This document shows positions 1-64,000 of a DNA stretch of 64,000 nucleotides, piece after piece. Source of the DNA: Flavobacterium sp. Its GTDB lineage: Bacteria > Bacteroidota > Bacteroidia > Flavobacteriales > Flavobacteriaceae. Every line of letters begins with the position of its first letter. Within the stretch, counting starts at the first letter, position 1. Location: positions 1-64,000 of the forward strand of contig JAIPAM010000010.1 in NCBI GenBank assembly GCA_021740105.1, written 5' to 3'. The position numbers were made by a program, and so were the translations under genes. The notes beneath the pieces are model-generated. The model was not told the origin of the DNA. It worked only from the letters and a program-made list of their open reading frames with translations, and did no database searches.

Positions 1-2
1 AA

Positions 3-1037
3 TCTAAGGGCCAATATTTATTGTCAAATTCTGAGGGTATTTTTGAGTTTTTTGAAAATCAAGATTTAACCATACAATGCCTTGGATATAACTCTTTAGA
101 ACTACAATATAAAGACTTAATTTCTAAAGACACAATATATATGCAACCTAAAATTTTTGAAATGGAGGAAGTTGTTATAGTTGCGGAAGATGTTTATCAG
201 AAAATGGTAAAGACAATCTTATCTGAATATGCTTTAGAACCACATTCTGAAAAATTTTATTTACGAGTTGTAGTAAAAAGAGATGAAGAACTATACAAAA
301 TAATTGATTTTTCTGGATATGTTGAAAAGCAAACTCTTTTTGGAACTTCTCAAAAACCTTATCCAAAGAATAATTATAAAGTTCAAATTAATAATGTGCG
401 TAAAGTGGGCAAGGAGGACAGAACAATTGATTATGCATTATATAATTTTAATGAGTTCTTTACTGTAATTGCTGCTATCGTACTAAAACCTGATATTAAT
501 AAGTTAAAATATGAAATAAGTGATGACAACACAATTTCTAAAATTGTTGCTAGACCAAAAGAACCAGAAAATAATTTTACAAGTGGTTTCTATATATTGA
601 ACGAAGATAATACAATTGGAAATGCTCAAATAACTTCAAATTGGATTTCTTCTCCATATTTAAAAATTGGCAAAACAAAACATAGAACTACGCATTATTA
701 TAAAAACACTAGTTTTGAAAGAAATGCGGTTAGTAATAAAATGCAATTAAATAAATCAATAATTAAAGCAATCACAGAGGTAATAACAAAAGACGAAGAA
801 AAGCAAGTTTTTGAAGCAACTTATTTTTATTATTCCAATCCTGTTCAAGATATAGTTGTAAAAGACAATGTAAATTTGAAAAAGGATATTTTTAAGATTA
901 ATATGAATTACAATGAAGATTATTGGAAACAGATTGATAAAATCTTGCCATTAACAAAAGAAATGCAAGAATTTGTATATAAAATTAACTTAGAACAGAA
1001 AAATAAAGAATTTAGAGCCATAAGTAATTTTAAATAA
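3..1037 (+). CDS. Carboxypeptidase-regulatory-like domain protein, 5' truncated
   Basis: The reading frame is open to the first base of the window (codons before the track's TTG at 21 read SKGQYLL), so the true start lies to the left. The first 45 residues look like the end of a CarboxypepD_reg-like beta-sandwich as found at the front of TonB-dependent and DUF5686 proteins: GIFEF, then LTIQCLGYNS, then a MQPKIFEMEEVVIV tail. The remaining roughly 290 residues have no motif I recognise and are rich in Lys, Asn and Ile. A signal peptide is expected in the missing part but cannot be seen. It is probably an envelope protein of unknown role, in accessory DNA upstream of an integrase. The partial-domain call is fairly safe; the function is unknown. 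Confidence 0.6.
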   Translation, partial: SKGQYLLSNSEGIFEFFENQDLTIQCLGYNSLELQYKDLISKDTIYMQPKIFEMEEVVIVAEDVYQKMVKTILSEYALEPHSEKFYLRVVVKRDEELYKIIDFSGYVEKQTLFGTSQKPYPKNNYKVQINNVRKVGKEDRTIDYALYNFNEFFTVIAAIVLKPDINKLKYEISDDNTISKIVARPKEPENNFTSGFYILNEDNTIGNAQITSNWISSPYLKIGKTKHRTTHYYKNTSFERNAVSNKMQLNKSIIKAITEVITKDEEKQVFEATYFYYSNPVQDIVVKDNVNLKKDIFKINMNYNEDYWKQIDKILPLTKEMQEFVYKINLEQKNKEFRAISNFK

Positions 1038-1046
1038 TCATTTCTG

Positions 1047-1187
1047 CCAACAGACGTTTGGAAAGATTAGCAAAGTTTCGTGTTTTTAAATTATATCTCT
1101 AAAGTGCTCATTCCTTCAAATAGATGATTTTCCGCTTGTAGAAAATCAGAACCATCAATAAAGCAAAACCGCTGAAGTTATTTGTTA
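1047..1187. repeat. Imperfect inverted-repeat intergenic segment, cassette-boundary-like
   Basis: The gap between the first gene and the HTH gene has partly complementary ends: CCAACAGACGTTTGG at 1047-1061 and GCAAAACCGCTGAAGTT at 1163-1179. Between them is a 7-bp hairpin, GATTTTC/GAAAATC (1126-1132/1141-1147). Just outside, on the minus strand, ATCTAAC fits the RYYYAAC form of integron attC outer boxes. The segment resembles an attC-like folded recombination site, but no integron integrase is present, so this is only a structural likeness. No gene is visible here. Confidence 0.35.
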
Positions 1188-1200
1188 GATATTAAAACAA

Positions 1201-1518
1201 TTATTTGACTTTTTTTAATAAGTCGTTATAATCTTCTAATAGTTTTAAATATTTATTTTTCCAATAATCTTCTTCCTTTAAGTAATTTGGGAAAGGCTCA
1301 TTTAAGGTGGGAGTTTGTGAATTTAACCCTTCAATTTCATTTGAAAAATTATAATGGATAATTATCCCAATTTGGAGAATAATATCTATGGACACAGTAG
1401 GATTTTCAAAAAGCAAATACACCCATCTTCTGCTTTTGCCCATTCTTTTGGCTAATTCCGTTATTGGATACCCACTTTTATAAATTGCCTCTTTTATTAT
1501 TTCACCTCTATGTTGCAT
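1201..1518 (-). CDS. Small helix-turn-helix DNA-binding protein
   Basis: A 105-residue protein with an N-terminal helix-turn-helix: residues 18-37 (PITELAKRMGKSRRWVYLLF) have the spacing of an XRE/Cro-like HTH. A short hydrophobic helix follows, and the C-terminal 24 residues are charged and probably coiled-coil, suggesting dimerisation. It is likely a transcriptional regulator of an accessory region. The ATG follows a minus-strand TAATTTTG box by only a few bases, so the transcript would be nearly leaderless. Two dyads in the divergent upstream region are candidate operators. The target is unknown; an antitoxin-like role is possible, but no toxin partner is adjacent. Confidence 0.6.
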   Translation of the reverse strand: MQHRGEIIKEAIYKSGYPITELAKRMGKSRRWVYLLFENPTVSIDIILQIGIIIHYNFSNEIEGLNSQTPTLNEPFPNYLKEEDYWKNKYLKLLEDYNDLLKKVK

Positions 1519-1522
1519 ATTT

Positions 1523-1530
1523 CAAAATTA
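1523..1530 (-). promoter_or_regulatory. Candidate -7 box for HTH gene
   Basis: The minus strand reads TAATTTTG, matching the Bacteroidota sigma-A -7 consensus TAnnTTTG. It ends 5 bases before the HTH gene's ATG. No clear TTG -33 element was found. Confidence 0.4.
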
Positions 1531-1560
1531 TGCACTTTTGTGTGTACATAAATACACGTA

Positions 1561-1584
1561 TATTATACACAAATGTGTATAATA
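1561..1584. promoter_or_regulatory. Perfect 10-bp dyad, candidate operator
   Basis: TATTATACAC, four bases, then GTGTATAATA form a perfect 10-bp inverted repeat in the divergent region between the HTH gene and the metalloprotease gene. A related weaker GTGTA/TACAC pair lies closer to the HTH start. The placement suits autoregulation by the HTH protein; this is inference. Confidence 0.5.
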
Positions 1585-1619
1585 TGTTTACTTTATGTAA
1601 AAAATGTGAAATATTTTAT

Positions 1620-1627
1620 TAAATTTG
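1620..1627 (+). promoter_or_regulatory. Candidate -7 box for metalloprotease gene
   Basis: TAAATTTG matches TAnnTTTG and lies 84 bases upstream of the ATG at 1711. There is no obvious TTG at -33, so it is a moderate candidate. Confidence 0.4.
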
Positions 1628-1632
1628 TGAAG

Positions 1633-1659
1633 TTAATTATCACAGTGTATGATAATTAA
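1633..1659. promoter_or_regulatory. 10-bp inverted repeat in 5' leader
   Basis: TTAATTATCA, a 7-base loop, then TGATAATTAA form a perfect inverted repeat just downstream of the candidate promoter of the metalloprotease gene. It could be an operator or an RNA hairpin in the leader. Confidence 0.4.
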
Positions 1660-1710
1660 TAAGAATCTAACGAATTAAAGAATCTAATTAATGTAAATAA
1701 ACTTCAAACT

Positions 1711-3516
1711 ATGAAAACAAAACTCTACTATTTATTGCTGACACTACTATTCTTAGGATACAATCAAAATTCTTTTTCACAAGATACCGAATTATCAAAT
1801 AGTTTAATGAATCAGATGAATGAGGTTACTAATCAGACAAATAAAAGCGTTGGGTTAAATAAGCCTATAACAAGAAATTGCATAACCTCTATTTTACTCG
1901 AAGCCAAAAAAAATTGGGATAAGTTAACACCACAAGCTATATCTTTATTTAGTCCCTATATCGCAAGACCTGTTATTACAAATGAACAAATAGGTTGCTC
2001 AACAAACTTTTGTTTTCATTATACACTTAGTGGAGCAGATGCAGTACCGTCTGTTGATACAAATAGTAATGGTTTTCCAGATTATGTAGATCAAATGGCT
2101 AGTGTTTTTGAAAATGTATGGACGCAATATCAAACAAGAAGTTATACAATGCCTCCTTTGGATGGTACAGCAGGAGGTTCAAATAAATACGATGTATATA
2201 TTATTAACTTGGGTTCGGGTAGATATGGTTCGGTAACCCCTGATATTTTAATTGGTAATAATCCTCAATCATCCAGTTTAACAGAAGTTGATGCTTATAC
2301 TAGTTTTATGAAAATGAATAATAACTATTCGTGGGCAACACCAATAACTACAGATAATGCAATAAAAGTAACTGCAGCACACGAATTTTTTCATGCTGTT
2401 CAATTAGGTACTTCATCCTCAAACACCAATTTTATTATGGAAGCTACTGCGGCATGGTCAGAGGATGAAATTTACCCTGGAATTGATGATAATTTTCAAT
2501 ATTTGAGAGATATTTTTTCAACTCCAGATATAGCTTTAAATTATAACAGTTCTAGTTTTGATGGAAATGGGGCAACATATAACGGACATTGGTATGGAGC
2601 ATGGATTTTCTTCAGATATTTATCTGAAAAAACTAATCCGGATATAATAAGACAAATTTATAATAATACAATAAATTTGTACGAAATACCAGCTATTAAT
2701 GATGTGTTAACATCGAATTATAGTTCTAATTTTAATACAATTTTAAAAAATTATCTTACATCTATTGATGTTTTAAGTTCAACTGCTACATATGCACCAT
2801 ACACATATAATAGAGCAACAGCATATAAAAATTATTTAACAAATTGCACAGGATGTTATGGAGGTGTCTATTATGAGAAAGCTTTTAATTTCTCAGGGAG
2901 TCAATTACTTCATTCTAGTATTACAACAACTTCAACAACTTCAACATTTGGTAATGGAAGGTTAATGAGATTAGGCGCTGACTACTTTGATATCACTACC
3001 AATCAAAATTTTAAAGTGAGATGTTTGCCAACTTTGGCGGGTTCTCCTATTCAAACAATACTCTTAAAATATAACTTGACTACAGGTATAGTTTCAAAAG
3101 TAGAAGGGCAATTGATTGGTGGTTACATTGAAACCTCAGTAGGAGATTTCCAAAATTACAATGCTTACACTTTAATAGTTTATAGACCTGATTATGTTGC
3201 TAATAACCAAAACAATTTAAACTCAGAGCAATATGTATTTGACATTACACAAAATATATTATTAAATGATTCTTTTAATGAGGATAATATTGTTTTGTTT
3301 CCAAGTCCATGTAATTCTGAATTTTTTATTCAAGGAAAATCTTTCAATAATTACCAATTAATAAATTCTTTAGGTCAAATTGTTAAAAATTCAAAACTTG
3401 ATGAGAATCTTGAAACTCAGAAAATTTCAGTTTTAGATTTGAGCGAAGGTATTTATTATTTAAAACTATCTGGATTAAATGGTGTTTCAAATAAAAAAAT
3501 TGTAGTTAAGAGATGA
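1711..3516 (+). CDS. Secreted MXAN_6640-like metalloprotease with T9SS sorting domain
   Basis: A 601-residue exported protein. Residues 1-24 are a signal peptide ending in SFSQ. The zinc-binding HExxH is H224-E-F-F-H228, and E244 in the FIMEATAAW segment is a candidate third ligand. The layout recalls the MXAN_6640 family of putative metalloproteases, with a DTNSNGFPDYVD-type segment before the catalytic site. The last ~70 residues look like a T9SS type A sorting domain: LFPSPCNSEFFI, a sheet-forming core, SEGIYYLKL, ending in KKIVVKR. The protein is therefore expected to be exported by Sec, moved through the type IX system, and released or surface-anchored. It overlaps the next gene by 4 bases (ATGA), so the two are probably cotranscribed. 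Confidence 0.75.
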   Translation: MKTKLYYLLLTLLFLGYNQNSFSQDTELSNSLMNQMNEVTNQTNKSVGLNKPITRNCITSILLEAKKNWDKLTPQAISLFSPYIARPVITNEQIGCSTNFCFHYTLSGADAVPSVDTNSNGFPDYVDQMASVFENVWTQYQTRSYTMPPLDGTAGGSNKYDVYIINLGSGRYGSVTPDILIGNNPQSSSLTEVDAYTSFMKMNNNYSWATPITTDNAIKVTAAHEFFHAVQLGTSSSNTNFIMEATAAWSEDEIYPGIDDNFQYLRDIFSTPDIALNYNSSSFDGNGATYNGHWYGAWIFFRYLSEKTNPDIIRQIYNNTINLYEIPAINDVLTSNYSSNFNTILKNYLTSIDVLSSTATYAPYTYNRATAYKNYLTNCTGCYGGVYYEKAFNFSGSQLLHSSITTTSTTSTFGNGRLMRLGADYFDITTNQNFKVRCLPTLAGSPIQTILLKYNLTTGIVSKVEGQLIGGYIETSVGDFQNYNAYTLIVYRPDYVANNQNNLNSEQYVFDITQNILLNDSFNEDNIVLFPSPCNSEFFIQGKSFNNYQLINSLGQIVKNSKLDENLETQKISVLDLSEGIYYLKLSGLNGVSNKKIVVKR

Positions 3517-3971
3517 TGAGATTTATTTATATTATCTTTTTGGCAATATTCTGTTTCTCTTGTAGCTCTATTAGAAAAGCCTCATCTATAAACAATATTT
3601 TGATATCATACGAGAGTGGTTCTTGTTATGGTAAGTGTGAAGTTTATAAGTTTAATTTAAATGAAAATAAAACTATTGAATATGAAAGTCTTAAAAATGC
3701 TGAAATAACTGGAAAGTATAGAGCTGAAATTTCAGTATATGATTTTAAAGAAATTAATAAATTGATAGATGGTTTAGATTTAAAAAGTTTAGATACAGTC
3801 TATACTTCAAATTCAACGGATTTACATTTAAGAGTGTTAAATTTAAAACAGAAAAAACTAAACAAAAAGATATTATTATTAGATAATGTTCCTTTTGAAT
3901 TAAAGCAAATTGAAAACAAAGTTTTTTACATAATTGAAAAATATAAATCTAATTTTTTGAGAGAATTATAA
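3513..3971 (+). CDS. DUF6438-like lipoprotein
   Basis: A 152-residue lipoprotein. A hydrophobic leader ends in a lipobox-like CFSCSS, so Cys is the probable lipidated residue. The mature part starts ILISYESGSCYGKCEVY, a pattern I associate with DUF6438 (the two Cys of GSCYGKC and a short beta-rich domain). The function of the family is not known. The start codon overlaps the stop of the metalloprotease gene, so expression is probably coupled. The mature protein is Lys/Asn rich like its neighbours. Confidence 0.65.
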   Translation: MMRFIYIIFLAIFCFSCSSIRKASSINNILISYESGSCYGKCEVYKFNLNENKTIEYESLKNAEITGKYRAEISVYDFKEINKLIDGLDLKSLDTVYTSNSTDLHLRVLNLKQKKLNKKILLLDNVPFELKQIENKVFYIIEKYKSNFLREL

Positions 3972-4011
3972 CATTATTGAACTGAAAATAAAACAAATAA
4001 ACATTAAAACC

Positions 4012-5163
4012 ATGAATATGTCTAAAATAAAATTGCTCCTTTCACTTATAGTTTTAACTATTGTAGGGTGTTCTTCAAATGACCCAATTGCCCCAGAAGT
4101 AGTGCCTCAAACTCCATCAAGTTTAACAGGGGTTCTTATTAATAATCAGGTTAATTTAACTTGGGTTGATAATTCCACGAATGAAGTGGGCTTCAAAATA
4201 GAACGAAAATTAAGCACAAGTAGTTTTAGTGTAATTTATACAGCGGCTGCAAATAGTACAAGTTATAGCGATACGTCAGTTTTGGCGGGGCAAACCTATA
4301 TTTACAGAGTTAACTCTTTTAATGGCACTGGTAACTCTGCTAACTATACCAATGAGATTACAATTTCTATTCCAAATGCAGTAGTATTACCAACAGTTCA
4401 ATCTACGGCAATTTCCTCTCTACTAACCACTTCTGCCGTATCTGGTGGAAATGTTACTGCAGATGGAGGGGCAACTGTAACTGCAAGGGGAGTGGTTTGG
4501 AGTACTTCATCAAATCCAACAGTCGCATTGGCAACAAAGACAGTTGATGGAACAGGAACAGGAACAGGAAGTTTCACAAGTAATATAACTGGTTTAACTG
4601 CTAATACAGCTTATTACGTTCGCTCTTATGCTACAAATAGTGCAGGAACTAGTTATGGAAATGAAATTAGTTTCACTACAATGCCAACTATTGGACAAAG
4701 TTATCAAGGAGGTGTTGTTGCGTATATTTTGCAACCAGGAGACCCAGGTTATGTTGCAGGTGCCTATAAAGGATTTGTAGCAGCAGTGTCTGATCAAGTA
4801 ATTAATATCACTTGGGGTAATGGCAGTAATTTACAAGTTGGTGCTTCTGGGACAGCTATTGGCACTGGACTTACAAACACAAACACTATTGTTAATGTTT
4901 TAGGAACAGGAAGTTATGCTGCAAAACTTTGTTTTGATTTAGTTTTAAATGGATATAGTGATTGGTATTTGCCAAGTAGAGATGAAATGGCTAAAATGAT
5001 ATTAAATAAAAATGCTATTGGTGGGTTTTCAAGTGCAAATTATTGGAGTTCAACGGAATATGATATTACTACTGCCTATTACTCAAATTTCACCAGTGGT
5101 TCAGCTAATTTAGTTGGTTCAAAAAATTCTGTTGCTAATGTAAGAGCCGTTAGATCTTTTTGA
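4012..5163 (+). CDS. Lipoprotein with FN3-like repeats and C-terminal DUF1566 domain
   Basis: A 383-residue lipoprotein with lipobox VGCSS near residue 20. Residues ~35-120 are a fibronectin type III-like domain (LTWVDNSTNEVGFKIERK, YIYRVNSFNGTG). Residues ~125-222 form a second beta-sandwich (TARGVVWS, TGLTANTAYYVRSYATN). The C-terminal ~150 residues carry DUF1566/Lcl-like marks: GYSDWYLPSRDEM, YWSSTEYD and VRAVRSF at the very end. It is expected to be on the cell surface and perhaps bind ligands, but that is inferred only from the C-type-lectin-like fold of this domain class. ATG at 4018 is an alternative start. A strong terminator follows. Confidence 0.75.
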   Translation: MNMSKIKLLLSLIVLTIVGCSSNDPIAPEVVPQTPSSLTGVLINNQVNLTWVDNSTNEVGFKIERKLSTSSFSVIYTAAANSTSYSDTSVLAGQTYIYRVNSFNGTGNSANYTNEITISIPNAVVLPTVQSTAISSLLTTSAVSGGNVTADGGATVTARGVVWSTSSNPTVALATKTVDGTGTGTGSFTSNITGLTANTAYYVRSYATNSAGTSYGNEISFTTMPTIGQSYQGGVVAYILQPGDPGYVAGAYKGFVAAVSDQVINITWGNGSNLQVGASGTAIGTGLTNTNTIVNVLGTGSYAAKLCFDLVLNGYSDWYLPSRDEMAKMILNKNAIGGFSSANYWSSTEYDITTAYYSNFTSGSANLVGSKNSVANVRAVRSF

Positions 5164-5190
5164 TTTAAAGTTGTCTTAAATTAATTAATA

Positions 5191-5220
5191 AAAAAGACTA
5201 CTCTTAGGGTAGTCTTTTTT
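5191..5220 (+). terminator. Rho-independent terminator
   Basis: The stem AAAAAGACTAC / GTAGTCTTTTT closes a short loop and ends in a T run, 27 bases after the DUF1566 lipoprotein gene. The flanking A run makes it potentially bidirectional. Confidence 0.85.
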
Positions 5221-5364
5221 ATTACTACTTATTAATTTTATTATAAATGATACAATTTGTCTAAATACGTTAAATAAGAAATAACGACGATAACTAATTA
5301 TCATTAGCGTAGTTACAAATAATAATATATATTTGATTATACATATTAACATTAATAAATAAAC

Positions 5365-6000
5365 ATGAAAACAAAATATTTTATTTTTATTGTAGCAATA
5401 TTATTTAGTGCTTTTACCGCTCAGAGTCAAGATTCTACAAAAATTGAAATGATTTCCAAATATGACTCCCCGGAATTTGGTTCAAATGAATTTATTATTC
5501 AACAATTTCAGGGTATTGAAAAACTAAATATTAGTTTCTTAAATTCTGAAAAACTGAAAGACAAGAACTTTAAGATTATTATTCGTAAATACAAAAACGG
5601 AAAAATAGAAATTGAAAAAAATGTTATTGATACTAAAACTGAGGGGCTTCCAAAAATTGGAAAGAACTTTAACTTTTCTATTGTTGCCCAACATTTAGTT
5701 AACAAAGAAAAAATCGCTTTCTTTTTCCCTAACTTTTTCAATAAACAGATTTTTGATATTAATAAAAAATTTAAAGATGGAACTTTTTTGCTACGAGATG
5801 TATGTGGTAATGAATCTGAAAAAGTTGATTTTGAAATTGGTAAAGAAATACAAATTGGACTTATTACGCCACCAAACGACAACCCCGAAAAAGGAAATCT
5901 AGGTTATTGCGAAGTATCTAAAGGGAATATTGATGTTGAGAAGTGGTACAATCAATATAAGATTTCTGAATTTTTCTTGTTGTATTTGATAATTGAATAA
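5365..6000 (+). CDS. Secreted hypothetical protein
   Basis: A 211-residue protein with a clear signal peptide (MKTKYFIFIVAILFSAFTAQSQ). The mature part is charged and rich in Lys, Asn, Phe and Ile and matches no family I recognise. A VCGNES stretch mid-protein and LGYCEV near the end supply two Cys. It stands alone between a terminator and a gap holding a copy of a short motif also seen after the first gene, which suggests independent cassette-like gain. It is likely periplasmic or outer-membrane associated; function unknown. Confidence 0.55.
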   Translation: MKTKYFIFIVAILFSAFTAQSQDSTKIEMISKYDSPEFGSNEFIIQQFQGIEKLNISFLNSEKLKDKNFKIIIRKYKNGKIEIEKNVIDTKTEGLPKIGKNFNFSIVAQHLVNKEKIAFFFPNFFNKQIFDINKKFKDGTFLLRDVCGNESEKVDFEIGKEIQIGLITPPNDNPEKGNLGYCEVSKGNIDVEKWYNQYKISEFFLLYLIIE

Positions 6001-6017
6001 ATAGAACTGCTACTAAA

Positions 6018-6045
6018 AGCCGTTTTGCCAGATTGCAATTTTTAT
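6018..6045 (+). repeat. Motif related to segment at 1052-1080
   Basis: AGCCGTTTTGCCAGATTGCAA lines up with AGACGTTTGGAAAGATTAGCAA from the gap after the first gene, with most positions identical. Both copies lie just after the stop codon of a hypothetical gene. The rest of this gap (6046-6171) shows no gene. Confidence 0.3.
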
Positions 6046-6171
6046 GATAAATTCACGTTTGGGTTACGTAAGAATTTTATTTTAGTTAAAAATAATCAGT
6101 TACAAAGTTCATAATCTTGCCAAGTGACTGATGTATGGACACAATTTAAAATAGCACCTTAAAAACCAATT

Positions 6172-7587
6172 ATGGCAATAAATATGAATTATCGAATAGT
6201 AATGTGTTTTATTCTAATAACACTTTCGACAAAAATGTTTTCTCAAGATAACGCACCGCGTTTAAAAGGCAAAGTGAACATATCGATAAAAGAAGGAACG
6301 TTTGAATGTGACTTAACCCTAAGTAATATTCCTAGAATTAAAGATTACTTAATTCGTTTAAATTCTGGGATGAATTTATTGCATATTAGAAGTAAAAAAC
6401 CCAATAATTTTGTGCTCGGTTATGATAAATCGGATAAAGATTCAACTTCAACAGGAGAATCATCTGCTTATTATTTTCCCGGAAATGCAAAAAATACTAA
6501 ATTTTTACCAGAAGAGTTACAATTTCGGTATGTTGGTAAATTTCCAGTAGCAAACGATACTATAGATAACTTCTCTAAACAAGATTGGAAAGGGAATATT
6601 GCATTTAATGGTATGTCAGTTAGAAGCGATGGAAGTCAAAGTGCTTGGTATCCGATTATATATGATGCCAAAAAAGATATTGCTTATGATAGAGTGGTTT
6701 ATGACATTGAATTTAATTGTACTGATTGTTCAACAATTTATGTAAACGGTAATAAACCTGTAAGTTCAAATTCGGCACATTTATTAAGCAATGAACCACA
6801 AGAAATGGCTCTATATTGTGGAAATTACGATGTTGTAGATGATGGCAATATTGCTATATTAAATCCTAAATTCCCTGATGAAAAAATCAAACAATTTTCA
6901 ATACTAGTCTCTAGTTATAAAAAATATTACGAGCAGAAATTAAATATAAAGTTCAATCAAACCCCAACATTTATCAATACAACTCCAACTTCGAAAAAAA
7001 ACGGTTGGTTATTTGTTTCTTATCCAACAATTATGGGAATAGGTTGGGGGAGATTCGGTTTAGCAGGAATATTTGAAGAGAAATCTCAGAAATTCTATAA
7101 ACCATTAATAGCACACGAATTAGGGCATTATTATTTTGGAACTGTAAAAGTATTCAATTCAGAATTAGGAGATATGATGTCAGAGGGTTTTACTGAATAC
7201 ATGTCCTTGAAATTGACTGAAGATATTCAAGAAGTAACAGCATATAATGAAGTATTAGAAAAAAAATACAAAAACCTAAAAGACTTTAAGCCTAACCCTT
7301 TATCGATGATTAAATCTATAACAGATATAACTGATAGAGAAACTTTCGTTTACGATTACGCCCCAATAATTTTTATTGCAATTGAAAAAGAAATTGGTAA
7401 AAAGAAAATGTGGGAATGGTTGAAAAACATTTTAGAAACAAAAGCTGAGTTTACTAACTATGACTTTTTGGTTTTCACTTTAAAGAACACATTGAAGAAT
7501 GATAAAAAATTAGAATTGATTATTAATGACTATTTTAATAATGTTAATTCAACCCAAAATGCAATTAAAAAAATAACCGAAAAATAA
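6172..7587 (+). CDS. Secreted M1-like metallopeptidase
   Basis: A 471-residue protein with a signal peptide ending around MFSQ. The zinc site is H315-E-L-G-H319, followed exactly 18 residues later by E338 (EGFTEY), the HExxH-X18-E spacing of M1/gluzincin peptidases. A later VYDYAPIIFIAIEKEIG segment resembles the M1 region that carries the catalytic Tyr. The N-terminal half is beta-rich like an M1 saddle domain, but I see no GxMEN exopeptidase motif, so it may not be a true aminopeptidase. ATG at 6184 (MNYRIVM) is an equally good start. It is a monocistronic-looking secreted enzyme of the accessory region. Confidence 0.7.
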   Translation: MAINMNYRIVMCFILITLSTKMFSQDNAPRLKGKVNISIKEGTFECDLTLSNIPRIKDYLIRLNSGMNLLHIRSKKPNNFVLGYDKSDKDSTSTGESSAYYFPGNAKNTKFLPEELQFRYVGKFPVANDTIDNFSKQDWKGNIAFNGMSVRSDGSQSAWYPIIYDAKKDIAYDRVVYDIEFNCTDCSTIYVNGNKPVSSNSAHLLSNEPQEMALYCGNYDVVDDGNIAILNPKFPDEKIKQFSILVSSYKKYYEQKLNIKFNQTPTFINTTPTSKKNGWLFVSYPTIMGIGWGRFGLAGIFEEKSQKFYKPLIAHELGHYYFGTVKVFNSELGDMMSEGFTEYMSLKLTEDIQEVTAYNEVLEKKYKNLKDFKPNPLSMIKSITDITDRETFVYDYAPIIFIAIEKEIGKKKMWEWLKNILETKAEFTNYDFLVFTLKNTLKNDKKLELIINDYFNNVNSTQNAIKKITEK

Positions 7588-7664
7588 TAATACTAATTTT
7601 TTAACTTCATTTGTTTTTTGAATTTCGGCTTTTTAAAAATAAGTAGACTCCTATTGTGTTAGTT

Positions 7665-8672
7665 ATGAAAACCTCACTTTACCTTTTGATATTAATTTTG
7701 GCAACACAAGTTTTTGCTCAAAAAAACAAACCAGAGGACTTCGGATTCAGACATTTGACAACAACTTTTAAAGGGGATAATATCGATATTTTGATAAAAT
7801 CAAAAAAAGGAGAAGAACTAAAGCGAAAGCCAATTTTTCTATTTTGTCAAGGGAGTTTGCCTCAACCTTTAATTAAAAAGGATGGAGATAAAACCTATAG
7901 TGTTTTCCCATTTAAAACCGATAGTTTAGAAATCGATTATCATATTGTAATAATTAGTAAACCATTTGTTCCTTTAGTTGTAGAAGCAAAAACATTGGAA
8001 CGTAATTTTGTTTATCAAGACCCAGAAACTGGCAAAATACCGAAAGAGTACTCCAACAGAAATATACTTGACTATTATGTAGAGCGAAATTTAAAGGTAA
8101 TTGATTATTTAGAAAAACTCCCTTATATTGACAATTCAAAATTAATAGTAGCTGGACATTCAGAAGGAAGTACAATTGCAGCAAAACTTGCAGTGAAGTG
8201 TAAAAAAATAACTCATTTAATTTATTCAAGCGGTTGTCCATTAGGTAGGATAATGGCAATGATAAGCCAAGACAGAGCCACAGAATCCGACACAGATAGT
8301 AAAAGATATGGAGAAAGTGAGTTTGATTATTGGGAGCAAGTTGTAAATGATAAAAGCAATATGGACGACACTAACGGAGATACTTTCAAAGCAACTTATG
8401 ACTTTTCTATTCCACCGATTCACTATTTAGAAAAATTGACAATTCCTGTTTTGGTAAGTTATGGTACAAAAGATTGGAGTGCTCCTTACAATGATTATTT
8501 ACGTGTGGAAATGATACGACAAAAGAAAAGGAATTTTACTTATAAAGCCTATATTGGTTTAGAACATAATTTTTTTCCACTAACAACAACTGGGCAACCC
8601 AACTTTGATATATTCAACTGGGATAATGTAGCAAACGATTGGGGGAAATGGATAAAACTTCCAAAAAAATAA
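7665..8672 (+). CDS. Secreted alpha/beta hydrolase
   Basis: The track begins at a GTG (7656), but ATG at 7665 gives a compact signal peptide, MKTSLYLLILILATQVFAQ, so it is preferred (335 aa). The fold is alpha/beta hydrolase: FLFCQGSLPQP early on, the nucleophile elbow GHSEGS with Ser166, an acid-loop region YGTKDWSAPYND, and a late LEHNFFP that probably gives the catalytic His. The substrate is unknown; an esterase or peptidase role is possible. A weak terminator follows. Confidence 0.7.
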   Translation: MKTSLYLLILILATQVFAQKNKPEDFGFRHLTTTFKGDNIDILIKSKKGEELKRKPIFLFCQGSLPQPLIKKDGDKTYSVFPFKTDSLEIDYHIVIISKPFVPLVVEAKTLERNFVYQDPETGKIPKEYSNRNILDYYVERNLKVIDYLEKLPYIDNSKLIVAGHSEGSTIAAKLAVKCKKITHLIYSSGCPLGRIMAMISQDRATESDTDSKRYGESEFDYWEQVVNDKSNMDDTNGDTFKATYDFSIPPIHYLEKLTIPVLVSYGTKDWSAPYNDYLRVEMIRQKKRNFTYKAYIGLEHNFFPLTTTGQPNFDIFNWDNVANDWGKWIKLPKK

Positions 8673-8726
8673 TATTTTCTTACAGAGCTCTGATTGCCAA
8701 ATTTTAAAATAATTGGATAATTAAAT

Positions 8727-8750
8727 TGTACTTTTTTTAGGTACATTTTT
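8727..8750 (+). terminator. Weak candidate terminator
   Basis: TGTAC and GTACA flank a T-rich loop and are followed by TTTTT, about 55 bases after the hydrolase stop. The stem is short, so confidence is modest. Confidence 0.35.
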
Positions 8751-8891
8751 GGAGTAAATTTCTTTTAAAAGACAATACAAATTCCTATTGTTTTTGTTTA
8801 TTAGTTTCTATTAGTTGTTTAAATAAGTTTTGCCGAATAGTTATCCAATAATAAATCATTGAGCCATCATAAATTATAGAAACAAATAAAT

Positions 8892-9009
8892 AGGTTTACT
8901 CAGGTATACCTCACGTTTTTCTGGAGTTTCTGTAAGATTTCTCCCAAGTAAACCAAAAATAAAAAGTAAAGAAATACGTTAGGTTTAGCTTACAGAAACC
9001 TAAGGTTTA
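8892..9009. repeat. Cluster of short direct and inverted repeats beside integrase
   Basis: The 418-base gap 8673-9090 has no credible gene. Its right part holds AGGTTTA three times (8892, 8981, 9003), an inverted partner of GGTTTACT at 8947-8954 (AGTAAACC), and an 11-bp inverted pair GTTTCTGTAAG (8926-8936) / CTTACAGAAAC (8989-8999). Repeats clustered just beyond an integrase gene suit arm-type binding sites for that integrase or its excision factor. This is inference from position and pattern. Confidence 0.4.
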
Positions 9010-9090
9010 TTTATATTTTTTACGATGTTTTTTATTGATAATTTAGTTAATGTTTTTATAGTATTTTATGAACTACAATTCCATTAAAGT

Positions 9091-10455
9091 TTATTCTAGT
9101 AAATGGGAATAATCTTCTGGTAGTTCTGCATCAATATCCCTCAAATACAATTCAAGAGCAGACATTGTTGAGTGGCCAGTAATATTCATCAAAATACTTT
9201 TGGCTTCAAATGGAGAATAGGATTTGCGAAGTTCTCTATAAAGTTTGGTTATAAAAGTATGTCTAAAACTATACATTCCATAATCGGAACCCAATCCAAA
9301 ATGATCTTTTACAATTGACTTGAATCGTTTGGAAAAATGGTCTCTGCGATTGTTTTCTGTAGCAATCCATTGACCACCTATTTTAGTTGGAGTGAATAAA
9401 AAATCTTCTTTATTCATTTGGGTTAAATCAGGTAAATCTTTAATTAAGATTTCAGGTATGATTTTGATTTTAACAAGTTTATTTTTCGCTCTAACATATA
9501 GTTTTTTGTCCTTAACATCCAAGTCACCTACTTTTAATCGACAAACCTCCACAGGACGTAAAAAATTATAGGAAATAAATTTTATAAAAAGTAGGAGTAA
9601 AGCATCGTTTTTCTCAAGATAGGAGTAAATGGTTTCCTGCATATCTGGAGTGTAGGTTTTGTTTCGCTGAGGTTTAGTTTTTAGGGTGTTTATTCTTTTT
9701 ATGAAATTCTCGGTTATGATTTCGTCATTGGCTAATACTTCAAATAAAGAGCTTAAGTCTATTCGGGTATTATTTCGATTACGGGCACTTGTGGTTTCTA
9801 AAATACTATTTAGATATTCGTTAGTTTGTTTGCGATTCAGTGAGGTAATTGGAGCATTTTCATCCAATGCTTTTTTGAATCGATTAATTCTTCCTTCAAA
9901 GTTCATATAAGAGGTATCGTTTAGCGATTTTTTCTTAATCTTTAAAGCGTAGGCAAAAGCTTCTTTAATAGACAAAACGGGTTCAATTATAACTGGTTTT
10001 ACTGGCTGAGGAATTACCGCAACTTTAGTATCATTTGAAGCAGAAGCAACAACAACCATTTTATTTTTCTTTGGAGGTGCTTGTTCTAATTCAAGCAAAC
10101 TAGTGTCGGAATCTGAATAAGGGTTCAAACCTTTTTCCAATAGATATTCAAGAGCATCTCTTAATTGAGTTAATACCAACAATCGCTCTTTTTTAGTTTT
10201 ATATCTATTACAGCCACCTTTTATATTAGGCATACGTTTTAGATTTCCAGTGGTGGAATCGATAAATTTATAATAGATATACCAATCTTTAGAAAGGGCT
10301 TGTTTTTGCTCTTCTTTGGAAAGTTCATTCCATAAAGTGATATCCACACCACCGGTGTAAATTTTGGGTACAGAAAAATTTTTTTTATCCAAAGAGTGTC
10401 TGTTTTGGTGTACGTTTTGGTGTACTCTTTGTAAAAGTAATAAAATATTCGACAT
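9091..10455 (-). CDS. Tyrosine recombinase/integrase
   Basis: A 454-residue phage/island-type integrase. The N-terminal ~110 residues look like a basic arm-binding region common in Bacteroidota integrases (VPKIYTGGVDI). A SAM-like core-binding domain spans ~160-255, and the catalytic domain follows. Catalytic residues are visible: R300 (RPVEVCRL), R398-H399 within YSFRHTF (Tyr395 where many enzymes have His), H428 (TGHST) and nucleophile Tyr437 (LELYLRD). It lies 53 bp downstream of tRNA-Met on the same strand, the classic layout of an element integrated at a tRNA 3' end. The ATG directly follows the T tract of the tRNA terminator, so the integrase promoter or true start may lie elsewhere. 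Confidence 0.88.
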   Translation of the reverse strand: MSNILLLLQRVHQNVHQNRHSLDKKNFSVPKIYTGGVDITLWNELSKEEQKQALSKDWYIYYKFIDSTTGNLKRMPNIKGGCNRYKTKKERLLVLTQLRDALEYLLEKGLNPYSDSDTSLLELEQAPPKKNKMVVVASASNDTKVAVIPQPVKPVIIEPVLSIKEAFAYALKIKKKSLNDTSYMNFEGRINRFKKALDENAPITSLNRKQTNEYLNSILETTSARNRNNTRIDLSSLFEVLANDEIITENFIKRINTLKTKPQRNKTYTPDMQETIYSYLEKNDALLLLFIKFISYNFLRPVEVCRLKVGDLDVKDKKLYVRAKNKLVKIKIIPEILIKDLPDLTQMNKEDFLFTPTKIGGQWIATENNRRDHFSKRFKSIVKDHFGLGSDYGMYSFRHTFITKLYRELRKSYSPFEAKSILMNITGHSTMSALELYLRDIDAELPEDYSHLLE

Positions 10456-10486
10456 AAAAAAAGCGGTTTAGTGTACACTAAACCGC
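10456..10486 (-). terminator. Palindromic terminator of tRNA-Met
   Basis: A perfect 24-base palindrome (halves GCGGTTTAGTGT and ACACTAAACCGC, 10463-10486) is followed on the minus strand by seven T. It lies 22 bases past the tRNA 3' end and directly abuts the integrase ATG. It probably ends tRNA transcription and insulates the integrase; an operator role is also possible. Confidence 0.7.
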
Positions 10487-10508
10487 AGTTTCATTGAATT
10501 TTCTTTTG

Positions 10509-10582
10509 TAGCGAGAGAGAGATTTGAACTCTCGACCTCAGGGTTATGAATCCTGCGCTCTAACCGACTGAGCTACCTCGCC
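10509..10582 (-). tRNA. tRNA-Met (anticodon CAT)
   Basis: On the minus strand the 74-nt sequence begins GGCGAGGTAGCTCAG and folds as a tRNA: D-arm GCTC/GAGC, anticodon loop TTCATAA with anticodon CAT, T-arm GAGAG-TTCAAAT-CTCTC. The acceptor pairs GGCGAGG with TCTCGCT and includes G-T wobbles at both ends. Elongator Met is most likely; an Ile2 tRNA with lysidine at the wobble base cannot be excluded by sequence alone. Its 3' end faces the integrase gene and is the probable attachment site. Confidence 0.92.
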
Positions 10583-10615
10583 ATTTACGGTTATTTGCAT
10601 TTATCAATGCGGGTG

Positions 10616-10645
10616 CAAATATAAAACATAAATCAGATGTTGCAA
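10616..10645 (-). promoter_or_regulatory. Promoter of tRNA-Met
   Basis: The minus strand shows TTG, 19 bases, then TATATTTG, a full match to the Bacteroidota -33/-7 pattern, ending 33 bases before the tRNA 5' end. Confidence 0.7.
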
Positions 10646-10733
10646 ATATATATTGAAGAAAATAAAATATATTTTAATTTGCTTTTTTATTAGTTATTTA
10701 ATCTATATATTTCACAAAATTTTTCAGCAAGTC

Positions 10734-11126
10734 ATGAATACAAAAGTAAAATACGAATTAGAATTTCAATTGAATTCTTCACCCCAATTATTGTATCAAT
10801 ACATATCAACTCCTTCAGGACTTTCGGAATGGTTTGCTGATAATGTAAATTCGCGTGGTGAGTTTTTTACTTTTATTTGGGATGGATCCGAAGAAAAAGC
10901 GAGATTGACTGCGAGAAAATCCGATGAAAAAGTTAAATTCCGTTGGATAGATGAAGATAATAAAGACACCGATTATTTTTTTGAATTGCGAATTTTAGAG
11001 GATGAAATTACTAAAGACGTTTCGCTAATGGTAACTGACTTTGCTTTTGAGGAAGATTTTGATGAGGTGAAATTGTTATGGGAATCTCAAATTTCCGATT
11101 TAAAACATGTAATTGGTTCTGTTTAG
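10734..11126 (+). CDS. START-like (SRPBCC) domain protein
   Basis: The track starts at an upstream TTG, but ATG at 10734 gives MNTKVKYELEF, the expected compact 130-residue form. The upstream 27 codons lack conservation signs and include a spurious hydrophobic stretch. The domain looks like the SRPBCC/AHSA1-like START superfamily: SSPQLLYQYISTPSGLSEWF and FTFIWDGSEEKARL are typical. This small cytosolic protein is common next to an aminotransferase IV gene in flavobacteria. The ligand is unknown. A terminator follows, so it is probably transcribed alone. Confidence 0.75.
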   Translation: MNTKVKYELEFQLNSSPQLLYQYISTPSGLSEWFADNVNSRGEFFTFIWDGSEEKARLTARKSDEKVKFRWIDEDNKDTDYFFELRILEDEITKDVSLMVTDFAFEEDFDEVKLLWESQISDLKHVIGSV

Positions 11127-11151
11127 TTTTTCCATTTTTAAACTTATATTT

Positions 11152-11177
11152 GTCACGCCTAAAGCGTGACTTTTTTT
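11152..11177 (+). terminator. Terminator abutting next start codon
   Basis: GTCACGC, a 5-base loop, GCGTGAC and then seven T. The T tract ends directly at the ATG of the aminotransferase gene at 11178. Confidence 0.85.
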
Positions 11178-12017
11178 ATGATAAATTTTAACGGTACAAT
11201 TACTACTTCAGAAACCAATTTATTGGTGAACAATCGCGCCTTTCTTTATGGAGATGGTGTTTTCGAATCTATGAAAATAGTAGATCAAAAACTTCTATTT
11301 CTTGAAGATCATTATTTTAGATTAATGGCTTCAATGAGAATTGTGAGAATGGAAATTCCAATGAATTTCACCATGGAATTTTTTGAAGAACAAATTCTTA
11401 GTTTGGCTAAAGCGAATAATTGCGCCGAATCTGCTAGAGTTAGAATTACAGTTTATAGAAATGAAGGCGGGAACTATTTGCCTAAGCAAAGATCCGTTTC
11501 GTATTTAATCAATTGTACCCCCCTTGAAAATAAGTTGTATTCGATTGATTCTAAAGCCTATGAAGTGGATTTGTACAAAGATTTCTATATTGCCAAGCAA
11601 TTACTTTCTAATTTAAAAACCACCAACAAAATTCTTAATGTAACCGCAAGTATTTATGCCGATGAAAATGGTTTGGATAATTGCTTACTACTAAATGAAA
11701 GTAAAAATGTTGCAGAGGCTTTGCAGGGTAATATTTTTATGGTTTTAAATGGAAAGTTAATTACTCCGCCTTTATCCGAAGGCTGTTTGAACGGAGTAAT
11801 GCGCAAGCAAATTCTGAATTTAGCATCAAAAGTGGAAGGTTTACAAGTGGAAGAAAGTGAAATTTCTCCTTTTGATCTTCAAAAAGCAGATGAATTATTT
11901 ATATCCAATGTGATAAAAGGAATTCAGCCCATAAGTAAATACCGTAAAAAAGAATTTGGAACCATTTTAGTGACCAAGTTAGTTGCTCTTTTGAATGCAC
12001 AAATCAGGTTAACTTAA
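11178..12017 (+). CDS. Aminotransferase class IV (PabC/IlvE-like)
   Basis: ATG at 11178 (MINFNGTI) is preferred to the track's GTG, giving 279 residues. The PLP class IV fold is clear: NNRAFLYGDGVFESMKI near the N-terminus, the probable Schiff-base Lys in SNLKTTNKIL, LLLNESKNVAEA, and TPPLSEGCLNGVMR. This covers branched-chain aminotransferase, D-amino acid aminotransferase and aminodeoxychorismate lyase; the length and start resemble flavobacterial proteins annotated as PabC-like lyases, but specificity cannot be read from sequence alone. Its stop overlaps that of the convergent YqgE gene. The start codon abuts a terminator T tract, so translation needs an RNA that reads through or a promoter inside the preceding gene. 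Confidence 0.8.
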   Translation: MINFNGTITTSETNLLVNNRAFLYGDGVFESMKIVDQKLLFLEDHYFRLMASMRIVRMEIPMNFTMEFFEEQILSLAKANNCAESARVRITVYRNEGGNYLPKQRSVSYLINCTPLENKLYSIDSKAYEVDLYKDFYIAKQLLSNLKTTNKILNVTASIYADENGLDNCLLLNESKNVAEALQGNIFMVLNGKLITPPLSEGCLNGVMRKQILNLASKVEGLQVEESEISPFDLQKADELFISNVIKGIQPISKYRKKEFGTILVTKLVALLNAQIRLT

Positions 12018-12574
12018 TTCCAAAAAGGGTTTTCAGGGGCGTTGGCCCAAAGTAAATAATCACCACCCAATTCTTGGATTTCCTCTTTCCAAAAATCACT
12101 TGCTTCTTTGCTTAGAATATCGTTTTTGTAATTATTTTCTATTACAATCCAATATTTAGAAACTATCTCGTCTTCTAATTGATCAATTTCCCAACCTGAA
12201 TAACCTAGAAAAAACCGAATGTTGTCTTTCTTGATGGTTCCGTTGCTGATTTCAGTAATGGTATTTTCAAAATCACCACCCCAAAATATACCTGGGGCTA
12301 TTTCTATACCACCACTGATAATTTCGGGAACATTATGAATAAAGTAGATGTTTTCTGGGCTTACAGGTCCGCCATAAAAGACTGAAAATTCTGCAGTTAT
12401 TGTTGGAATTAAATCATTAATAGAATAGTCAAGCGGTTTGTTAATGATAAACCCTACCGTTCCTTCTTCATTGTATTCAGTTAAAAGTACTACAGATCTA
12501 TTGAATGGCTGATCATAATCCGAGGAGGGTTCAGCAATTAGTAAATTTCCTTTATTTATTTTTAATGAAGACAT
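12014..12574 (-). CDS. YqgE/AlgH family protein
   Basis: A 186-residue protein of the YqgE/AlgH (DUF179) family. The N-terminal KGNLLIAEPSSDYDQPFNRSVVLL and TVGFIINKPLDYSI segments, then YGGPVSPENIYFIHN, are family hallmarks, and FFLGYSGWEIDQLEDEI gives the C-terminal signature. The family's biochemical role is not settled. It lies between convergent aminotransferase IV and HU genes, separated from HU by a terminator. Confidence 0.9.
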   Translation of the reverse strand: MSSLKINKGNLLIAEPSSDYDQPFNRSVVLLTEYNEEGTVGFIINKPLDYSINDLIPTITAEFSVFYGGPVSPENIYFIHNVPEIISGGIEIAPGIFWGGDFENTITEISNGTIKKDNIRFFLGYSGWEIDQLEDEIVSKYWIVIENNYKNDILSKEASDFWKEEIQELGGDYLLWANAPENPFWN

Positions 12575-12603
12575 TTTAGACTATTATTACTGCAAAAGTA
12601 TTC

Positions 12604-12629
12604 AAAAAAAAAGCCACGCTTGGCGTGGC
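12604..12629 (-). terminator. Terminator of HU gene
   Basis: On the minus strand GCCACGC, a 3-base loop and GCGTGGC are followed by a long T run. It lies 23 bases after the HU stop. Confidence 0.85.
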
Positions 12630-12651
12630 TTTAATTTATTTTGGTAAATTA

Positions 12652-12924
12652 TTAGTTTACAGCTGATTCTAATTCAGCTCCAGCTTTAAATTTAACAACT
12701 TTTTTAGCAGCAATTTTGATAGTTGCTCCAGTTTGAGGGTTTCTTCCGTCTCTAGCTGCTCTTGCAGATACTGACCAAGATCCGAATCCTACTAAAGATA
12801 CTCTACCACCTTTTTTCAAAGTACCACTTACGTTTCCTAAAAATGATTCTAAAGCTGATTTTGCAGCTGCTTTAGTAATTCCTGCGTCAGCAGCGATTGC
12901 GTCAATTAATTCTGATTTGTTCAT
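12652..12924 (-). CDS. hup: HU family DNA-binding protein
   Basis: A 90-residue histone-like protein. It starts MNKSELIDAIAADAGITKAAAK and has the DNA-binding arm region GFGSWSVSARAARDGRNPQTGATIKI, ending VVKFKAGAELESAV. Length and arm motif are as in typical bacterial HU. It acts as a dimer on the nucleoid. Its own promoter (TTG-19-TAATTTTG) and terminator make it monocistronic. Two 13-bp direct repeats lie upstream of the promoter. Bacteroidota have several HU paralogues, so the symbol is generic. Confidence 0.93.
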   Translation of the reverse strand: MNKSELIDAIAADAGITKAAAKSALESFLGNVSGTLKKGGRVSLVGFGSWSVSARAARDGRNPQTGATIKIAAKKVVKFKAGAELESAVN

Positions 12925-12966
12925 AATAATAGATATTAAATGTTGGTTAAAATTTCATTACGTTAA

Positions 12967-12996
12967 CAAAATTAATAGGAATTCATTACCGTGCAA
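12967..12996 (-). promoter_or_regulatory. Promoter of HU gene
   Basis: On the minus strand TTG is followed after 19 bases by TAATTTTG, a good match to the flavobacterial consensus, placing the transcription start ~35-40 bases before the ATG. Confidence 0.65.
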
Positions 12997-13018
12997 GTGT
13001 TTTTTTAAAAATCTGCCG

Positions 13019-13051
13019 CTTTTGTTGATAACTTACTACTTTTGTTGATAA
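13019..13051. repeat. Two 13-bp direct repeats upstream of HU promoter
   Basis: CTTTTGTTGATAA occurs at 13019-13031 and 13039-13051, exactly 20 bases apart (about two helical turns), upstream of the HU -33 element. They may be activator sites. The minus strand reads TTATCAACA, one base from a DnaA box. Confidence 0.4.
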
Positions 13052-13099
13052 AGACGTCGATTTTGGTCTTTTTTTAATTAGATTTAACGCTTCAACACC

Positions 13100-14047
13100 C
13101 TATAAAACCAAGGCTTTGTCTGAAAATGTCATCCCGTTTAAAAGTTCTGATGCCGTCATTTTTTTCTTTCCTGGGAATTGTAAACTCAAAATTTGAATAA
13201 ACCCATTAGATACAGCAACTTTTATTTCTTTTTTAGTAGTTATAATTGTACCAATAGCTAATTCATGATTTTCACTATTAATTTTAGATTCATAAATTTT
13301 TATATTCCACTCTTGATTTTGGTCTTTAACATAGCACCATGCCACTGGATAAGGGGAAAGTCCTCGAATTTGATTGTGAATTTCTGTTCCCGATTTGCTC
13401 CAATCTATTTTGCAATTGTCTTTGTCTAGTTTGTAGGCTGTTTTAATTTCTGAATGGTCTTCTTGAATAATAGGCTTTACTTGTCCAGTTTCAATTAATT
13501 TTAAAGTTTCTAACACGGTTTGACTTCCTAAAACCATTAATTTATCGTGAAGTTGTCCTGCATTTTCATTTGGATCAATTGCTATTTCCGAACTTAATAT
13601 CATTGCACCCGTATCTATTTTGTCATCTATATAAAAGGTAGTAACACCAGTTTTAGTTTCCCCATTTATTACTGCCCAATTAATTGGTGCTGCTCCACGA
13701 TAATTTGGCAACAAAGAAGCATGCAAATTAAAGGTTCCATATTTAGGCATTTCCCAAACTAATTTAGGTAACATTCTAAAAGCGACAATGATCTGTAAAT
13801 TGGCATTTAATGCTTGTAATTCTTCTAGAAAGTCGGGGTCCTTTAGATTTGTAGGTTGTAAAAGTGGAAGATTTTTTTCTAATGCATATTCTTTAACGGC
13901 TGAATATTTTATTTTTTGACCCCGACCAGCAGGTTTGTCTGCAGCAGTTATTACTCCTACTACTTCATAATTATTCTTAATTATAGTATCCAAAATGCCA
14001 ACAGCAAATTCTGGAGTTCCCATGAAAACGATTCTCAATTTATCCAT
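13100..14047 (-). CDS. fmt: Methionyl-tRNA formyltransferase
   Basis: A 315-residue enzyme that formylates initiator Met-tRNA. The N-terminal Rossmann part starts RIVFMGTPEFA. The catalytic set is visible: N107 and H109 in FNLHASLLPNYRG, and D145 in DDKIDTGAM, matching the Asn-His-Asp of the family. The C-terminal ~100 residues form the tRNA-binding OB-like domain (IRGLSPYPVAWC). The length is standard. It starts two bases after the stop of recQ, so the two are probably cotranscribed. Confidence 0.95.
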   Translation of the reverse strand: MDKLRIVFMGTPEFAVGILDTIIKNNYEVVGVITAADKPAGRGQKIKYSAVKEYALEKNLPLLQPTNLKDPDFLEELQALNANLQIIVAFRMLPKLVWEMPKYGTFNLHASLLPNYRGAAPINWAVINGETKTGVTTFYIDDKIDTGAMILSSEIAIDPNENAGQLHDKLMVLGSQTVLETLKLIETGQVKPIIQEDHSEIKTAYKLDKDNCKIDWSKSGTEIHNQIRGLSPYPVAWCYVKDQNQEWNIKIYESKINSENHELAIGTIITTKKEIKVAVSNGFIQILSLQFPGKKKMTASELLNGMTFSDKALVL

Positions 14048-14049
14048 TT

Positions 14050-15942
14050 CTATTTTAAGGTATATTTGTTGTTGGGTGTAATTATAACTTCTCCACTTTC
14101 TAATAAATGCTGGAGTGCAAAGATAATTGCATCGGATGACTTATCAATATGAATTTGAATTTCTCTTGAATTTAATGCTTTTGTTTTCAATAATGTGAGT
14201 ATTTGATTTCTCAAATCCTCAGTAAGATTGTCTTTATTAGATATAGAAATACAATAGGAGCAGATGCCACAATTTTCGTTGGATTGTTCCTCGAAATAAT
14301 TCAATATTAATTTGCTTTTGCAATTGGATTCGTCATTTACATATCCAATAACGGATTTTAATTGCTCTCTTTTTAATTTATTCTGAATTTCTAAATATTT
14401 TGAAATGCTGTTTATCGTGCGTTCATCTTCTCGAATTACATTAAATAATATGCTAGTATCATCACTCTTAGCATGATATTCTATTAGGCCTTTCTCTGCT
14501 AATTTCAATAACAATTCACTTACCTTATTTTCTGTAGCGTCTGATTTTTTAGCAATTAAGGTTAAGTTTATTGCTGCTGGCACCTCGTGAATTCCTGGAT
14601 AGGTTCGAAGTAAAGCTAATATTATAGGTTCCTCTTTAGTATTTAAACTCATATATCGAATAACTTCTTTCGAGGGAATAATAAATTGAACCGTAACTTT
14701 TTCTGAAAATTCTTGCGATAATGTGACTATTCCCTGTCGGTCTAGAAACTGTAACGCATTATAAGTTTTAATAATTGGAAATTGATATTTACTACAAAAC
14801 TGATTTAAATTGAAGGTAAATTGTTCCTCTATCCCTTCGCCATAAGCTATTTGAAAATAATTACACAATTTAATAAACATACTATTTAGGAATTCTTTAT
14901 CTGGTAAAACAGAAATAAACTGATTTTCTGCATTCAATTTATCATACGAACTGGTCAATAGTATAGCGTAGGCTTTTTCTTCGTTTCTTCCAGCGCGACC
15001 CGATTCTTGATAATAATTTTCTATGTTTTCTGGAAGTTGTATATGGATTACGGTTTTAACATTTGCTTTGTCAATTCCCATTCCAAATGCATTTGTGGCA
15101 ACAATAACTTGTACCTCTTCCGTCATCCAAAGGTTCATATTTTTTTCTTTTTCCTTTGCAGATAAACCTCCGTGGTAGTAGGTGGCTCGAAAACCCATAG
15201 ATTGCAGTTGTGATGAAATATCCAAACATGATTTCCTATTGCGAACATATATTATTGAAGGCTCTGGATTTTTCTTCAAAATTTGTTCCATCTTGAAAAG
15301 CTTATCTTCGGCTTCTGTTACAAAATAGGCAATATTATCTCGTTTGAATGATTTCTGAAAAACAGCAGTTTCATTTAAACCAAGTTGTAGAATTACATCC
15401 TCTTGAACTCTTTTTGTTGCAGAGGCGGTTAAGGCAATAAAGGGGATTTTTGAAAAATGCGATTTTAATTTTACTATTTTTAAATAGGCAGGTCGGAAAT
15501 CATGTCCCCATTGCGATACACAATGTGCTTCATCTATTGCAACCATAGAAATGGGCAATTGTTTTATTCGATCTAAAATCCAATCGGTTTGTAAGCGCTC
15601 AGGCGATAGATAAATAAATTTGTAATTCCCATATTGACAGTTGTCTAAAAGCACTGAAATCTCATCTGATTTTAATCCGCCAGTAAGTGCTATCGCTTTT
15701 ATATCTCGACTTTGTAAATTCTGAACTTGATCTTTTATTAAAGCCACCAATGGCGAAATCACTAAGCAAATCCCTTCTTTCATTAATGCGGGAACCTGAA
15801 AACAAATTGATTTTCCACCGCCTGTTGGTAACAAAGCAAAGGTATCTTGACCACTCAAAACAGAATCGATTATTTCCTTTTGAAGTGATCTAAACTGATC
15901 GTGTTTCCAATATTTTTGAAGAATTTCTAACGCTTTTGGCAT
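14050..15942 (-). CDS. recQ: RecQ-family ATP-dependent DNA helicase
   Basis: A 630-residue superfamily 2 helicase. Visible motifs: Walker A TGGGKS (residues ~40-45), DEAH at 137-140 continuing CVSQWGHDFRPAY (the RecQ aromatic-rich loop), and QESGRAGRN (motif VI). Four Cys in the CKSKLILNYF...CGICSYC region make the RecQ zinc-binding domain. The C-terminus (NSREIQIHI...ALQHLLESGEVI) looks like a winged helix and no HRDC domain is evident. It unwinds DNA in recombination and repair. Flavobacteria often carry two RecQ paralogues; this HRDC-less form sits with fmt. Confidence 0.9.
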   Translation of the reverse strand: MPKALEILQKYWKHDQFRSLQKEIIDSVLSGQDTFALLPTGGGKSICFQVPALMKEGICLVISPLVALIKDQVQNLQSRDIKAIALTGGLKSDEISVLLDNCQYGNYKFIYLSPERLQTDWILDRIKQLPISMVAIDEAHCVSQWGHDFRPAYLKIVKLKSHFSKIPFIALTASATKRVQEDVILQLGLNETAVFQKSFKRDNIAYFVTEAEDKLFKMEQILKKNPEPSIIYVRNRKSCLDISSQLQSMGFRATYYHGGLSAKEKEKNMNLWMTEEVQVIVATNAFGMGIDKANVKTVIHIQLPENIENYYQESGRAGRNEEKAYAILLTSSYDKLNAENQFISVLPDKEFLNSMFIKLCNYFQIAYGEGIEEQFTFNLNQFCSKYQFPIIKTYNALQFLDRQGIVTLSQEFSEKVTVQFIIPSKEVIRYMSLNTKEEPIILALLRTYPGIHEVPAAINLTLIAKKSDATENKVSELLLKLAEKGLIEYHAKSDDTSILFNVIREDERTINSISKYLEIQNKLKREQLKSVIGYVNDESNCKSKLILNYFEEQSNENCGICSYCISISNKDNLTEDLRNQILTLLKTKALNSREIQIHIDKSSDAIIFALQHLLESGEVIITPNNKYTLK

Positions 15943-15985
15943 TTAATTTGGCTTAAATAGTTCAGGTAATTAAAGCAATCCTGAT

Positions 15986-16519
15986 TTAAATTTTATCTAA
16001 GATAAAAAGAATTCTGTTATCTAAGCTATCTTTTGGAACTTCAATTAATTGGTAGCCATATTGTGTGTAGGTTTCAACGAGATGGTTGTGGATTAAAACC
16101 GATTGTTCGTAGTTTTCATATCGAGCCTCGTCGCTAACATAAATTTCTTTCCAAGGCGGAAGAATATATACTTCAGAATAAATATTTTCGCGACAAGCAG
16201 CATCAAAAAAAGAAGGGTAGGAGTCGCCTATATAATGCATGTAAGCCAAAACATCGGGTATTCCACGATCTATAAAAACTACTTCATGCGACTCTTTTTG
16301 AGCGTCTAGATATTGTTTTTTTCTACCTTCCAATAATAGTTCGCTGAAAAGTAAAGGTTGTTCAAGGAATAATTGGTCTATTCCCTGTTTTTTGGCTTCC
16401 ATCGTTACCTCACGGGAAATCTCGGGATAGCAACAATATCCTCGTGCTTTAAGCGCATCGATAATTGATGTTTTTCCGGTACCAGGACCGCCAATAATTA
16501 CTTTAATTTTCTTTTGCAC
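15986..16519 (-). CDS. AAA_28-like P-loop ATPase
   Basis: A 177-residue P-loop protein. Walker A is GGPGTGKTSI at residues ~9-18, and VVFIDRGIPDVLAYMHY in the middle is a Walker-B-like segment with Asp. The start IKVIIGGPGTGKTS and CCYPEISREVT fit the AAA_28 family of small nucleoside-kinase-like ATPases. The substrate is not known. It follows recQ on the same strand with the order AAA, recQ, fmt, so it may lead this operon, and it diverges from DUF493. Confidence 0.8.
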   Translation of the reverse strand: MQKKIKVIIGGPGTGKTSIIDALKARGYCCYPEISREVTMEAKKQGIDQLFLEQPLLFSELLLEGRKKQYLDAQKESHEVVFIDRGIPDVLAYMHYIGDSYPSFFDAACRENIYSEVYILPPWKEIYVSDEARYENYEQSVLIHNHLVETYTQYGYQLIEVPKDSLDNRILFILDKI

Positions 16520-16628
16520 CTTTAAAAAATTGGTTACAAACTTACTTAAAGAAATTGGTAATTAAAAAGATATTTTTCAAACGTCCATTTATTAGTTTTA
16601 ACCACTTTATATTTCATAATATTTACCT

Positions 16629-16636
16629 TATATTTG
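16629..16636 (+). promoter_or_regulatory. Candidate -7 box for DUF493-DUF4290-murA
   Basis: TATATTTG lies 17 bases before the ATG of the DUF493 gene. There is no clear TTG at -33. Confidence 0.5.
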
Positions 16637-16652
16637 CTATATTTTATTTTTA

Positions 16653-16937
16653 ATGGACAAAAAGACAACTGATTTTTATGAAAGATTGCGCTTAGAATTG
16701 AATAATAACACTTCTTGGCCAACGAAATACTTGTTTAAATTCATAGTTCCAAACGACCAATTTAAAATTGATAAAGTTGAAAATGCATTTAACAATATGG
16801 GTGCTGTAATTGATACTAAACATTCAAAAACAGGTAAATACACTAGTATTTCGATTCATGTTCAAATGCAAGATGCACAAAATATAATAGACAAATACCT
16901 TGAAGTTTCAACTGTTGAAGGTATAATTTCCCTATAA
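16653..16937 (+). CDS. DUF493 (YbeD-like) family protein
   Basis: A 94-residue protein. The segment WPTKYLFKFIVPN followed by a predicted ferredoxin-like alpha/beta fold and YTSISIHVQM fits DUF493. The family's role is not established; the fold suggests ligand binding or regulation. It is followed after two bases by the DUF4290 gene and then murA, an arrangement typical of flavobacteria, so all three probably form one transcription unit from the TATATTTG promoter. Confidence 0.8.
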   Translation: MDKKTTDFYERLRLELNNNTSWPTKYLFKFIVPNDQFKIDKVENAFNNMGAVIDTKHSKTGKYTSISIHVQMQDAQNIIDKYLEVSTVEGIISL

Positions 16938-16939
16938 TT

Positions 16940-17662
16940 ATGGAACCAAAATATCAAAAAGAGGTAGCGAATGATGTTGTATTTAATTTAGAATACAATT
17001 CAGAAAGACCCCACCTTATTATTCCTGAATACGGCCGTCATTTGCAAAAATTGATTGATCAAGCAACAGCTATCGAAGATCCAATCGAAAGAAACAAAGC
17101 CGCAAAATACATTATCCAGGTGATGGGAAGTTTAAATCCGCATCTTCGTGATGTACTGGATTTCCAACATAAATTATGGGATCAATTGTTTATTATGTCC
17201 GATTTTAAATTGAATGTTGAATCCCCTTATCCAATTCCAACCCGTGAAGTATTGCAATTAAAACCGGATGTATTGCATTACCCTCAAAACTTTCCTAAAT
17301 ATCGTTTTTATGGTAATAATATTAAATACATGATTGACGTTGCCAACAAATGGAATGAAGGTGAAATGAAATCGGCCTTAGTTAAAGTGATTGCCAACCA
17401 CATGAAAAAATGTTATTTGAGTTGGAACAAGGATACCGTTAAAGATGATGTTATTTTTGAACATTTATATGAACTCTCCTCAGGTAAAATTAATATGCTT
17501 GAAAGTTCAGAAGTGCTTTTAAATACGTCAGATTTGATGCGTACCAATAAGAAAATATCTAATAAAACAAATCCTGGAGGGCCAATTATCAAGCCCAAAA
17601 TTTCAAAAGTAGGTAAATCAAATAATCAAAATCATAAAAATAAAATTAGAAAACCATTATAA
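16940..17662 (+). CDS. DUF4290 family protein
   Basis: A 240-residue Bacteroidota-specific protein. ERPHLIIPEYGRHLQKLIDQA near the N-terminus and the mid segment LNPHLRDVLDFQHKLWDQL are the signature of DUF4290. The C-terminal ~50 residues are basic and low complexity (KSNNQNHKNKIRKPL), which might contact nucleic acid or membrane. Function unknown. Its fixed place just ahead of murA suggests a link with cell-wall precursor synthesis; this is inference from context only. Confidence 0.85.
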   Translation: MEPKYQKEVANDVVFNLEYNSERPHLIIPEYGRHLQKLIDQATAIEDPIERNKAAKYIIQVMGSLNPHLRDVLDFQHKLWDQLFIMSDFKLNVESPYPIPTREVLQLKPDVLHYPQNFPKYRFYGNNIKYMIDVANKWNEGEMKSALVKVIANHMKKCYLSWNKDTVKDDVIFEHLYELSSGKINMLESSEVLLNTSDLMRTNKKISNKTNPGGPIIKPKISKVGKSNNQNHKNKIRKPL

Positions 17663-17715
17663 AATAAATACTTTTTATAAGGACTCAACTATTTCAAAAT
17701 TTATTATAATAAAAT

Positions 17716-19026
17716 ATGGGAACATTTAAAATTGAAGGTGGCATTCGACTAAAAGGGGATATCACTCCACAAGGAGCAAAAAATGAAGCATTACAAATTT
17801 TATGTGCTGTACTATTAACTCCCGAAAAAGTCACTATCAACAATATTCCAGACATTATTGATGTCAATAAATTAATAACATTACTTGGGAATTTAGGGGT
17901 TAAAATTCAAAGAAACTCTCCTAGTTCTATCACTTTTCAAGCAGATGAAGTAAATGTAGGTTATCTAGAAACCGAAGCTTTTAAAAAAGAAGGTGGTTCT
18001 TTAAGAGGTTCCATTATGATTGTTGGTCCTTTATTAGCTCGTTTCGGAAAAGGTTATATTCCGAAACCTGGTGGTGATAAAATTGGTAGAAGAAGATTGG
18101 ATACCCACTTTGAGGGATTCATTAATCTTGGAGCCAAATTCCGTTACAATAGAGAAGACCATTTTTATGGTGTTGAAGCGCCAGACGGATTGCAAGGTGC
18201 TGATATGTTATTAGATGAAGCATCAGTAACAGGTACAGCAAATATTTTAATGGCTGCAGTTTTAGCTAAAGGAAAAACCACCGTTTACAATGCGGCATGT
18301 GAGCCTTATTTGCAACAGCTAAGCAAAATGTTGAACTCCATGGGAGCTAATATTACTGGCGTTGGATCTAATTTATTGACTATTGAAGGAGTTGAAAGTC
18401 TTGGAGGTTGCGAACATACTATCCTACCTGATATGATCGAAATTGGTTCTTGGATAGGACTTGCTGCAATGACCAGAAGTGAAATTACAATCAAAAATGT
18501 AAGTTGGGACAATCTTGGAATTATTCCAAATACCTTCCGAAAATTGGGAATTACCCTTGAAAAAAGAGGGGACGATATTTATATTCCTGCTCATAATGAT
18601 GGTTACGAAATAAAAACAGATATCGACGGATCGATTCTAACTATTGCTGACGCACCATGGCCAGGATTTACTCCTGATTTATTGAGTATTGTTTTAGTAG
18701 TAGCAACGCAAGCAAAAGGGGATGTGTTAATTCATCAAAAAATGTTTGAAAGCCGTTTGTTTTTCGTTGATAAATTGATTGATATGGGCGCTAAAATCAT
18801 GCTTTGTGATCCACATAGAGCAGTGGTTATGGGGCATAATTTCCAATCTCAACTGAAAGCGACTACCATGTCCTCGCCAGATATTCGTGCAGGAATTTCG
18901 TTATTAATTGCGGCACTTTCTGCAAAAGGGACGAGTACCATTCAAAACATTGAACAAATTGACCGAGGTTACGAAAGAATAGATGAGCGATTGCGAGCAA
19001 TAGGGGCAAATATAGTTAGAGCCTAG
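17716..19026 (+). CDS. murA: UDP-N-acetylglucosamine 1-carboxyvinyltransferase (Asp-type active site)
   Basis: A 436-residue enzyme for the first committed step of peptidoglycan synthesis, transferring enolpyruvate from PEP to UDP-GlcNAc. It has the EPSP-synthase-like double-domain pattern: QGAKNEALQILCAVLL with the substrate-binding Lys/Asn, then GSIMIVGPLLARFG, then the catalytic loop PGGDKIGRRRLDTH. At the position of the E. coli catalytic Cys115 this protein has Asp121. Asp at that site in MurA from other bacteria (for example mycobacteria and chlamydiae) is known to give fosfomycin insensitivity. The end is the usual DRGYERIDERLRAIGANI. Third gene of a probable operon with DUF493 and DUF4290. 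Confidence 0.95.
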   Translation: MGTFKIEGGIRLKGDITPQGAKNEALQILCAVLLTPEKVTINNIPDIIDVNKLITLLGNLGVKIQRNSPSSITFQADEVNVGYLETEAFKKEGGSLRGSIMIVGPLLARFGKGYIPKPGGDKIGRRRLDTHFEGFINLGAKFRYNREDHFYGVEAPDGLQGADMLLDEASVTGTANILMAAVLAKGKTTVYNAACEPYLQQLSKMLNSMGANITGVGSNLLTIEGVESLGGCEHTILPDMIEIGSWIGLAAMTRSEITIKNVSWDNLGIIPNTFRKLGITLEKRGDDIYIPAHNDGYEIKTDIDGSILTIADAPWPGFTPDLLSIVLVVATQAKGDVLIHQKMFESRLFFVDKLIDMGAKIMLCDPHRAVVMGHNFQSQLKATTMSSPDIRAGISLLIAALSAKGTSTIQNIEQIDRGYERIDERLRAIGANIVRA

Positions 19027-19057
19027 AAATTATTTAGGATAGCAACAAATAGACTTA

Positions 19058-19927
19058 ATGGAAACAATTGAACAAACTGCTGTAAAAGCTACGTACTTTA
19101 GCATTTTTGGAAACACTTGTTTGGCCATTATAAAAGGGCTTGCTGGTTTTTTCGGAAATTCGTATGCTTTGATAGCCGATGCTATTGAATCCACGACGGA
19201 TATTTTTTCTTCCTTTTTAGTTTTGTTCGGAATTAAATATTCCAATCGCCCTGCTGATGCAAATCATCCTTATGGTCATGGTCGGGTGGAACCCTTAATC
19301 ACTTTTTTAGTTGTTGGGTTCTTAATTACCTCTGCTACAATTATTGCCTATGAAAGCATAGCCAATATTGGAACTCCACATGAATTACCAAAACCCTGGA
19401 CTCTAATTGTATTAGGCGCAATTATTATTTGGAAAGAATTTTCTTTTCGATTGGTTATGAAAAGAGGGGAGCAAACCAATAGTTCTTCCCTTAAAGCGGA
19501 TGCTTGGCACCATAGAAGTGACGCAATTACCTCTGTGGCTGCATTTATAGGTATTTCAATTGCTTTGTTTTTAGGGAAAGGGTATGAATCTGCAGATGAT
19601 TGGGCAGCACTTTTTGCATCAGCATTTATATTATATAATAGTTATCTTATTTTTAGACCTGCTTTAGGCGAAATTATGGATGAGAATTTATACGAAGATT
19701 TAGAAGCTCAAATCCGAAAAATAGCGGTTAGTGTGGAGGGTGTTATAGCAACCGAAAAGTGTTTCATTCGAAAATCCGGAATGAAGTTTCACATCGATTT
19801 ACATGCTATAGTTGACGGTACAATTTCGGTTAAAGAAGGGCATGATATTGCCCATTTATTGAAAGATACCTTAAGAGATACTATTGTGGAGTTGGGCCAC
19901 GTATTAATTCATATTGAACCGAATTAA
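19058..19927 (+). CDS. Cation diffusion facilitator transporter
   Basis: A 289-residue inner-membrane protein with about six transmembrane helices and a cytosolic C-terminal domain. The CDF hallmarks are in place: DAIESTTDIFSSFLVLFG with metal-site Asp residues, ANHPYGHGRVEPL in the loop, and AWHHRSDAITS with the His/Asp pair. It exports divalent cations (Zn, Fe, Mn or Co; not decidable here) by proton antiport. It lies 31 bases after murA, so it may be cotranscribed, and it ends at a strong bidirectional terminator. Confidence 0.9.
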   Translation: METIEQTAVKATYFSIFGNTCLAIIKGLAGFFGNSYALIADAIESTTDIFSSFLVLFGIKYSNRPADANHPYGHGRVEPLITFLVVGFLITSATIIAYESIANIGTPHELPKPWTLIVLGAIIIWKEFSFRLVMKRGEQTNSSSLKADAWHHRSDAITSVAAFIGISIALFLGKGYESADDWAALFASAFILYNSYLIFRPALGEIMDENLYEDLEAQIRKIAVSVEGVIATEKCFIRKSGMKFHIDLHAIVDGTISVKEGHDIAHLLKDTLRDTIVELGHVLIHIEPN

Positions 19928-19941
19928 TTTAAATTATTAAT

Positions 19942-19969
19942 AAAAAAGCGGGTTATTACCCGCTTTTTT
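19942..19969. terminator. Bidirectional terminator
   Basis: AAAAAAGCGGGT, four bases, ACCCGCTTTTTT. It lies between the convergent CDF and DUF5686 genes and has T runs in both directions. Confidence 0.9.
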
Positions 19970-19984
19970 ATTTGTTTAAAACAA

Positions 19985-22471
19985 TTAGTCTATTGCATTT
20001 AGGATTTTTAATCCAATAATTACTCCATCTCCGATATACCCATTCTGATACGATCGTATGTAATCCAATCTAAAGAGTTTAAATTTTCCAAAACCTAAAT
20101 TATCAAGACCAATAGTGTATTCAGTATAGGGCTTTCTGTTTGGAACGGCCAATTCATGAAATCCAAGTACTAATGTTGATTTTAATTTGTTTAAAAGTGG
20201 GATTTTATTGGTAAAAAAACCTTGGTCATTGTGTTCTATATGGGCTTCAAAATAACTGTCATTAGTACTATTTGTGTAATAAGGCATAAAATTAAACACG
20301 TTTAAATAGCGATCAGTACCTCCAATATGAGTTTGATTACCGTTAAAATGTTTGTAGTCCATAAAAGCAATATTCGAGGCGTTAAATAATTTCCCCGCTT
20401 TTAAATTTATCCCCAGATTTCCTTTATTCCCCAGATTTAGATCGTAGAAAATACGGGTGTTTATATGTTCAAATTCATATTTTTTATCACTTCCTGCAAC
20501 TGCTTTTTCAAAACCTAAGAATAGGGTAGGATATTTATCATTTCTAAAATTGAATTTTCCGTCTGGACGTGAAAAATATTTATTTCCAAAATTTATTCTA
20601 GCATTTAATCCCAATTTTACTAAATGATGTTCTTCAAATCCTGGGTTTAAATAATCATTTTCATTTAATGGATTGTTTGAAGTGTAAGGCGAATCATTTT
20701 TTAAAATGGTAAAATCCGTGGTATTGAACAGCGGTTTTCTTTGAACGTATTCCACTTTACCATTAAGATTAATTCCGTTGGCAACATCTTGACCGTAATT
20801 AATTCGTGCAAATTCTAAATTGTACAATTTCATGTAATTACTTTTAAAGAATAGCGTACTTGTAGAATTGATAAAGGAGCTGATAGGTTCATTACTATTA
20901 AATTGTTCTACTTTACTACCTCCATTAATAGATAGATTGGCATAATTTTGATTGTTAAATTGGTGGTAGAATCGACCAGTAACTCGTAATCGATCTTCTG
21001 AAAATCCATAATTAATATCTGATCTAATTTCTGTTCTTTCTCCATTTTCTTCATTTCGCTTGTAGTAACTAAATCCCGTAGAAAAATTATAGCCTTGAAC
21101 AGTGTTGAATGTAAGGGAACTTAAATCAAGTAAACCTGCATAATTGAAGTTTCTTTTTTTGAACGAATTTTTATAGGTGTAACCAAATACAAGATTTCTA
21201 AGTTTGAATTTATTTTTTACATTGTCTATAGAATCCAAATAGGTTTTGGAGGTTCTAATTAAATAAATGCTGTCCTTTTTTGTATAATCAATAGATTCTT
21301 CTGCTGTTAATGGAATTGGTCTATTTTTATTCCAATAAACAGTATCTTTTTTATTCGCATTCTCTTCAAAACTGAGTATTTCATTGCTAAAGGTTTTCTT
21401 TTCGAATGAATTTATAAATTCGTAATTACTAAATACATAATTGAATTTTCCATTGAATTTGATTCCAAATATTCCAGCATTAAAGGACAAGCTTTGAGAA
21501 TTTTTTGCCCAAATTTTATTTTTAGAATTGTAACTGTAGTTTTGTTTTAAATTCATAACTTCTAAAAATTCATTCTTCATTCTGTAACCTTTAATATCCA
21601 AATCAACGGCGTAAATAGCCCAGCTATCGTCAACTATATAAATGTAACCTTCAAAAACAGGTTCTTTATCTCTTTTAGGAATGACTTTAATTTTACAAAT
21701 TTGTTGTCTGTTTTCATCGAAGAAAGTGCCTTCTAGTTTGTATTTGTAATAATTAAAAGCATTATTTGCTATAGGAGAAATCATGCTGTTATTAAAATCT
21801 ATTGTATTGTTATAAAAATCATATAGTGAGGATTCTGCCGTATTATAGCTAAAACCGTTATTATTCCCGCTAATTTTTGAAGCAATAATTTTCTCTTTTA
21901 AGTTATTTGGTTTTTCATAGGAAATTTTGGATACCGTTTCTGACAAGTAAATAATGCCACTTCCCGTAGAATCTATGTTTGCACCCATTTGTTCGCCAAG
22001 ATCTATTTTTTGACCAAATATTTTCTTAGGAAGGTCTTTCACTTTAAATATACCTCTTGAATAAAAATCGGCTTTGAATTTTCCAGTTTTGTCAGAGTTT
22101 TCTTTTTTACTAGAAATAGCACTTCTAATAATGGCATTGGCTGGATTTTCTTTCTGATTGATCACTACTTCATTTAAAGAGTAATTTTCTTCAATCATTT
22201 TTACATTCAATTGGTAGGGTAATTTCTCAATATCAATGGCAATTTTTTGAGTTTTGAATCCCAGATATTGAAAAACTATAGTGTGTTTTCCAATTTTTTT
22301 AATGTTCAATTCATAAATACCATTGTCATTTGAAGTAGTTCCGTTGTAGGTGTTCGATGAAAAAATAGTAACAAATGGAAGTGGATTTCCTTTTTCATCT
22401 GTTACGGTTCCTTTAACTTGTGCAAAATTTGAAATGCAGGCTAGTAATAATAAGTAAGTAATTTTTTTCAT
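19985..22471 (-). CDS. DUF5686 outer-membrane protein with CarboxypepD_reg-like domain
   Basis: An 828-residue exported protein. A signal peptide ends near SNFAQ. Residues ~19-105 form a CarboxypepD_reg-like sandwich (VKGTVTDEKGNPLPFVTIF, YELNIKKIGKHTIVFQYLGFKTQ, YSLNEVVI). The rest matches the DUF5686 pattern, with IIRSAISSKKENSDKTGKFKADFYSRG, VDDSWAIYAVDLDIKG and a C-terminal half of alternating beta strands ending in an aromatic/hydrophobic strand (GVIIGLKILNAID), as expected for an outer-membrane barrel. The role is unknown. It is followed on the minus strand by the shared terminator and preceded by aroQ 64 bases upstream. Confidence 0.88.
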   Translation of the reverse strand: MKKITYLLLLACISNFAQVKGTVTDEKGNPLPFVTIFSSNTYNGTTSNDNGIYELNIKKIGKHTIVFQYLGFKTQKIAIDIEKLPYQLNVKMIEENYSLNEVVINQKENPANAIIRSAISSKKENSDKTGKFKADFYSRGIFKVKDLPKKIFGQKIDLGEQMGANIDSTGSGIIYLSETVSKISYEKPNNLKEKIIASKISGNNNGFSYNTAESSLYDFYNNTIDFNNSMISPIANNAFNYYKYKLEGTFFDENRQQICKIKVIPKRDKEPVFEGYIYIVDDSWAIYAVDLDIKGYRMKNEFLEVMNLKQNYSYNSKNKIWAKNSQSLSFNAGIFGIKFNGKFNYVFSNYEFINSFEKKTFSNEILSFEENANKKDTVYWNKNRPIPLTAEESIDYTKKDSIYLIRTSKTYLDSIDNVKNKFKLRNLVFGYTYKNSFKKRNFNYAGLLDLSSLTFNTVQGYNFSTGFSYYKRNEENGERTEIRSDINYGFSEDRLRVTGRFYHQFNNQNYANLSINGGSKVEQFNSNEPISSFINSTSTLFFKSNYMKLYNLEFARINYGQDVANGINLNGKVEYVQRKPLFNTTDFTILKNDSPYTSNNPLNENDYLNPGFEEHHLVKLGLNARINFGNKYFSRPDGKFNFRNDKYPTLFLGFEKAVAGSDKKYEFEHINTRIFYDLNLGNKGNLGINLKAGKLFNASNIAFMDYKHFNGNQTHIGGTDRYLNVFNFMPYYTNSTNDSYFEAHIEHNDQGFFTNKIPLLNKLKSTLVLGFHELAVPNRKPYTEYTIGLDNLGFGKFKLFRLDYIRSYQNGYIGDGVIIGLKILNAID

Positions 22472-22535
22472 GGATTATTTTTTATAGGTTAACGACGATT
22501 AAAAAGGAGCTATGTTACAATTTAAACCAATTAGT

Positions 22536-22949
22536 TTACAAAAAGGACTGCAAAGCCAAATCGTAACTATTCAATCCAAAACCGATTATTACCCCTTTGG
22601 CATTAGCTGAAATAAAAGACTGATGGCGGAATGTTTCCCGGGAGAAAGTATTGGATATATGAACTTCTATTACGGGTGTTGAAATTGCTTTTACGGCATC
22701 TCCAATTCCAATTGAAGTGTGCGTGTAGGCTGCTGCGTTTAAAAGTATACCATCGTAGGTAAAACCTACTTCTTGAATTTTTGATATTAGCTCCCCTTCT
22801 ATATTACTTTGAAAATAGTCCAACTCTATACTTGGGTATTTATTTTCTAATACTGAAAAGTAATCTTCAAATGTTTGATAGCCATATATTTCTGGTTCTC
22901 TTTTTCCTAACAGATTTAAATTTGGCCCATTGATAATTATGATTTTCAT
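22536..22949 (-). CDS. aroQ: 3-dehydroquinate dehydratase, type II
   Basis: A 137-residue enzyme of the shikimate pathway that dehydrates 3-dehydroquinate. Type II marks: INGPNLNLLGKREPEIYG with the catalytic Tyr22, NAAAYTHTS with Asn71 and His77, and EVHISN with His97. It is slightly shorter than the usual 140-150 residues at the C-terminus. It acts as a cytosolic dodecamer in the family. DUF5686 lies downstream on the same strand. Confidence 0.95.
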   Translation of the reverse strand: MKIIIINGPNLNLLGKREPEIYGYQTFEDYFSVLENKYPSIELDYFQSNIEGELISKIQEVGFTYDGILLNAAAYTHTSIGIGDAVKAISTPVIEVHISNTFSRETFRHQSFISANAKGVIIGFGLNSYDLALQSFL

Positions 22950-23056
22950 TTTTTTTAGTAAAAATAGGAAATCTTACAGATTATAATTGTTTTAATATTG
23001 TTAAAACTATTTAAAATTTGTAAAATATAGTTAGTTGTCAGAAACCAATACACTAA

Positions 23057-23124
23057 TTTGTTAATAACTATAAGTCACTACATCGATTGAAATTAAGTAT
23101 TGTTAATAAGTTTGTTAATAACTA
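23057..23124. repeat. TTTGTTAATAACTA direct repeats
   Basis: TTTGTTAATAACTA occurs at 23057-23070 and 23111-23124, with a third partial copy ATTGTTAATA at 23099. The second copy overlaps the -7 box of the outer-membrane barrel gene. The gap 22950-23196 holds no gene. Confidence 0.4.
23087..23114 (+). promoter_or_regulatory. Promoter of outer-membrane barrel gene
   Basis: TTG, 17 bases, TAAGTTTG. It predicts a leader of roughly 75 bases before the ATG at 23197. Confidence 0.55.
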
Positions 23125-23196
23125 CATTCTTACCTAGTCAATTTTATTTTCTTAATATCTCTAATTTTACTATTATTAATTTTAAACTACACAAAA

Positions 23197-23736
23197 ATGA
23201 AAAAAATTATTTTAACTGCTGCTGCAGTATTCGCATTTAGCTTTGCTAATGCACAAGATTCAAAATCTTTTGGTTTTTCAAAAGGTGATATTATGGGAAG
23301 TGCTACTGTAAGTAGTATGAGTTCATCTGCGAGTGGTTCAAGCTCTGCTACTAGTTTAGCTCCATCAATTGGTTATTTTGTAACTGATGCTATCGCTTTA
23401 TCAGCTGGATTTGCTACAGCTAGTATGGGTGATGTAAAATCAACAGATTTTCAAGTTGGTGCTGCATATGTATTTAATGCTAAGAATCAATTTTCAACAA
23501 ACGTATCATTAGGCTTAGCATTTGGTTCTGGAACTGATGGAGGTGATTACAAAGCTATGGGACTTCAATTAGCTTATGGAGTTAATTATTTCGTATCCAA
23601 TCATTTTGCTGTAAGAGCAGATATTGCTGGTTTAAGATACGTTTCTGTAACACCTGATGGAGGAACTGCAGTAAGTACTACTTCAATTGGATTAGATATG
23701 TCTAACCTTTCTTTAGGATTAGTTTACAAATTCTAA
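23197..23736 (+). CDS. Outer-membrane beta-barrel protein (porin family)
   Basis: A 179-residue protein with signal peptide MKKIILTAAAVFAFSFANAQ. The mature part is Gly/Ser rich with about eight amphipathic strands (PSIGYFVTDAIALSAGFATAS, FQVGAAYVFN, ISLGLVYKF-like end), typical of small OmpA/OmpW-like barrels annotated in flavobacteria as porin family or outer membrane beta-barrel protein. The last residue is Phe, the usual barrel end signal. A promoter with repeat elements lies upstream and a strong terminator follows, so it is monocistronic and probably abundant. Cargo unknown. Confidence 0.85.
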   Translation: MKKIILTAAAVFAFSFANAQDSKSFGFSKGDIMGSATVSSMSSSASGSSSATSLAPSIGYFVTDAIALSAGFATASMGDVKSTDFQVGAAYVFNAKNQFSTNVSLGLAFGSGTDGGDYKAMGLQLAYGVNYFVSNHFAVRADIAGLRYVSVTPDGGTAVSTTSIGLDMSNLSLGLVYKF

Positions 23737-23760
23737 TAAAGAGATTTTAAAATTATTAAA

Positions 23761-23785
23761 ACCACGCTTCAGGCGTGGTTTTTTT
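23761..23785 (+). terminator. Rho-independent terminator
   Basis: ACCACGC, a 5-base loop, GCGTGGT and a T run, 25 bases after the outer-membrane barrel gene. Confidence 0.9.
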
Positions 23786-23810
23786 ATGAAAATAGTTTTC
23801 CTTTGTATTA

Positions 23811-24707
23811 ATGAATTGGACTACGTATATTAAAAGTTATCAATGTTATTTGAGAATTGAAAGAGGAATGTCTAAAAATACCATTGACAATTATTCTTTT
23901 GATATCGAAAGGCTTTGTCTTTTTCTTGAGGAGAATTCAATTTCCGTTTCTCCAATTACAATTAGCGAAGAGACTATTCAACAGTTCGTTTACCACATTG
24001 CAAAACAATTGAATGCAAGGTCACAAGCTAGAATAATTTCCGGATTAAAGAGTTTTTTTTCTTATTTAATTTTTGAAGATTATCGGTCAGACAATCCCTT
24101 GGAATTAATTGAGACCCCCAGAATTGGAAGAAAACTCCCCGATACCTTATCAATTGTTGATATTGACCGACTTATAGCAGCTATTGATTTAAGTTCCAAT
24201 GAAGGAGAGCGGAATAGGGCCATGCTTGAAACACTTTATGGTTGTGGATTGCGAGTATCTGAATTGGTAACCTTAAAAATATCGGATCTTTTCTTTGAGG
24301 AAGGATTTGTCAAAATAACTGGTAAAGGGAACAAGCAACGTTTTGTTCCAATTGGTTCTTATACTCAGAAATACATTGCCATTTATAAAGACAATGTGAG
24401 ATCTCATTTAAATATTCATAAAGGACATGAAGATACTTTGTTTTTAAATAGGAGAGGACGTCAATTGACGCGAGCAATGATATTTACAATTATTAAAGAT
24501 TTAGCTGTAAAAATCGATTTAAATAAAACCATTAGTCCGCATACCTTTCGACATTCTTTTGCTACACACTTATTAGAAAATGGTGCCGATTTACGATCGA
24601 TCCAATTAATGTTAGGGCATGAATCAATTACCACCACAGAGATTTATGTGCATTTAGATAGAAAACATTTGTCGGAAATTATGAATACGTTTCATCCGAG
24701 AAAGTGA
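23811..24707 (+). CDS. xerD: Site-specific tyrosine recombinase XerD
   Basis: A 298-residue XerC/D recombinase for chromosome dimer resolution. The full catalytic set is present: R148 (GCGLRVSEL), K172 (GKGNKQR), H244 and R247 (SPHTFRHSF), H270 (LGHESITTT) and nucleophile Y279 (IYVHLD). A SAM-like N-terminal domain spans residues 5-95 (RGMSKNTIDNYSFDIERL). The length is standard and there is no arm-binding extension, unlike the island integrase at 9-10 kb. XerD is preferred over XerC because of overall similarity to annotated flavobacterial XerD. Confidence 0.9.
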   Translation: MNWTTYIKSYQCYLRIERGMSKNTIDNYSFDIERLCLFLEENSISVSPITISEETIQQFVYHIAKQLNARSQARIISGLKSFFSYLIFEDYRSDNPLELIETPRIGRKLPDTLSIVDIDRLIAAIDLSSNEGERNRAMLETLYGCGLRVSELVTLKISDLFFEEGFVKITGKGNKQRFVPIGSYTQKYIAIYKDNVRSHLNIHKGHEDTLFLNRRGRQLTRAMIFTIIKDLAVKIDLNKTISPHTFRHSFATHLLENGADLRSIQLMLGHESITTTEIYVHLDRKHLSEIMNTFHPRK

Positions 24708-24740
24708 TTTGAGATTTAAGATTTAAGATTTTTGATTTCT
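24706..24740 (+). repeat. Five GATTTNN heptad repeats
   Basis: GATTTGA, GATTTAA, GATTTAA, GATTTTT, GATTTCT run in tandem from the stop codon of xerD. Confidence 0.6.
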
Positions 24741-24747
24741 GAATAAT

Positions 24748-24778
24748 AAAAAAAGGCTTACTAATAAAATAATAAGCC
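24748..24778 (-). terminator. Terminator of rny
   Basis: GGCTTA and TAAGCC flank an AT-rich loop; the minus strand ends in a run of T. It lies 22 bases after the rny stop and may also serve xerD weakly. Confidence 0.65.
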
Positions 24779-24800
24779 CTTGAATTATTTAATAATAAAA

Positions 24801-26366
24801 CTATTTAGCAATATTAACCGCTCTAGTTTCTCTAATTACTGTTACTTTAACTTGACCAGGATAGGTCATTTCTGTTTGAATTTTTTGTGATATTTCAAAT
24901 GATAAAGTGGCAGCATTGTCATCTGATACTTTTTCACTTTCTACAATAACACGCAATTCTCTACCAGCTTGGATTGCATAAGCGTTTTTAACTCCATTGA
25001 ATCCAAATGCAACTTCTTCTAAATCTTTTAAACGTTGGATGTAAGAATCCAATACTTGTCTTCTTGCTCCAGGGCGTGCTCCAGAAATAGCATCACAAAC
25101 TTGGATAATTGGAGATAGTAATGACTTCATTTCAATCTCATCGTGGTGTGCTCCAATGGCATTACAAACTTCTTCTTTCTCGCCATATTTCTCAGCCCAT
25201 TGCATTCCTAATAAGGCGTGTGGTAAATCGCTTTCAGCATCTGGCACTTTTCCGATATCGTGTAATAAACCAGCTCTTTTGGCTAGTTTAACATTCAAGC
25301 CTAATTCTGCCGCCATGATTCCACAAAGCTTAGAAACTTCTCTTGAGTGTTGCAATAAGTTTTGACCATAAGAAGAACGGTATTTCATTCTACCAACCAC
25401 TTTAATCAATTCTGGATGCAAACCGTGAATTCCTAAATCGATTACCGTTCTTTTACCAACTTCAATAATCTCATCATCAATTTGTTTTGCCGTTTTTGCA
25501 ACTACTTCTTCAATTCTTGCTGGGTGAATTCTACCGTCAGTAACTAATTTATGAAGTGCCAAACGAGCAATTTCTCTTCTAACAGGGTCAAAACAAGATA
25601 AAATAATTGCTTCTGGAGTATCATCAACTATAATTTCTACGCCTGTTGCCGCTTCTAAAGCTCGGATATTTCGACCTTCACGACCAATAATTCTTCCTTT
25701 TACATCGTCAGATTCAATATTGAAAACAGAAACGCAATTTTCTACCGCTTCTTCTGTACCCACTCTTTGGATAGTGTTGATGATAATTTTCTTCGCTTCT
25801 TGTTGAGCAGTTAGTTTGGCTTCTTCAATAGTGTCTTGAATTTGAGCCATCGCTTTGGTTTTGGCTTCTGCTTTTAAACCTTCAATTAGCTGGTTGCTTG
25901 CCTCTTCCGCTGATAAACCTGAAATTACTTCCAACTGGTTTAACTGGCTTTTATGCATTTTCTCAACTTCCACTTGCTTCTTGTCAAGAATTTCAATTTT
26001 TGAAGTGTATTCCACTATTTTAGCTTCAAAATCGTCATTGATTTTTTTAGCTTTGGCCAATTCATTTGAAATTTGAGATTCTTTATCACGAACTCTTTTC
26101 TCAACTTCGGCTACCTTTCTTTCTCTTCCTAGAATTACTTCTTCGTGTTCCGATTTCAATTCGATAAATCTTTCTTTAGCTTGAAGAATTTTATCTTTTT
26201 TGATGTTTTCTCCTTCTAAATTTGCGTCTTTTAAGATTGAAGCGGCTTCTTTTTTAGCATTTTGAACTAAACTAGAAACACTGCTTTTTTCCATCACTTT
26301 TGCAAGAATAAATCCTCCTGCAACCCCAACTATTCCCGAAATAATTATTATTAATGTACTGTCCAT
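24801..26366 (-). CDS. rny: Ribonuclease Y
   Basis: A 521-residue membrane-anchored endoribonuclease that starts mRNA decay. An N-terminal transmembrane helix ([18 protein letters not shown]) is followed by a long charged coiled coil (~30-200), a KH domain ([21 protein letters not shown]) and an HD domain with His369-Asp370 in [10 protein letters not shown] plus [10 protein letters not shown]. Length and order are standard for RNase Y. It sits downstream of 6S RNA and zapA on the same strand; the 6S terminator lies between them. Confidence 0.95.
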
Positions 26367-26386
26367 GTTTTGTAAAATTTATATAT

Positions 26387-26550
26387 AAAAAAAGCCCACA
26401 TTAGATTTCTTGAATAAACTCGGAAATACAAGTTTTGAGCTAACTCATTGTTCAAGCTTTCACGCAGAGGTGACATGCTATAGTAATGAAGATTCGCTCA
26501 TTCTAAATTGTTAGTGTTGAGTTTACCAAATAGGAACTAATGTAGGCAGT
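26387..26550 (-). ncRNA. ssrS: 6S RNA
   Basis: Between zapA and rny the minus strand folds into a long irregular hairpin. The closing stem is GCCTACATTAG (26537-26547) with CTAATGTGGGC (26394-26404), and a second stem pairs GGTAAACTC with GAGTTTATT further in. A large, loosely paired middle remains, as in the open-promoter mimic of 6S RNA. Seven T follow the 3' stem as a terminator. Its place directly after zapA matches the known zapA-ssrS linkage (ygfE-ssrS in E. coli). It would bind the housekeeping RNA polymerase holoenzyme in stationary phase. The 5' end is approximate. Confidence 0.8.
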
Positions 26551-26575
26551 ATCTTAGTTATTGTTAAGAACGTAT

Positions 26576-26869
26576 TTATTTATCGAGATAATTCGCTAAT
26601 AATTCATTTATTTTTTTAAGTCTTTCGTTCGTTTCTACATTATCGACCGACTTATCAATTTGCTTTTGTTCTAATTGAGAGGCAAACTGTAAGGCACACA
26701 TGGCCAAAACATCTTGCTTATCTCGAACCGCATAATTTTCTTCAAATTGCTTAATCATAATATCAATTTTTTTAGAAGCACTTCTAAGTCCTTCTTCTTG
26801 AGATATATCTACCGTTAACGGATATACCCTGTCTGCAATTGATAATTTAATTTTAAGCTTCTCATCCAT
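26576..26869 (-). CDS. zapA: Cell division protein ZapA
   Basis: A 97-residue protein. LKIKLSIADRVYPLTVDISQEEGLRSASKKIDIMI is the ZapA head, and AMCALQFASQLEQKQID begins the coiled-coil dimerisation tail. It bundles FtsZ filaments at the division site. It lies six bases after a coiled-coil gene on the same strand, so the two are cotranscribed, with 6S RNA just downstream. Confidence 0.92.
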   Translation of the reverse strand: MDEKLKIKLSIADRVYPLTVDISQEEGLRSASKKIDIMIKQFEENYAVRDKQDVLAMCALQFASQLEQKQIDKSVDNVETNERLKKINELLANYLDK

Positions 26870-26875
26870 AGTTTT

Positions 26876-27166
26876 CTAATCGGACAACTGTGCTATACAG
26901 TAATCAATTTCACGGATTAATGAATTTATTTTTAGCTTCGTTTCTCTTTTATTTTCTTCACTGCCAAGTAAAGAATTAGCTATTTTGATTGAATTGTATT
27001 GCGATTTTAAAAGTTCAATCTCTGAAGATTGATTTTTAATTGTCTGTGCAGAATCGCTAATTTCTCTATTTAAAATAGTATTGTTTTTCTCTAAAGTTTC
27101 TATTTTACTAAAGAGTTTTTCAATATTACTTTCTAGAGTTTTAATTATTTCTGCAAATTCACTCAT
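26876..27166 (-). CDS. Small coiled-coil protein upstream of zapA
   Basis: A 96-residue protein that is almost entirely a predicted coiled coil (IETLEKNNTILNREISDSAQTIK), with heptads of Leu/Ile and charged residues. Size, composition and pairing with ZapA recall ZapB, which links ZapA to the rest of the division site, but sequence identity to ZapB cannot be judged by eye. It is a conserved neighbour of zapA in flavobacteria. It is called a ZapB-like candidate by context only. Confidence 0.65.
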   Translation of the reverse strand: MSEFAEIIKTLESNIEKLFSKIETLEKNNTILNREISDSAQTIKNQSSEIELLKSQYNSIKIANSLLGSEENKRETKLKINSLIREIDYCIAQLSD

Positions 27167-27347
27167 TATGAAACTAAATCATTACTTAATCTACAAAGTT
27201 AGTATTCCTATTTAATTAATCGTCTATTTTTGGTAATTTTTTTTGCCAATCGGATTATTATTTTTTAATAATTTGAAATTTAGTAGTTTATACTCCTTTT
27301 CTTTTTTTGATGTAAAACTTTTTTTTAATTTAGCAAAAACCTTTACC

Positions 27348-29048
27348 ATGAAATACATCCACATATTTTTACTTTTATCCGCCTCCGTTTTTTCACAAAA
27401 TAATTACCCAAAAGATTATTTTTCTAGTCCTTTAGAAATCCCAACTCAATTGTCAGGAAATTTCGGGGAATTAAGACCCAATCATTTTCATGCTGGATTT
27501 GATTATAAAACACAAAAGAAAGAAGGATTAAACGTTCGTGCAGCAGCAGAAGGATATGTTTCTAGAATAAAAATTTCCACTTTTGGTTATGGAAAAGCTA
27601 TTTACATTACTCATCCTAATGGTTTTACAACAGTCTATGGGCATTTAAGTTCTTTAAGTCAAAAAATTGATTTGTATTTAAAAACGGAACACTACAAATT
27701 GAAATCGTATGAAGTTGATTTGTATTTAAAACCTTCAGATATTCTGATTTCTAAAAATGAAATAGTTGCTTTATCCGGAAATACCGGTGGTTCTGATGGT
27801 CCACATTTGCATTTTGAAATTCGTGATTCCCAAACTGAAAAAATAATCAACCCGATTTTTTTTGGGCTTGACACTGAAATTAAAGATTCCCAAAAACCGG
27901 CTATAACTAATTTGTTTGTTTATCCTTTGGACGAAAATTCTGTTGTAAATAAATCAAAAAATCCTTTTATGATTAGTTTGTCCTTGCAAAAAGATGGAAA
28001 TTATAATTGTGATAAAATTCTGGCAAAAGGACCAATTGGCTTTGGTATCAACACCTACGATTTGTCTGATTTATCTTGGGATAGAAATGGCGTTTATAAA
28101 GTAGAAACATTCTTAAATGGAAAAACGATTTATGGATACCAATTTGACACTTATGCTTTTGATCAAATGCGATACATAAATGCTTTAATTGATTATGAAA
28201 GGTACAAGAAAACCGGTCAAAGGGTTCAAAAATTATTCATGAAAAACCCATTTCCTCTTAGTATCATAAATCAATATGAAGATAAAGGAATATTGAATGT
28301 TTCTCAAAGCACGAATCTAAATTATAGAATTGAAGTATCTGATTTTAATTCAAATAAAACAACCATTACCATTCCAATTGAATTTTCAAATCAGGAAGCA
28401 ACGGATACTCTAAAAGTTAAAAAAACCAAATTTTTTATAAAATCTGATAAAGAATACAATTTTGAAAAAGGCAATTGGTCATTTTATGTTCCAAAAGGTA
28501 CTTTCTACGATGATTTTTATTTAAACTTTGAACAAAAAGAAAATTCATTATTATTAGAAAATGAAAATATTCCCGTTCATTCTAATTTTTTAGTTTCCGT
28601 TATTGATTCTATTTCTTCCAAAGAAGACAAAGAAAAAATGTTTATTGGATCTATTGAAGACAAAAAAATTAATTTCAATTATACCAAACTAAAAGACAAT
28701 ACGTTTTCTACCTATACCAAAAATTGGGGGAAATTCTCTTTGATAAAAGATGCCGTTCCTCCAACGATTAAAACAGCGAAAAGCATTGAAGGTAAATGGA
28801 TTAGTGATAAAAAATCTATAGAGTTTACAATCAACGATGCATTATCTGGAATAAAAACATATGACGGTTATTTAAATGGGAATTGGATTTTATTCGAATA
28901 CGATTATAAAACAAAAAAAATAGTACACAATTTTGAGGATGGAATTGTTGCGGAAGGAACAAACAATTTAAAAGTAGTTGTTACCGATAATGTAGGAAAT
29001 TCTGCTATCTTTGAAACGCAATTTTTCAGAAGTCAAATAAAAAAATAA
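27348..29048 (+). CDS. Secreted M23 (LytM) peptidase
   Basis: The track start (TTG 27243) adds a Phe-rich run; ATG at 27348 gives a clean signal peptide, MKYIHIFLLLSASVFSQ, and a 566-residue protein. The M23 zinc domain is near the N-terminus: NHFHAGFDYKT (His and Asp ligands), GYGKAIYITHPNGFTTVYGHL and PHLHFEIRDS (HxH). It would cleave peptide cross-links in peptidoglycan. The large C-terminal part (~200-566) is beta-rich and unassigned. It lies six bases ahead of a TonB-dependent receptor gene, which suggests cotranscription. Confidence 0.9.
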   Translation: MKYIHIFLLLSASVFSQNNYPKDYFSSPLEIPTQLSGNFGELRPNHFHAGFDYKTQKKEGLNVRAAAEGYVSRIKISTFGYGKAIYITHPNGFTTVYGHLSSLSQKIDLYLKTEHYKLKSYEVDLYLKPSDILISKNEIVALSGNTGGSDGPHLHFEIRDSQTEKIINPIFFGLDTEIKDSQKPAITNLFVYPLDENSVVNKSKNPFMISLSLQKDGNYNCDKILAKGPIGFGINTYDLSDLSWDRNGVYKVETFLNGKTIYGYQFDTYAFDQMRYINALIDYERYKKTGQRVQKLFMKNPFPLSIINQYEDKGILNVSQSTNLNYRIEVSDFNSNKTTITIPIEFSNQEATDTLKVKKTKFFIKSDKEYNFEKGNWSFYVPKGTFYDDFYLNFEQKENSLLLENENIPVHSNFLVSVIDSISSKEDKEKMFIGSIEDKKINFNYTKLKDNTFSTYTKNWGKFSLIKDAVPPTIKTAKSIEGKWISDKKSIEFTINDALSGIKTYDGYLNGNWILFEYDYKTKKIVHNFEDGIVAEGTNNLKVVVTDNVGNSAIFETQFFRSQIKK

Positions 29049-29054
29049 ATTTTC

Positions 29055-31523
29055 TTGAAATTCAAAAACCTTCTTTTTTCACTCGTTTTATTCTTCATAG
29101 GAAATTTTGTTTTTGCTCAATTTGCCCGGGTAAAAGGAATTATTTTAGATGAAAATAATAATCCTGTTGAAAATGTAAATATTTCCTATCAAACGAAATC
29201 AACGATTACCAACGCCAATGGGTTTTATTCTTTGACAGTTCCAGCCAATAAAAAAATCACCCTGTTATTTACTCATATTTCTCTTAAAAAATCGAGCGCA
29301 ACATTAGAATTAAAAACTAACGAAGACTTTGAATTCAATGTTACTTTGAATAATAATGCGGAGCAAATGGGCGAGGTAATTGTTACCGCAAAAAACAGAA
29401 AAAGAATCCAAGGAATCACCACTATTGAACCCGAAATGATAAGAAAAATTCCGGGTGCCAACGCAGGAGTAGAAAATATTTTGAAAACATTACCGGGCGT
29501 AAATTCTAATAACGAATTGAGTACCCAATATGCTGTTCGTGGCGGAAATTATGATGAAAACTTAGTTTACGTAAATGAAGTGGAAGTGTATCGCCCGTTT
29601 CTAGTTCGTTCTGGTCAACAAGAAGGGTTAAGTTTTACCAACACCGATTTAGTTCAAAATGTTGATTTTTCTGCCGGTGGTTTCCAGTCAAAATATGGTG
29701 ATAAATTATCGTCTGTTCTAGACATTACCTATCGCCGACCGACAAAATTTGGTGTTGCTGCAGAAGCGAGTCTTCTAGGAGGTAGTTTTGCGATTGATGC
29801 CGTTTCGAAAAATCAAAAATGGTCCGCAATTACAGGAATTCGTTATCGAGATAATAGTTTATTGGTGAACAGCCAGCAAACAGAAACAAATTTCAGACCT
29901 ACCTTTGCTGATTTGCAAACCAATATCATTTATAATGCTTCTACAAAATGGCAATGGAGTTTTTTAGGGAACATTTCTCAAAACAAATACAATTATCAGC
30001 CCATTTCTAGACAAACTAATTTTGGAACAATTGATGAACCCATTGCTTTGCAAGTTTATTATAAAGGGCAAGAAAAAGATAAATATGACACCTTTTTTGG
30101 AGCTTTTAAAACTACTTATAAACCGTCAGATCACTTCACGCTTAAATTCATCACCTCTGCTTATCATACCTTAGAACAAGAATATTTTGACATTTTTGCT
30201 GGATATTATTTAGGCGAAGTAGATACCAATATTGGTTCTGAAACTTTTGGTGGTGTTACTTTTAGTCGTGCCATTGGTACTCAATTAAATCACGCTCGAA
30301 ACGATTTAGACGCTTTAATTGTAAATGCTGAGGTTAAGGGTTTTCACGATATTAAAAAAAATCAAGTAGAATGGGGCTTCAAATACACTCGCGAAGACAT
30401 TCGAGATCGAGTAGTAGAGTGGGAGGTGATTGACTCTGCAGGATTTTCAATTAATCCGCCGCATTTAAATTTACCCATTAACGATCAACCTTATCATCCT
30501 TATATTGGTCCATTAGTGCCTTTCCAAAATGTAAGGGCTTTGAATTTTGCCACAGTTGACAGGCTATCCGGATATGCACAATTAAACAGAAAAACAAAGA
30601 TTGGTAACCATGATTTTTGGTTTAACGTAGGAGCTAGAATGCACCAGTGGAAAGTAAATAGTGCCAGTCAAGTTGGAAAAAGCCAAATGGAATTCAGTCC
30701 TAGAGCCCAATTTGCAATAAAACCCGATTGGGAAAAAGATATCGTTTTTAGATTTTCAACCGGTTTATACGTTCAACCTCCGTCGTATAGAGAACTAAGA
30801 GACTCCTCGGGGACGGTGCTTCCCAACGTAAAAGCGCAAAAATCAATACATTTTGTGTTGAGTAGTGACTACAGTTTTAAAATGTGGAATCGTCCTTTTA
30901 AATTAGTTTCTGAGGCTTACTATAAAATTTTAAATGATGTAAATCCTTATACTTTGGATAATGTCCGAATTCGATATGCTGCCGATAATAATGCAGTAGC
31001 TTACGCCCAAGGTTTGGACCTTAGATTGAATGGCGAATTTGTTCCTGGAACCGAATCATGGTTTAGTTTTGGTTATTTAAAAACAGAAGAAAATATTGAA
31101 AATAAGGGATTTATTTCAAGGCCTACCGATCAAACATTAAAATTTGGAATCCTATTTCAAGATTATATGCCGAATCTTCCAAGTGTAAAACTATATTTAA
31201 ATTTAGTATATAACACAGGACTTCCTGGAGGATCTCCATCTTATGCTGATCCCTATTTATATCAAAATAAAATGCGGGATTATCGTCGTGCGGATGTTGG
31301 ATTTTTCAAAGTATTTACCGACAACAATAAAAATTTACCTTCAGGTCATTGGCTAAAAAAATTCAAGGATTTATCGGCTGGGTTGGAGATATTTAATTTA
31401 TTCAATAATTTAAATGCAATTACCAATACTTGGGTTCGTGACGTTTATACCAAAAATCAGTATGGAATCCCTAATTATATGACTACAAGGGTTTTCAATT
31501 TTAAAATTTCTGCAAAATTCTAA
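29055..31523 (+). CDS. TonB-dependent receptor with CarboxypepD_reg-like domain
   Basis: An 822-residue outer-membrane transporter. It starts at TTG; no in-frame ATG exists before the mature domain, and TTG gives a signal peptide ending NFVFAQ. Residues ~23-110 form a carboxypeptidase-regulatory-like domain (KGIILDENNNPVENVNISYQ). The plug follows: IPGANAGVENILKTLPGVNS, YAVRGGNYDENLVYVNEVEVYRP. The rest is a 22-strand-type barrel ending in FNFKISAKF. The substrate is unknown; there is no SusD gene beside it, so it is not a SusC pair. It is the second gene after the M23 peptidase and converges with DUF2971. Confidence 0.92.
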   Translation: MKFKNLLFSLVLFFIGNFVFAQFARVKGIILDENNNPVENVNISYQTKSTITNANGFYSLTVPANKKITLLFTHISLKKSSATLELKTNEDFEFNVTLNNNAEQMGEVIVTAKNRKRIQGITTIEPEMIRKIPGANAGVENILKTLPGVNSNNELSTQYAVRGGNYDENLVYVNEVEVYRPFLVRSGQQEGLSFTNTDLVQNVDFSAGGFQSKYGDKLSSVLDITYRRPTKFGVAAEASLLGGSFAIDAVSKNQKWSAITGIRYRDNSLLVNSQQTETNFRPTFADLQTNIIYNASTKWQWSFLGNISQNKYNYQPISRQTNFGTIDEPIALQVYYKGQEKDKYDTFFGAFKTTYKPSDHFTLKFITSAYHTLEQEYFDIFAGYYLGEVDTNIGSETFGGVTFSRAIGTQLNHARNDLDALIVNAEVKGFHDIKKNQVEWGFKYTREDIRDRVVEWEVIDSAGFSINPPHLNLPINDQPYHPYIGPLVPFQNVRALNFATVDRLSGYAQLNRKTKIGNHDFWFNVGARMHQWKVNSASQVGKSQMEFSPRAQFAIKPDWEKDIVFRFSTGLYVQPPSYRELRDSSGTVLPNVKAQKSIHFVLSSDYSFKMWNRPFKLVSEAYYKILNDVNPYTLDNVRIRYAADNNAVAYAQGLDLRLNGEFVPGTESWFSFGYLKTEENIENKGFISRPTDQTLKFGILFQDYMPNLPSVKLYLNLVYNTGLPGGSPSYADPYLYQNKMRDYRRADVGFFKVFTDNNKNLPSGHWLKKFKDLSAGLEIFNLFNNLNAITNTWVRDVYTKNQYGIPNYMTTRVFNFKISAKF

Positions 31524-32221
31524 ATTAAAATATCACTCTCAAGATCGGATTTTTCAATTTGAAAATCAAATCCCAAACGCTTTACCAGTTCAATTACTAG
31601 ATTTTTATACCAGTTTTCCGATTTTGGATGGATGTAAATTTTTTCAATCAATTGGTTGATATCGACATCAATTTTCAAACCGTTGTCAATTTTCAAATCA
31701 AATGAAGTTACATCAGTAATAATTCGTATTTCTCTTTCGTATTGAAAACTCTTTCGTTTAAATAAAAAGGGGAAAAAGGCATTGTCAAACGGGATGTATT
31801 CTTTTTTATAATCGATATAATTTACTTCGCCAATGTGTTGTTCATACGTTTTGTCCAAGTGTAAGGCCTCTTGAATTCTCCCAACGGTAGATTGGATGGC
31901 TAATCCTTCACTTTTTTGAGTGAAAATTTGCCACATTGCAAAGGATTCATATTCATTAATATGCCAACTGCTAATCACCACATTTTCACGATGTGATTTA
32001 TAATAATCTAAAAACGCCGGGTTGTTAATGGATAATTTTCGAATTTCTTCAAATGTAGGCTCGCTAAAGGTGCCTTCATATTGGTCTTCGAATTTATCCG
32101 AACGAGAAAGAAATAGTTTTTTATAAAGCAGTAAATCAACAAATTTGGACAAGTCCAAGTACTTCCACACAACAGTGTCTGGATCTTCAGGAAGCTTGAT
32201 ATTTTTGTCGTCGATAAACAT
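31520..32221 (-). CDS. DUF2971-like protein
   Basis: A 233-residue cytosolic protein. WKYLDLSKFVDLLLYKKLFLSRSDKFEDQYEG near the N-terminus and ISSWHINEYESFAMWQIFTQKSEGLAIQST in the middle are the DUF2971 pattern. YEREIRII is another typical block. The role is not established; some relatives lie in defence or phage contexts, but here the neighbours are housekeeping genes. The stop overlaps that of the convergent TonB receptor gene, and it is 22 bases downstream of an ABC exporter gene on the same strand. Confidence 0.75.
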   Translation of the reverse strand: MFIDDKNIKLPEDPDTVVWKYLDLSKFVDLLLYKKLFLSRSDKFEDQYEGTFSEPTFEEIRKLSINNPAFLDYYKSHRENVVISSWHINEYESFAMWQIFTQKSEGLAIQSTVGRIQEALHLDKTYEQHIGEVNYIDYKKEYIPFDNAFFPFLFKRKSFQYEREIRIITDVTSFDLKIDNGLKIDVDINQLIEKIYIHPKSENWYKNLVIELVKRLGFDFQIEKSDLESDILI

Positions 32222-32243
32222 TTATAAAATTTAATAGGTTTAT

Positions 32244-34070
32244 TTACTCAAAACTTTGCATAGAAACTAGTTTGTTGTAAGTTCCGTTTAAGGCAATTAA
32301 CTCGTCGTGTGTTCCTTGTTCTACAATTTTACCTTTTTGTAAAACCAAAATTTTGTCTGCTTTTTGAATAGTTGAAAGTCGGTGCGCAATAACAATTGAA
32401 GTTCTGTTTTGCATCATATTTTCTAATGCAACTTGAACAAATTTTTCACTTTCGGTATCTAAAGCTGAGGTTGCTTCATCCAAAATCATAATTGGTGGAT
32501 TTTTCAAAACCGCACGTGCAATTGATAATCTCTGTTTTTGTCCTCCTGAAAGTTTGTTTCCGCTGTCGCCAATATTGGTATAAATACCGTTTGGTAAATC
32601 TTTTACAAATTCGTAGGCATTTGCGATTTTTAAAGCCGCAATAATTTCGTCATCGGTGGCATCTAATTTTCCTAATGAAATATTCGCTTTTATGGTATCA
32701 TTAAATAAAATACTGTCTTGAGTAACCAATCCCATTAAGCCTCGTAAAGATTGCAAATTCATGTCTTTAATCGCAACAGAATCAATTTCTATATTGCCTT
32801 CATTTACATCATAAAAACGAGTCAGTAAATTGGCAATAGTACTTTTTCCACTTCCCGATTGACCGACTAAAGCAACAGTTTGCCCTTTCTTTACATCCAA
32901 TGAAAAGTCTTTTAAGACGTAATCGTCTTCGTATTTAAAATTAATATTTTTGATGCTTATTTCAGATTCAAAAGTATCTTTTTCTATTGCATTTACTCTA
33001 TTTACAATAGGATTTTCTTGTTCTAATATTTCTAAAATTCGTTCCGCAGCTGCATTTCCCCTTTTGATATTATAAGAAGCTTTTGATATTGATTTCGCAG
33101 GCGTTAAGATGTTATAAGCCAATCCCATATAAGTTATAAAAGCCGCTCCATTTAAAGTATGCTCAATTAAAACCATATGTCCACCAAACCACAATAATAC
33201 GGCAATTACCATAATTCCCATGAATTCACTCAAGGGAGAGGCTAGATTTTGGCGATTACCAATGGTATTAGACAAACCAAAAAATTTATCTGTTGAATTT
33301 TGAAAAATTTTACTGAAGTATTTTTCTGAATTGTAACCTTTTACCACTTTCAATCCGCCAAGGGTTTCTTCAATGATAGATAGAAATATCCCTTGTTCTT
33401 CTTGCGCTTTTGTAGATTGTTTCTTTAATTTTTTTCCAATAAATGAAATCACCGTTCCCGATATTGGAATAAAAATAAACACAAAAATAGTCAGTTTCAC
33501 ACTAATTGTAAACATGGCAATTATGGTAAATAGAATAGTTAGTGGCTCTTTTACAATTAGTTCTAAAATCGATAAAAAAGAACTCTGCACTTCATTGACA
33601 TCTCCGGCAATTCTTGAAATGGTATCTCCTTTTCTTTTTTCTGAGAAGAAGGCCAATGGCAAATCAAGTGTTTTCTTGTACATGGCATTTCGGATGTCTT
33701 TCAAAATACCATTTCTTAGAAAAGTGATAAAAAATAAGGCCAAATAATCGGATAGATTTTTTAATAAAAATATGGTGATAATTCCTGCTACCAAAACTCC
33801 TAATGTATACCCAATTCCATAGGTATCAGTCATATTGGTTAAATAATAACTTGAATAGTCAGAGAGGTATTTTTTTAATTCCCAAATTCCCGTATAGGTT
33901 GGCTCAACATAATTTTGCTTTGCTTGACCAAACAATACATCCATCATTGGCATTAATGATATGAAAGAAAGTGTTCCAAAAAGTGCGTACAAAACATTAA
34001 AAAAAATGTTCAAATAAGCGTACTTTTTATAGGGAAGTACAAAGGGAAATATTTTTTTAAAGTTACTCAT
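32244..34070 (-). CDS. ABC exporter, ATP-binding/permease (MsbA-like)
   Basis: A 608-residue half-transporter. The N-terminal ~330 residues hold six transmembrane helices. The nucleotide-binding domain follows: Walker A LVGQSGSGKS, signature LSGGQKQRLS, Walker B IMILDEATSALD and the HRLSTI switch. It would act as a homodimer in the inner membrane. Flavobacterial proteins of this type are often annotated as lipid A/lipid exporters, but the cargo cannot be proven from sequence. Its ATG overlaps the stop of the phosphohexomutase gene by one base, so they are translationally close, and a GT2 gene lies upstream, which suits an envelope-glycolipid context. Confidence 0.9.
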   Translation of the reverse strand: MSNFKKIFPFVLPYKKYAYLNIFFNVLYALFGTLSFISLMPMMDVLFGQAKQNYVEPTYTGIWELKKYLSDYSSYYLTNMTDTYGIGYTLGVLVAGIITIFLLKNLSDYLALFFITFLRNGILKDIRNAMYKKTLDLPLAFFSEKRKGDTISRIAGDVNEVQSSFLSILELIVKEPLTILFTIIAMFTISVKLTIFVFIFIPISGTVISFIGKKLKKQSTKAQEEQGIFLSIIEETLGGLKVVKGYNSEKYFSKIFQNSTDKFFGLSNTIGNRQNLASPLSEFMGIMVIAVLLWFGGHMVLIEHTLNGAAFITYMGLAYNILTPAKSISKASYNIKRGNAAAERILEILEQENPIVNRVNAIEKDTFESEISIKNINFKYEDDYVLKDFSLDVKKGQTVALVGQSGSGKSTIANLLTRFYDVNEGNIEIDSVAIKDMNLQSLRGLMGLVTQDSILFNDTIKANISLGKLDATDDEIIAALKIANAYEFVKDLPNGIYTNIGDSGNKLSGGQKQRLSIARAVLKNPPIMILDEATSALDTESEKFVQVALENMMQNRTSIVIAHRLSTIQKADKILVLQKGKIVEQGTHDELIALNGTYNKLVSMQSFE

Positions 34071-35797
34071 TAATCAATCTTTAAATCCTCTAAAATTCTT
34101 ATGATTTTAGTGTCTAATTGTGCGTTTACTTCCTTAAAATCATCAACTGAATCCAAAGTGGTATTGACACTTACATAAAATTTAATTTTTGGTTCTGTAC
34201 CACTCGGTCTAGCAGCAATTTTAGAACCTTCATCAGTATAATAAATCAATACATCTGATTTTGGAATGGACATGGTTTCTTTTTCTCCAGTCAATAAATT
34301 AGTAGCAATTGAAGTTTGATAATCTTCCATCATGATAATGCGCTCACCATTAATTTCCTTCAGTGGATTGGTTCGCATGTCAACCATCATTTGTTTAATT
34401 TCTTCTAAACCTTCAATTCCTTTTTTAGTAATTGAAACTAAAAATTCTTTATAAAATCCGAAATCTACGTATAAATTTAATAACTCTTGATATACCGAAC
34501 TTCCATTTGCTTTAGCGATAGCTGCAATTTCGCAGATAAGTAGGGAAGAAGCCACCGCATCTTTATCGCGAACAGCATCTCCAACCATAAAACCAAAACT
34601 TTCTTCACCACCCCCGATGAATTCTAGGTCTGGAAAATCATTAATCATTTTTGCAATCCACTTAAAGCCGGTTAATCCCACTTTGCATTCTACGTCGTAA
34701 GCTGACGCTAATTCCATCATCATTGGAGTGGATACAATTGTAGTTCCGACAAATTGATTTCCAGTGATTTTTCCAGCTTTTTGCCATTTTTCTAATAAAA
34801 ATCCCGTCATCAAAACCATCGTTTGATTTCCGTTTAAAAGTATCATTTCACCTTCATTGTTTCTTACAGCAACTCCCAATCTATCGCAGTCTGGATCCGT
34901 TCCAATGACAATATCAGCTTGAATTTTATCGGCTAATTCCAACGCCATTTTCAAAGCTTCAGGCTCTTCAGGATTTGGAGATTTTACCGTTGGGAAATCA
35001 CCATTTGGTTCAGATTGTTCGGGAACCAAATTTACATTGGTATAACCGGCTTGTGCTAAAGTTTCAGGAACCGACATAATTGAAGTTCCATGTAAAGACG
35101 TAAAAACAATGTTCAAATCACTTTTTGCAGCAGCAGGAGTATTGAAACTTGCGTTTTCAATAGATGATTTTATAAATGCTGCATCAATTTCTGAATCGAT
35201 GAATTCTATTAATTCTTCGTTTGCCTCAAACTTAATTTCGTCGTATTTCAGTTCTTCAATTACATTAATTATTTCGGCATCTTGTGGTGGAACGAGTTGG
35301 CCGCCATCTTCCCAATACACTTTGTATCCGTTGTATTCCGGCGGATTGTGGGAGGCTGTTAAAACAATTCCAGCTTGGCAACCTAAATATTTTACTGCAA
35401 AACTCAATTCTGGTGTTGGACGCAAGTCGGAGAATAAATACACTTTTATTCCATTGGCAGAGAAAACATCAGCAACCACTTTTGCTAAAGTTTGGCTGTT
35501 ATGGCGACAGTCGAATGCAATAGCCACTTTTAAATCTTTGTTTGGAAATACTTTTCGCAGGTAATTTGAAAGTCCTTGCGTGTTTTTCCCTAGGGTGTAT
35601 TTATTGATTCTGTTGGTTCCAACGCCCATAATTCCGCGCATTCCTCCGGTTCCAAATTCTAAATTTTTATAAAAACTCTCTTCTAAATTTTTAGGTGATG
35701 AGGTCATCATTTCCTTTATTTCATCGTGAGTTTCTTTATCGAAAATAGGTGTTAACCATTCGTTTACGGCAGTTTGAATTTTGGTGGGTAGTTCCAT
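34070..35797 (-). CDS. Phospho-sugar mutase (phosphoglucomutase/phosphomannomutase)
   Basis: A 575-residue alpha-D-phosphohexomutase. The phosphoserine loop is TASHNPPEYNGYKV with Ser149. The metal loop is DPDCDRLG, the sugar-binding loop is GGGEESFGF, and the phosphate-binding loop is RPSGTEPKIKFY. The length fits the PGM2/PgcA-like group that converts glucose-1-phosphate and glucose-6-phosphate, or the mannose equivalents. It sits in a minus-strand block with a GT2 glycosyltransferase and an ABC exporter, consistent with supplying sugars for envelope glycans. Confidence 0.92.
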   Translation of the reverse strand: MELPTKIQTAVNEWLTPIFDKETHDEIKEMMTSSPKNLEESFYKNLEFGTGGMRGIMGVGTNRINKYTLGKNTQGLSNYLRKVFPNKDLKVAIAFDCRHNSQTLAKVVADVFSANGIKVYLFSDLRPTPELSFAVKYLGCQAGIVLTASHNPPEYNGYKVYWEDGGQLVPPQDAEIINVIEELKYDEIKFEANEELIEFIDSEIDAAFIKSSIENASFNTPAAAKSDLNIVFTSLHGTSIMSVPETLAQAGYTNVNLVPEQSEPNGDFPTVKSPNPEEPEALKMALELADKIQADIVIGTDPDCDRLGVAVRNNEGEMILLNGNQTMVLMTGFLLEKWQKAGKITGNQFVGTTIVSTPMMMELASAYDVECKVGLTGFKWIAKMINDFPDLEFIGGGEESFGFMVGDAVRDKDAVASSLLICEIAAIAKANGSSVYQELLNLYVDFGFYKEFLVSITKKGIEGLEEIKQMMVDMRTNPLKEINGERIIMMEDYQTSIATNLLTGEKETMSIPKSDVLIYYTDEGSKIAARPSGTEPKIKFYVSVNTTLDSVDDFKEVNAQLDTKIIRILEDLKID

Positions 35798-35810
35798 TAT
35801 TTTAATGAGT

Positions 35811-36764
35811 TTAACTCAATTCTTTTGAGATTTTATATCGTTCCTCGTTGTTCTTAGTTCTTAAAATAATTTCACCTAAAAATCCGGCTAAAAATAATTG
35901 CGTTCCAATAATCATGGTGGTTAATGAAATGTAAAACCAAGGATTATTTGTTACCAATTCATAGGGCATTCCGTGATATAATTTATATAACTTAAAAACC
36001 CCAATAAATCCGGCAGCTAAAAATCCAATTAAAAACATAATTGAACCTAAAGCACCAAATAAGTGCATGGGTCTTTTACCAAAACGGGAAAGAAACCAAA
36101 TAGTAATTAGGTCTAAAAAGCCATTGATAAATCGTTCCATTCCGAATTTTGTTTCTCCGTATTTTCTCGCTTGGTGCAAAACTACTTTTTCGCCAATTTT
36201 TCCAAAACCAGCATTTTTGGCCAATACGGGAATGTATCGGTGCATTTCACCTGAAACCTCAATGTTTTTTACCACCACATTTTTGTAGGCTTTCAATCCG
36301 CAATTAAAATCATTTAGTTTTACACCAGAGGTTCTTCTTGCAGCCCAATTGAATAATTTTGAAGGTAAATTTTTAGCAAATACCGAGTCGTATCTTTTCT
36401 TTTTCCAACCAGATACCAAATCAAATTGTTGATTGGTAATTAGATCGATTAAACCTGGAATTTCTTCGGGACTGTCTTGCAGATCGGCATCCATTGTAAT
36501 TACGATATCACCTTGCGCTTTTGCAAAACCAGCATGAAGCGCCTGAGATTTTCCGTAATTTCTTAAAAAACGAATCCCTTTACTATTCGAATTTTCAGAT
36601 GACAATTGCTCAATAATATCCCATGATTTATCGGTGCTGCCATCGTCTATGAAAATAACTTCGTAAGAATAATTATTAGATTTCATAACAGAGATAATCC
36701 AATTATGGAGTTCTAGTAATGATTCTTCTTCGTTGAGAAGTGGAATAATAATGGATAAGTTCAT
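35811..36764 (-). CDS. Membrane-bound GT2 glycosyltransferase
   Basis: A 317-residue protein. The GT-A domain starts SIIIPLLNEEESLLELHNWI, with FIDDGSTDKSWDII and the metal-binding MDADLQDSPEEIP. Two C-terminal transmembrane helices (LFGALGSIMFLIGFLAAGFIG and FYISLTTMIIGTQLFLAGFLG) match the DPM1/GtrB/ArnC-like group that loads sugars onto polyprenyl phosphate. The sugar is unknown. It is followed by the phosphohexomutase gene 13 bases downstream and preceded by DUF4199 with a 4-base gap, so this is one operon. Confidence 0.9.
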   Translation of the reverse strand: MNLSIIIPLLNEEESLLELHNWIISVMKSNNYSYEVIFIDDGSTDKSWDIIEQLSSENSNSKGIRFLRNYGKSQALHAGFAKAQGDIVITMDADLQDSPEEIPGLIDLITNQQFDLVSGWKKKRYDSVFAKNLPSKLFNWAARRTSGVKLNDFNCGLKAYKNVVVKNIEVSGEMHRYIPVLAKNAGFGKIGEKVVLHQARKYGETKFGMERFINGFLDLITIWFLSRFGKRPMHLFGALGSIMFLIGFLAAGFIGVFKLYKLYHGMPYELVTNNPWFYISLTTMIIGTQLFLAGFLGEIILRTKNNEERYKISKELS

Positions 36765-36768
36765 TTAA

Positions 36769-37311
36769 TTAAGCGCTATGAGGGTTTTCATTCTTTACAA
36801 ATGCTCCAATTATTAATGAAAAAATTAAACCCATAAAAGAGAACATTGCTACGGTTGCAGGAATTACAATAGCAGGATTCATGAATTTTTTCGTCATTGA
36901 AATTGCCATTTCTGCTTGTTCAGAAGTCATATTTGGATTTTGTTGTAACATTACTTGTCTCGTCTTTTTCATAATTTCTTCTACAAATTCAGGAAAAATC
37001 ATGTTGAATACAGCGCTAAAAACACCGTATATTAATCCAGCTATCAAACAAATAGTAACACCAATTTTTAAACATTCACCAAAAGATATAAAACCATTAT
37101 TTAGGTTTTTCTTGTAATTTAGGCAGCCAATTGAAATTATACTTACAGGAAACACAAGGTAATTAAGCGTATTAATAATAATTCCTGTTGTAGGATTTGT
37201 AATAGGATCTACATCCATAACGTAAACAATTACAAATTCTAAAATCATTAAAACTCCGAATAAAGCACCGTATTGTAATGCTGATTTTGAAGGTGAAACT
37301 TTCTTTTCCAT
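36769..37311 (-). CDS. DUF4199 membrane protein
   Basis: A 180-residue integral membrane protein with about four hydrophobic helices (YGALFGVLMILEFVIVYVMD, NYLVFPVSIISIGCLNY, ICLIAGLIYGVFSAVFNMIF, VIPATVAMFSFMGLIFSLIIGAFV). The pattern of an early GLNYKK-like loop and a region of Met/Gln-rich helix (EMAISMTKKFMNPAI) fits DUF4199, a Bacteroidota family of unknown role. It is the first gene of the DUF4199-GT2-mutase-ABC block and diverges from rpmE2. Confidence 0.85.
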   Translation of the reverse strand: MEKKVSPSKSALQYGALFGVLMILEFVIVYVMDVDPITNPTTGIIINTLNYLVFPVSIISIGCLNYKKNLNNGFISFGECLKIGVTICLIAGLIYGVFSAVFNMIFPEFVEEIMKKTRQVMLQQNPNMTSEQAEMAISMTKKFMNPAIVIPATVAMFSFMGLIFSLIIGAFVKNENPHSA

Positions 37312-37412
37312 AATACTATTGTTTTAAATTAATTTACAAATATAACAATTCCCAATTTACCGATGTTACAATTTTCAATTTCCTTATAAATAAAAAAAAA
37401 GAAGTATTAGGT

Positions 37413-37441
37413 TTGATTATTGAAAAATAAGTGTAAATTTG
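37413..37441 (+). promoter_or_regulatory. Promoter of L31 gene
   Basis: TTG, 18 bases, TAAATTTG, matching the flavobacterial consensus. It predicts a leader of roughly 105 bases that contains a long hairpin. Confidence 0.7.
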
Positions 37442-37473
37442 CAGACTCAAAATAATAAAGTTACAACAAAAAG

Positions 37474-37528
37474 TTATAATGAGTTGATACCTTTTCCGTC
37501 AAATGAAAAGCTTCACAACAAATTATAA
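37474..37528 (+). promoter_or_regulatory. Structured 5' leader of L31 gene, candidate ribosomal-protein leader
   Basis: The leader can form three stacked helices: TTATAAT (37474) with ATTATAA (37522), GTTG (37483) with CAAC (37516), and CTTTTC (37491) with GAAAAG (37505), closing an 8-base loop. A 2x2 GA/AA internal loop separates the first two helices, and a 4x5 loop separates the next. Seventeen base pairs in a short leader of a ribosomal-protein gene suggest autogenous control by L31. No terminator lies before the ATG, so control would act on translation. Not checked against known leaders. Confidence 0.5.
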
Positions 37529-37554
37529 TTGAAACAAATAAAAAAAGATTTAAG

Positions 37555-37806
37555 ATGAAAAAAGGTGTACACCCAGAAAATTACAGATTAGTTGCTTTTA
37601 AAGACATGTCAAACGAAGACGTTTTTATCACTAAATCTACTGCTGAAACAAAAGAAACAATCGTTTACGAAGGTGTTGAATATCCAGTTGTTAAAATGGA
37701 GATTTCTAGAACTTCTCATCCTTTTTACACAGGTAAATCTAAACTTATTGATACTGCAGGACGTATTGATAAATTCAAAACTAAATACGCTAGGCACGGT
37801 AAATAA
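37555..37806 (+). CDS. rpmE2: 50S ribosomal protein L31, type B
   Basis: An 83-residue ribosomal protein starting [20 protein letters not shown] and ending [11 protein letters not shown]. It lacks the CxxC zinc pairs of type A L31, so it is the zinc-independent form, with [21 protein letters not shown] as the conserved block. It sits at the intersubunit bridge of the large subunit. It has its own promoter with a structured leader and its own terminator. In many bacteria type B L31 replaces the zinc form under zinc shortage; here it may simply be the only copy, which the window cannot show. Confidence 0.97.
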
Positions 37807-37830
37807 TTGTTATCGCTGTTCAAATTATAT

Positions 37831-37858
37831 AAAACCTCGCTATTTGCGGGGTTTTTTA
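37831..37858 (+). terminator. Terminator of L31 gene
   Basis: AAAACCTCGC, a 5-base loop and GCGGGGTTTT, with one G-T pair, followed by more T, 24 bases after the stop. Confidence 0.85.
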
Positions 37859-37937
37859 TATTTAAATCTTTTCCATTTTCTTGTTTATCTTTGTAACTTT
37901 GATTTTTATAGTTTTTAAATGGTTTTTTTCTTTATCG

Positions 37938-37969
37938 AATCAACAAATAACCAAATCAACAAATAACCA
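37938..37969 (+). repeat. Two tandem 16-bp units
   Basis: AATCAACAAATAACCA is repeated twice head to tail, ending five bases before the GlmU-like gene's ATG. Confidence 0.7.
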
Positions 37970-37974
37970 ATTCT

Positions 37975-39150
37975 ATGAATTATATTCTTTTTGACGGACC
38001 TGCTAGAACGGCACTATTGCCCTTTACTTATACTCGCCCAGTTGCCGATATTAGAATCGGAATTTTAACAATTCGGGAAAAATGGGAAAAACATTTGGGT
38101 TCAACCACAACTACATTAACCGAAGAATATTTATCTGATAAATATCCAATGGTGGAATTGGAAGAGAATGTGATGATTAATGCTTCCTATTTGCCAAATG
38201 AAAATTTAGTAGAGATTATATCCAATTTAAAATCCAATCAAGCGGTTTTTAAAGGAAATGCGGTAATTGCTTTTTTTACTAATGATTCTCAGGAAGAAGT
38301 CGATTTTGATCAGTATGAAATTATTGAGTTTACCGATGATTGTCTTACAGTGGAGCATACTTGGGATATTTTTGCCAAAAATGATGCAGCAATTCGGGAG
38401 GATTTTGCACTTTTAACCGAGGACAGAACTTCTCAGCGCATTTCTAAAACGGTAAATGTAATTTCACCAGAAAACATTTTTGTTGAAGAAGGTGCAAAAA
38501 TGGAATTTGTGACTCTAAATGCTTCTACGGGACCAATTTATATTGGTAAAAATGCCGAGATAATGGAAGGTTCTGTAATTCGTGGTCCATTTGCATTGTG
38601 CGACGAAGCGCAAGTTAAATTAGCTACCAAAGTGTATGGTGCAACTACTGTTGGTCCGCATTGCAGAATAGGTGGTGAAATCAATAATTCGGTTTTATTT
38701 GGATATTCAAACAAAGGGCATGATGGGTTTTTAGGAAATTCAGTTTTGGGAGAATGGTGTAATATTGGAGCCGATTCTAATAATTCCAATATGAAAAATA
38801 ATTATGAAGAGGTTAAATTGTGGAGTTTTGAAACCGAGAGTTTCGCTAAAACAGGATTGCAATTTTGCGGATTGATGATGGGAGATCACAGTAAATGTGG
38901 AATAAATACGATGTTTAATACAGGAACGGTTGTGGGCGTTAGCGCCAATATTTTTGGTAGTGGTTTTCCTAGAAATTTTGTTCCTAGTTTTTCTTGGGGC
39001 GGCGCATCAGGATTTGTAACTTATCAAACCCACAAAGCCTTTGAGGTTGCAAAAAAAGCGATGATCAGAAGACAAGTTGAATTTACCGATCAAGATAAAG
39101 CTATTTTAGAACACGTTTTTGAACTATCGAAAAAGTGGAGAAATGAATAG
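37975..39150 (+). CDS. GlmU-like nucleotidyltransferase/acyltransferase family protein
   Basis: A 391-residue protein of the Bacteroidota GlmU-like family. The N-terminal part starts MNYILFDGPARTALLPFTYTRP, a degenerate nucleotidyltransferase-like domain. From ~170 on there is a left-handed beta-helix with hexapeptide turns (IYIGKNAEIMEGSVIRGP, TTVGPHCRIGGEINNSV). It differs from true GlmU in length and in lacking the full pyrophosphorylase signature, so a role in sugar-nucleotide metabolism is likely but unproven. It is followed 18 bases later by mtaB, probably in the same unit. Confidence 0.85.
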   Translation: MNYILFDGPARTALLPFTYTRPVADIRIGILTIREKWEKHLGSTTTTLTEEYLSDKYPMVELEENVMINASYLPNENLVEIISNLKSNQAVFKGNAVIAFFTNDSQEEVDFDQYEIIEFTDDCLTVEHTWDIFAKNDAAIREDFALLTEDRTSQRISKTVNVISPENIFVEEGAKMEFVTLNASTGPIYIGKNAEIMEGSVIRGPFALCDEAQVKLATKVYGATTVGPHCRIGGEINNSVLFGYSNKGHDGFLGNSVLGEWCNIGADSNNSNMKNNYEEVKLWSFETESFAKTGLQFCGLMMGDHSKCGINTMFNTGTVVGVSANIFGSGFPRNFVPSFSWGGASGFVTYQTHKAFEVAKKAMIRRQVEFTDQDKAILEHVFELSKKWRNE

Positions 39151-39168
39151 TTATATTTAAATATACTT

Positions 39169-40503
39169 ATGACAGATAGAAAAAAAGTTGCTTTTTACAC
39201 CTTGGGTTGCAAACTCAATTTTTCGGAAACTTCTACAATTGCTAGAAATTTCACGGAGGAGGGTTTTGACCGTGTCGATTTTGAAGAAGTTGCGGATATT
39301 TATGTGATAAATACGTGTTCGGTGACGGAAAATGCCGACAAGCAATTCAAGCAGGTGGTACGAAAAGCGATGAAATTGAATGACAAAGCTTTTGTTGCGG
39401 CGGTGGGTTGTTATGCACAATTGAAGCCCGAAGAATTGGCAAATGTAGATGGTGTGGATTTGGTTTTAGGGGCTACAGAAAAGTTTAAAATCACCGATTA
39501 CATTAATGATTTGTCCAAAAATGACATGGGCGAGGTTCATTCTTGTGAGATTTCTGAAGCCGATTTTTACGTTGGAAGTTACTCGATTGGAGATAGAACT
39601 CGGGCGTTTTTAAAGGTGCAAGACGGTTGTGATTATAAATGTACGTATTGTACAATTCCTTTAGCACGCGGTATTTCTAGAAGTGATGCCTTGGAAAATG
39701 TGTTAAAAAATGCTAAGGAAATATCGGAGCAAAACATCAAGGAAATTGTTTTGACTGGGGTTAATATTGGTGATTATGGAAAAGGAGAGTTCGGGAATAA
39801 AAAACACGAGCATACCTTTTTGGAATTGGTTCAAGAATTGGATAAAGTAGATGGAATTGAGCGATTGCGAATTTCGTCGATTGAACCTAATTTATTGAAA
39901 AATGAAACAATTGAATTTGTTTCTAAGAGTCGCACTTTTGTTCCGCATTTTCATATTCCATTGCAATCGGGGAGTAATGAAATTTTGAAATTAATGAAGC
40001 GTCGATACTTGAGAGAAGTTTATACCGAGCGCGTAAATAAAATTCGAGAAGTGATGCCTCACGCTTGTATTGGTGTGGATGTTATTGTTGGATTCCCTGG
40101 TGAAACCGACGAACATTTTTTGGAAACTTATCATTTTTTAAATGATTTAGACATTTCCTATTTGCACGTATTTACCTATTCAGAGCGTGACAATACCGAA
40201 GCGGCAACTATGCCAGGTGTTGTTCCTGCAACTGTTCGTGCGAAAAGAAGTAAGATGTTACGTGGATTATCAGTTAAAAAACGCCGAGCTTTTTATGAAA
40301 GCCAACTAGGATCGGATCGAATTGTATTGTTTGAAAGTGAAAATAAAGAAGGATACATTCACGGATTTACAGAAAACTATGTAAAGGTAAAAACGCCTTG
40401 GAATCCGGAATTAGTGAATACATTACATCCTATAAATCTAACCAAAATAGATGAAGATGGTAGCGTTAGAATGGAGTTTATGAACGCTTCAATTACAACT
40501 TAA
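39169..40503 (+). CDS. mtaB: tRNA t6A37 methylthiotransferase MtaB
   Basis: A 444-residue radical-SAM enzyme that makes ms2t6A at position 37 of tRNAs reading ANN codons. The N-terminal MTTase domain has three cluster Cys: C14 (LGCKLNFSE), C50 (NTCSVT) and C81 (GCYAQ). The radical-SAM motif is C154-x3-C158-x2-C161 (CDYKCTYC). A TRAM-like region ends the protein (GYIHGFTENYVKVK). The LGCKLN start and overall size fit MtaB rather than MiaB. The stop overlaps the convergent small GNAT gene by 11 bases. Confidence 0.93.
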   Translation: MTDRKKVAFYTLGCKLNFSETSTIARNFTEEGFDRVDFEEVADIYVINTCSVTENADKQFKQVVRKAMKLNDKAFVAAVGCYAQLKPEELANVDGVDLVLGATEKFKITDYINDLSKNDMGEVHSCEISEADFYVGSYSIGDRTRAFLKVQDGCDYKCTYCTIPLARGISRSDALENVLKNAKEISEQNIKEIVLTGVNIGDYGKGEFGNKKHEHTFLELVQELDKVDGIERLRISSIEPNLLKNETIEFVSKSRTFVPHFHIPLQSGSNEILKLMKRRYLREVYTERVNKIREVMPHACIGVDVIVGFPGETDEHFLETYHFLNDLDISYLHVFTYSERDNTEAATMPGVVPATVRAKRSKMLRGLSVKKRRAFYESQLGSDRIVLFESENKEGYIHGFTENYVKVKTPWNPELVNTLHPINLTKIDEDGSVRMEFMNASITT

Positions 40504-40777
40504 TTCCCGGAGGTAACAAGTCTTTATAAATAGAATTTTTTCTAAAAAATGTTGCTATTTTTGGTAATATTGGAACTACTTTAAGTTTTCTTTCGTAAGC
40601 AATTTCCATAATATTTTTTAGGAAATCATTTATAAACTCATCATTATCAAAATGTTCGGGAGTGTGAATTTTAGTTAGAAATATCTTTTTCTCTTGGAAA
40701 GAATATTCTAAGGAAATCAATTTACCGTCTAAAATAGTTTCAAATTGTCTTGAAAACGTATTGTCTTTAATTTCCAT
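40493..40777 (-). CDS. Small YjdJ-type GNAT acetyltransferase
   Basis: A 94-residue protein matching the short Acetyltransf_CG (YjdJ/Gtlf3b) group: DGKLISLEYSFQEKKIFLTKIHTP at the N-terminus, then a helix and KLKVVPILPKIATFFRKN, the segment around the acetyl-CoA site. It lacks the full-length GNAT domain, as usual for this group. The substrate is unknown. It is 21 bases downstream of the pirin gene on the same strand, and its 3' end overlaps mtaB. Confidence 0.75.
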   Translation of the reverse strand: MEIKDNTFSRQFETILDGKLISLEYSFQEKKIFLTKIHTPEHFDNDEFINDFLKNIMEIAYERKLKVVPILPKIATFFRKNSIYKDLLPPGIKL

Positions 40778-40798
40778 ATTTTGTTTAAGCCCATTTAA

Positions 40799-41512
40799 TT
40801 ATTTGGTCGGGATTTCGATAATTAGAATCGTTGCCTTTTCTAAAATTTCAATATCAATTTCATTTAAATTTGAAATTCCAATAGCATCTTTTGAAGATAA
40901 TATTTGATTGTCTATCAGTATTTTACCTTCAATGAGAAACAAATATACGCTATTATCAGTAAAGTTATTTCTATAAGAAGTTTTGCCCATTTCAAATATC
41001 CCCATATTAAAAAATGTTTTTTGGTGAACCCAAAGTGCATTTCCATCATTGGAGTCTTTTGGAGATACGATGTTTACAAAAGAATTGGTGTTTTTTTCTA
41101 AATCAAATGCTTTTTGGTCGTATCTGGGAGCAACATTTTCAGTATCTGGGAAAATCCAAATTTGTAATAATTTCAAATATTCAGTGGTACTTGCGTTAAC
41201 TTCTGAATGTTGTACTCCTGTTCCAGCGCTCATTACCTGCACTTCGCCATAAGTAATTGTACCTTCATTTCCCATGCTGTCAATGTGCTTTAAAGCGCCT
41301 TCCAACGGAATAGTAATAATTTCCATATTTTCGTGAGGATGCATTCCAAAACCCATTGCCGGTGCAATGATATCATCGTTTAAAACTCGGAGCATTCCAA
41401 ATTGAATTCTTTGAGGGTTATAATAATTAGCAAAAGAAAAAGAATAATTGGCATTTAACCAACCAAAATTAGCAGTTCCACGTTCAGAAGCTTTAAATAA
41501 TTGAGTGCTCAT
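40799..41512 (-). CDS. Pirin family protein
   Basis: A 237-residue bicupin. The metal ligands of pirins are visible: H58 and H60 (FGMHPHENMEII), H102 and E104 (GVQHSEVNAS). FGWLNANYSFSFANYYNP is the typical beginning. Pirins bind Fe(II), and some have quercetinase activity; the role here is unknown. The start lies opposite the upstream region of the alpha/beta hydrolase gene, so the two genes diverge, and the small GNAT gene follows. Confidence 0.92.
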   Translation of the reverse strand: MSTQLFKASERGTANFGWLNANYSFSFANYYNPQRIQFGMLRVLNDDIIAPAMGFGMHPHENMEIITIPLEGALKHIDSMGNEGTITYGEVQVMSAGTGVQHSEVNASTTEYLKLLQIWIFPDTENVAPRYDQKAFDLEKNTNSFVNIVSPKDSNDGNALWVHQKTFFNMGIFEMGKTSYRNNFTDNSVYLFLIEGKILIDNQILSSKDAIGISNLNEIDIEILEKATILIIEIPTK

Positions 41513-41629
41513 AACTTTGTAAAATTTATTATTGGCAAAAGAATCTTTATTAAATTAAAAGATATAATTTTATGCAAATTTCGTGATAATTTTCTTTTAA
41601 TTCTTTATTATATCATTAAAACATTCTCA

Positions 41630-42286
41630 ATGGAAAAAATCTCGGTTTATTTTATGCCAGGTTTAGCTGCAAATGCTTCAATATTTGAAAGAATAGCTCT
41701 TCCTAAGGATCAGTTTGATACTTATTTTATGGAATGGGAAATTCCTTTTGAAAAAGAAAGTTTGAAGGAATATGCACAACGAATTTCCAAGAAAATAAAA
41801 CATAAAAATCCCGTTTTGGTTGGCGTTTCTTTTGGAGGAATTTTAGTTCAAGAAATGGCTCCATTTTTAAATCCTAAAAAAATTATTATCATTTCCAGCG
41901 TAAAGAGTAATCAGGAATTCCCGACAACTTTTAAATTGGCTAAATCAACTAAGGCCTATAAATTAATTCCAACAAGTTTAATCGCCCAGATTGATAATTT
42001 AGCTAAATTCACCTTTGGTGATAAGGTTAAACAGCGTTTAAAATTGTATCAGAAGTTTCTTTCTGTGCGTGATATAACTTATCTTAATTGGTCTATAGAG
42101 AAGATAATTTTATGGGATAGATTAAAAGCGGATAAAAATGTAATTCATGTTCATGGTGATGCAGATGAGGTTTTTCCGATAAAAAATATAAATAATTGTA
42201 TCGTTGTAAAAGGGGGTACTCATATTATGATACTAAGTAAATATAAATGGATCAATGTTAATTTACCTAAAATTATCATTGGCTAA
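41630..42286 (+). CDS. Alpha/beta hydrolase
   Basis: The track start overlaps the pirin gene; ATG at 41630 (MEKISVYFMPGLAANAS) is preferred, giving 218 residues. The oxyanion region is MPGLAANASIF and the nucleophile elbow GVSFGG has Ser67. HVHGDADEVFP supplies the acid and GGTHIMI the catalytic His. No signal peptide is seen, so it is cytosolic. The substrate is unknown. It is followed 37 bases later by a lytic transglycosylase gene. Confidence 0.8.
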   Translation: MEKISVYFMPGLAANASIFERIALPKDQFDTYFMEWEIPFEKESLKEYAQRISKKIKHKNPVLVGVSFGGILVQEMAPFLNPKKIIIISSVKSNQEFPTTFKLAKSTKAYKLIPTSLIAQIDNLAKFTFGDKVKQRLKLYQKFLSVRDITYLNWSIEKIILWDRLKADKNVIHVHGDADEVFPIKNINNCIVVKGGTHIMILSKYKWINVNLPKIIIG

Positions 42287-42323
42287 TGCATGTTAAATTG
42301 GTTTAAACTAAAAATTAAATAAT

Positions 42324-43214
42324 ATGAAAATGAATTGGTTAAATAAAGGAGTAGCACTAATCGCCATAGTTTCACTAAGTGGCCTATTTATTTTTGCTTT
42401 ATCAAATGAAGATAAAAACAAAATTACCCATGAAGGTACTTCTTATTATTTTCCTACCGAGGTTGATTTTGCAAATGAAAGGATGCCTATGGAAATACCC
42501 GATGTTAGAGAGCGTTTTGACAGAGAATTGTTGGTAAATGCCAACCTACATGCATCGACAATATTGATAATAAAAAGAGCAAATAGAGCATTTAAAATCA
42601 TTGAACCGATATTAGAAAAAAATGGTGTCCCCAATGATTTTAAATATTTAGCAGTAATTGAAAGCTCACTCATTAATGCGGTTTCTCCATCTGGAGCCAA
42701 AGGGGTTTGGCAATTTATGCCTGCTACAGCCAAGGAAATAGGGATGGAGGTTAATGAATGTGTGGATGAAAGATATCATCTAGAAAAATCAACTGAAGCT
42801 GCTTGTAAATTTTTATTGGCTGCGAAGGAGAAATTTGGTTCTTGGACTCTAGCAGCCGCTTCTTACAACGGTGGAATTACAGGAGTGAATAAGCAAATTG
42901 ACCTTCAAAAAGTTTCCAATTATTATGATTTGTTATTGAATGAAGAAACTTCAAGATATGTATTTCGAATTTTAGCTTTAAAAGAAATTATGAAGGCGCC
43001 AGAGAAATTTGGATTTGAAATTCCTAAACAGGATTTATATGAATTATATCCAACTCGTAAAATAGAAATTGACAGTTCTGTGACTAGCCTAGCTGATTTC
43101 GCAATCCGTCAAGGCGTAAATTATAAAATTTTGAAATTGTATAATCCTTGGTTAAGAGATACCAAATTGGATAATAAAACTAGAAAAAAATACTTGATAG
43201 AAATACCCAAGTAG
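42324..43214 (+). CDS. Lytic transglycosylase (SLT/MltD-like)
   Basis: A 296-residue exported protein with an N-terminal hydrophobic segment (GVALIAIVSLSGLFIFAL) acting as signal or anchor. The SLT domain spans ~95-220: catalytic Glu113 in YLAVIESSLINAVSPSGAKGVWQFMP, then AAKEKFGSWTLAAASYNGG. The C-terminal ~50 residues (SLADFAIRQGVNYKILKLYNPWL) resemble a LysM-type module. It would cut glycan strands of peptidoglycan with 1,6-anhydro product formation. It is convergent with Maf. Confidence 0.9.
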   Translation: MKMNWLNKGVALIAIVSLSGLFIFALSNEDKNKITHEGTSYYFPTEVDFANERMPMEIPDVRERFDRELLVNANLHASTILIIKRANRAFKIIEPILEKNGVPNDFKYLAVIESSLINAVSPSGAKGVWQFMPATAKEIGMEVNECVDERYHLEKSTEAACKFLLAAKEKFGSWTLAAASYNGGITGVNKQIDLQKVSNYYDLLLNEETSRYVFRILALKEIMKAPEKFGFEIPKQDLYELYPTRKIEIDSSVTSLADFAIRQGVNYKILKLYNPWLRDTKLDNKTRKKYLIEIPK

Positions 43215-43221
43215 TTTATTA

Positions 43222-43812
43222 CTATTTATTATTTAGGTTAAGTAAATAATTAAATACTTTATCGGTAGGCATTCCCATTACATTTGCATAGGAACCCTCA
43301 ATTTTTGAAACGCCAATAAAACCAATCCATTCCTGAATTCCATAGGCTCCCGCTTTGTCAAATGGTTGGTAATTTTTCAAATAATAGTGAATGCTTTCGT
43401 CACTTAAAGTGGAAAAAGTAACTTTAGTTATTTCATGAAAAACCGTGCTATTTTTTGATGTCTTAAAGCATACAGAGGTAATTACTTCATGTGTTTCATT
43501 GGATAGCATTTTTAATATTTGAAAGGCATCATCATAATCTTTTGGCTTCCCTAAGGCTTTATTATTGTGCCAAACGATGGTGTCGCTCGTTACTAAAATT
43601 TCATTTTCATTTAATTCTCCTTCAAAAGCATTTGCTTTAAGCAAGGCTAAATAGTCGGTGATTTCATGTGCTTTTAAGTGGTCAGGATAAATTTCTTCGA
43701 TTTCTTTTAATCGTATTTCGAAATCTAAATCTAAATCTTTGAAAAATTGTTGTCTTCTTGGAGATCCAGAGGCTAAAATCAACTTATAATTTTTTAGACT
43801 TTCTTTAAGCAT
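43222..43812 (-). CDS. maf: Maf family nucleotide pyrophosphatase
   Basis: A 196-residue Maf-like protein. LILASGSPRRQQFFKDLDLDFE is the start motif; TSDTIVWHNNKALGKP and FDKAGAYGIQEWIGFIGVSKIEGSYANVMGMP are the other signatures. Maf proteins hydrolyse dTTP/UTP or related modified nucleotides and affect septum formation. Its ATG lies eight bases inside the end of the UbiA gene, so it is the last gene of a tight minus-strand operon of DUF2520, KdsC-like, UbiA and Maf. Confidence 0.93.
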   Translation of the reverse strand: MLKESLKNYKLILASGSPRRQQFFKDLDLDFEIRLKEIEEIYPDHLKAHEITDYLALLKANAFEGELNENEILVTSDTIVWHNNKALGKPKDYDDAFQILKMLSNETHEVITSVCFKTSKNSTVFHEITKVTFSTLSDESIHYYLKNYQPFDKAGAYGIQEWIGFIGVSKIEGSYANVMGMPTDKVFNYLLNLNNK

Positions 43813-44734
43813 TGTATCGAATATTTAAAATAATTACTAGTATTGATAAGTAACCTAAGACTAAAATCCAATTCAAAATGAGATACAAATGGCGAATCTC
43901 TTTTGGGTCATTTGCCTTGAGTATTTTAATCGAGAAATAGATTAACGGCATTACAATGAATATCAATCCGTAGATAAAACTGTATAACAATTTTGCATCA
44001 AATAGGTAAACTTTAAGATAATAAAGTACACAAAATATTGGAATTAAACTTATTACTAAAGCTACTTTTTTAGCTTTTGAAGTACCAATTACAATGGCTA
44101 AAGTGCTTAATCCTTGGCTTTTGTCTCCGTTAGTATTTTTTATATCAGAAACTAGTTCAATTAAAAAACAGATGATAAATGTAAAAATGGCATAATCAAT
44201 TAAAATGCTAAAATGAATTCCCATAACGGTTTGATTTCCTTCAAAGGTTGATGGTAATAAATCAAAGAGACCAATTATTAATAGGTAAATTGAATTTACA
44301 AATGCGATAATTATATTTCCAACCAAAATACTATTTTTCATACTTGACGCATAAAAATAGAGTGTTGAAGCAATTAGAATAAATAGAATTGCAAAATTGG
44401 GTTTTTGAATCACATTTGATAAATAAAAACCGATGGAAACACCAATAAAGGTAAACCCTGCATATAAATTATAAGCGGTATTTTCAGATATATATTTACC
44501 TATTACTTGAAATTCAGGTTGGTTTTCTGAATCTGAATCTTGTTGAAAAATAGCATTTACTATTGCTCCTCCAGCTGCTAAACATACAGTTGAAAGTACT
44601 AGTAAAAGGTATTGCCAATCGCCAAGAGACAAGGGAATATTCTGTAGCTTTAAAAAACCGAATCTAAAGATTAATTGCAGGAAAGCAAGTACTAATAAAT
44701 GGCGGTAACGTATTAATTTTAAGTAGTTTGTCAT
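43805..44734 (-). CDS. UbiA-family prenyltransferase (GGGP synthase-like)
   Basis: A 309-residue protein with about eight to nine transmembrane helices. The two UbiA Asp motifs are adapted: NAIFQQDSDSENQPE for the first and DIKNTNGDKSQGLSTLAI for the second. Flavobacterial members in this context are usually annotated geranylgeranylglycerol-phosphate geranylgeranyltransferase, but the substrate cannot be read reliably. The first motif is weaker than the NDxxD form. It overlaps Maf by eight bases and lies 15 bases from the KdsC-like gene, so it belongs to the same operon. Confidence 0.8.
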   Translation of the reverse strand: MTNYLKLIRYRHLLVLAFLQLIFRFGFLKLQNIPLSLGDWQYLLLVLSTVCLAAGGAIVNAIFQQDSDSENQPEFQVIGKYISENTAYNLYAGFTFIGVSIGFYLSNVIQKPNFAILFILIASTLYFYASSMKNSILVGNIIIAFVNSIYLLIIGLFDLLPSTFEGNQTVMGIHFSILIDYAIFTFIICFLIELVSDIKNTNGDKSQGLSTLAIVIGTSKAKKVALVISLIPIFCVLYYLKVYLFDAKLLYSFIYGLIFIVMPLIYFSIKILKANDPKEIRHLYLILNWILVLGYLSILVIILNIRYNA

Positions 44735-44749
44735 TGAAATTGATCGGTT

Positions 44750-45277
44750 TTAATCGTGCTTTCCGTTATAATAAAGATGCCATTTTCCTTGAACTTTCAT
44801 CACTTGTTCAATTACATCGCGTACAGCACCTTTTCCTCCATTTACATGAGAAATATAATTGGAAATTGACTTTATTTCAGGTGCAGCATCCTGAGGGCAA
44901 GTTGGTAATCCAACCAATTGCATCACATGAAAATCGGGAATATCGTCCCCCATGTAAAGCACTTTTTCTGCAGAAATTGAATACAATTCACAATATTCTT
45001 TGAAAGTTTCTACTTTGTCAGGGGAACCCAAATGAATGTCAGTAATTCCAAGATTTTTCAACCGAATGCGAACGCCTTCATTGCTTCCGCCAGAAATAAT
45101 ACACACGTTATAGCCACTTTCAATCGCAGCTTTCATGGCATAACCATCTCGAATATTCATTTTACGAAGCATTTCACCCGTTGGGGATATGTTCACGGAG
45201 CCATCGGTTAGTACGCCATCTACATCGAAAACGAATGTGGTAATATCATTCATTATTTCCTTATAACTTTTTGCCAT
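44750..45277 (-). CDS. KdsC-like HAD phosphatase
   Basis: A 175-residue HAD-III enzyme. The nucleophile motif is FDVDGVLTDG (Asp18, Asp20). ISGGSNEGVRIRLKNLG and YMGDDIPDFHVM give the other HAD motifs, and GKGAVRDVIEQVM is the KdsC-type C-terminal tail. It would dephosphorylate 3-deoxy-D-manno-octulosonate 8-phosphate for lipopolysaccharide inner core, or a related sugar acid. It overlaps the DUF2520 gene by 17 bases. Confidence 0.88.
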   Translation of the reverse strand: MAKSYKEIMNDITTFVFDVDGVLTDGSVNISPTGEMLRKMNIRDGYAMKAAIESGYNVCIISGGSNEGVRIRLKNLGITDIHLGSPDKVETFKEYCELYSISAEKVLYMGDDIPDFHVMQLVGLPTCPQDAAPEIKSISNYISHVNGGKGAVRDVIEQVMKVQGKWHLYYNGKHD

Positions 45278-46034
45278 TATTTTGAATAGATTGGGTTAGT
45301 ATTTTATAAATATTTTTTTGATTTTCATCAGATAAGAACGCCAAATGTGAGTTTATAGTTTCTTCATCATTCCTTTTTGCAGGCCCTGTTTGAGCGTCTT
45401 CGGGTGATAATTGTTTAATTTTTTTTGAAGTTTCCTTGATTAAAGGCAACAGTATTTCAAATGGAATATTATTTTCTTTACAAATGTCATTTCCTATTTT
45501 GTAAAGTTGATTGGTAAAATTATTTACAAAAACTGCTGCTACATGCAACGCTTTTCGTTGATCAGAACTGATTTCATAAACCGAATCGGAAATTGAATTT
45601 GCAACTTTTTTTAATAGTTCTATATCAGCATCTTTTTCACTTTCTAAGCAAATGGGAATGGATTTAAAGTGGACAGCTACATTTTTTGTAAAGGTTTGTA
45701 AGGGATAAAAAACGCCATTTCTATTTTTGGCATTAATAGCATCTAATGCAACGGCACCGGAGGTATGAGCTACCAATTTGTTTTTAAATGGTATTTTCTC
45801 TGAAACTTCAGCAATCGCATGATCTGAAACTGCAATTAGATAGATGTCAGCTTCTTTTAATTGGTTCCATTCGGAACAGATAATAGAAGAATCCAATAGG
45901 TTGGTTAGAGCTGTTTTTTGTCTTGAAAATACGGTTGTAATTTCAATTTGAGCTCCTTCGGAAATAGAATTCTGGATAGCTACAATTAAATGTTGAGCCA
46001 CATTTCCAGATCCAATTATACCTATTTTTACCAT
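45261..46034 (-). CDS. DUF2520 Rossmann-fold protein
   Basis: A 257-residue protein. The N-terminal NAD(P)-binding motif is IGIIGSGNVAQHL, and a C-terminal helical DUF2520-like domain contains ALHVAAVFVNNFTNQLY and LLPLIKETSKKI. These proteins resemble F420/NADP oxidoreductase or 6-phosphogluconate dehydrogenase folds; the reaction is not known. It is the first gene of the minus-strand DUF2520-KdsC-UbiA-Maf operon and diverges from ccsBA. Confidence 0.85.
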   Translation of the reverse strand: MVKIGIIGSGNVAQHLIVAIQNSISEGAQIEITTVFSRQKTALTNLLDSSIICSEWNQLKEADIYLIAVSDHAIAEVSEKIPFKNKLVAHTSGAVALDAINAKNRNGVFYPLQTFTKNVAVHFKSIPICLESEKDADIELLKKVANSISDSVYEISSDQRKALHVAAVFVNNFTNQLYKIGNDICKENNIPFEILLPLIKETSKKIKQLSPEDAQTGPAKRNDEETINSHLAFLSDENQKNIYKILTQSIQNNGKKL

Positions 46035-46146
46035 TTTGCTAAATTATTGATTTTTTTTAAACTACATCCTATTTAAGAATTTAAAAAACATCACTTAAAA
46101 AATACTTAAATAAGAGTTCAAAACTAAGAATTTAACAAAATTGAAT

Positions 46147-46154
46147 TACTTTTG
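46147..46154 (+). promoter_or_regulatory. Candidate -7 box for ccsBA
   Basis: TACTTTTG lies 30 bases before the ATG at 46185. No clear TTG at -33 was found. Confidence 0.5.
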
Positions 46155-46184
46155 TACCACTTTTGAAATAAAACCATCTCTACA

Positions 46185-49100
46185 ATGGATAAAAAAATAC
46201 TTTCTTTATTGTTTTCTACGCGATTAATGGCGTTTTTATTTTTGTCATATGCAATAGCAATGATTTGCGGAACTTTTATTGAAAGTAAATACAACACAGA
46301 TACTGCAAGAATTTGGATTTACAATGCCTGGTGGTTCGAAGCAATTATGGGTATTTTTCTAATTAATTTTGCTGGAAACATAAAAAGATACCAGCTTTTA
46401 AGAAAAGAAAAATGGGCTACTTTATTACTTCATATTTCTTTTGTTTTCATTCTTTCAGGTGCTTTTATAACTCGCTATATAAGTTATGAAGGAGTCATGC
46501 CAATTCGTGAAGGTGCTTCGGAAAATCAATTTTATTCTGATAAAATGTTTCTGACTGTTTTTGTGGATGGAGATTATCAGGGTCAAATGAGAAGACGCGT
46601 TTTTGAAAAATCTTTGTTGTTATCGCCAGTTGCCAATAATAATTTTAGCATTTCAAATAATTTTGGAGATACTCAATTTGAGATTTCCTGTAAAGATTAT
46701 TTATTGGGTGCCACCAAAACTATAAAACCTGATCCAAACGGCGTATTGTATTTTAAAATGGTAGAATCTGGTGATGGAACTCGACACGAACACTATTTGA
46801 AAGAAGGGGAGGTTCAGAATATTCACAACATGCTTTTCTCATTAAATAAATTTGTAAAAGGAGCTACTAATATTACTATAAATGAAGTTTCATCAACCAT
46901 TCAAACTCCATTTGAAGGGCAATTTATGCGAATGGCCGACCAATTTAAAGGAAGAGTAGCAAAAGATTCTGTTCAGCCCTTAATGATGCGTTCTTTATAT
47001 AATGTGGGCGGAACGCAATTTGTTTTTCCCGATCCCGCGATTAAAGGGGCCATTTCCTATGTTGCCAAAAATGATTATAAAGCAAAAACACATGAAGATG
47101 CTTTAGTGTTAAATTTGAAAGTCGGAGGTCAAAACAAAGAAGTTACATTATTGGGTACAAAAGGTTCGGTAGGGGAGTCTAAGGTGGTAAAAATTGGAAA
47201 TTTAGATTATACATTTTTCTTTGGCAGCAAAGCCTATGTCTTGCCATTTAATATCAAGTTAAACGATTTTAAAGCACTTAAATACCCTGGAACTGAGAAA
47301 AGTTATTCTGCTTTTGAAAGTGATGTAACTGTTTTAGATGGAAAATCTAAATTTGATGCAAAAATTTATATGAATCATATTTTAGATCACCAAGGTTATC
47401 GTTTTTTCCAATCTTCATTTGATCCAGATGAAAAAGGAACTATTCTTTCTGTTAATCACGATTATTGGGGAACTTTGATTACCTATATTGGTTATTTTAT
47501 GTTGTTTTTTGGGATGATGGCAATTTTATTTACCAAACATTCCCGTTTTGCTGATATAAAAAGAAAGTTGGAAGTAGTAAAATCCAAGAAATCAAAATTG
47601 GTTACGATACTTCTGTTGCTTTTGAGTTTCAATTCGTACTCACAACACAAAGATGAGCCCTTATCAGTAAAACAAATAGATTCTTTACTATTAAAGTTTA
47701 AAGTAGCTGAAGCGCATGCGGCTAAATTTGGTCGATTGGTAATTCAAGATGCTGGCGGTAGAATGAAACCTTTAAATACCTTCTCGTCTGAATTGTTGCG
47801 AAAAGTGAGTCATAAAGACACCTACAACGGAATGAATTCTGATCAAGTGTTTTTATCAATGACACAATTTCCAACGGCTTGGTATGAAATCCCGCTGATC
47901 TATATAAAATCTGGGAATGACAGTATAAGAAAAATTATTGGAATTGAAAAATCGGCTCAATATGCGCCATTTATTGCTTTCTTTGATAAAACTGGAAATT
48001 ATAAATTATCCCCTTATTTAGATGAAGCCTATAAATCGGCCAATCCAAATAATTTTGAAAAAGATTTCGTTGAAACCGATAAAAAAGTCAATTTATTAAA
48101 CCAGGCTACTTCGGGAAGTATTCTAAGAATTTTCCCCATTCCAAAAGATGAAAATAACAAATGGGTTTCTCATTTAGAGTTAAGTCACGCAGGTTTGAAA
48201 GGAATGGATTCAATTTTTGCGTCACAAATAGTGCCATTGTATCTCAATTCTTTACAAAATGCGGCATTAAACAATAATTATAAAGACGTAGATTTTTACT
48301 TAAATGGGATTAAAAAATACCAAAGTAAATTTGGGATGCAAGTGATGCCTTCAGAAGATAAAATTACCGCTGAAATCTTATATAACAAATATGACATTTT
48401 CAAAAAGTTATTTTATTTATACATGACAGCAGGGTTTTTAATGTTGCTATTTACCATTTTGAGAATATTTAAAGACAATAAGTTCAATAGCATTTCTGTG
48501 AATGTTATGCATGTTGTTATTGCCATTTTATTTGGTTTGCACACATTGGGATTAATAGCAAGATGGTATATTTCGGGTCATGCACCATGGAGTAATGCTT
48601 ATGAATCTATAATATACGTAGCTTGGGCAACCATGTTTTTCGGGTTGGCATTCGACAGAAAATCTAAATTAACGGTGGCTTCTTCTGCATTTGTTACCTC
48701 TATGATTTTGATGGCGGCCTATATGAATTGGATTGATCCAGAAATTGCCAATTTACAGCCGGTATTAAATTCCTATTGGTTAATGATTCACGTGGCAGTT
48801 ATTGTTGCTAGTTACGGGCCTTTTGCATTAGGAATGATTTTAGGATTTGTTTCTTTATTGCTTATTTTCTTTACTAATGATAAGAATAAAGAAGTCATGG
48901 CATTGAATATAAAAGAGATCACTTATATTAATGAAATGGCTCTAACCATTGGGTTGGTGATGTTAACCATCGGAAATTTCCTTGGCGGTCAGTGGGCGAA
49001 TGAGAGTTGGGGTCGATATTGGGGTTGGGATCCAAAAGAAACTTGGGCCTTAATTAGTATAATGATTTATGCATTTGTAATTCACTCTCGTTTTGTTCCT

Positions 49101-49313
49101 TTGTTTAGAGGAAAATGGGTTTTCAATTTGATGAGCATGTTTGCCTTTGTCTCGATATTATTTACTTATTATGGGGTAAATTTCCACCTGGTAGGATTGC
49201 ATTCTTATGCTAGTGGCGAGGCAACTTCACTAGATTGGATTTGGCAATCTTTATTAGCAATTACTATAATAGGATTGGTTTCGTATCCTAAATATAAAAA
49301 GTATTATAAATAG
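46185..49313 (+). CDS. Fused cytochrome c biogenesis protein CcsBA
   Basis: A 1042-residue membrane protein joining ResB/CcsB (N-terminal ~450) and CcsA (C-terminal ~300) parts. The N-terminal helices (FLFLSYAIAMICGTFIESKY) are followed by a large periplasmic ResB-like domain (MNHILDHQGYRFFQSSFDPDEKG). A linker with a signal-like hydrophobic stretch lies near residue 475. The C-terminal part has the WWD heme-handling motif, WANESWGRYWGWDPKETWALIS, and many helices. It is the System II heme exporter/lyase that attaches heme to c-type cytochromes. The fused form is common in Bacteroidota. No ccmG-type partner lies beside it; a TlpA-like gene is 13 kb away. Confidence 0.95.
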   Translation: MDKKILSLLFSTRLMAFLFLSYAIAMICGTFIESKYNTDTARIWIYNAWWFEAIMGIFLINFAGNIKRYQLLRKEKWATLLLHISFVFILSGAFITRYISYEGVMPIREGASENQFYSDKMFLTVFVDGDYQGQMRRRVFEKSLLLSPVANNNFSISNNFGDTQFEISCKDYLLGATKTIKPDPNGVLYFKMVESGDGTRHEHYLKEGEVQNIHNMLFSLNKFVKGATNITINEVSSTIQTPFEGQFMRMADQFKGRVAKDSVQPLMMRSLYNVGGTQFVFPDPAIKGAISYVAKNDYKAKTHEDALVLNLKVGGQNKEVTLLGTKGSVGESKVVKIGNLDYTFFFGSKAYVLPFNIKLNDFKALKYPGTEKSYSAFESDVTVLDGKSKFDAKIYMNHILDHQGYRFFQSSFDPDEKGTILSVNHDYWGTLITYIGYFMLFFGMMAILFTKHSRFADIKRKLEVVKSKKSKLVTILLLLLSFNSYSQHKDEPLSVKQIDSLLLKFKVAEAHAAKFGRLVIQDAGGRMKPLNTFSSELLRKVSHKDTYNGMNSDQVFLSMTQFPTAWYEIPLIYIKSGNDSIRKIIGIEKSAQYAPFIAFFDKTGNYKLSPYLDEAYKSANPNNFEKDFVETDKKVNLLNQATSGSILRIFPIPKDENNKWVSHLELSHAGLKGMDSIFASQIVPLYLNSLQNAALNNNYKDVDFYLNGIKKYQSKFGMQVMPSEDKITAEILYNKYDIFKKLFYLYMTAGFLMLLFTILRIFKDNKFNSISVNVMHVVIAILFGLHTLGLIARWYISGHAPWSNAYESIIYVAWATMFFGLAFDRKSKLTVASSAFVTSMILMAAYMNWIDPEIANLQPVLNSYWLMIHVAVIVASYGPFALGMILGFVSLLLIFFTNDKNKEVMALNIKEITYINEMALTIGLVMLTIGNFLGGQWANESWGRYWGWDPKETWALISIMIYAFVIHSRFVPLFRGKWVFNLMSMFAFVSILFTYYGVNFHLVGLHSYASGEATSLDWIWQSLLAITIIGLVSYPKYKKYYK

Positions 49314-49451
49314 AATACAAAATAAGCATTGTTCTTCTAGAATTTTATTTTATTCTCTAATAAATAAAGGGTTTTAGTGTTATTTTCTGATGCATGGTAA
49401 TAAGTTTTTAAAAATTTTTAATTAATAATTTAGTTTTTTAATATTAATTTT

Positions 49452-49471
49452 TATATTTGTGAATTATTCAC
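49452..49471 (+). promoter_or_regulatory. -7 box with overlapping dyad ahead of surface operon
   Basis: TATATTTG (49452-49459) matches the -7 consensus. It runs directly into GTGAAT-T-ATTCAC (49459-49471), a 6-bp perfect dyad around the expected transcription start. A regulator bound here would block or modulate the promoter. Confidence 0.55.
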
Positions 49472-49487
49472 ATAAAATTAACTTGCT

Positions 49488-49961
49488 TTGAAAATAATTT
49501 TATTTTTATTAGTTACATTCACAGGGTTTTCCCAAACTTTACACCATCAGATGTTGTCTTCACAAGGAACTTCTACTACAGTTGGTGGTTTGAAAGTTTC
49601 TCAAACCATTGGACAGCAAAGTGTTATTGGAAATTACAGAGGAACTGACGTAACGGTTGGTCAAGGTTTTCAGCAAAGTCATTTAATGAAAACTGTAAAG
49701 GCTCCTATCATAACAGTGGTTACGACTACTTATCCAAATCCATTTATTGATCAAATCAATTTTGAGTTTTCGTCATTAGTTACCGGCCCAATTAAATTCT
49801 CTTTATATGATGTTATGGGTCGTTTAGTTGCCTCTGAGGAGAAGCTGGCTATTGATACACTATTAACTATTAACGAACTCTTTTTAGCAGAGGGACAATA
49901 TTTCGTTAAGCTAACTGCAAAAAATTACAATTATTCTACTAATTTATTAAAAACAAAATGA
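49488..49961 (+). CDS. Small secreted protein with T9SS type A sorting domain
   Basis: A 157-residue protein starting at TTG, with a signal peptide MKIILFLLVTFTGFSQ. A short Gly-rich N-terminal region (VGGLKVSQTIGQQSVIGNYRG) is followed from about residue 80 by a T9SS type A sorting domain: YPNPFIDQINFEFSS, LYDVMGRLVASEE, FLAEGQYFVKLTA. It is thus expected to be secreted through the type IX system. The body before the sorting domain is only ~60 residues, too short for an enzyme, so it may serve as a cap, adhesin or anchor. Its ATGA overlap with the next gene marks the start of a five-gene operon. Confidence 0.8.
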   Translation: MKIILFLLVTFTGFSQTLHHQMLSSQGTSTTVGGLKVSQTIGQQSVIGNYRGTDVTVGQGFQQSHLMKTVKAPIITVVTTTYPNPFIDQINFEFSSLVTGPIKFSLYDVMGRLVASEEKLAIDTLLTINELFLAEGQYFVKLTAKNYNYSTNLLKTK

Positions 49962-50575
49962 GAAAATTCTACCTATTATTAGTTGTTCTTTTGGCTTTAA
50001 CCAATTCTTATTCACAAGAAGTTTATTTCTTAACGGGAACCAATATCACCAAATATAATTTTACTAGTCAAGCAGAGCCCATGGCTACGCCACTTCAAGC
50101 GGGAACAGGGTCTTTCTATGAAATAGGATATGATTTTTCATTAAATAGTGATGCCTTGTCTTACTCAGGAGCAATAACTCTAAACGATTACAATGCATTA
50201 GCAGGTACCCCAGCGAATTCTTACAGCTGGAATACCAAATATGCTGGAGCTCAAAGTTCCTTAAATTATGTTCATAAAATCACTAAAAGATTCAAATTGG
50301 GTGTTAGAGCTGGATTGAACCTATCGAAAATGATTTATGGAAAGCAAAATCTTAATGGTGAGATTTTGGATTTAACAGATCAAAAAGAATTTTCTGGACT
50401 TTATTTTTCATATTTCGGTGGCGCAAGTGCCAACTATAAGTTAAATGATTCAGGTTATTTAAGCATCGGTTATGGTTTTGGTAATGGATTAAACACAGCC
50501 AACAGTACTCAAGAAAAAGTTATATTCAATAATTCACAAATACAATTTGGTATTCACTTCAATATCAATAAATAA
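49958..50575 (+). CDS. Outer-membrane beta-barrel protein of surface operon
   Basis: A 205-residue protein with signal peptide MRKFYLLLVVLLALTNSYSQ. The mature part alternates polar and hydrophobic residues as strands (SFYEIGYDFSLN, FKLGVRAGLNLSKM, YLSIGYGFGNG, IQFGIHFNI), consistent with an eight-stranded barrel. It has no PorP/SprF signature I can confirm, though PorP/SprF-like proteins often pair with T9SS cargo and anchor it. It overlaps the sorting-domain gene by four bases and precedes the fibre-like gene by eight, so an anchoring role is a reasonable inference. Confidence 0.7.
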   Translation: MRKFYLLLVVLLALTNSYSQEVYFLTGTNITKYNFTSQAEPMATPLQAGTGSFYEIGYDFSLNSDALSYSGAITLNDYNALAGTPANSYSWNTKYAGAQSSLNYVHKITKRFKLGVRAGLNLSKMIYGKQNLNGEILDLTDQKEFSGLYFSYFGGASANYKLNDSGYLSIGYGFGNGLNTANSTQEKVIFNNSQIQFGIHFNINK

Positions 50576-50583
50576 TTAGCAAC

Positions 50584-52821
50584 ATGAAAAAGATAACATT
50601 ACTTTTATTATTATTCGTTTCAACAGCATTTTATGCTCAATCTACTGGCATTAGCTATCAGGCTATTATTTATAATCCAAATGGAGAAGTAATACCAGGT
50701 TATAACAATACCAATTCACCATTGGCAAATAAGAACATTTGTCTACAATTTACAATCATTGACAGTGCTTCTTTAACAGAATACCAAGAGAAAATTACGA
50801 TTACCACCGATGAATATGGTATGGTTAACACCGTAATTGGAACTGGAATCCAAACTGGAGGTTATGCTACCTCATTTGCTAATGTTAATTGGAGCTTACC
50901 TTCAAAAAGATTGAAAGTAGGATTAGATAAGTTCGCACTTTGTACGAACTTCACAGAAATTAGTAACCAATTGTTCACCTCAGTACCGTATGCCTTTGCA
51001 GCAAATAGCGCTGAGAATGTTACTGGTGTAGTTCAAATACGTAATGGAGGAACTGGTGCAACAACAGTACTTGGAGCAAAAACCAACTTGGGATTAGAAA
51101 ACGTAGACAATACTCGTGATATCAATAAACCAATAAGTATAGCAACTCAAGCGGCATTAAACCTAAAAGAAGATTTGTCTAATAAATCGATTAGCGTTGC
51201 CACTGACGGAACTTCAAATACGAAATACCCTTCAGTAAAAGCGGTAAAAGATTTTGTAGATGCAGGAACAACAGTTGTAAATGCATCTTTAAACCTAAAA
51301 GAGGATTTAGTAAATAAATCTACAAACGTTACTGCTGATGGGGCTTCTAATACCAAATATCCAACAGTAAAAGCAATAAAAGATTATGTAGATGCTGGAG
51401 TTAATTCAGGTGGAACAGGTTTATCAAACGAAGCAACCATTAGAGCTGCAGCAGATTTGGTTTTGACGAATAACTTATTTACAGAAATTACCAATAGAAC
51501 TAACGCCGATTTATTAAAAGAAGATTTAGCAAACAAATCTTTAAATGTAAATACGGATGCTGCTTCAAACACAAAATACCCATCAGTTAGAGCAATTAAA
51601 TCTTATGTTGATGCTGCAGATGCGAATTTAACTACCAATCTAAATGCTGAAATTGCTGCAAGAATAGCTGGCGATAACTCTTTAACATTTAATTTATCAG
51701 CTGAAGTAACTAGAGCAACAGCAATTGATAATACTTTAACTAATAACTTATTACAAGAATTAATTAGAGCTACTGCAGCCGAAAGTACTTTGACTACTAA
51801 CTTAGCAACTGAAGTAACTCGTGCTACTGCAGCCGAAGCAACTAAAGAAAACCTGTCTAATAAGTCAACCAGTGTGACTACAGATGGAACATCAAATACA
51901 AAATATCCTTCAGTAAAAGCAGTAAAAGATTATGTAGATACTACTGTATCTTCAGCAACAACCCCAGATGCTTCTACTACTGTAAAAGGTAAAGTTCAAT
52001 TAGCAGGAGATTTAACAGGAACCGCTGCGTTACCAACTATAGCTGCCAATGCAGTTACAAGCGCGAAAATATTAGATGGAGATATTGTTGATGCTGATAT
52101 TTCAGCAACTGCAGCTATTGCAGATACTAAATTAGCTACCATTGCAACAGCTGGAAAAGTAAGCAACACCGCTACAACAGCCACTGCATTAAATACGCCA
52201 AATACAATAGTATTGAGAGATGGAACAGGAAACTTAGCGGCAGGAGCAATTACTGCAACTGGATTTGCAGGACCATTAGCAGGAAATGTTACTGGTAACC
52301 TAACAGGAAATGTTACAGGAAACGTAACAGGAAATGTTAGCGGAACGGCTGCTAACGTTACTGGTATAGTTGCGATTGCTAATGGTGGTACAGGTTCAAC
52401 AACTCAAAACTTTGTTGATATAACAACTGCACAAACCATTGCTGGTAATAAAACATTTACGGGTACTATTACTGCAGCAGATATAAATGCTGGAGCTGTT
52501 ACGGCAAACGCCTCAATAAGTTCTGAAATTACAGCAAACTTTACAATTAGTAATGCTAACGCCAATGATTATAAAGGTAAAGTTTTGATTTGTAATCCAA
52601 CGAGTCAAATTACAATTACGTTTAGCAGTGATTTGCCAGTAGGTTTTAACTGTATGGTACTTCAAAAGAGTGTAGATGCAAACAAAATAAATTTTGCAGC
52701 TGGTTCAGGTGTTCAATTAAAAAACAGAAACAATTATACTGCAACAGCAGGTAATTATGCTATAGCTACTATTGTAAATATTGGTGGTGGTATTATAGTT
52801 ACTGCTGGAGATATGCAGTAA
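50584..52821 (+). CDS. Large secreted tail-fibre-like repeat protein
   Basis: A 745-residue protein with signal peptide MKKITLLLLLFVSTAFYAQ. Residues ~20-145 form a conserved-looking head (GISYQAIIYNPNGEVIPGYN, NQLFTSVPYAFAANSAENV). Then phage-tail-fibre-like text follows: NGGTGATTVLGAKTNLGLENV, and a ~28-residue unit NKSxxVTTDGTSNTKYPSVKAVKDYVD found about four times. A stretch of short Ala/Thr/Asn repeats with RATAAE heptads (~265-420) suggests trimeric coils, and GNVTGNLTGNVTGNVTG is a beta-roll-like run. No lipobox or T9SS domain is visible. It probably forms an extended, possibly trimeric, surface fibre; function unknown. Confidence 0.7.
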   Translation: MKKITLLLLLFVSTAFYAQSTGISYQAIIYNPNGEVIPGYNNTNSPLANKNICLQFTIIDSASLTEYQEKITITTDEYGMVNTVIGTGIQTGGYATSFANVNWSLPSKRLKVGLDKFALCTNFTEISNQLFTSVPYAFAANSAENVTGVVQIRNGGTGATTVLGAKTNLGLENVDNTRDINKPISIATQAALNLKEDLSNKSISVATDGTSNTKYPSVKAVKDFVDAGTTVVNASLNLKEDLVNKSTNVTADGASNTKYPTVKAIKDYVDAGVNSGGTGLSNEATIRAAADLVLTNNLFTEITNRTNADLLKEDLANKSLNVNTDAASNTKYPSVRAIKSYVDAADANLTTNLNAEIAARIAGDNSLTFNLSAEVTRATAIDNTLTNNLLQELIRATAAESTLTTNLATEVTRATAAEATKENLSNKSTSVTTDGTSNTKYPSVKAVKDYVDTTVSSATTPDASTTVKGKVQLAGDLTGTAALPTIAANAVTSAKILDGDIVDADISATAAIADTKLATIATAGKVSNTATTATALNTPNTIVLRDGTGNLAAGAITATGFAGPLAGNVTGNLTGNVTGNVTGNVSGTAANVTGIVAIANGGTGSTTQNFVDITTAQTIAGNKTFTGTITAADINAGAVTANASISSEITANFTISNANANDYKGKVLICNPTSQITITFSSDLPVGFNCMVLQKSVDANKINFAAGSGVQLKNRNNYTATAGNYAIATIVNIGGGIIVTAGDMQ

Positions 52822-52857
52822 TATGAATTATATTAAACTCTTTAAAATCCCTCAAAA

Positions 52858-54309
52858 ATAAAAAAATTATTATTAGTTACATTTCTATTCTTGGCTTTAA
52901 GCTTTCAAAGTCAAGCAAATAATTTGGTAGTTGGTACTCCAACAATTAGTGGAAGCACTGTAACATTTACTATTAAATGGGACAACAGTTGGTATGTTAC
53001 CACTGGTCCATCAAATTGGGATGCAGTTTGGATTTTTGTTAAAAGACAATCTTGCGTTAGTGGAGCTATTAGCCCTTGGTTGCATGCTCAATTATCACCA
53101 ACTGGTCAGTCTGTGACTGGTTCAATACTTCAGGTAGATACTGTTTCAGATAATGCTGGAGTTTTTATTAGAAGATCGGCATCTGGAATTGGAAATATTA
53201 CTCAAGAAACCATAACATTAACTTTAGCTAGCCCAGTTGGCGGAGATAATATTGGGGTGTTTGGTATGGAAATGGTGAATGTACCAGAAGGTCAATTTTA
53301 CATCGGTGACGGAGGATATAATAGTTATCAAGTGTTTGGTGATGCTACTAATCAACCTGTTCAAATTACAGCAGCAACTACTAGTTTAACAAAAGCTCAA
53401 TATGGTAATCAACAGCAATTAGGATCTTCGGTAACATTACCAAGTACTTATCCTTTTGGTTACAGTCGTTTTTATTGTATGAAATATGAAATTACGTGTG
53501 CTCAATATGTGGCATTTTTGAACTCACTGAGCTACGAACAACAACTTCGTAAGCAACAAGATATGAATTTTAACACTACTCCACCAACTTCTCCGGCAGG
53601 AACAGCATTTATGAATAGTTGGAATTATAGAATAGAAATTAAAACTCCAGGAGTATCAACTACCACATTAACTCCTGCTGTTTATGCTTGCGAGGCAAAT
53701 AACAATGGTGTTTACGATGAAGACTGTGATGGTTTAGGACTTCCTGTTTCATTAAGACAAGAGCATTGGTTATCCTATTTGGAATGGGCGGCTTTAAGAC
53801 CAATGTCTGAATTTGAATATGAAAAAGCTTGTAGAGGTCCACTTGCGCCTGTTAGAGGAGAATATTCATGGGGAACTACGGATATTTTTCAAATGCAATT
53901 TACCAATGCAAATTGGGGCTGTTCTACAGATATTCAAACCGTTTTTGCTTTAGGCCTTTGTAATTGTTGGACAGGACGTATGTATAGAGCTGGTAGTTCT
54001 GCTTCTTCAAATACCGATAGAGTTCATGCTGGAGCTACTTATTATGGTATAGCTGATATGACAGGTGGTACTTATGAGCGTAGTGTAGGAGGTTGGAATT
54101 ATGATTATTCTACTTTTACTACTGCTAATGGAGATGGAAATATCAATGCGGATGGTACTTGTGGTAATACAATTTGGAACAATATGCAATATTGGAATAG
54201 AGGTGGTTCTGTACAAAATCCTAACTCTGCACAAGTTTCATCTAGAAATTATGGAAATGATGCAAGTTATGGTCAAGGTCAAGCTGGTAGAGGTGTTAGA
54301 TCTTATTAA
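52858..54309 (+). CDS. Secreted SUMF1 (FGE-sulfatase fold) protein, apparent AUA start
   Basis: The track begins at TTG 52891, which cuts a signal peptide. The frame extends upstream to a stop at 52843, and ATA at 52858 would give MKKLLLVTFLFLALSFQSQA, a textbook leader; no ATG, GTG or TTG gives it whole. The protein (483 aa) has an N-terminal Bacteroidota-typical beta domain (TISGSTVTFTIKWDNSWYV) and a C-terminal SUMF1/formylglycine-enzyme-like domain: MVNVPEGQFYIGDG, YEITCAQYVAFLN, RPMSEFEYEKACRG, ending in a GRGVRSY tail. Whether it keeps catalytic Cys residues is unclear. It lies 36 bases after the fibre gene. Confidence 0.75.
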   Translation: MKKLLLVTFLFLALSFQSQANNLVVGTPTISGSTVTFTIKWDNSWYVTTGPSNWDAVWIFVKRQSCVSGAISPWLHAQLSPTGQSVTGSILQVDTVSDNAGVFIRRSASGIGNITQETITLTLASPVGGDNIGVFGMEMVNVPEGQFYIGDGGYNSYQVFGDATNQPVQITAATTSLTKAQYGNQQQLGSSVTLPSTYPFGYSRFYCMKYEITCAQYVAFLNSLSYEQQLRKQQDMNFNTTPPTSPAGTAFMNSWNYRIEIKTPGVSTTTLTPAVYACEANNNGVYDEDCDGLGLPVSLRQEHWLSYLEWAALRPMSEFEYEKACRGPLAPVRGEYSWGTTDIFQMQFTNANWGCSTDIQTVFALGLCNCWTGRMYRAGSSASSNTDRVHAGATYYGIADMTGGTYERSVGGWNYDYSTFTTANGDGNINADGTCGNTIWNNMQYWNRGGSVQNPNSAQVSSRNYGNDASYGQGQAGRGVRSY

Positions 54310-54319
54310 TTTTATTTAA

Positions 54320-54826
54320 GTGTTAAAAAAAGTAATAATTATAGTCCTATTTTGTTTAGTACAAAATACTTTTGGACAAATTGTGCTTCCTTCTATGCGT
54401 GGGGTATTCAATTCAAAAATACCTTCTACTATGTTTTCAGGAGGAAAAGGATATGGTTCTTTTCAGCAAAGTTTGTCGCAAAACGTTTGTCCTCCTCAAA
54501 TTGTTGAGTCCATTTTTTATGGAGGAATCGGATATGGTGATCAGCAAAAAATTATAGTACAAAATTTTTGTACTCCTGTATTTGTTGAGTCTATTTTTTA
54601 TGGAGGAATCGGATATGGTGATCAGCAAAAAGTAATAGTTCAAAATGTTTGTACTCCTGTAGCAGTTGAATCTATTTTTAATGGTGGTATTGGTTATGGA
54701 GACCAACAAAAAATAGCAATTCAAAGTGTTTGTTTAGCTCCAGCTGTAGAATCTATTTTTAGTGGTGGAACAGGTTATGGAGACCAACAAAAAATAGTAA
54801 TTCAAACACCTTGTTATCAGTTATAG
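54320..54826 (+). CDS. Secreted five-repeat Cys protein
   Basis: A 168-residue protein from a GTG start with signal peptide MLKKVIIIVLFCLVQNTFGQ. The mature part is five 27-residue repeats (residues 35-168) of form VESIFxGGxGYGDQQKxxxQxxC, each with one Cys near its end; the first is divergent (FSGGKGYGSFQQ) and the last is one residue short. I know GGxGDG-type repeats in flavobacterial secreted proteins but not a function. Regular Gly-rich repeats with one Cys each suggest a beta-structured, perhaps disulphide-linked, surface or fibre part. It follows the SUMF1 gene by ten bases and ends the operon at a terminator. Confidence 0.65.
   Translation: MLKKVIIIVLFCLVQNTFGQIVLPSMRGVFNSKIPSTMFSGGKGYGSFQQSLSQNVCPPQIVESIFYGGIGYGDQQKIIVQNFCTPVFVESIFYGGIGYGDQQKVIVQNVCTPVAVESIFNGGIGYGDQQKIAIQSVCLAPAVESIFSGGTGYGDQQKIVIQTPCYQL
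54422..54823 (+). repeat. Five 81-bp coding repeats
   Basis: Units of 81 bp begin at 54422, 54503, 54584, 54665 and 54746 (the last is 78 bp). Units two and three share long identical runs at the DNA level, a sign of recent duplication. Confidence 0.8.
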
Positions 54827-54841
54827 TAAGTAAGATAAACT

Positions 54842-54874
54842 AAATCTCAATGCTTAAGCATTGGGATTTTTTTT
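54842..54874 (+). terminator. Terminator of surface operon
   Basis: AAATCTCAATGC, loop TTAA, GCATTGGGATTT with one G-T pair and a T8 run. Confidence 0.85.
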
Positions 54875-55011
54875 AAATACCCATATTTTTTTATTGTATT
54901 TGTAAATTTAACTTTTATTATAAAATTACTTTAACGTTTGTTGATTTTCAATTATATCTAATTTTATATTTTACTTCAGAACTTTATAAGTAATTTTATA
55001 AAAAAATAATC

Positions 55012-55557
55012 ATGAAAAATAATTTACTACTGTTTATAATATTCATCTTAACCTCGTTTTCTGTTAGTGCTCAGAGTAACAACTCAATCTATCAATTTAA
55101 AGTAGAAGATTTATCAGGGAATACCTTTGATTTCGCTTCGTTAAAAGGAAAGAAGATTTTAATTGTAAATACCGCTTCAAAGTGTGGTTATACCCCCCAA
55201 TACGAGCAATTAGAAGCGATATATAAAAAATATAAAAACCAAAATTTTGTAATCATTGGTTTTCCTGCTAATAATTTTATGTGGCAAGAGCCAGGAACCA
55301 ATGCTGAAATAGCCACTTTTTGCCGAAGTAAATACGGGGTAACTTTCCCAATGATGGCAAAAATATCTGTTAAAGGAAAAGACATGCATCCTATCTATCA
55401 ATTTCTAACCCAAAAGAAATTAAACGGAGTCTTAGATTCTAAAGTAGAATGGAATTTTCAAAAATACTTAATCAACGAGAAAGGACAGTTAGAACAAGTT
55501 TTTATGTCTGGTGTGAAACCCAATGATGAGAAAATAATAAACTGGATAGAAAGGTAA
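55012..55557 (+). CDS. Glutathione peroxidase-like (Cys-type), exported
   Basis: A 181-residue thioredoxin-fold peroxidase with a signal peptide ending FSVSAQ. The peroxidatic Cys58 sits in NTASKCGYTPQYEQL, Gln92 in NNFMWQEPG, and Trp with Asn in VEWNFQKYLIN completes the catalytic set. It is the Cys form, as usual in bacteria, which often uses thioredoxin rather than glutathione. The signal peptide makes it periplasmic. It reduces peroxides. Its stop directly abuts that of the convergent GNAT gene (no gap). Confidence 0.92.
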   Translation: MKNNLLLFIIFILTSFSVSAQSNNSIYQFKVEDLSGNTFDFASLKGKKILIVNTASKCGYTPQYEQLEAIYKKYKNQNFVIIGFPANNFMWQEPGTNAEIATFCRSKYGVTFPMMAKISVKGKDMHPIYQFLTQKKLNGVLDSKVEWNFQKYLINEKGQLEQVFMSGVKPNDEKIINWIER

Positions 55558-56055
55558 TTATTTCAATAGCAATTGCATAAATACCGAATCCAACCAACGG
55601 TCAAATTTATACCCTGATTCCTTTATTATTCCAACGGTTTTAAAGCCAAATTGCTCGTGAAAAGAAATACTACTTTTGTTTTTGGAATCAATAACGCCAA
55701 TCATCGTATGTAAGCCTTGTGCTTTTGCTAAGGCAATCAATTCTTTTAGGATCAATTTGCCAATGCCTTTGCCCATTTCGTCTGGGGAAACATAAACCGA
55801 ATGTTCAACGGTAAATTTATAAGCTTCCCGAAATCGAAATTCACTGTACATCCCAAAACCAACCAACTTACCATCGGATTCAGCAACGATTACCGGAAAT
55901 CCTTTTTTGATTTTTTCCTCTAACATCCTTTTTTGATCATCAAAATTCCGAGTTTTATAATCGTATAATGCCGTCGAATTTATAATATTATAATTGATAA
56001 TATCTAAAATGGATTGGGTGTCTTTTATTTCGAAGGATCTGATTTGAACTTTCAT
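55558..56055 (-). CDS. GNAT N-acetyltransferase
   Basis: A 165-residue acetyltransferase. It has the fold order SFEIKDTQSILDIINYNI, FPVIVAESDGKLVGFGMYSEFR, and the acetyl-CoA loop VSPDEMGKGIGKLILKELI (Q/RxxGxG/A-type). SISFHEQFGFKTVG is the usual C-terminal part. The sequence recalls phosphinothricin-type N-acetyltransferases, but the substrate is not certain. It is convergent with the glutathione peroxidase gene. Confidence 0.88.
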   Translation of the reverse strand: MKVQIRSFEIKDTQSILDIINYNIINSTALYDYKTRNFDDQKRMLEEKIKKGFPVIVAESDGKLVGFGMYSEFRFREAYKFTVEHSVYVSPDEMGKGIGKLILKELIALAKAQGLHTMIGVIDSKNKSSISFHEQFGFKTVGIIKESGYKFDRWLDSVFMQLLLK

Positions 56056-56123
56056 TAGGGAATTTTGTTTTTCAAAAATAATAAATCTATTTGTAGTTTC
56101 TAGTATAAACCTTTACAACTTTG

Positions 56124-56131
56124 TACCTTTG
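56124..56131 (+). promoter_or_regulatory. -7 box for menD
   Basis: TACCTTTG within TTTGTACCTTTGCA is a very common flavobacterial -7 box form. It lies 21 bases before the ATG at 56153 and overlaps the track's TTG start, which rules out that start. Confidence 0.65.
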
Positions 56132-56152
56132 CATTTTAATTTGAACCGAATA

Positions 56153-57814
56153 ATGATTTATCCAAAAATACCCTTAGCGCAAAGCATAAACGAAATTTGT
56201 CTCGCTCAAGGAGTAACCCATATCGTTATTTCTCCCGGTTCAAGAAATGCACCACTTACAATTGGATTTGTAAACAATCCAAAATTTACTTGTTATAGTG
56301 TTGCAGACGAAAGAAGTGCTGCCTTTTTTGCATTAGGTATAGCGCAGCAAACAAAAAAACCAGTAGCTTTAGTTTGTACATCTGGATCGGCAGTATTAAA
56401 TTATTACCCAGCTATAGCAGAGGCTTTTTATAGTCAAATCCCTTTGGTGGTAATTAGTGCCGATCGTCCTTCAGAAAAAATTGATATCGGGGACGGCCAA
56501 ACTATTCGTCAAGAGAATATATTTCAAAATCATTCCTTATACAATGCCAATTTAGTTGAGGGAGCTTCATTTGAAAATGATCTAAAAATTACCCAAGCTA
56601 TTCATTGTTCTATAATTAATAAAGGACCAGTTCATATTAATGCTCCTTTTGAAGAACCGTTGTATGAAACTGTAAATGCACTTTCAATTAAGGTAAATAC
56701 TTCCGCTATTGCAAATAGAACTCCTGCCGTTGAATTGCAAAATACGTCCAAATTCGCAACTATTTGGAATACAACAAAAAAGAAATTAGTACTTGTTGGA
56801 GTGAACGATCCAAATTCAATTGATGCATCAATTATTGATTTTTTAGTAAATGATCCTTCCGTAGTCGTGATGACGGAAACTACTTCCAATTTACATCATC
56901 CTAGTTTTATTAATAACATTGATTCTATAATTACCCCGTTTTCAACCTCTGATTTTGAGTTTTTTCAACCAGAAATACTCCTTACTTTTGGTGGAATGGT
57001 GGTGTCAAAAAGGATAAAAGCGGCTTTGCGCAAAAACCAACCAAAACACCATTGGCATATCGATTCGCTTAGAGCCTATAATACTTATGGTTGTTTAACC
57101 GAGCATTTTCAAATTAATCCAAATGACTTTTTCAATCAAATTATCCCATTATTAAAACCAATAGAAAGTGACTATTTTGCACACTTTGAAGTGATAAATC
57201 AACTTCGAAAAGTAAAAACAGCAACCTATTTATCTAAAATCCCTTTTACGGATTTTAAAGTGTTTGAAAAAATAATTCAAAGTTTACCTGTAAATTCTCA
57301 ATTGCAAATTGGCAACAGTTCTGCTATTCGGTATGCTCAATTAATAGATATTCATCCTTCAATTGAAGTCTTTTGCAATAGGGGAACAAGCGGAATTGAC
57401 GGAAGTACATCTACAGCAATTGGTGCTGCAGTAGCTAATAATAAACCAACTATTTTGATTACTGGAGATATCAGTTTCTTTTATGATTCTAATGGATTAT
57501 GGAATAACTATATTCCAAAGAATTTCAAGATTGTCTTAATTAATAACGGAGGAGGTGGTATCTTTAGAATTTTACCCGGACATGATGAAACTCCCGTTTT
57601 TAATACCTTTTTTGAAACTTCTCATTGCTTGACAGCGGAAAAATTAGCCAGCATGTACAATTTTGATTATGCAATAGCAAGTGATGAAACGAGCTTGACT
57701 GCAGGAATTGACCAGCTTTATGCTAATAATAATAAGCCCTTTATTTTAGAAGTTTTTACACCAACTCGTGAAAACGATAAAGTATTACTTCAGTTCTTCA
57801 AAGAGTTGGTATAA
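56153..57814 (+). CDS. menD: SEPHCHC synthase (menaquinone synthesis)
   Basis: ATG at 56153 (MIYPKIPLAQSINEICLAQG) replaces the track's upstream TTG because that TTG lies inside the -7 box; 553 residues. MenD joins isochorismate and 2-oxoglutarate using thiamine diphosphate. HIVISPGSRNAPLTIGF and TIRQENIFQNHSLY are N-terminal marks, and NRGTSGIDGSTSTAIGAA with ITGDISFFYDSNGLW is the thiamine-diphosphate/Mg region. It belongs to menaquinone synthesis; other men genes are not in the window. It is convergent with the M28 peptidase gene, with a 10-base gap. Confidence 0.95.
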   Translation: MIYPKIPLAQSINEICLAQGVTHIVISPGSRNAPLTIGFVNNPKFTCYSVADERSAAFFALGIAQQTKKPVALVCTSGSAVLNYYPAIAEAFYSQIPLVVISADRPSEKIDIGDGQTIRQENIFQNHSLYNANLVEGASFENDLKITQAIHCSIINKGPVHINAPFEEPLYETVNALSIKVNTSAIANRTPAVELQNTSKFATIWNTTKKKLVLVGVNDPNSIDASIIDFLVNDPSVVVMTETTSNLHHPSFINNIDSIITPFSTSDFEFFQPEILLTFGGMVVSKRIKAALRKNQPKHHWHIDSLRAYNTYGCLTEHFQINPNDFFNQIIPLLKPIESDYFAHFEVINQLRKVKTATYLSKIPFTDFKVFEKIIQSLPVNSQLQIGNSSAIRYAQLIDIHPSIEVFCNRGTSGIDGSTSTAIGAAVANNKPTILITGDISFFYDSNGLWNNYIPKNFKIVLINNGGGGIFRILPGHDETPVFNTFFETSHCLTAEKLASMYNFDYAIASDETSLTAGIDQLYANNNKPFILEVFTPTRENDKVLLQFFKELV

Positions 57815-57824
57815 ATTCAATTTT

Positions 57825-59177
57825 TTATTTGATTGGCATTGGGAAAACAGGCAAACTAGCATGCCCTAATTCATCTATAGATTGTACCGAAAAGAGATAA
57901 TTATCTTTTGAATAGGGGATTTCTGCCTTGGTATCTTTTACAAAAATGGTTTTCTCCCAATGGGTAGCCGAAGTTTCTCTAATTAAAATGGTATAACCAT
58001 AAACGGACTTTCCTTCTGGTTTATCCCAAACTAAAGTGGAGAAATTAGAAAGCTCTTTTACTTCAATACCAACATTTTTAGGAGCTTTTGGCGACCAAGC
58101 AAGGTTACTCAAAGTGGCTAGGTTGGAACAAGCTACTTTTCTTAGGTAGTCAAAATCCATAAATTCAGGAAGATCTCCATATTGAATTCCGTTTTCTTTT
58201 CTAACCGTTTGATGTTGGTGGTCAAAATTTTCGTTCATTTCGCAAAAACGAATGGCGGTAAATCCATTTTGACTGAACGGCGTGTGATCGCCCCCACGTA
58301 AAAAACGATCATTTCTATAAACTAACTTTATATCTAATTGTTCCACATATTGATTGGTTACAGTTTTAATGTAACGCGCCAATTGTCTCGAAGGACTATC
58401 ATTTTCTCTATTGGTTGCTTTTCGTACTTTAGCTTCAGCCTCCGTTTCTAGATAAGGAATGGCTTCACTAAATACGCGTACTTGTCTGTTGTCTCTTAAT
58501 TGAGTGCCACTGGACAAGCTATTTCCAATCATATCATTGTTAATCATAGCAATTACATTCCATTGCTGTTCTTTGGCTTTATCGGCTAAATATTTTGCGC
58601 CATACAATCCTTGTTCTTCGCCTACAACAGCAACAAATACTATTGTAAACGGAAATTCTCTTTTACTCATAATTCTCGCCAATTCCATCATTGCAGCTAC
58701 TCCCGATCCATCATCATTCGCCCCAGGCGCATCAATTGTACTGTCCATAACATCGGTAGCTCTAGAATCTAAGTGGCCGCTAATAATTAAAACACGATCG
58801 TCAGTAGCGTCAGTTCCTTTTAAAGTCGCCATCACATTACCCAATTGGCTGTCATTTTTAATTCGTCTTCCATCGGCTTTAATAGTAAAATAATCAATAA
58901 TAGAAGTCAATCTCCCATTGGAAGCCAAAGCATAATTGTCAAATTCTGATTTTACCCAGCGTTGAGCTGCTCCAATTCCTCGTGTGGAACTTTTGGTATC
59001 ACTTAAAGTATGTCGGGTTCCAAAAGATACTAGTTTCTTTACTGTTGCTTCCATGTTCTCCGATTTAACCTCGGATATCATTTTTCTTATTTCAGGGTCA
59101 TTCACAGTAATTTGACCAAAACTTGTAGAAACTGAAAATAGTAACAATAGGATTCTTAGAATAAAAGTTGGTTTCAT
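57825..59177 (-). CDS. Secreted M28 family zinc peptidase
   Basis: A 450-residue exported peptidase with a signal peptide ending STSFGQ. The M28 metal ligands are in order: ISGHLDSRATD (His and Asp), APGANDDGSGVAAMMEL (Asp), VGEEQGLYGAKYLAD (catalytic Glu and Glu ligand) and, later, GGDHTPFSQNG (His). A C-terminal ~90-residue beta domain (VGIEVKELSNFSTLVWDKPEGK) resembles fibronectin type III. Likely an aminopeptidase in the periplasm or outside. No T9SS domain is visible. A PA domain is not evident. Confidence 0.9.
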   Translation of the reverse strand: MKPTFILRILLLLFSVSTSFGQITVNDPEIRKMISEVKSENMEATVKKLVSFGTRHTLSDTKSSTRGIGAAQRWVKSEFDNYALASNGRLTSIIDYFTIKADGRRIKNDSQLGNVMATLKGTDATDDRVLIISGHLDSRATDVMDSTIDAPGANDDGSGVAAMMELARIMSKREFPFTIVFVAVVGEEQGLYGAKYLADKAKEQQWNVIAMINNDMIGNSLSSGTQLRDNRQVRVFSEAIPYLETEAEAKVRKATNRENDSPSRQLARYIKTVTNQYVEQLDIKLVYRNDRFLRGGDHTPFSQNGFTAIRFCEMNENFDHQHQTVRKENGIQYGDLPEFMDFDYLRKVACSNLATLSNLAWSPKAPKNVGIEVKELSNFSTLVWDKPEGKSVYGYTILIRETSATHWEKTIFVKDTKAEIPYSKDNYLFSVQSIDELGHASLPVFPMPIK

Positions 59178-59313
59178 TTTTTTATCTTTTTTACTTTAAA
59201 TTATTTCGTAAGGATTCAAATATACAAATTATTCACAACGAATTTTTGTATCCTAAATTATAGACAATTAAAAATCCAAAACTATAAATCTATTTCTATA
59301 GCTTTCAATTTTG

Positions 59314-59321
59314 TACCTTTG
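59314..59321 (+). promoter_or_regulatory. -7 box for CvfB-like gene
   Basis: TACCTTTG in TTTTGTACCTTTGGCC, 20 bases before the ATG at 59342. Confidence 0.65.
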
Positions 59322-59341
59322 GCCATTAGAAAAGTAGAATA

Positions 59342-60196
59342 ATGATTGAAATAGGAAAATACAATACGCTCACCATATTACGAGATACTAAAGTTGGTTT
59401 ATTTTTAGGAAATCCTCAAGAAGATCCTGAAGGGATAAATGACATTCTTTTACCCAATAAATACGTGCCTAATAATTTTGAAATTGGTGATGAATTAACG
59501 GTTTTTGTTTATTTAGATCATGAAGAACGACCAGTTTCCACTACACTTGAACCCTACATTCTATTAAATGAGTTCGCCCTTTTACGTGTTAATTATGTAA
59601 ATCAAATTGGTGCTTTCATGGATTGGGGAATGGAAAAAGACATTTTAGTCCCTTTTAAAGAACAAGCACGTCCTATGGAAAAAGGGAAACGCTATTTGGT
59701 TTATCTCTATATGGACGAAAAAACAAATCGATTAGTAGCCTCCAGCAAAACCAATCAATTTTTGAACAACGATCATTTAACAGTTGAAAAAGGGGAGGAA
59801 GTAGATTTGATTGTTTCGCATATTACAGAAATAGGAATCAATGTAATTATAAACGAGCAACATAAAGGGTTGATTTATAAAGATGAAGTTTATGATGATA
59901 GTATTCGAACAGGGGATCGATTACGTGGTTATATAAAAACGATACGTCCCGACAATAAAATAGACGTTGCCCTGCAAATACAAGGTTACCAAAGTATTGA
60001 GCCGAATGCACAATTAATATTAGAAGAACTAAAAGCTAGTAGAGGTTTTTTGAGATTGACCGATAATTCTCACCCTGAGGATATTAAAACAGTTTTAAAA
60101 ATGAGCAAAAAAACATTTAAAAAAGCAATTGGTTCACTTTACCGTGAGAAAGTAATTGAAATTAAGGAAGATGGAATTTACTTGATTAAAGAATAA
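59342..60196 (+). CDS. CvfB-like S1 RNA-binding protein
   Basis: A 284-residue cytosolic protein. The CvfB/YitL layout is visible: an N-terminal domain (LFLGNPQEDPEGINDILLPNKYVP), S1-like blocks (VNYVNQIGAFMDWGMEKDILVPFKEQ; ITEIGINVIINEQHKGLIY; RLRGYIKTIRPDNKIDVAL) and a C-terminal winged helix (LRLTDNSHPEDIKTVLKMSKKTFKKAIGSLYREKVI). It would bind RNA and may affect expression. Its promoter is -7 box TACCTTTG. It is convergent with the PH-domain gene. Confidence 0.9.
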   Translation: MIEIGKYNTLTILRDTKVGLFLGNPQEDPEGINDILLPNKYVPNNFEIGDELTVFVYLDHEERPVSTTLEPYILLNEFALLRVNYVNQIGAFMDWGMEKDILVPFKEQARPMEKGKRYLVYLYMDEKTNRLVASSKTNQFLNNDHLTVEKGEEVDLIVSHITEIGINVIINEQHKGLIYKDEVYDDSIRTGDRLRGYIKTIRPDNKIDVALQIQGYQSIEPNAQLILEELKASRGFLRLTDNSHPEDIKTVLKMSKKTFKKAIGSLYREKVIEIKEDGIYLIKE

Positions 60197-60212
60197 TTTT
60201 TCTATAATTAAA

Positions 60213-60644
60213 TTACAACACTACAATATTGGGATTTATTCTCAGCAACTCTTCAAGAAAAATAGCTTCCTGATTGGGAGAAATATAGATGTCATCATAG
60301 CTATTGTAATAGACAATTAGTCCCTTGGTATTCAAAGCAGGTTTATACGTTACTGGAACTATTAAACCAGAATGATGTTCAATTTTTCTGATGGAATTAA
60401 TAGTAATTTTTCCTCGAAAGGGTCCTGAATAAAAATACAAGATTTCCTCTTTGATACTGTACTTTGTATCTAACAAAATCCAAATTAACATTGAAATAAT
60501 TCCAATAATAATTGTATTAAAAATAAAAAGGGGTGGCGATTCTGCTTCCGGCTTTTCAATAAATAGTATTATTAGAAGCCCAATAGCTATTATCCATAAA
60601 ATCGCATAGGAAAAGCCATTTTTTGAAGAAGCAAACGTTTTCAA
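60213..60644 (-). CDS. Bacterial PH-domain membrane protein
   Basis: A 143-residue protein with two hydrophobic helices at the N-terminus (ILWIIAIGLLIILFI and IFNTIIIGIISMLIWILLD), then a bacterial PH-like domain (EEILYFYSGPFRGKITINSIRKIEHHSGL, YDDIYISPNQEAIFLEELLRINPNI). It is similar to the bPH_6/DUF1200 group; role unknown. It lies one base after the DUF6029 gene, probably in one operon with DUF6029 and TlpA. Confidence 0.75.
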   Translation of the reverse strand: MKTFASSKNGFSYAILWIIAIGLLIILFIEKPEAESPPLFIFNTIIIGIISMLIWILLDTKYSIKEEILYFYSGPFRGKITINSIRKIEHHSGLIVPVTYKPALNTKGLIVYYNSYDDIYISPNQEAIFLEELLRINPNIVVL

Positions 60645-60645
60645 A

Positions 60646-62370
60646 TTAGAAAGATTTTGTTAGCGATAAGGTGACACCGCTGCTTGGAGGTACAAATCGG
60701 CAGATTCCACCAGCACAAACTAAACCGCCACGTTGTCTTCCATAGCTTAACGCAATTCTTGAACTTCCTTTGGTATAAGCACTTCCTATGTTGTAAAAAT
60801 GAATTTTAAAATGATCGCTTACATCATCAATCAAATTGGAATTTTTATCAAATCCATAGTTGTACATGTCAGAAACGTAAAACGACCAGTTTAAATTATG
60901 ATTGTATTCTACCATTAAAGCAGCCCAATTTTTTCTATCAGAATCAGTCCACATATGTTCTGCAGCAATCCTAACAGATTTTGTTGGGGTTAATTTGTAG
61001 GATATTTCTGGAGCAATGATAAATGAATTAACTTCAATTCTCAATGAAGCTGCTATTAATCGGTGATTGTAAAATTGATTAATAAATACTACGCTTCCCT
61101 GTAAATTGGAATTGAATTTTTTTGAAATTTCAAGATTGTAATCCGAAAAATATTTTTCCCCTGTTGCAAAAAAATCGGTTTTATAATCGGGTGGATATAA
61201 AGTATAATCACCATTTAGGTTAAACCAATTCGAAGCATTTATGGCTATTTTTGTCCCGTATTTTCCTCCAAGAGCTGAGCCTTTTTTGAATTCATAGAAA
61301 AAATCAATTTGTCCTCCAATTTCTCCAGCTTTAGCAATTCCATTATCAGAAACGATACTTACACTTTTTTGAGCCTGAAAAACGTAGATATTTGCTAAAT
61401 TAGAATGGTGTTGTTTGGTTAAACTTGGAACAAAATTCATCATCCGATCATTAAAGGCCAAACTAGTTTGTTCTGGAGAAAACACTTCAGGATTTCTTTC
61501 GGATAGAAAATTCATGTTTTCAATTCGCCTAAGTGATACGTCTAAACCAACTCCTTTTTTAGAATATCCAAAATTGGTAAGTAGCGCACTTCCCGACTTT
61601 ACAAATGTATTACTTACAGTTATAGGATATAAAATAGCATCTTCAGATATATAGTTGTACTCTGAATTTATATAAAAAGAGTCGTGACTGTAATTAATTC
61701 TCCCTGCAAATGAATTGGTAAGTTCCTCAAAATTTGGATTTTCAATGGTTGTTTTTTCATCTCTTCCAACGTAGGAGAATCCAACAGAGACATCCGAACT
61801 TTCCATTTTTAAAATTCCAGAAAGATTGATATCAGAGTTAAAACCGTAAATAGTTCCTTTGGCAACATCAAATCCTGTTCGTTGATTTCCGTATAATCCA
61901 GTAAATGATAAATTTTCTGAAGGTCGCAAAACTATTTTTCCTCCTCGAATAGCATTATTTATTCCTAACGAACGATCTTCCCAGCTTCTTAATAATAAAC
62001 CACTTCCAAATTGTTCGTAAAAATATCCTGCAGTGACGTCTATTTTTTCAGTTTTATAATTCAGAAAATAAGTTCCTAAATTGGTTTTTTCATATTTTGG
62101 ATTGAAATTCAAAAGCGGTTTTGGAGCGTAGGATTCCGCTTGGATTCCAGCTGTCCATTTGCCATAATTGTAGTTTAATAAAAGGTAATTGTTTGATCTA
62201 ATAGGTTGCTCAGGGTGATTTATTCCTCTTTCAACATCGTTTAAATACCATTGTGAATTGGATTCGAAACCACCAAATAGTCTGCCTTTAGCCTTTTCAA
62301 CGTTTGAGGTAGTTTGAGAAAATACTGATATCGAACTGCAAATTGCTATAAAAAACAGATACTTCTTCAT
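60646..62370 (-). CDS. DUF6029 outer-membrane barrel-like protein
   Basis: A 574-residue protein with signal peptide MKKYLFFIAICSSISVFSQ. The mature part is beta-rich, with repeating aromatic strands (LLLNYNYGKWTAGIQAESYAP, NLGTYFLNYKTEKIDVTAGYFYEQFGSGLLLRSWEDR), and ends with SGVTLSLTKSF, a terminal Phe as in outer-membrane barrels. I associate GLLLRSWEDRSLGINNAIRG with DUF6029. Function unknown. It lies two bases after TlpA and one base before the PH-domain gene, so the three form one operon. Confidence 0.8.
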   Translation of the reverse strand: MKKYLFFIAICSSISVFSQTTSNVEKAKGRLFGGFESNSQWYLNDVERGINHPEQPIRSNNYLLLNYNYGKWTAGIQAESYAPKPLLNFNPKYEKTNLGTYFLNYKTEKIDVTAGYFYEQFGSGLLLRSWEDRSLGINNAIRGGKIVLRPSENLSFTGLYGNQRTGFDVAKGTIYGFNSDINLSGILKMESSDVSVGFSYVGRDEKTTIENPNFEELTNSFAGRINYSHDSFYINSEYNYISEDAILYPITVSNTFVKSGSALLTNFGYSKKGVGLDVSLRRIENMNFLSERNPEVFSPEQTSLAFNDRMMNFVPSLTKQHHSNLANIYVFQAQKSVSIVSDNGIAKAGEIGGQIDFFYEFKKGSALGGKYGTKIAINASNWFNLNGDYTLYPPDYKTDFFATGEKYFSDYNLEISKKFNSNLQGSVVFINQFYNHRLIAASLRIEVNSFIIAPEISYKLTPTKSVRIAAEHMWTDSDRKNWAALMVEYNHNLNWSFYVSDMYNYGFDKNSNLIDDVSDHFKIHFYNIGSAYTKGSSRIALSYGRQRGGLVCAGGICRFVPPSSGVTLSLTKSF

Positions 62371-62372
62371 AG

Positions 62373-62852
62373 TTATAAACTTTTTAATTTTTCAAAAAAC
62401 TCACTTTCACCACCCGGAGAATGACCATTTTGCACATATACTATTTTATTGTTTTTAACCACAACAGTATAAGGAACGTTTGCAATTGATAAACTTCTTT
62501 TGAATTCTTGATTGGTATCCAATAAAACAATGTATTCCCAGCCTTTACCATTTACCATTGGTTTTACTCTTTTTTCAGTTCTAGAATCATCAACAGAAAC
62601 AGCAATTAATTCAATATTTATTTTTTGTTTCCAATTTCCATATACTTCACTAATTGCATCTAATTCCTGTACACACGGGGCGCACCATGTTGCCCAAAAG
62701 GAGTAGACATATACAACATCTTTTTTCTGAAAATCTAAATTAGAATTCACTAGCTCCCCTTTTAAATTTTTCAGTTTGACATTTGGAAGTTGGTTTTGAG
62801 AGTATGTTATAAAGTGTATTAAAGTAAATAGTACTAAAAGTGTTTTTTTCAT
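62373..62852 (-). CDS. TlpA-like thioredoxin-fold protein
   Basis: ATG at 62852 (MKKTLLVLFTLIHFITYSQ) gives a standard signal peptide and is preferred to the upstream Met in the track; 159 residues. The redox motif is C57-A-P-C60 in SFWATWCAPCVQELDAI. KVRVKPMVNGKGW-type and NVPYTVVVKNNKIVYVQNGHSPGGESEF blocks fit TlpA/ResA-like periplasmic thiol-disulphide proteins. It may keep thiols reduced for cytochrome c maturation or other envelope proteins. It leads a minus-strand operon with DUF6029 and PH-domain genes and diverges from an Omp28-like gene. Confidence 0.88.
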   Translation of the reverse strand: MKKTLLVLFTLIHFITYSQNQLPNVKLKNLKGELVNSNLDFQKKDVVYVYSFWATWCAPCVQELDAISEVYGNWKQKINIELIAVSVDDSRTEKRVKPMVNGKGWEYIVLLDTNQEFKRSLSIANVPYTVVVKNNKIVYVQNGHSPGGESEFFEKLKSL

Positions 62853-62960
62853 GATATTTTGAATATTAAAAAAATTATCAATGCAAATAAAGAATAAATA
62901 TTGCATTTATTTAAAAAAAATTAGTTTATTTGTAAAGTAAAATAATTTAAACATCTAAAT

Positions 62961-64000
62961 ATGAAAAAATTACATTTTTTATTTGCTCTTTTAACTTTCG
63001 GATTATTTATTTCTTGTAGCAAAGAGGATAACAATTCTGGAGGATCAGCAATACAGTCCATAACCATTACAGCAAATCCAGCTGAAGCATACGTGGGAGA
63101 TAACATTCAATTTACAGTTAAGGGAAATAACAATGTCGATGTTACTGGAACCGCTGTTATTTATGTAAATACTTCTCCAATTGTAAATAATTTCTATACA
63201 GCTAATGCAGCCGGTACACTTTCGGTTTATGCCGTATATCAAGTTTCTAGTACCGTTTCAATAACCTCACCAACAATTCAAATTCCCGTAATACAAGGTA
63301 TTAATTTCAATAAGAGAGTATTAGTTGAAGATTATACGGGTACTTGGTGTCAATATTGTCCTCGTGTATCTTATGCGATTAGTCAAGTCCGTTTGCAAAC
63401 TTCTGATGCCGTAATTGTTGCAATTCACAGAGGAAATGATCCTTATAATTTTAGTGCAGCTTCTGTATTAGAAAATATGATTGGCCTTACAGGATATCCA
63501 ACAGGAATGCTTAATAGAAAAACAGATTGGACTTATCCAGAGAATAATAATGTTGCACAAGTAGTTAATTTAACTTCTGGAACCAACCCTAGAATTGGAT
63601 TAGCAATGACCAATTCAGTTAATTCAGCTAATGGTAATGTAACTGTTCAAGTTAATGTTAAATTTGGTAAAAATTTCTCAGGTCTTAAATTAGTAGTCTA
63701 TGCATTAGAAGATAATTTACTATACAATCAAACGAACTCTACAAGTTTTTATGGAGGGGTAAATCCTATTGCAAATTTCAATCACAAAGATGTATTGAGA
63801 GCATTTTTAACTACAAGTATTTTAGGTGATGATATCACTGGAGCAACTACAGTAAATAATGTTTTCACAAGAACGTTTGTTTATAATTTGGGTGGAGCAC
63901 AAGCTTCTAATATCCACTTTGCAGCTTTTGTTGTTGATGCAGCAGGTAATGCATTAAATTCTAGAGATGCTTCAACTAATGTAACTCAAACTTTTGAAGT
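62961..64000 (+). CDS. Omp28-like thioredoxin-fold lipoprotein, 3' truncated
   Basis: This gene is not in the ORF track because it runs off the window. ATG at 62961 gives MKKLHFLFALLTFGLFISCSKED, a lipoprotein signal with lipobox ISCS. The frame stays open to the last base (346 codons). Residues ~35-115 look like an Ig-like domain (IQSITITANPAEAYVGDNIQF). From ~120 on, VEDYTGTWCQYCPRVSYAI has C130-x-x-C133 and matches the Omp28-related outer-membrane protein family, with ITGYPTG-like and FNHKDVLRAFL blocks. Likely surface or outer-membrane associated. A T9SS domain may follow outside the window. Confidence 0.85.
   Translation, partial: MKKLHFLFALLTFGLFISCSKEDNNSGGSAIQSITITANPAEAYVGDNIQFTVKGNNNVDVTGTAVIYVNTSPIVNNFYTANAAGTLSVYAVYQVSSTVSITSPTIQIPVIQGINFNKRVLVEDYTGTWCQYCPRVSYAISQVRLQTSDAVIVAIHRGNDPYNFSAASVLENMIGLTGYPTGMLNRKTDWTYPENNNVAQVVNLTSGTNPRIGLAMTNSVNSANGNVTVQVNVKFGKNFSGLKLVVYALEDNLLYNQTNSTSFYGGVNPIANFNHKDVLRAFLTTSILGDDITGATTVNNVFTRTFVYNLGGAQASNIHFAAFVVDAAGNALNSRDASTNVTQTFE

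Follow-up and report, generated by a model that had tools for sequence, protein, structure and literature searches.

A structured leader hairpin of the monocistronic bL31 gene in Flavobacterium, a candidate lineage-specific autogenous operator

The window analysed here, a stretch of 64,000 nucleotides from a Flavobacterium sp. genome, carries the gene rpmE2, which encodes an 83-residue ribosomal protein bL31 of type B. It is the sole L31 gene of its genome, and a single L31 copy per genome was found in all seven genomes checked. The gene is preceded by a Bacteroidota-type promoter and a hairpin with A-rich, unpaired flanks (Table 1), and the intrinsic terminator past its end makes the bL31 transcript monocistronic. 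Upstream of the bL31 promoter lies a divergently oriented neighbor of the DUF4199 family (PF13858; 36769-37311, minus strand), the product of which is a membrane protein of a family with no assigned function.

The TTG-18-TAAATTTG promoter proposed in a first-pass annotation of the sequence is found in the window, and all 68 loci compared show this arrangement ahead of the leader: the TAAATTTG box is always present, and the TTG element is spaced by 18 bases in 60 cases and by 18 or 19 in 67. PMC9723704 places the box at -12 to -5. The rpmE2 transcription start is predicted at approximately position 37446, five bases past the TAAATTTG -7 box, and thus not downstream of 37474, where it would have spoken against the proposed leader. 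The resulting 5′ UTR would span about 109 nt; the 5′ UTR median given for F. psychrophilum in the same paper is 24 bp.

Table 1 Features of the bL31 locus in the window and loci with a different candidate leader elsewhere.
Feature	Position	Strand	Evidence
Bacteroidota-type promoter: TTTG 37412-37415, 18-base spacer, TAAATTTG 37434-37441	37412-37441	+	sequence
A-rich unpaired 5′ leader segment	37446-37472	+	whole-UTR fold; A-rich in relatives too
Whole leader hairpin	37473-37529	+	-11.3 kcal/mol, z -3.74; model R1 82.3 bits; RNAalifold from 37 species
P1, 5′ strand paired with 3′ strand	37473-37480 / 37522-37529	+	7/7 modelled pairs changed on both sides, 92.3% paired
P2, 5′ strand paired with 3′ strand	37483-37486 / 37516-37519	+	compensatory changes in 4/4 pairs, 98.1% paired
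Internal loop 5′ side, AYAC (putative bL31 contact)	37487-37490	+	A37487 and A37489 invariant 67/67; C37490 66/67
P3, 37491-37496 with 37505-37510, apical loop 37497-37504	37491-37510	+	99.1% paired
Internal loop 3′ side, CNKCR (putative bL31 contact)	37511-37515	+	C37511 and C37514 invariant 67/67
A-rich unpaired spacer, hairpin to start codon	37530-37554	+	whole-UTR fold
rpmE2, putative regulated gene, type B (no CXXC) bL31	37555-37806	+	NF002462 117.6 bits, PF01197
Intrinsic terminator of the rpmE2 transcript	37831-37855	+	terminator scan, 1 found vs 0.2 expected
Polaribacter/Tenacibaculum-type leader loci: L113, L114, L116, L122, L126, L131, L138, L139, L141, L145, L295, L296	upstream of bL31

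When the complete UTR is folded, the hairpin is the only structure formed and both flanks stay open, including the stretch ahead of the start codon, with the base of the hairpin ending about 25 nt ahead of the AUG. From bottom to top, the hairpin consists of a lower stem of 8 bp (P1), a 2x2 internal loop (37481-37482/37520-37521), a middle stem of 4 bp (P2), an asymmetric 4x5 internal loop AYAC/CNKCR and an upper stem of 6 bp (P3). The element had originally been delimited as 37474-37528 with seven, four and six pairs, all of which are present (37474-37480/37522-37528, then P2 and P3 as in Table 1), and the optimum is merely one pair longer. The first-pass annotation called 17 pairs in 55 bases notable even though chance pairing is likelier in AT-rich DNA; only one of 200 dinucleotide shuffles is equally stable (z -3.74), and the shorter interval yields the same z.

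To judge the pairing comparatively, bL31 loci were drawn from 60 relatives. An identical layout was observed in 37/37 genomes of the same genus, with the motif AYACCU...AGCNKCR located shortly 5′ of the bL31 ATG; over 68 loci, the distance between the conserved core and the ATG is 29-40 nt. From a sequence-only alignment of 37 species, RNAalifold recovered the structure, 12 of its 16 pairs showing compensatory changes. Paired cells amounted to 93.7%, compared with 80.7% for shuffles and 41-57% for slid controls, and none of 500 shuffles attained most of the observed pairing measures. In a larger set of 69 leaders (67 distinct), paired cells reach 95.9% and compensatory changes occur in 13/16 pairs and in all three helices, where their absence would have argued against the proposal, although this alignment was fitted to the model and is hence biased towards the model structure. 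A GC-rich copy (L003) adopts the same fold with quite different letters.

A further test, designed to avoid this bias, used an ungapped alignment extended outward from the conserved core and built without structure, along with a null in which columns were simulated on the bL31 coding-sequence tree (300 simulations; the 11 P1 and P2 pairs only). In these pairs, 22 double compensatory events were observed versus 4.1 expected on average (sd 2.0; no simulation exceeded 12), and standard pairs made up 82.6% versus a null maximum of 77.5%. The anchored test replaced an all-pairs G-test, the nearest equivalent of the R-scape analysis suggested at the outset, for which the leaders had been freely aligned together with their flanks; no pair fell below E 1 there, and P1 register errors and a strong phylogenetic signal left the G-test uninformative. 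The hairpin structure between the promoter and the start codon is kept by compensatory change, and it is tied to bL31 across Flavobacterium.

Sequence conservation within the hairpin is distributed in a different way than pairing. The nucleotides left unpaired in the upper internal loop, a feature absent from the first-pass annotation, rank among the most conserved positions of the leader, whereas the sequence of P1 varies freely yet stays paired, a pattern characteristic of a protein-recognized structure. The tandem G-A-like 2x2 loop that had originally drawn attention does exist in the window copy, but it is not a conserved element, its positions varying freely among relatives. In P3, compensatory changes are seen in two of the five modelled pairs and two pairs never vary; the length of the apical loop differs among relatives. 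Judging from the invariant nucleotides, AYAC and CNKCR are proposed to constitute together the recognition site for bL31.

With the covariance model of the leader (R1), matches were obtained in 288 of 300 Flavobacterium genomes and in 251 of the 254 high-quality ones, and almost every matching genome has a single copy. All 68 strong copies examined are located directly upstream of bL31. The three high-quality misses comprise a genome with no detectable bL31, a divergent copy under the threshold and a bL31 gene without a visible leader (genome G683). In G597, a 99% complete genome of the same genus, neither the bL31 gene nor the leader was detected, owing to either loss or an assembly gap. Among named records, the leader is carried by the matched Flavobacterium loci and one Myroides sp. 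and is absent from the Capnocytophaga, Lacinutrix, Polaribacter, Tenacibaculum and Chryseobacterium loci. Strong matches in 400 Flavobacteriaceae genomes were confined to Flavobacterium, as were all 24 matches in 396 genomes across Bacteroidota, with the strict filters of these large searches possibly missing weak relatives. The element had been suggested to be a flavobacterial L31 leader; a structured, bL31-specific leader is supported, but the term "flavobacterial" is too broad for a distribution that covers Flavobacterium and one Myroides locus.

Possible occurrences elsewhere were considered and rejected: the R1 matches in other genera that might have placed the motif on other genes are weak and low-scoring, seven such loci lacking bL31, the second matches in three Flavobacterium genomes are likewise low-scoring, and exact matches to the core pattern outside the genus lie inside coding regions. 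Weak model matches also fall on an unrelated head-to-tail tandem repeat with 53-base spacing (G704:C1:4111043-4111530). At 87 bL31 loci of relatives lacking the leader, the predicted UTR has a median length of 34 nt, compared to 107 nt at leader-bearing loci, and a further 80 loci are consistent with a short bL31 UTR in relatives lacking it. The simplest reading is that the leader was gained in the Flavobacterium/Myroides lineage. Most other Flavobacteriaceae manage without it; this, like the missing leader of G683, counts against a role as an autogenous operator.

No family of Rfam 15 matches the leader in a search of the window and the leader itself, a comparison already suggested by the first-pass annotation; the weak matches obtained correspond to the terminator, the coding region and the far strand. 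No L31 family appeared at E-values of up to 10 for the window or up to 1 for seven relatives, while as a positive control the same library detected RF03157 in E. coli rpmE with 60.1 bits, RF03157 being the sole L31 family verified by name as present in the scanned library. As stated in the first-pass annotation, L31 leader classes exist in other phyla: PMC7247131 describes five, from Actinobacteria, Coriobacteria, Corynebacteriaceae, Firmicutes and Gammaproteobacteria, none of them in Bacteroidota. The four non-gammaproteobacterial leaders, as presented there, are similar in being single L31-associated hairpins restricted to one phylum each, but belong to other phyla, and no Rfam L31 family matched the Flavobacterium leaders. 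The same text lists Flavobacteria S4, S15 and S16 leaders, which are candidate r-protein leaders from the same bacterial group but on other genes, and the bL31 locus has no Rfam match. The F. psychrophilum transcriptome survey flags 64 structured 5′ transcribed regions (PMC9723704, Table S7), and its main text mentions neither L31 nor rpmE; the leader may be among the tabulated regions. A full-text search of the open-licence literature did not return a Flavobacterium L31 leader.

The closest known system is the L31-Gammaproteobacteria leader (RF03157), the operator of E. coli rpmE, where bL31 represses its own mRNA via an irregular hairpin interrupted by two internal bulges, with an AU-rich enhancer upstream of it (PMC10931766). 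L31p, the paralogue, exerts its effect through this hairpin too, and the asymmetric inner loop is required (PMC9825181). Both leaders are single irregular hairpins located 5′ of a monocistronic L31 gene, and in both a lower stem is followed by a small symmetric loop, a short middle stem, an asymmetric loop with one additional base on the 3′ side and an upper stem; the AU-rich stretch upstream of the E. coli operator (PMC10931766) has a counterpart in the A-rich stretch in Flavobacterium. The likeness in topology was judged by eye and supports a similar mode of action, not family membership. In contrast, neither sequence similarity nor a covariance-model match to RF03157 is seen in the window or in relatives, the internal loops are 1x1 and 2x3 in RF03157 but about 2x2-3x3 and 4x5 in Flavobacterium, and E. 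coli has a Shine-Dalgarno sequence and a C+ L31, neither of which is found in Flavobacterium. The hairpin is best read as a new lineage-specific L31 leader that belongs to none of the named L31 leader families compared.

Leaders of bL31 might have arisen more than once within the family. At ten Polaribacter/Tenacibaculum-type loci, the bL31 UTR measures 93-101 nt and contains a hairpin of another kind, composed of a stem of approximately GWGUAAA/UUUACWC and the loop GCUUUACCAAC, in which five of the eight predicted pairs show compensatory change (10 sequences). A model of this hairpin (R2) gave matches in two genomes out of 380 from the family, each lying upstream of bL31. It represents a candidate for a second, independent L31 leader class, and with few sequences it is a lead rather than proof. 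Likening the Polaribacter loop to a circular permutation of the internal loop in Flavobacterium is speculation. It appears an even bet whether bL31 operators arose independently at least twice in Flavobacteriaceae, in the Flavobacterium/Myroides and the Polaribacter/Tenacibaculum GCUUUACCAAC lineages, by insertion into an ancestral leader of about 34 nt, and would there repress non-Shine-Dalgarno initiation. Near-identical bL31 leaders of 67-68 nt, GAGAAAUAUCCAUUACUAUUUCGAAAGC, occur in Chryseobacterium and two genomes of the same order (L165, L167, L039 and L040); these were rejected as a structured element, since the predicted hairpin is no stabler than shuffles (z -0.25). Long bL31 UTRs of unrelated sequence are also present in three non-Flavobacterium genera (L224 in G120, 92 nt; L287 in G179, 70 nt; L293 in G084, 68 nt).

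Taken by its position and conservation, the element has the attributes of an r-protein leader, as compensatory change maintains its structure and bL31 follows inside the predicted transcript at 68/68 loci. It is likely, by analogy with E. coli, that the hairpin functions in cis as an autogenous operator on the monocistronic mRNA of bL31, to which bL31 would bind and thereby hinder initiation. An origin of the element in chance pairing, in a transcription-factor DNA palindrome or in a transcription attenuator is scarcely credible: while the stems are AT-rich in the window genome, covariation excludes chance, a DNA palindrome does not fit the P1 letters that are free to vary as long as pairing is kept, and the terminator scan detects a site past the gene but none in the leader. 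A protein-independent 5′ UTR element that supports high bL31 translation without feedback, either as an mRNA stabilizer or as a ribosome standby or enhancer site, is unlikely. The open start region and A-rich flanks would suit such a role, and as ribosomes in Bacteroidota, Flavobacterium included, initiate without Shine-Dalgarno pairing (PMC9976891), leader structure could directly affect initiation; stabilizing stems, however, need no conserved unpaired bases, whereas conservation in this leader is highest in the upper internal loop, and a generic enhancer would be expected on more than one gene, while this element sits on bL31 alone.

Control of the leader by something other than bL31, be it an assembly factor, another r-protein, an RNA or a metabolite, also appears quite improbable. 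Gene association does not identify a ligand, L31p provides a precedent for a second protein acting on the rpmE hairpin in E. coli (PMC9825181), and L31 leaders are discussed in PMC7247131 with regard to zinc homeostasis. Yet bL31 is the only gene in the terminated transcript, and a metabolite aptamer would be expected to be larger than this hairpin. The paralogue pair with and without CXXC that underlies the zinc-linked Zur/L31p switch was not found in the seven genomes, each having one L31, and with a single type B protein lacking CXXC, zinc switching between paralogues does not apply.

In the autogenous model, bL31 is probably the ligand and represses translation, as suggested by the association of the leader with a single gene and by the proven E. 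coli case. Surplus free bL31, beyond the need of assembling ribosomes, would bind the hairpin by contacting the invariant nucleotides of the AYAC/CNKCR loop. The unbound leader would be ON by default, given the distance of the hairpin base from the AUG and the unpaired AUG region in the predicted fold. With bL31 bound, the 30S subunit would load less readily at the A-rich initiation region, and less bL31 would be made until ribosomes have taken up the surplus; changed mRNA stability may contribute as well. How translation would be blocked is a matter of conjecture, because the hairpin leaves the start codon uncovered, and interference with 30S loading is favored over start-codon masking on account of the gap of about 25 nt and of initiation without Shine-Dalgarno pairing.

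The leader would represent a sixth lineage-specific candidate class of L31 leaders and the first found in Bacteroidota. Leaders of L31 are already known to have originated repeatedly and independently. With the putative operator and its invariant nucleotides defined sufficiently for mutational tests in F. johnsoniae, and with no Shine-Dalgarno use in Flavobacterium, the system may offer a test of r-protein repression that operates without Shine-Dalgarno competition.
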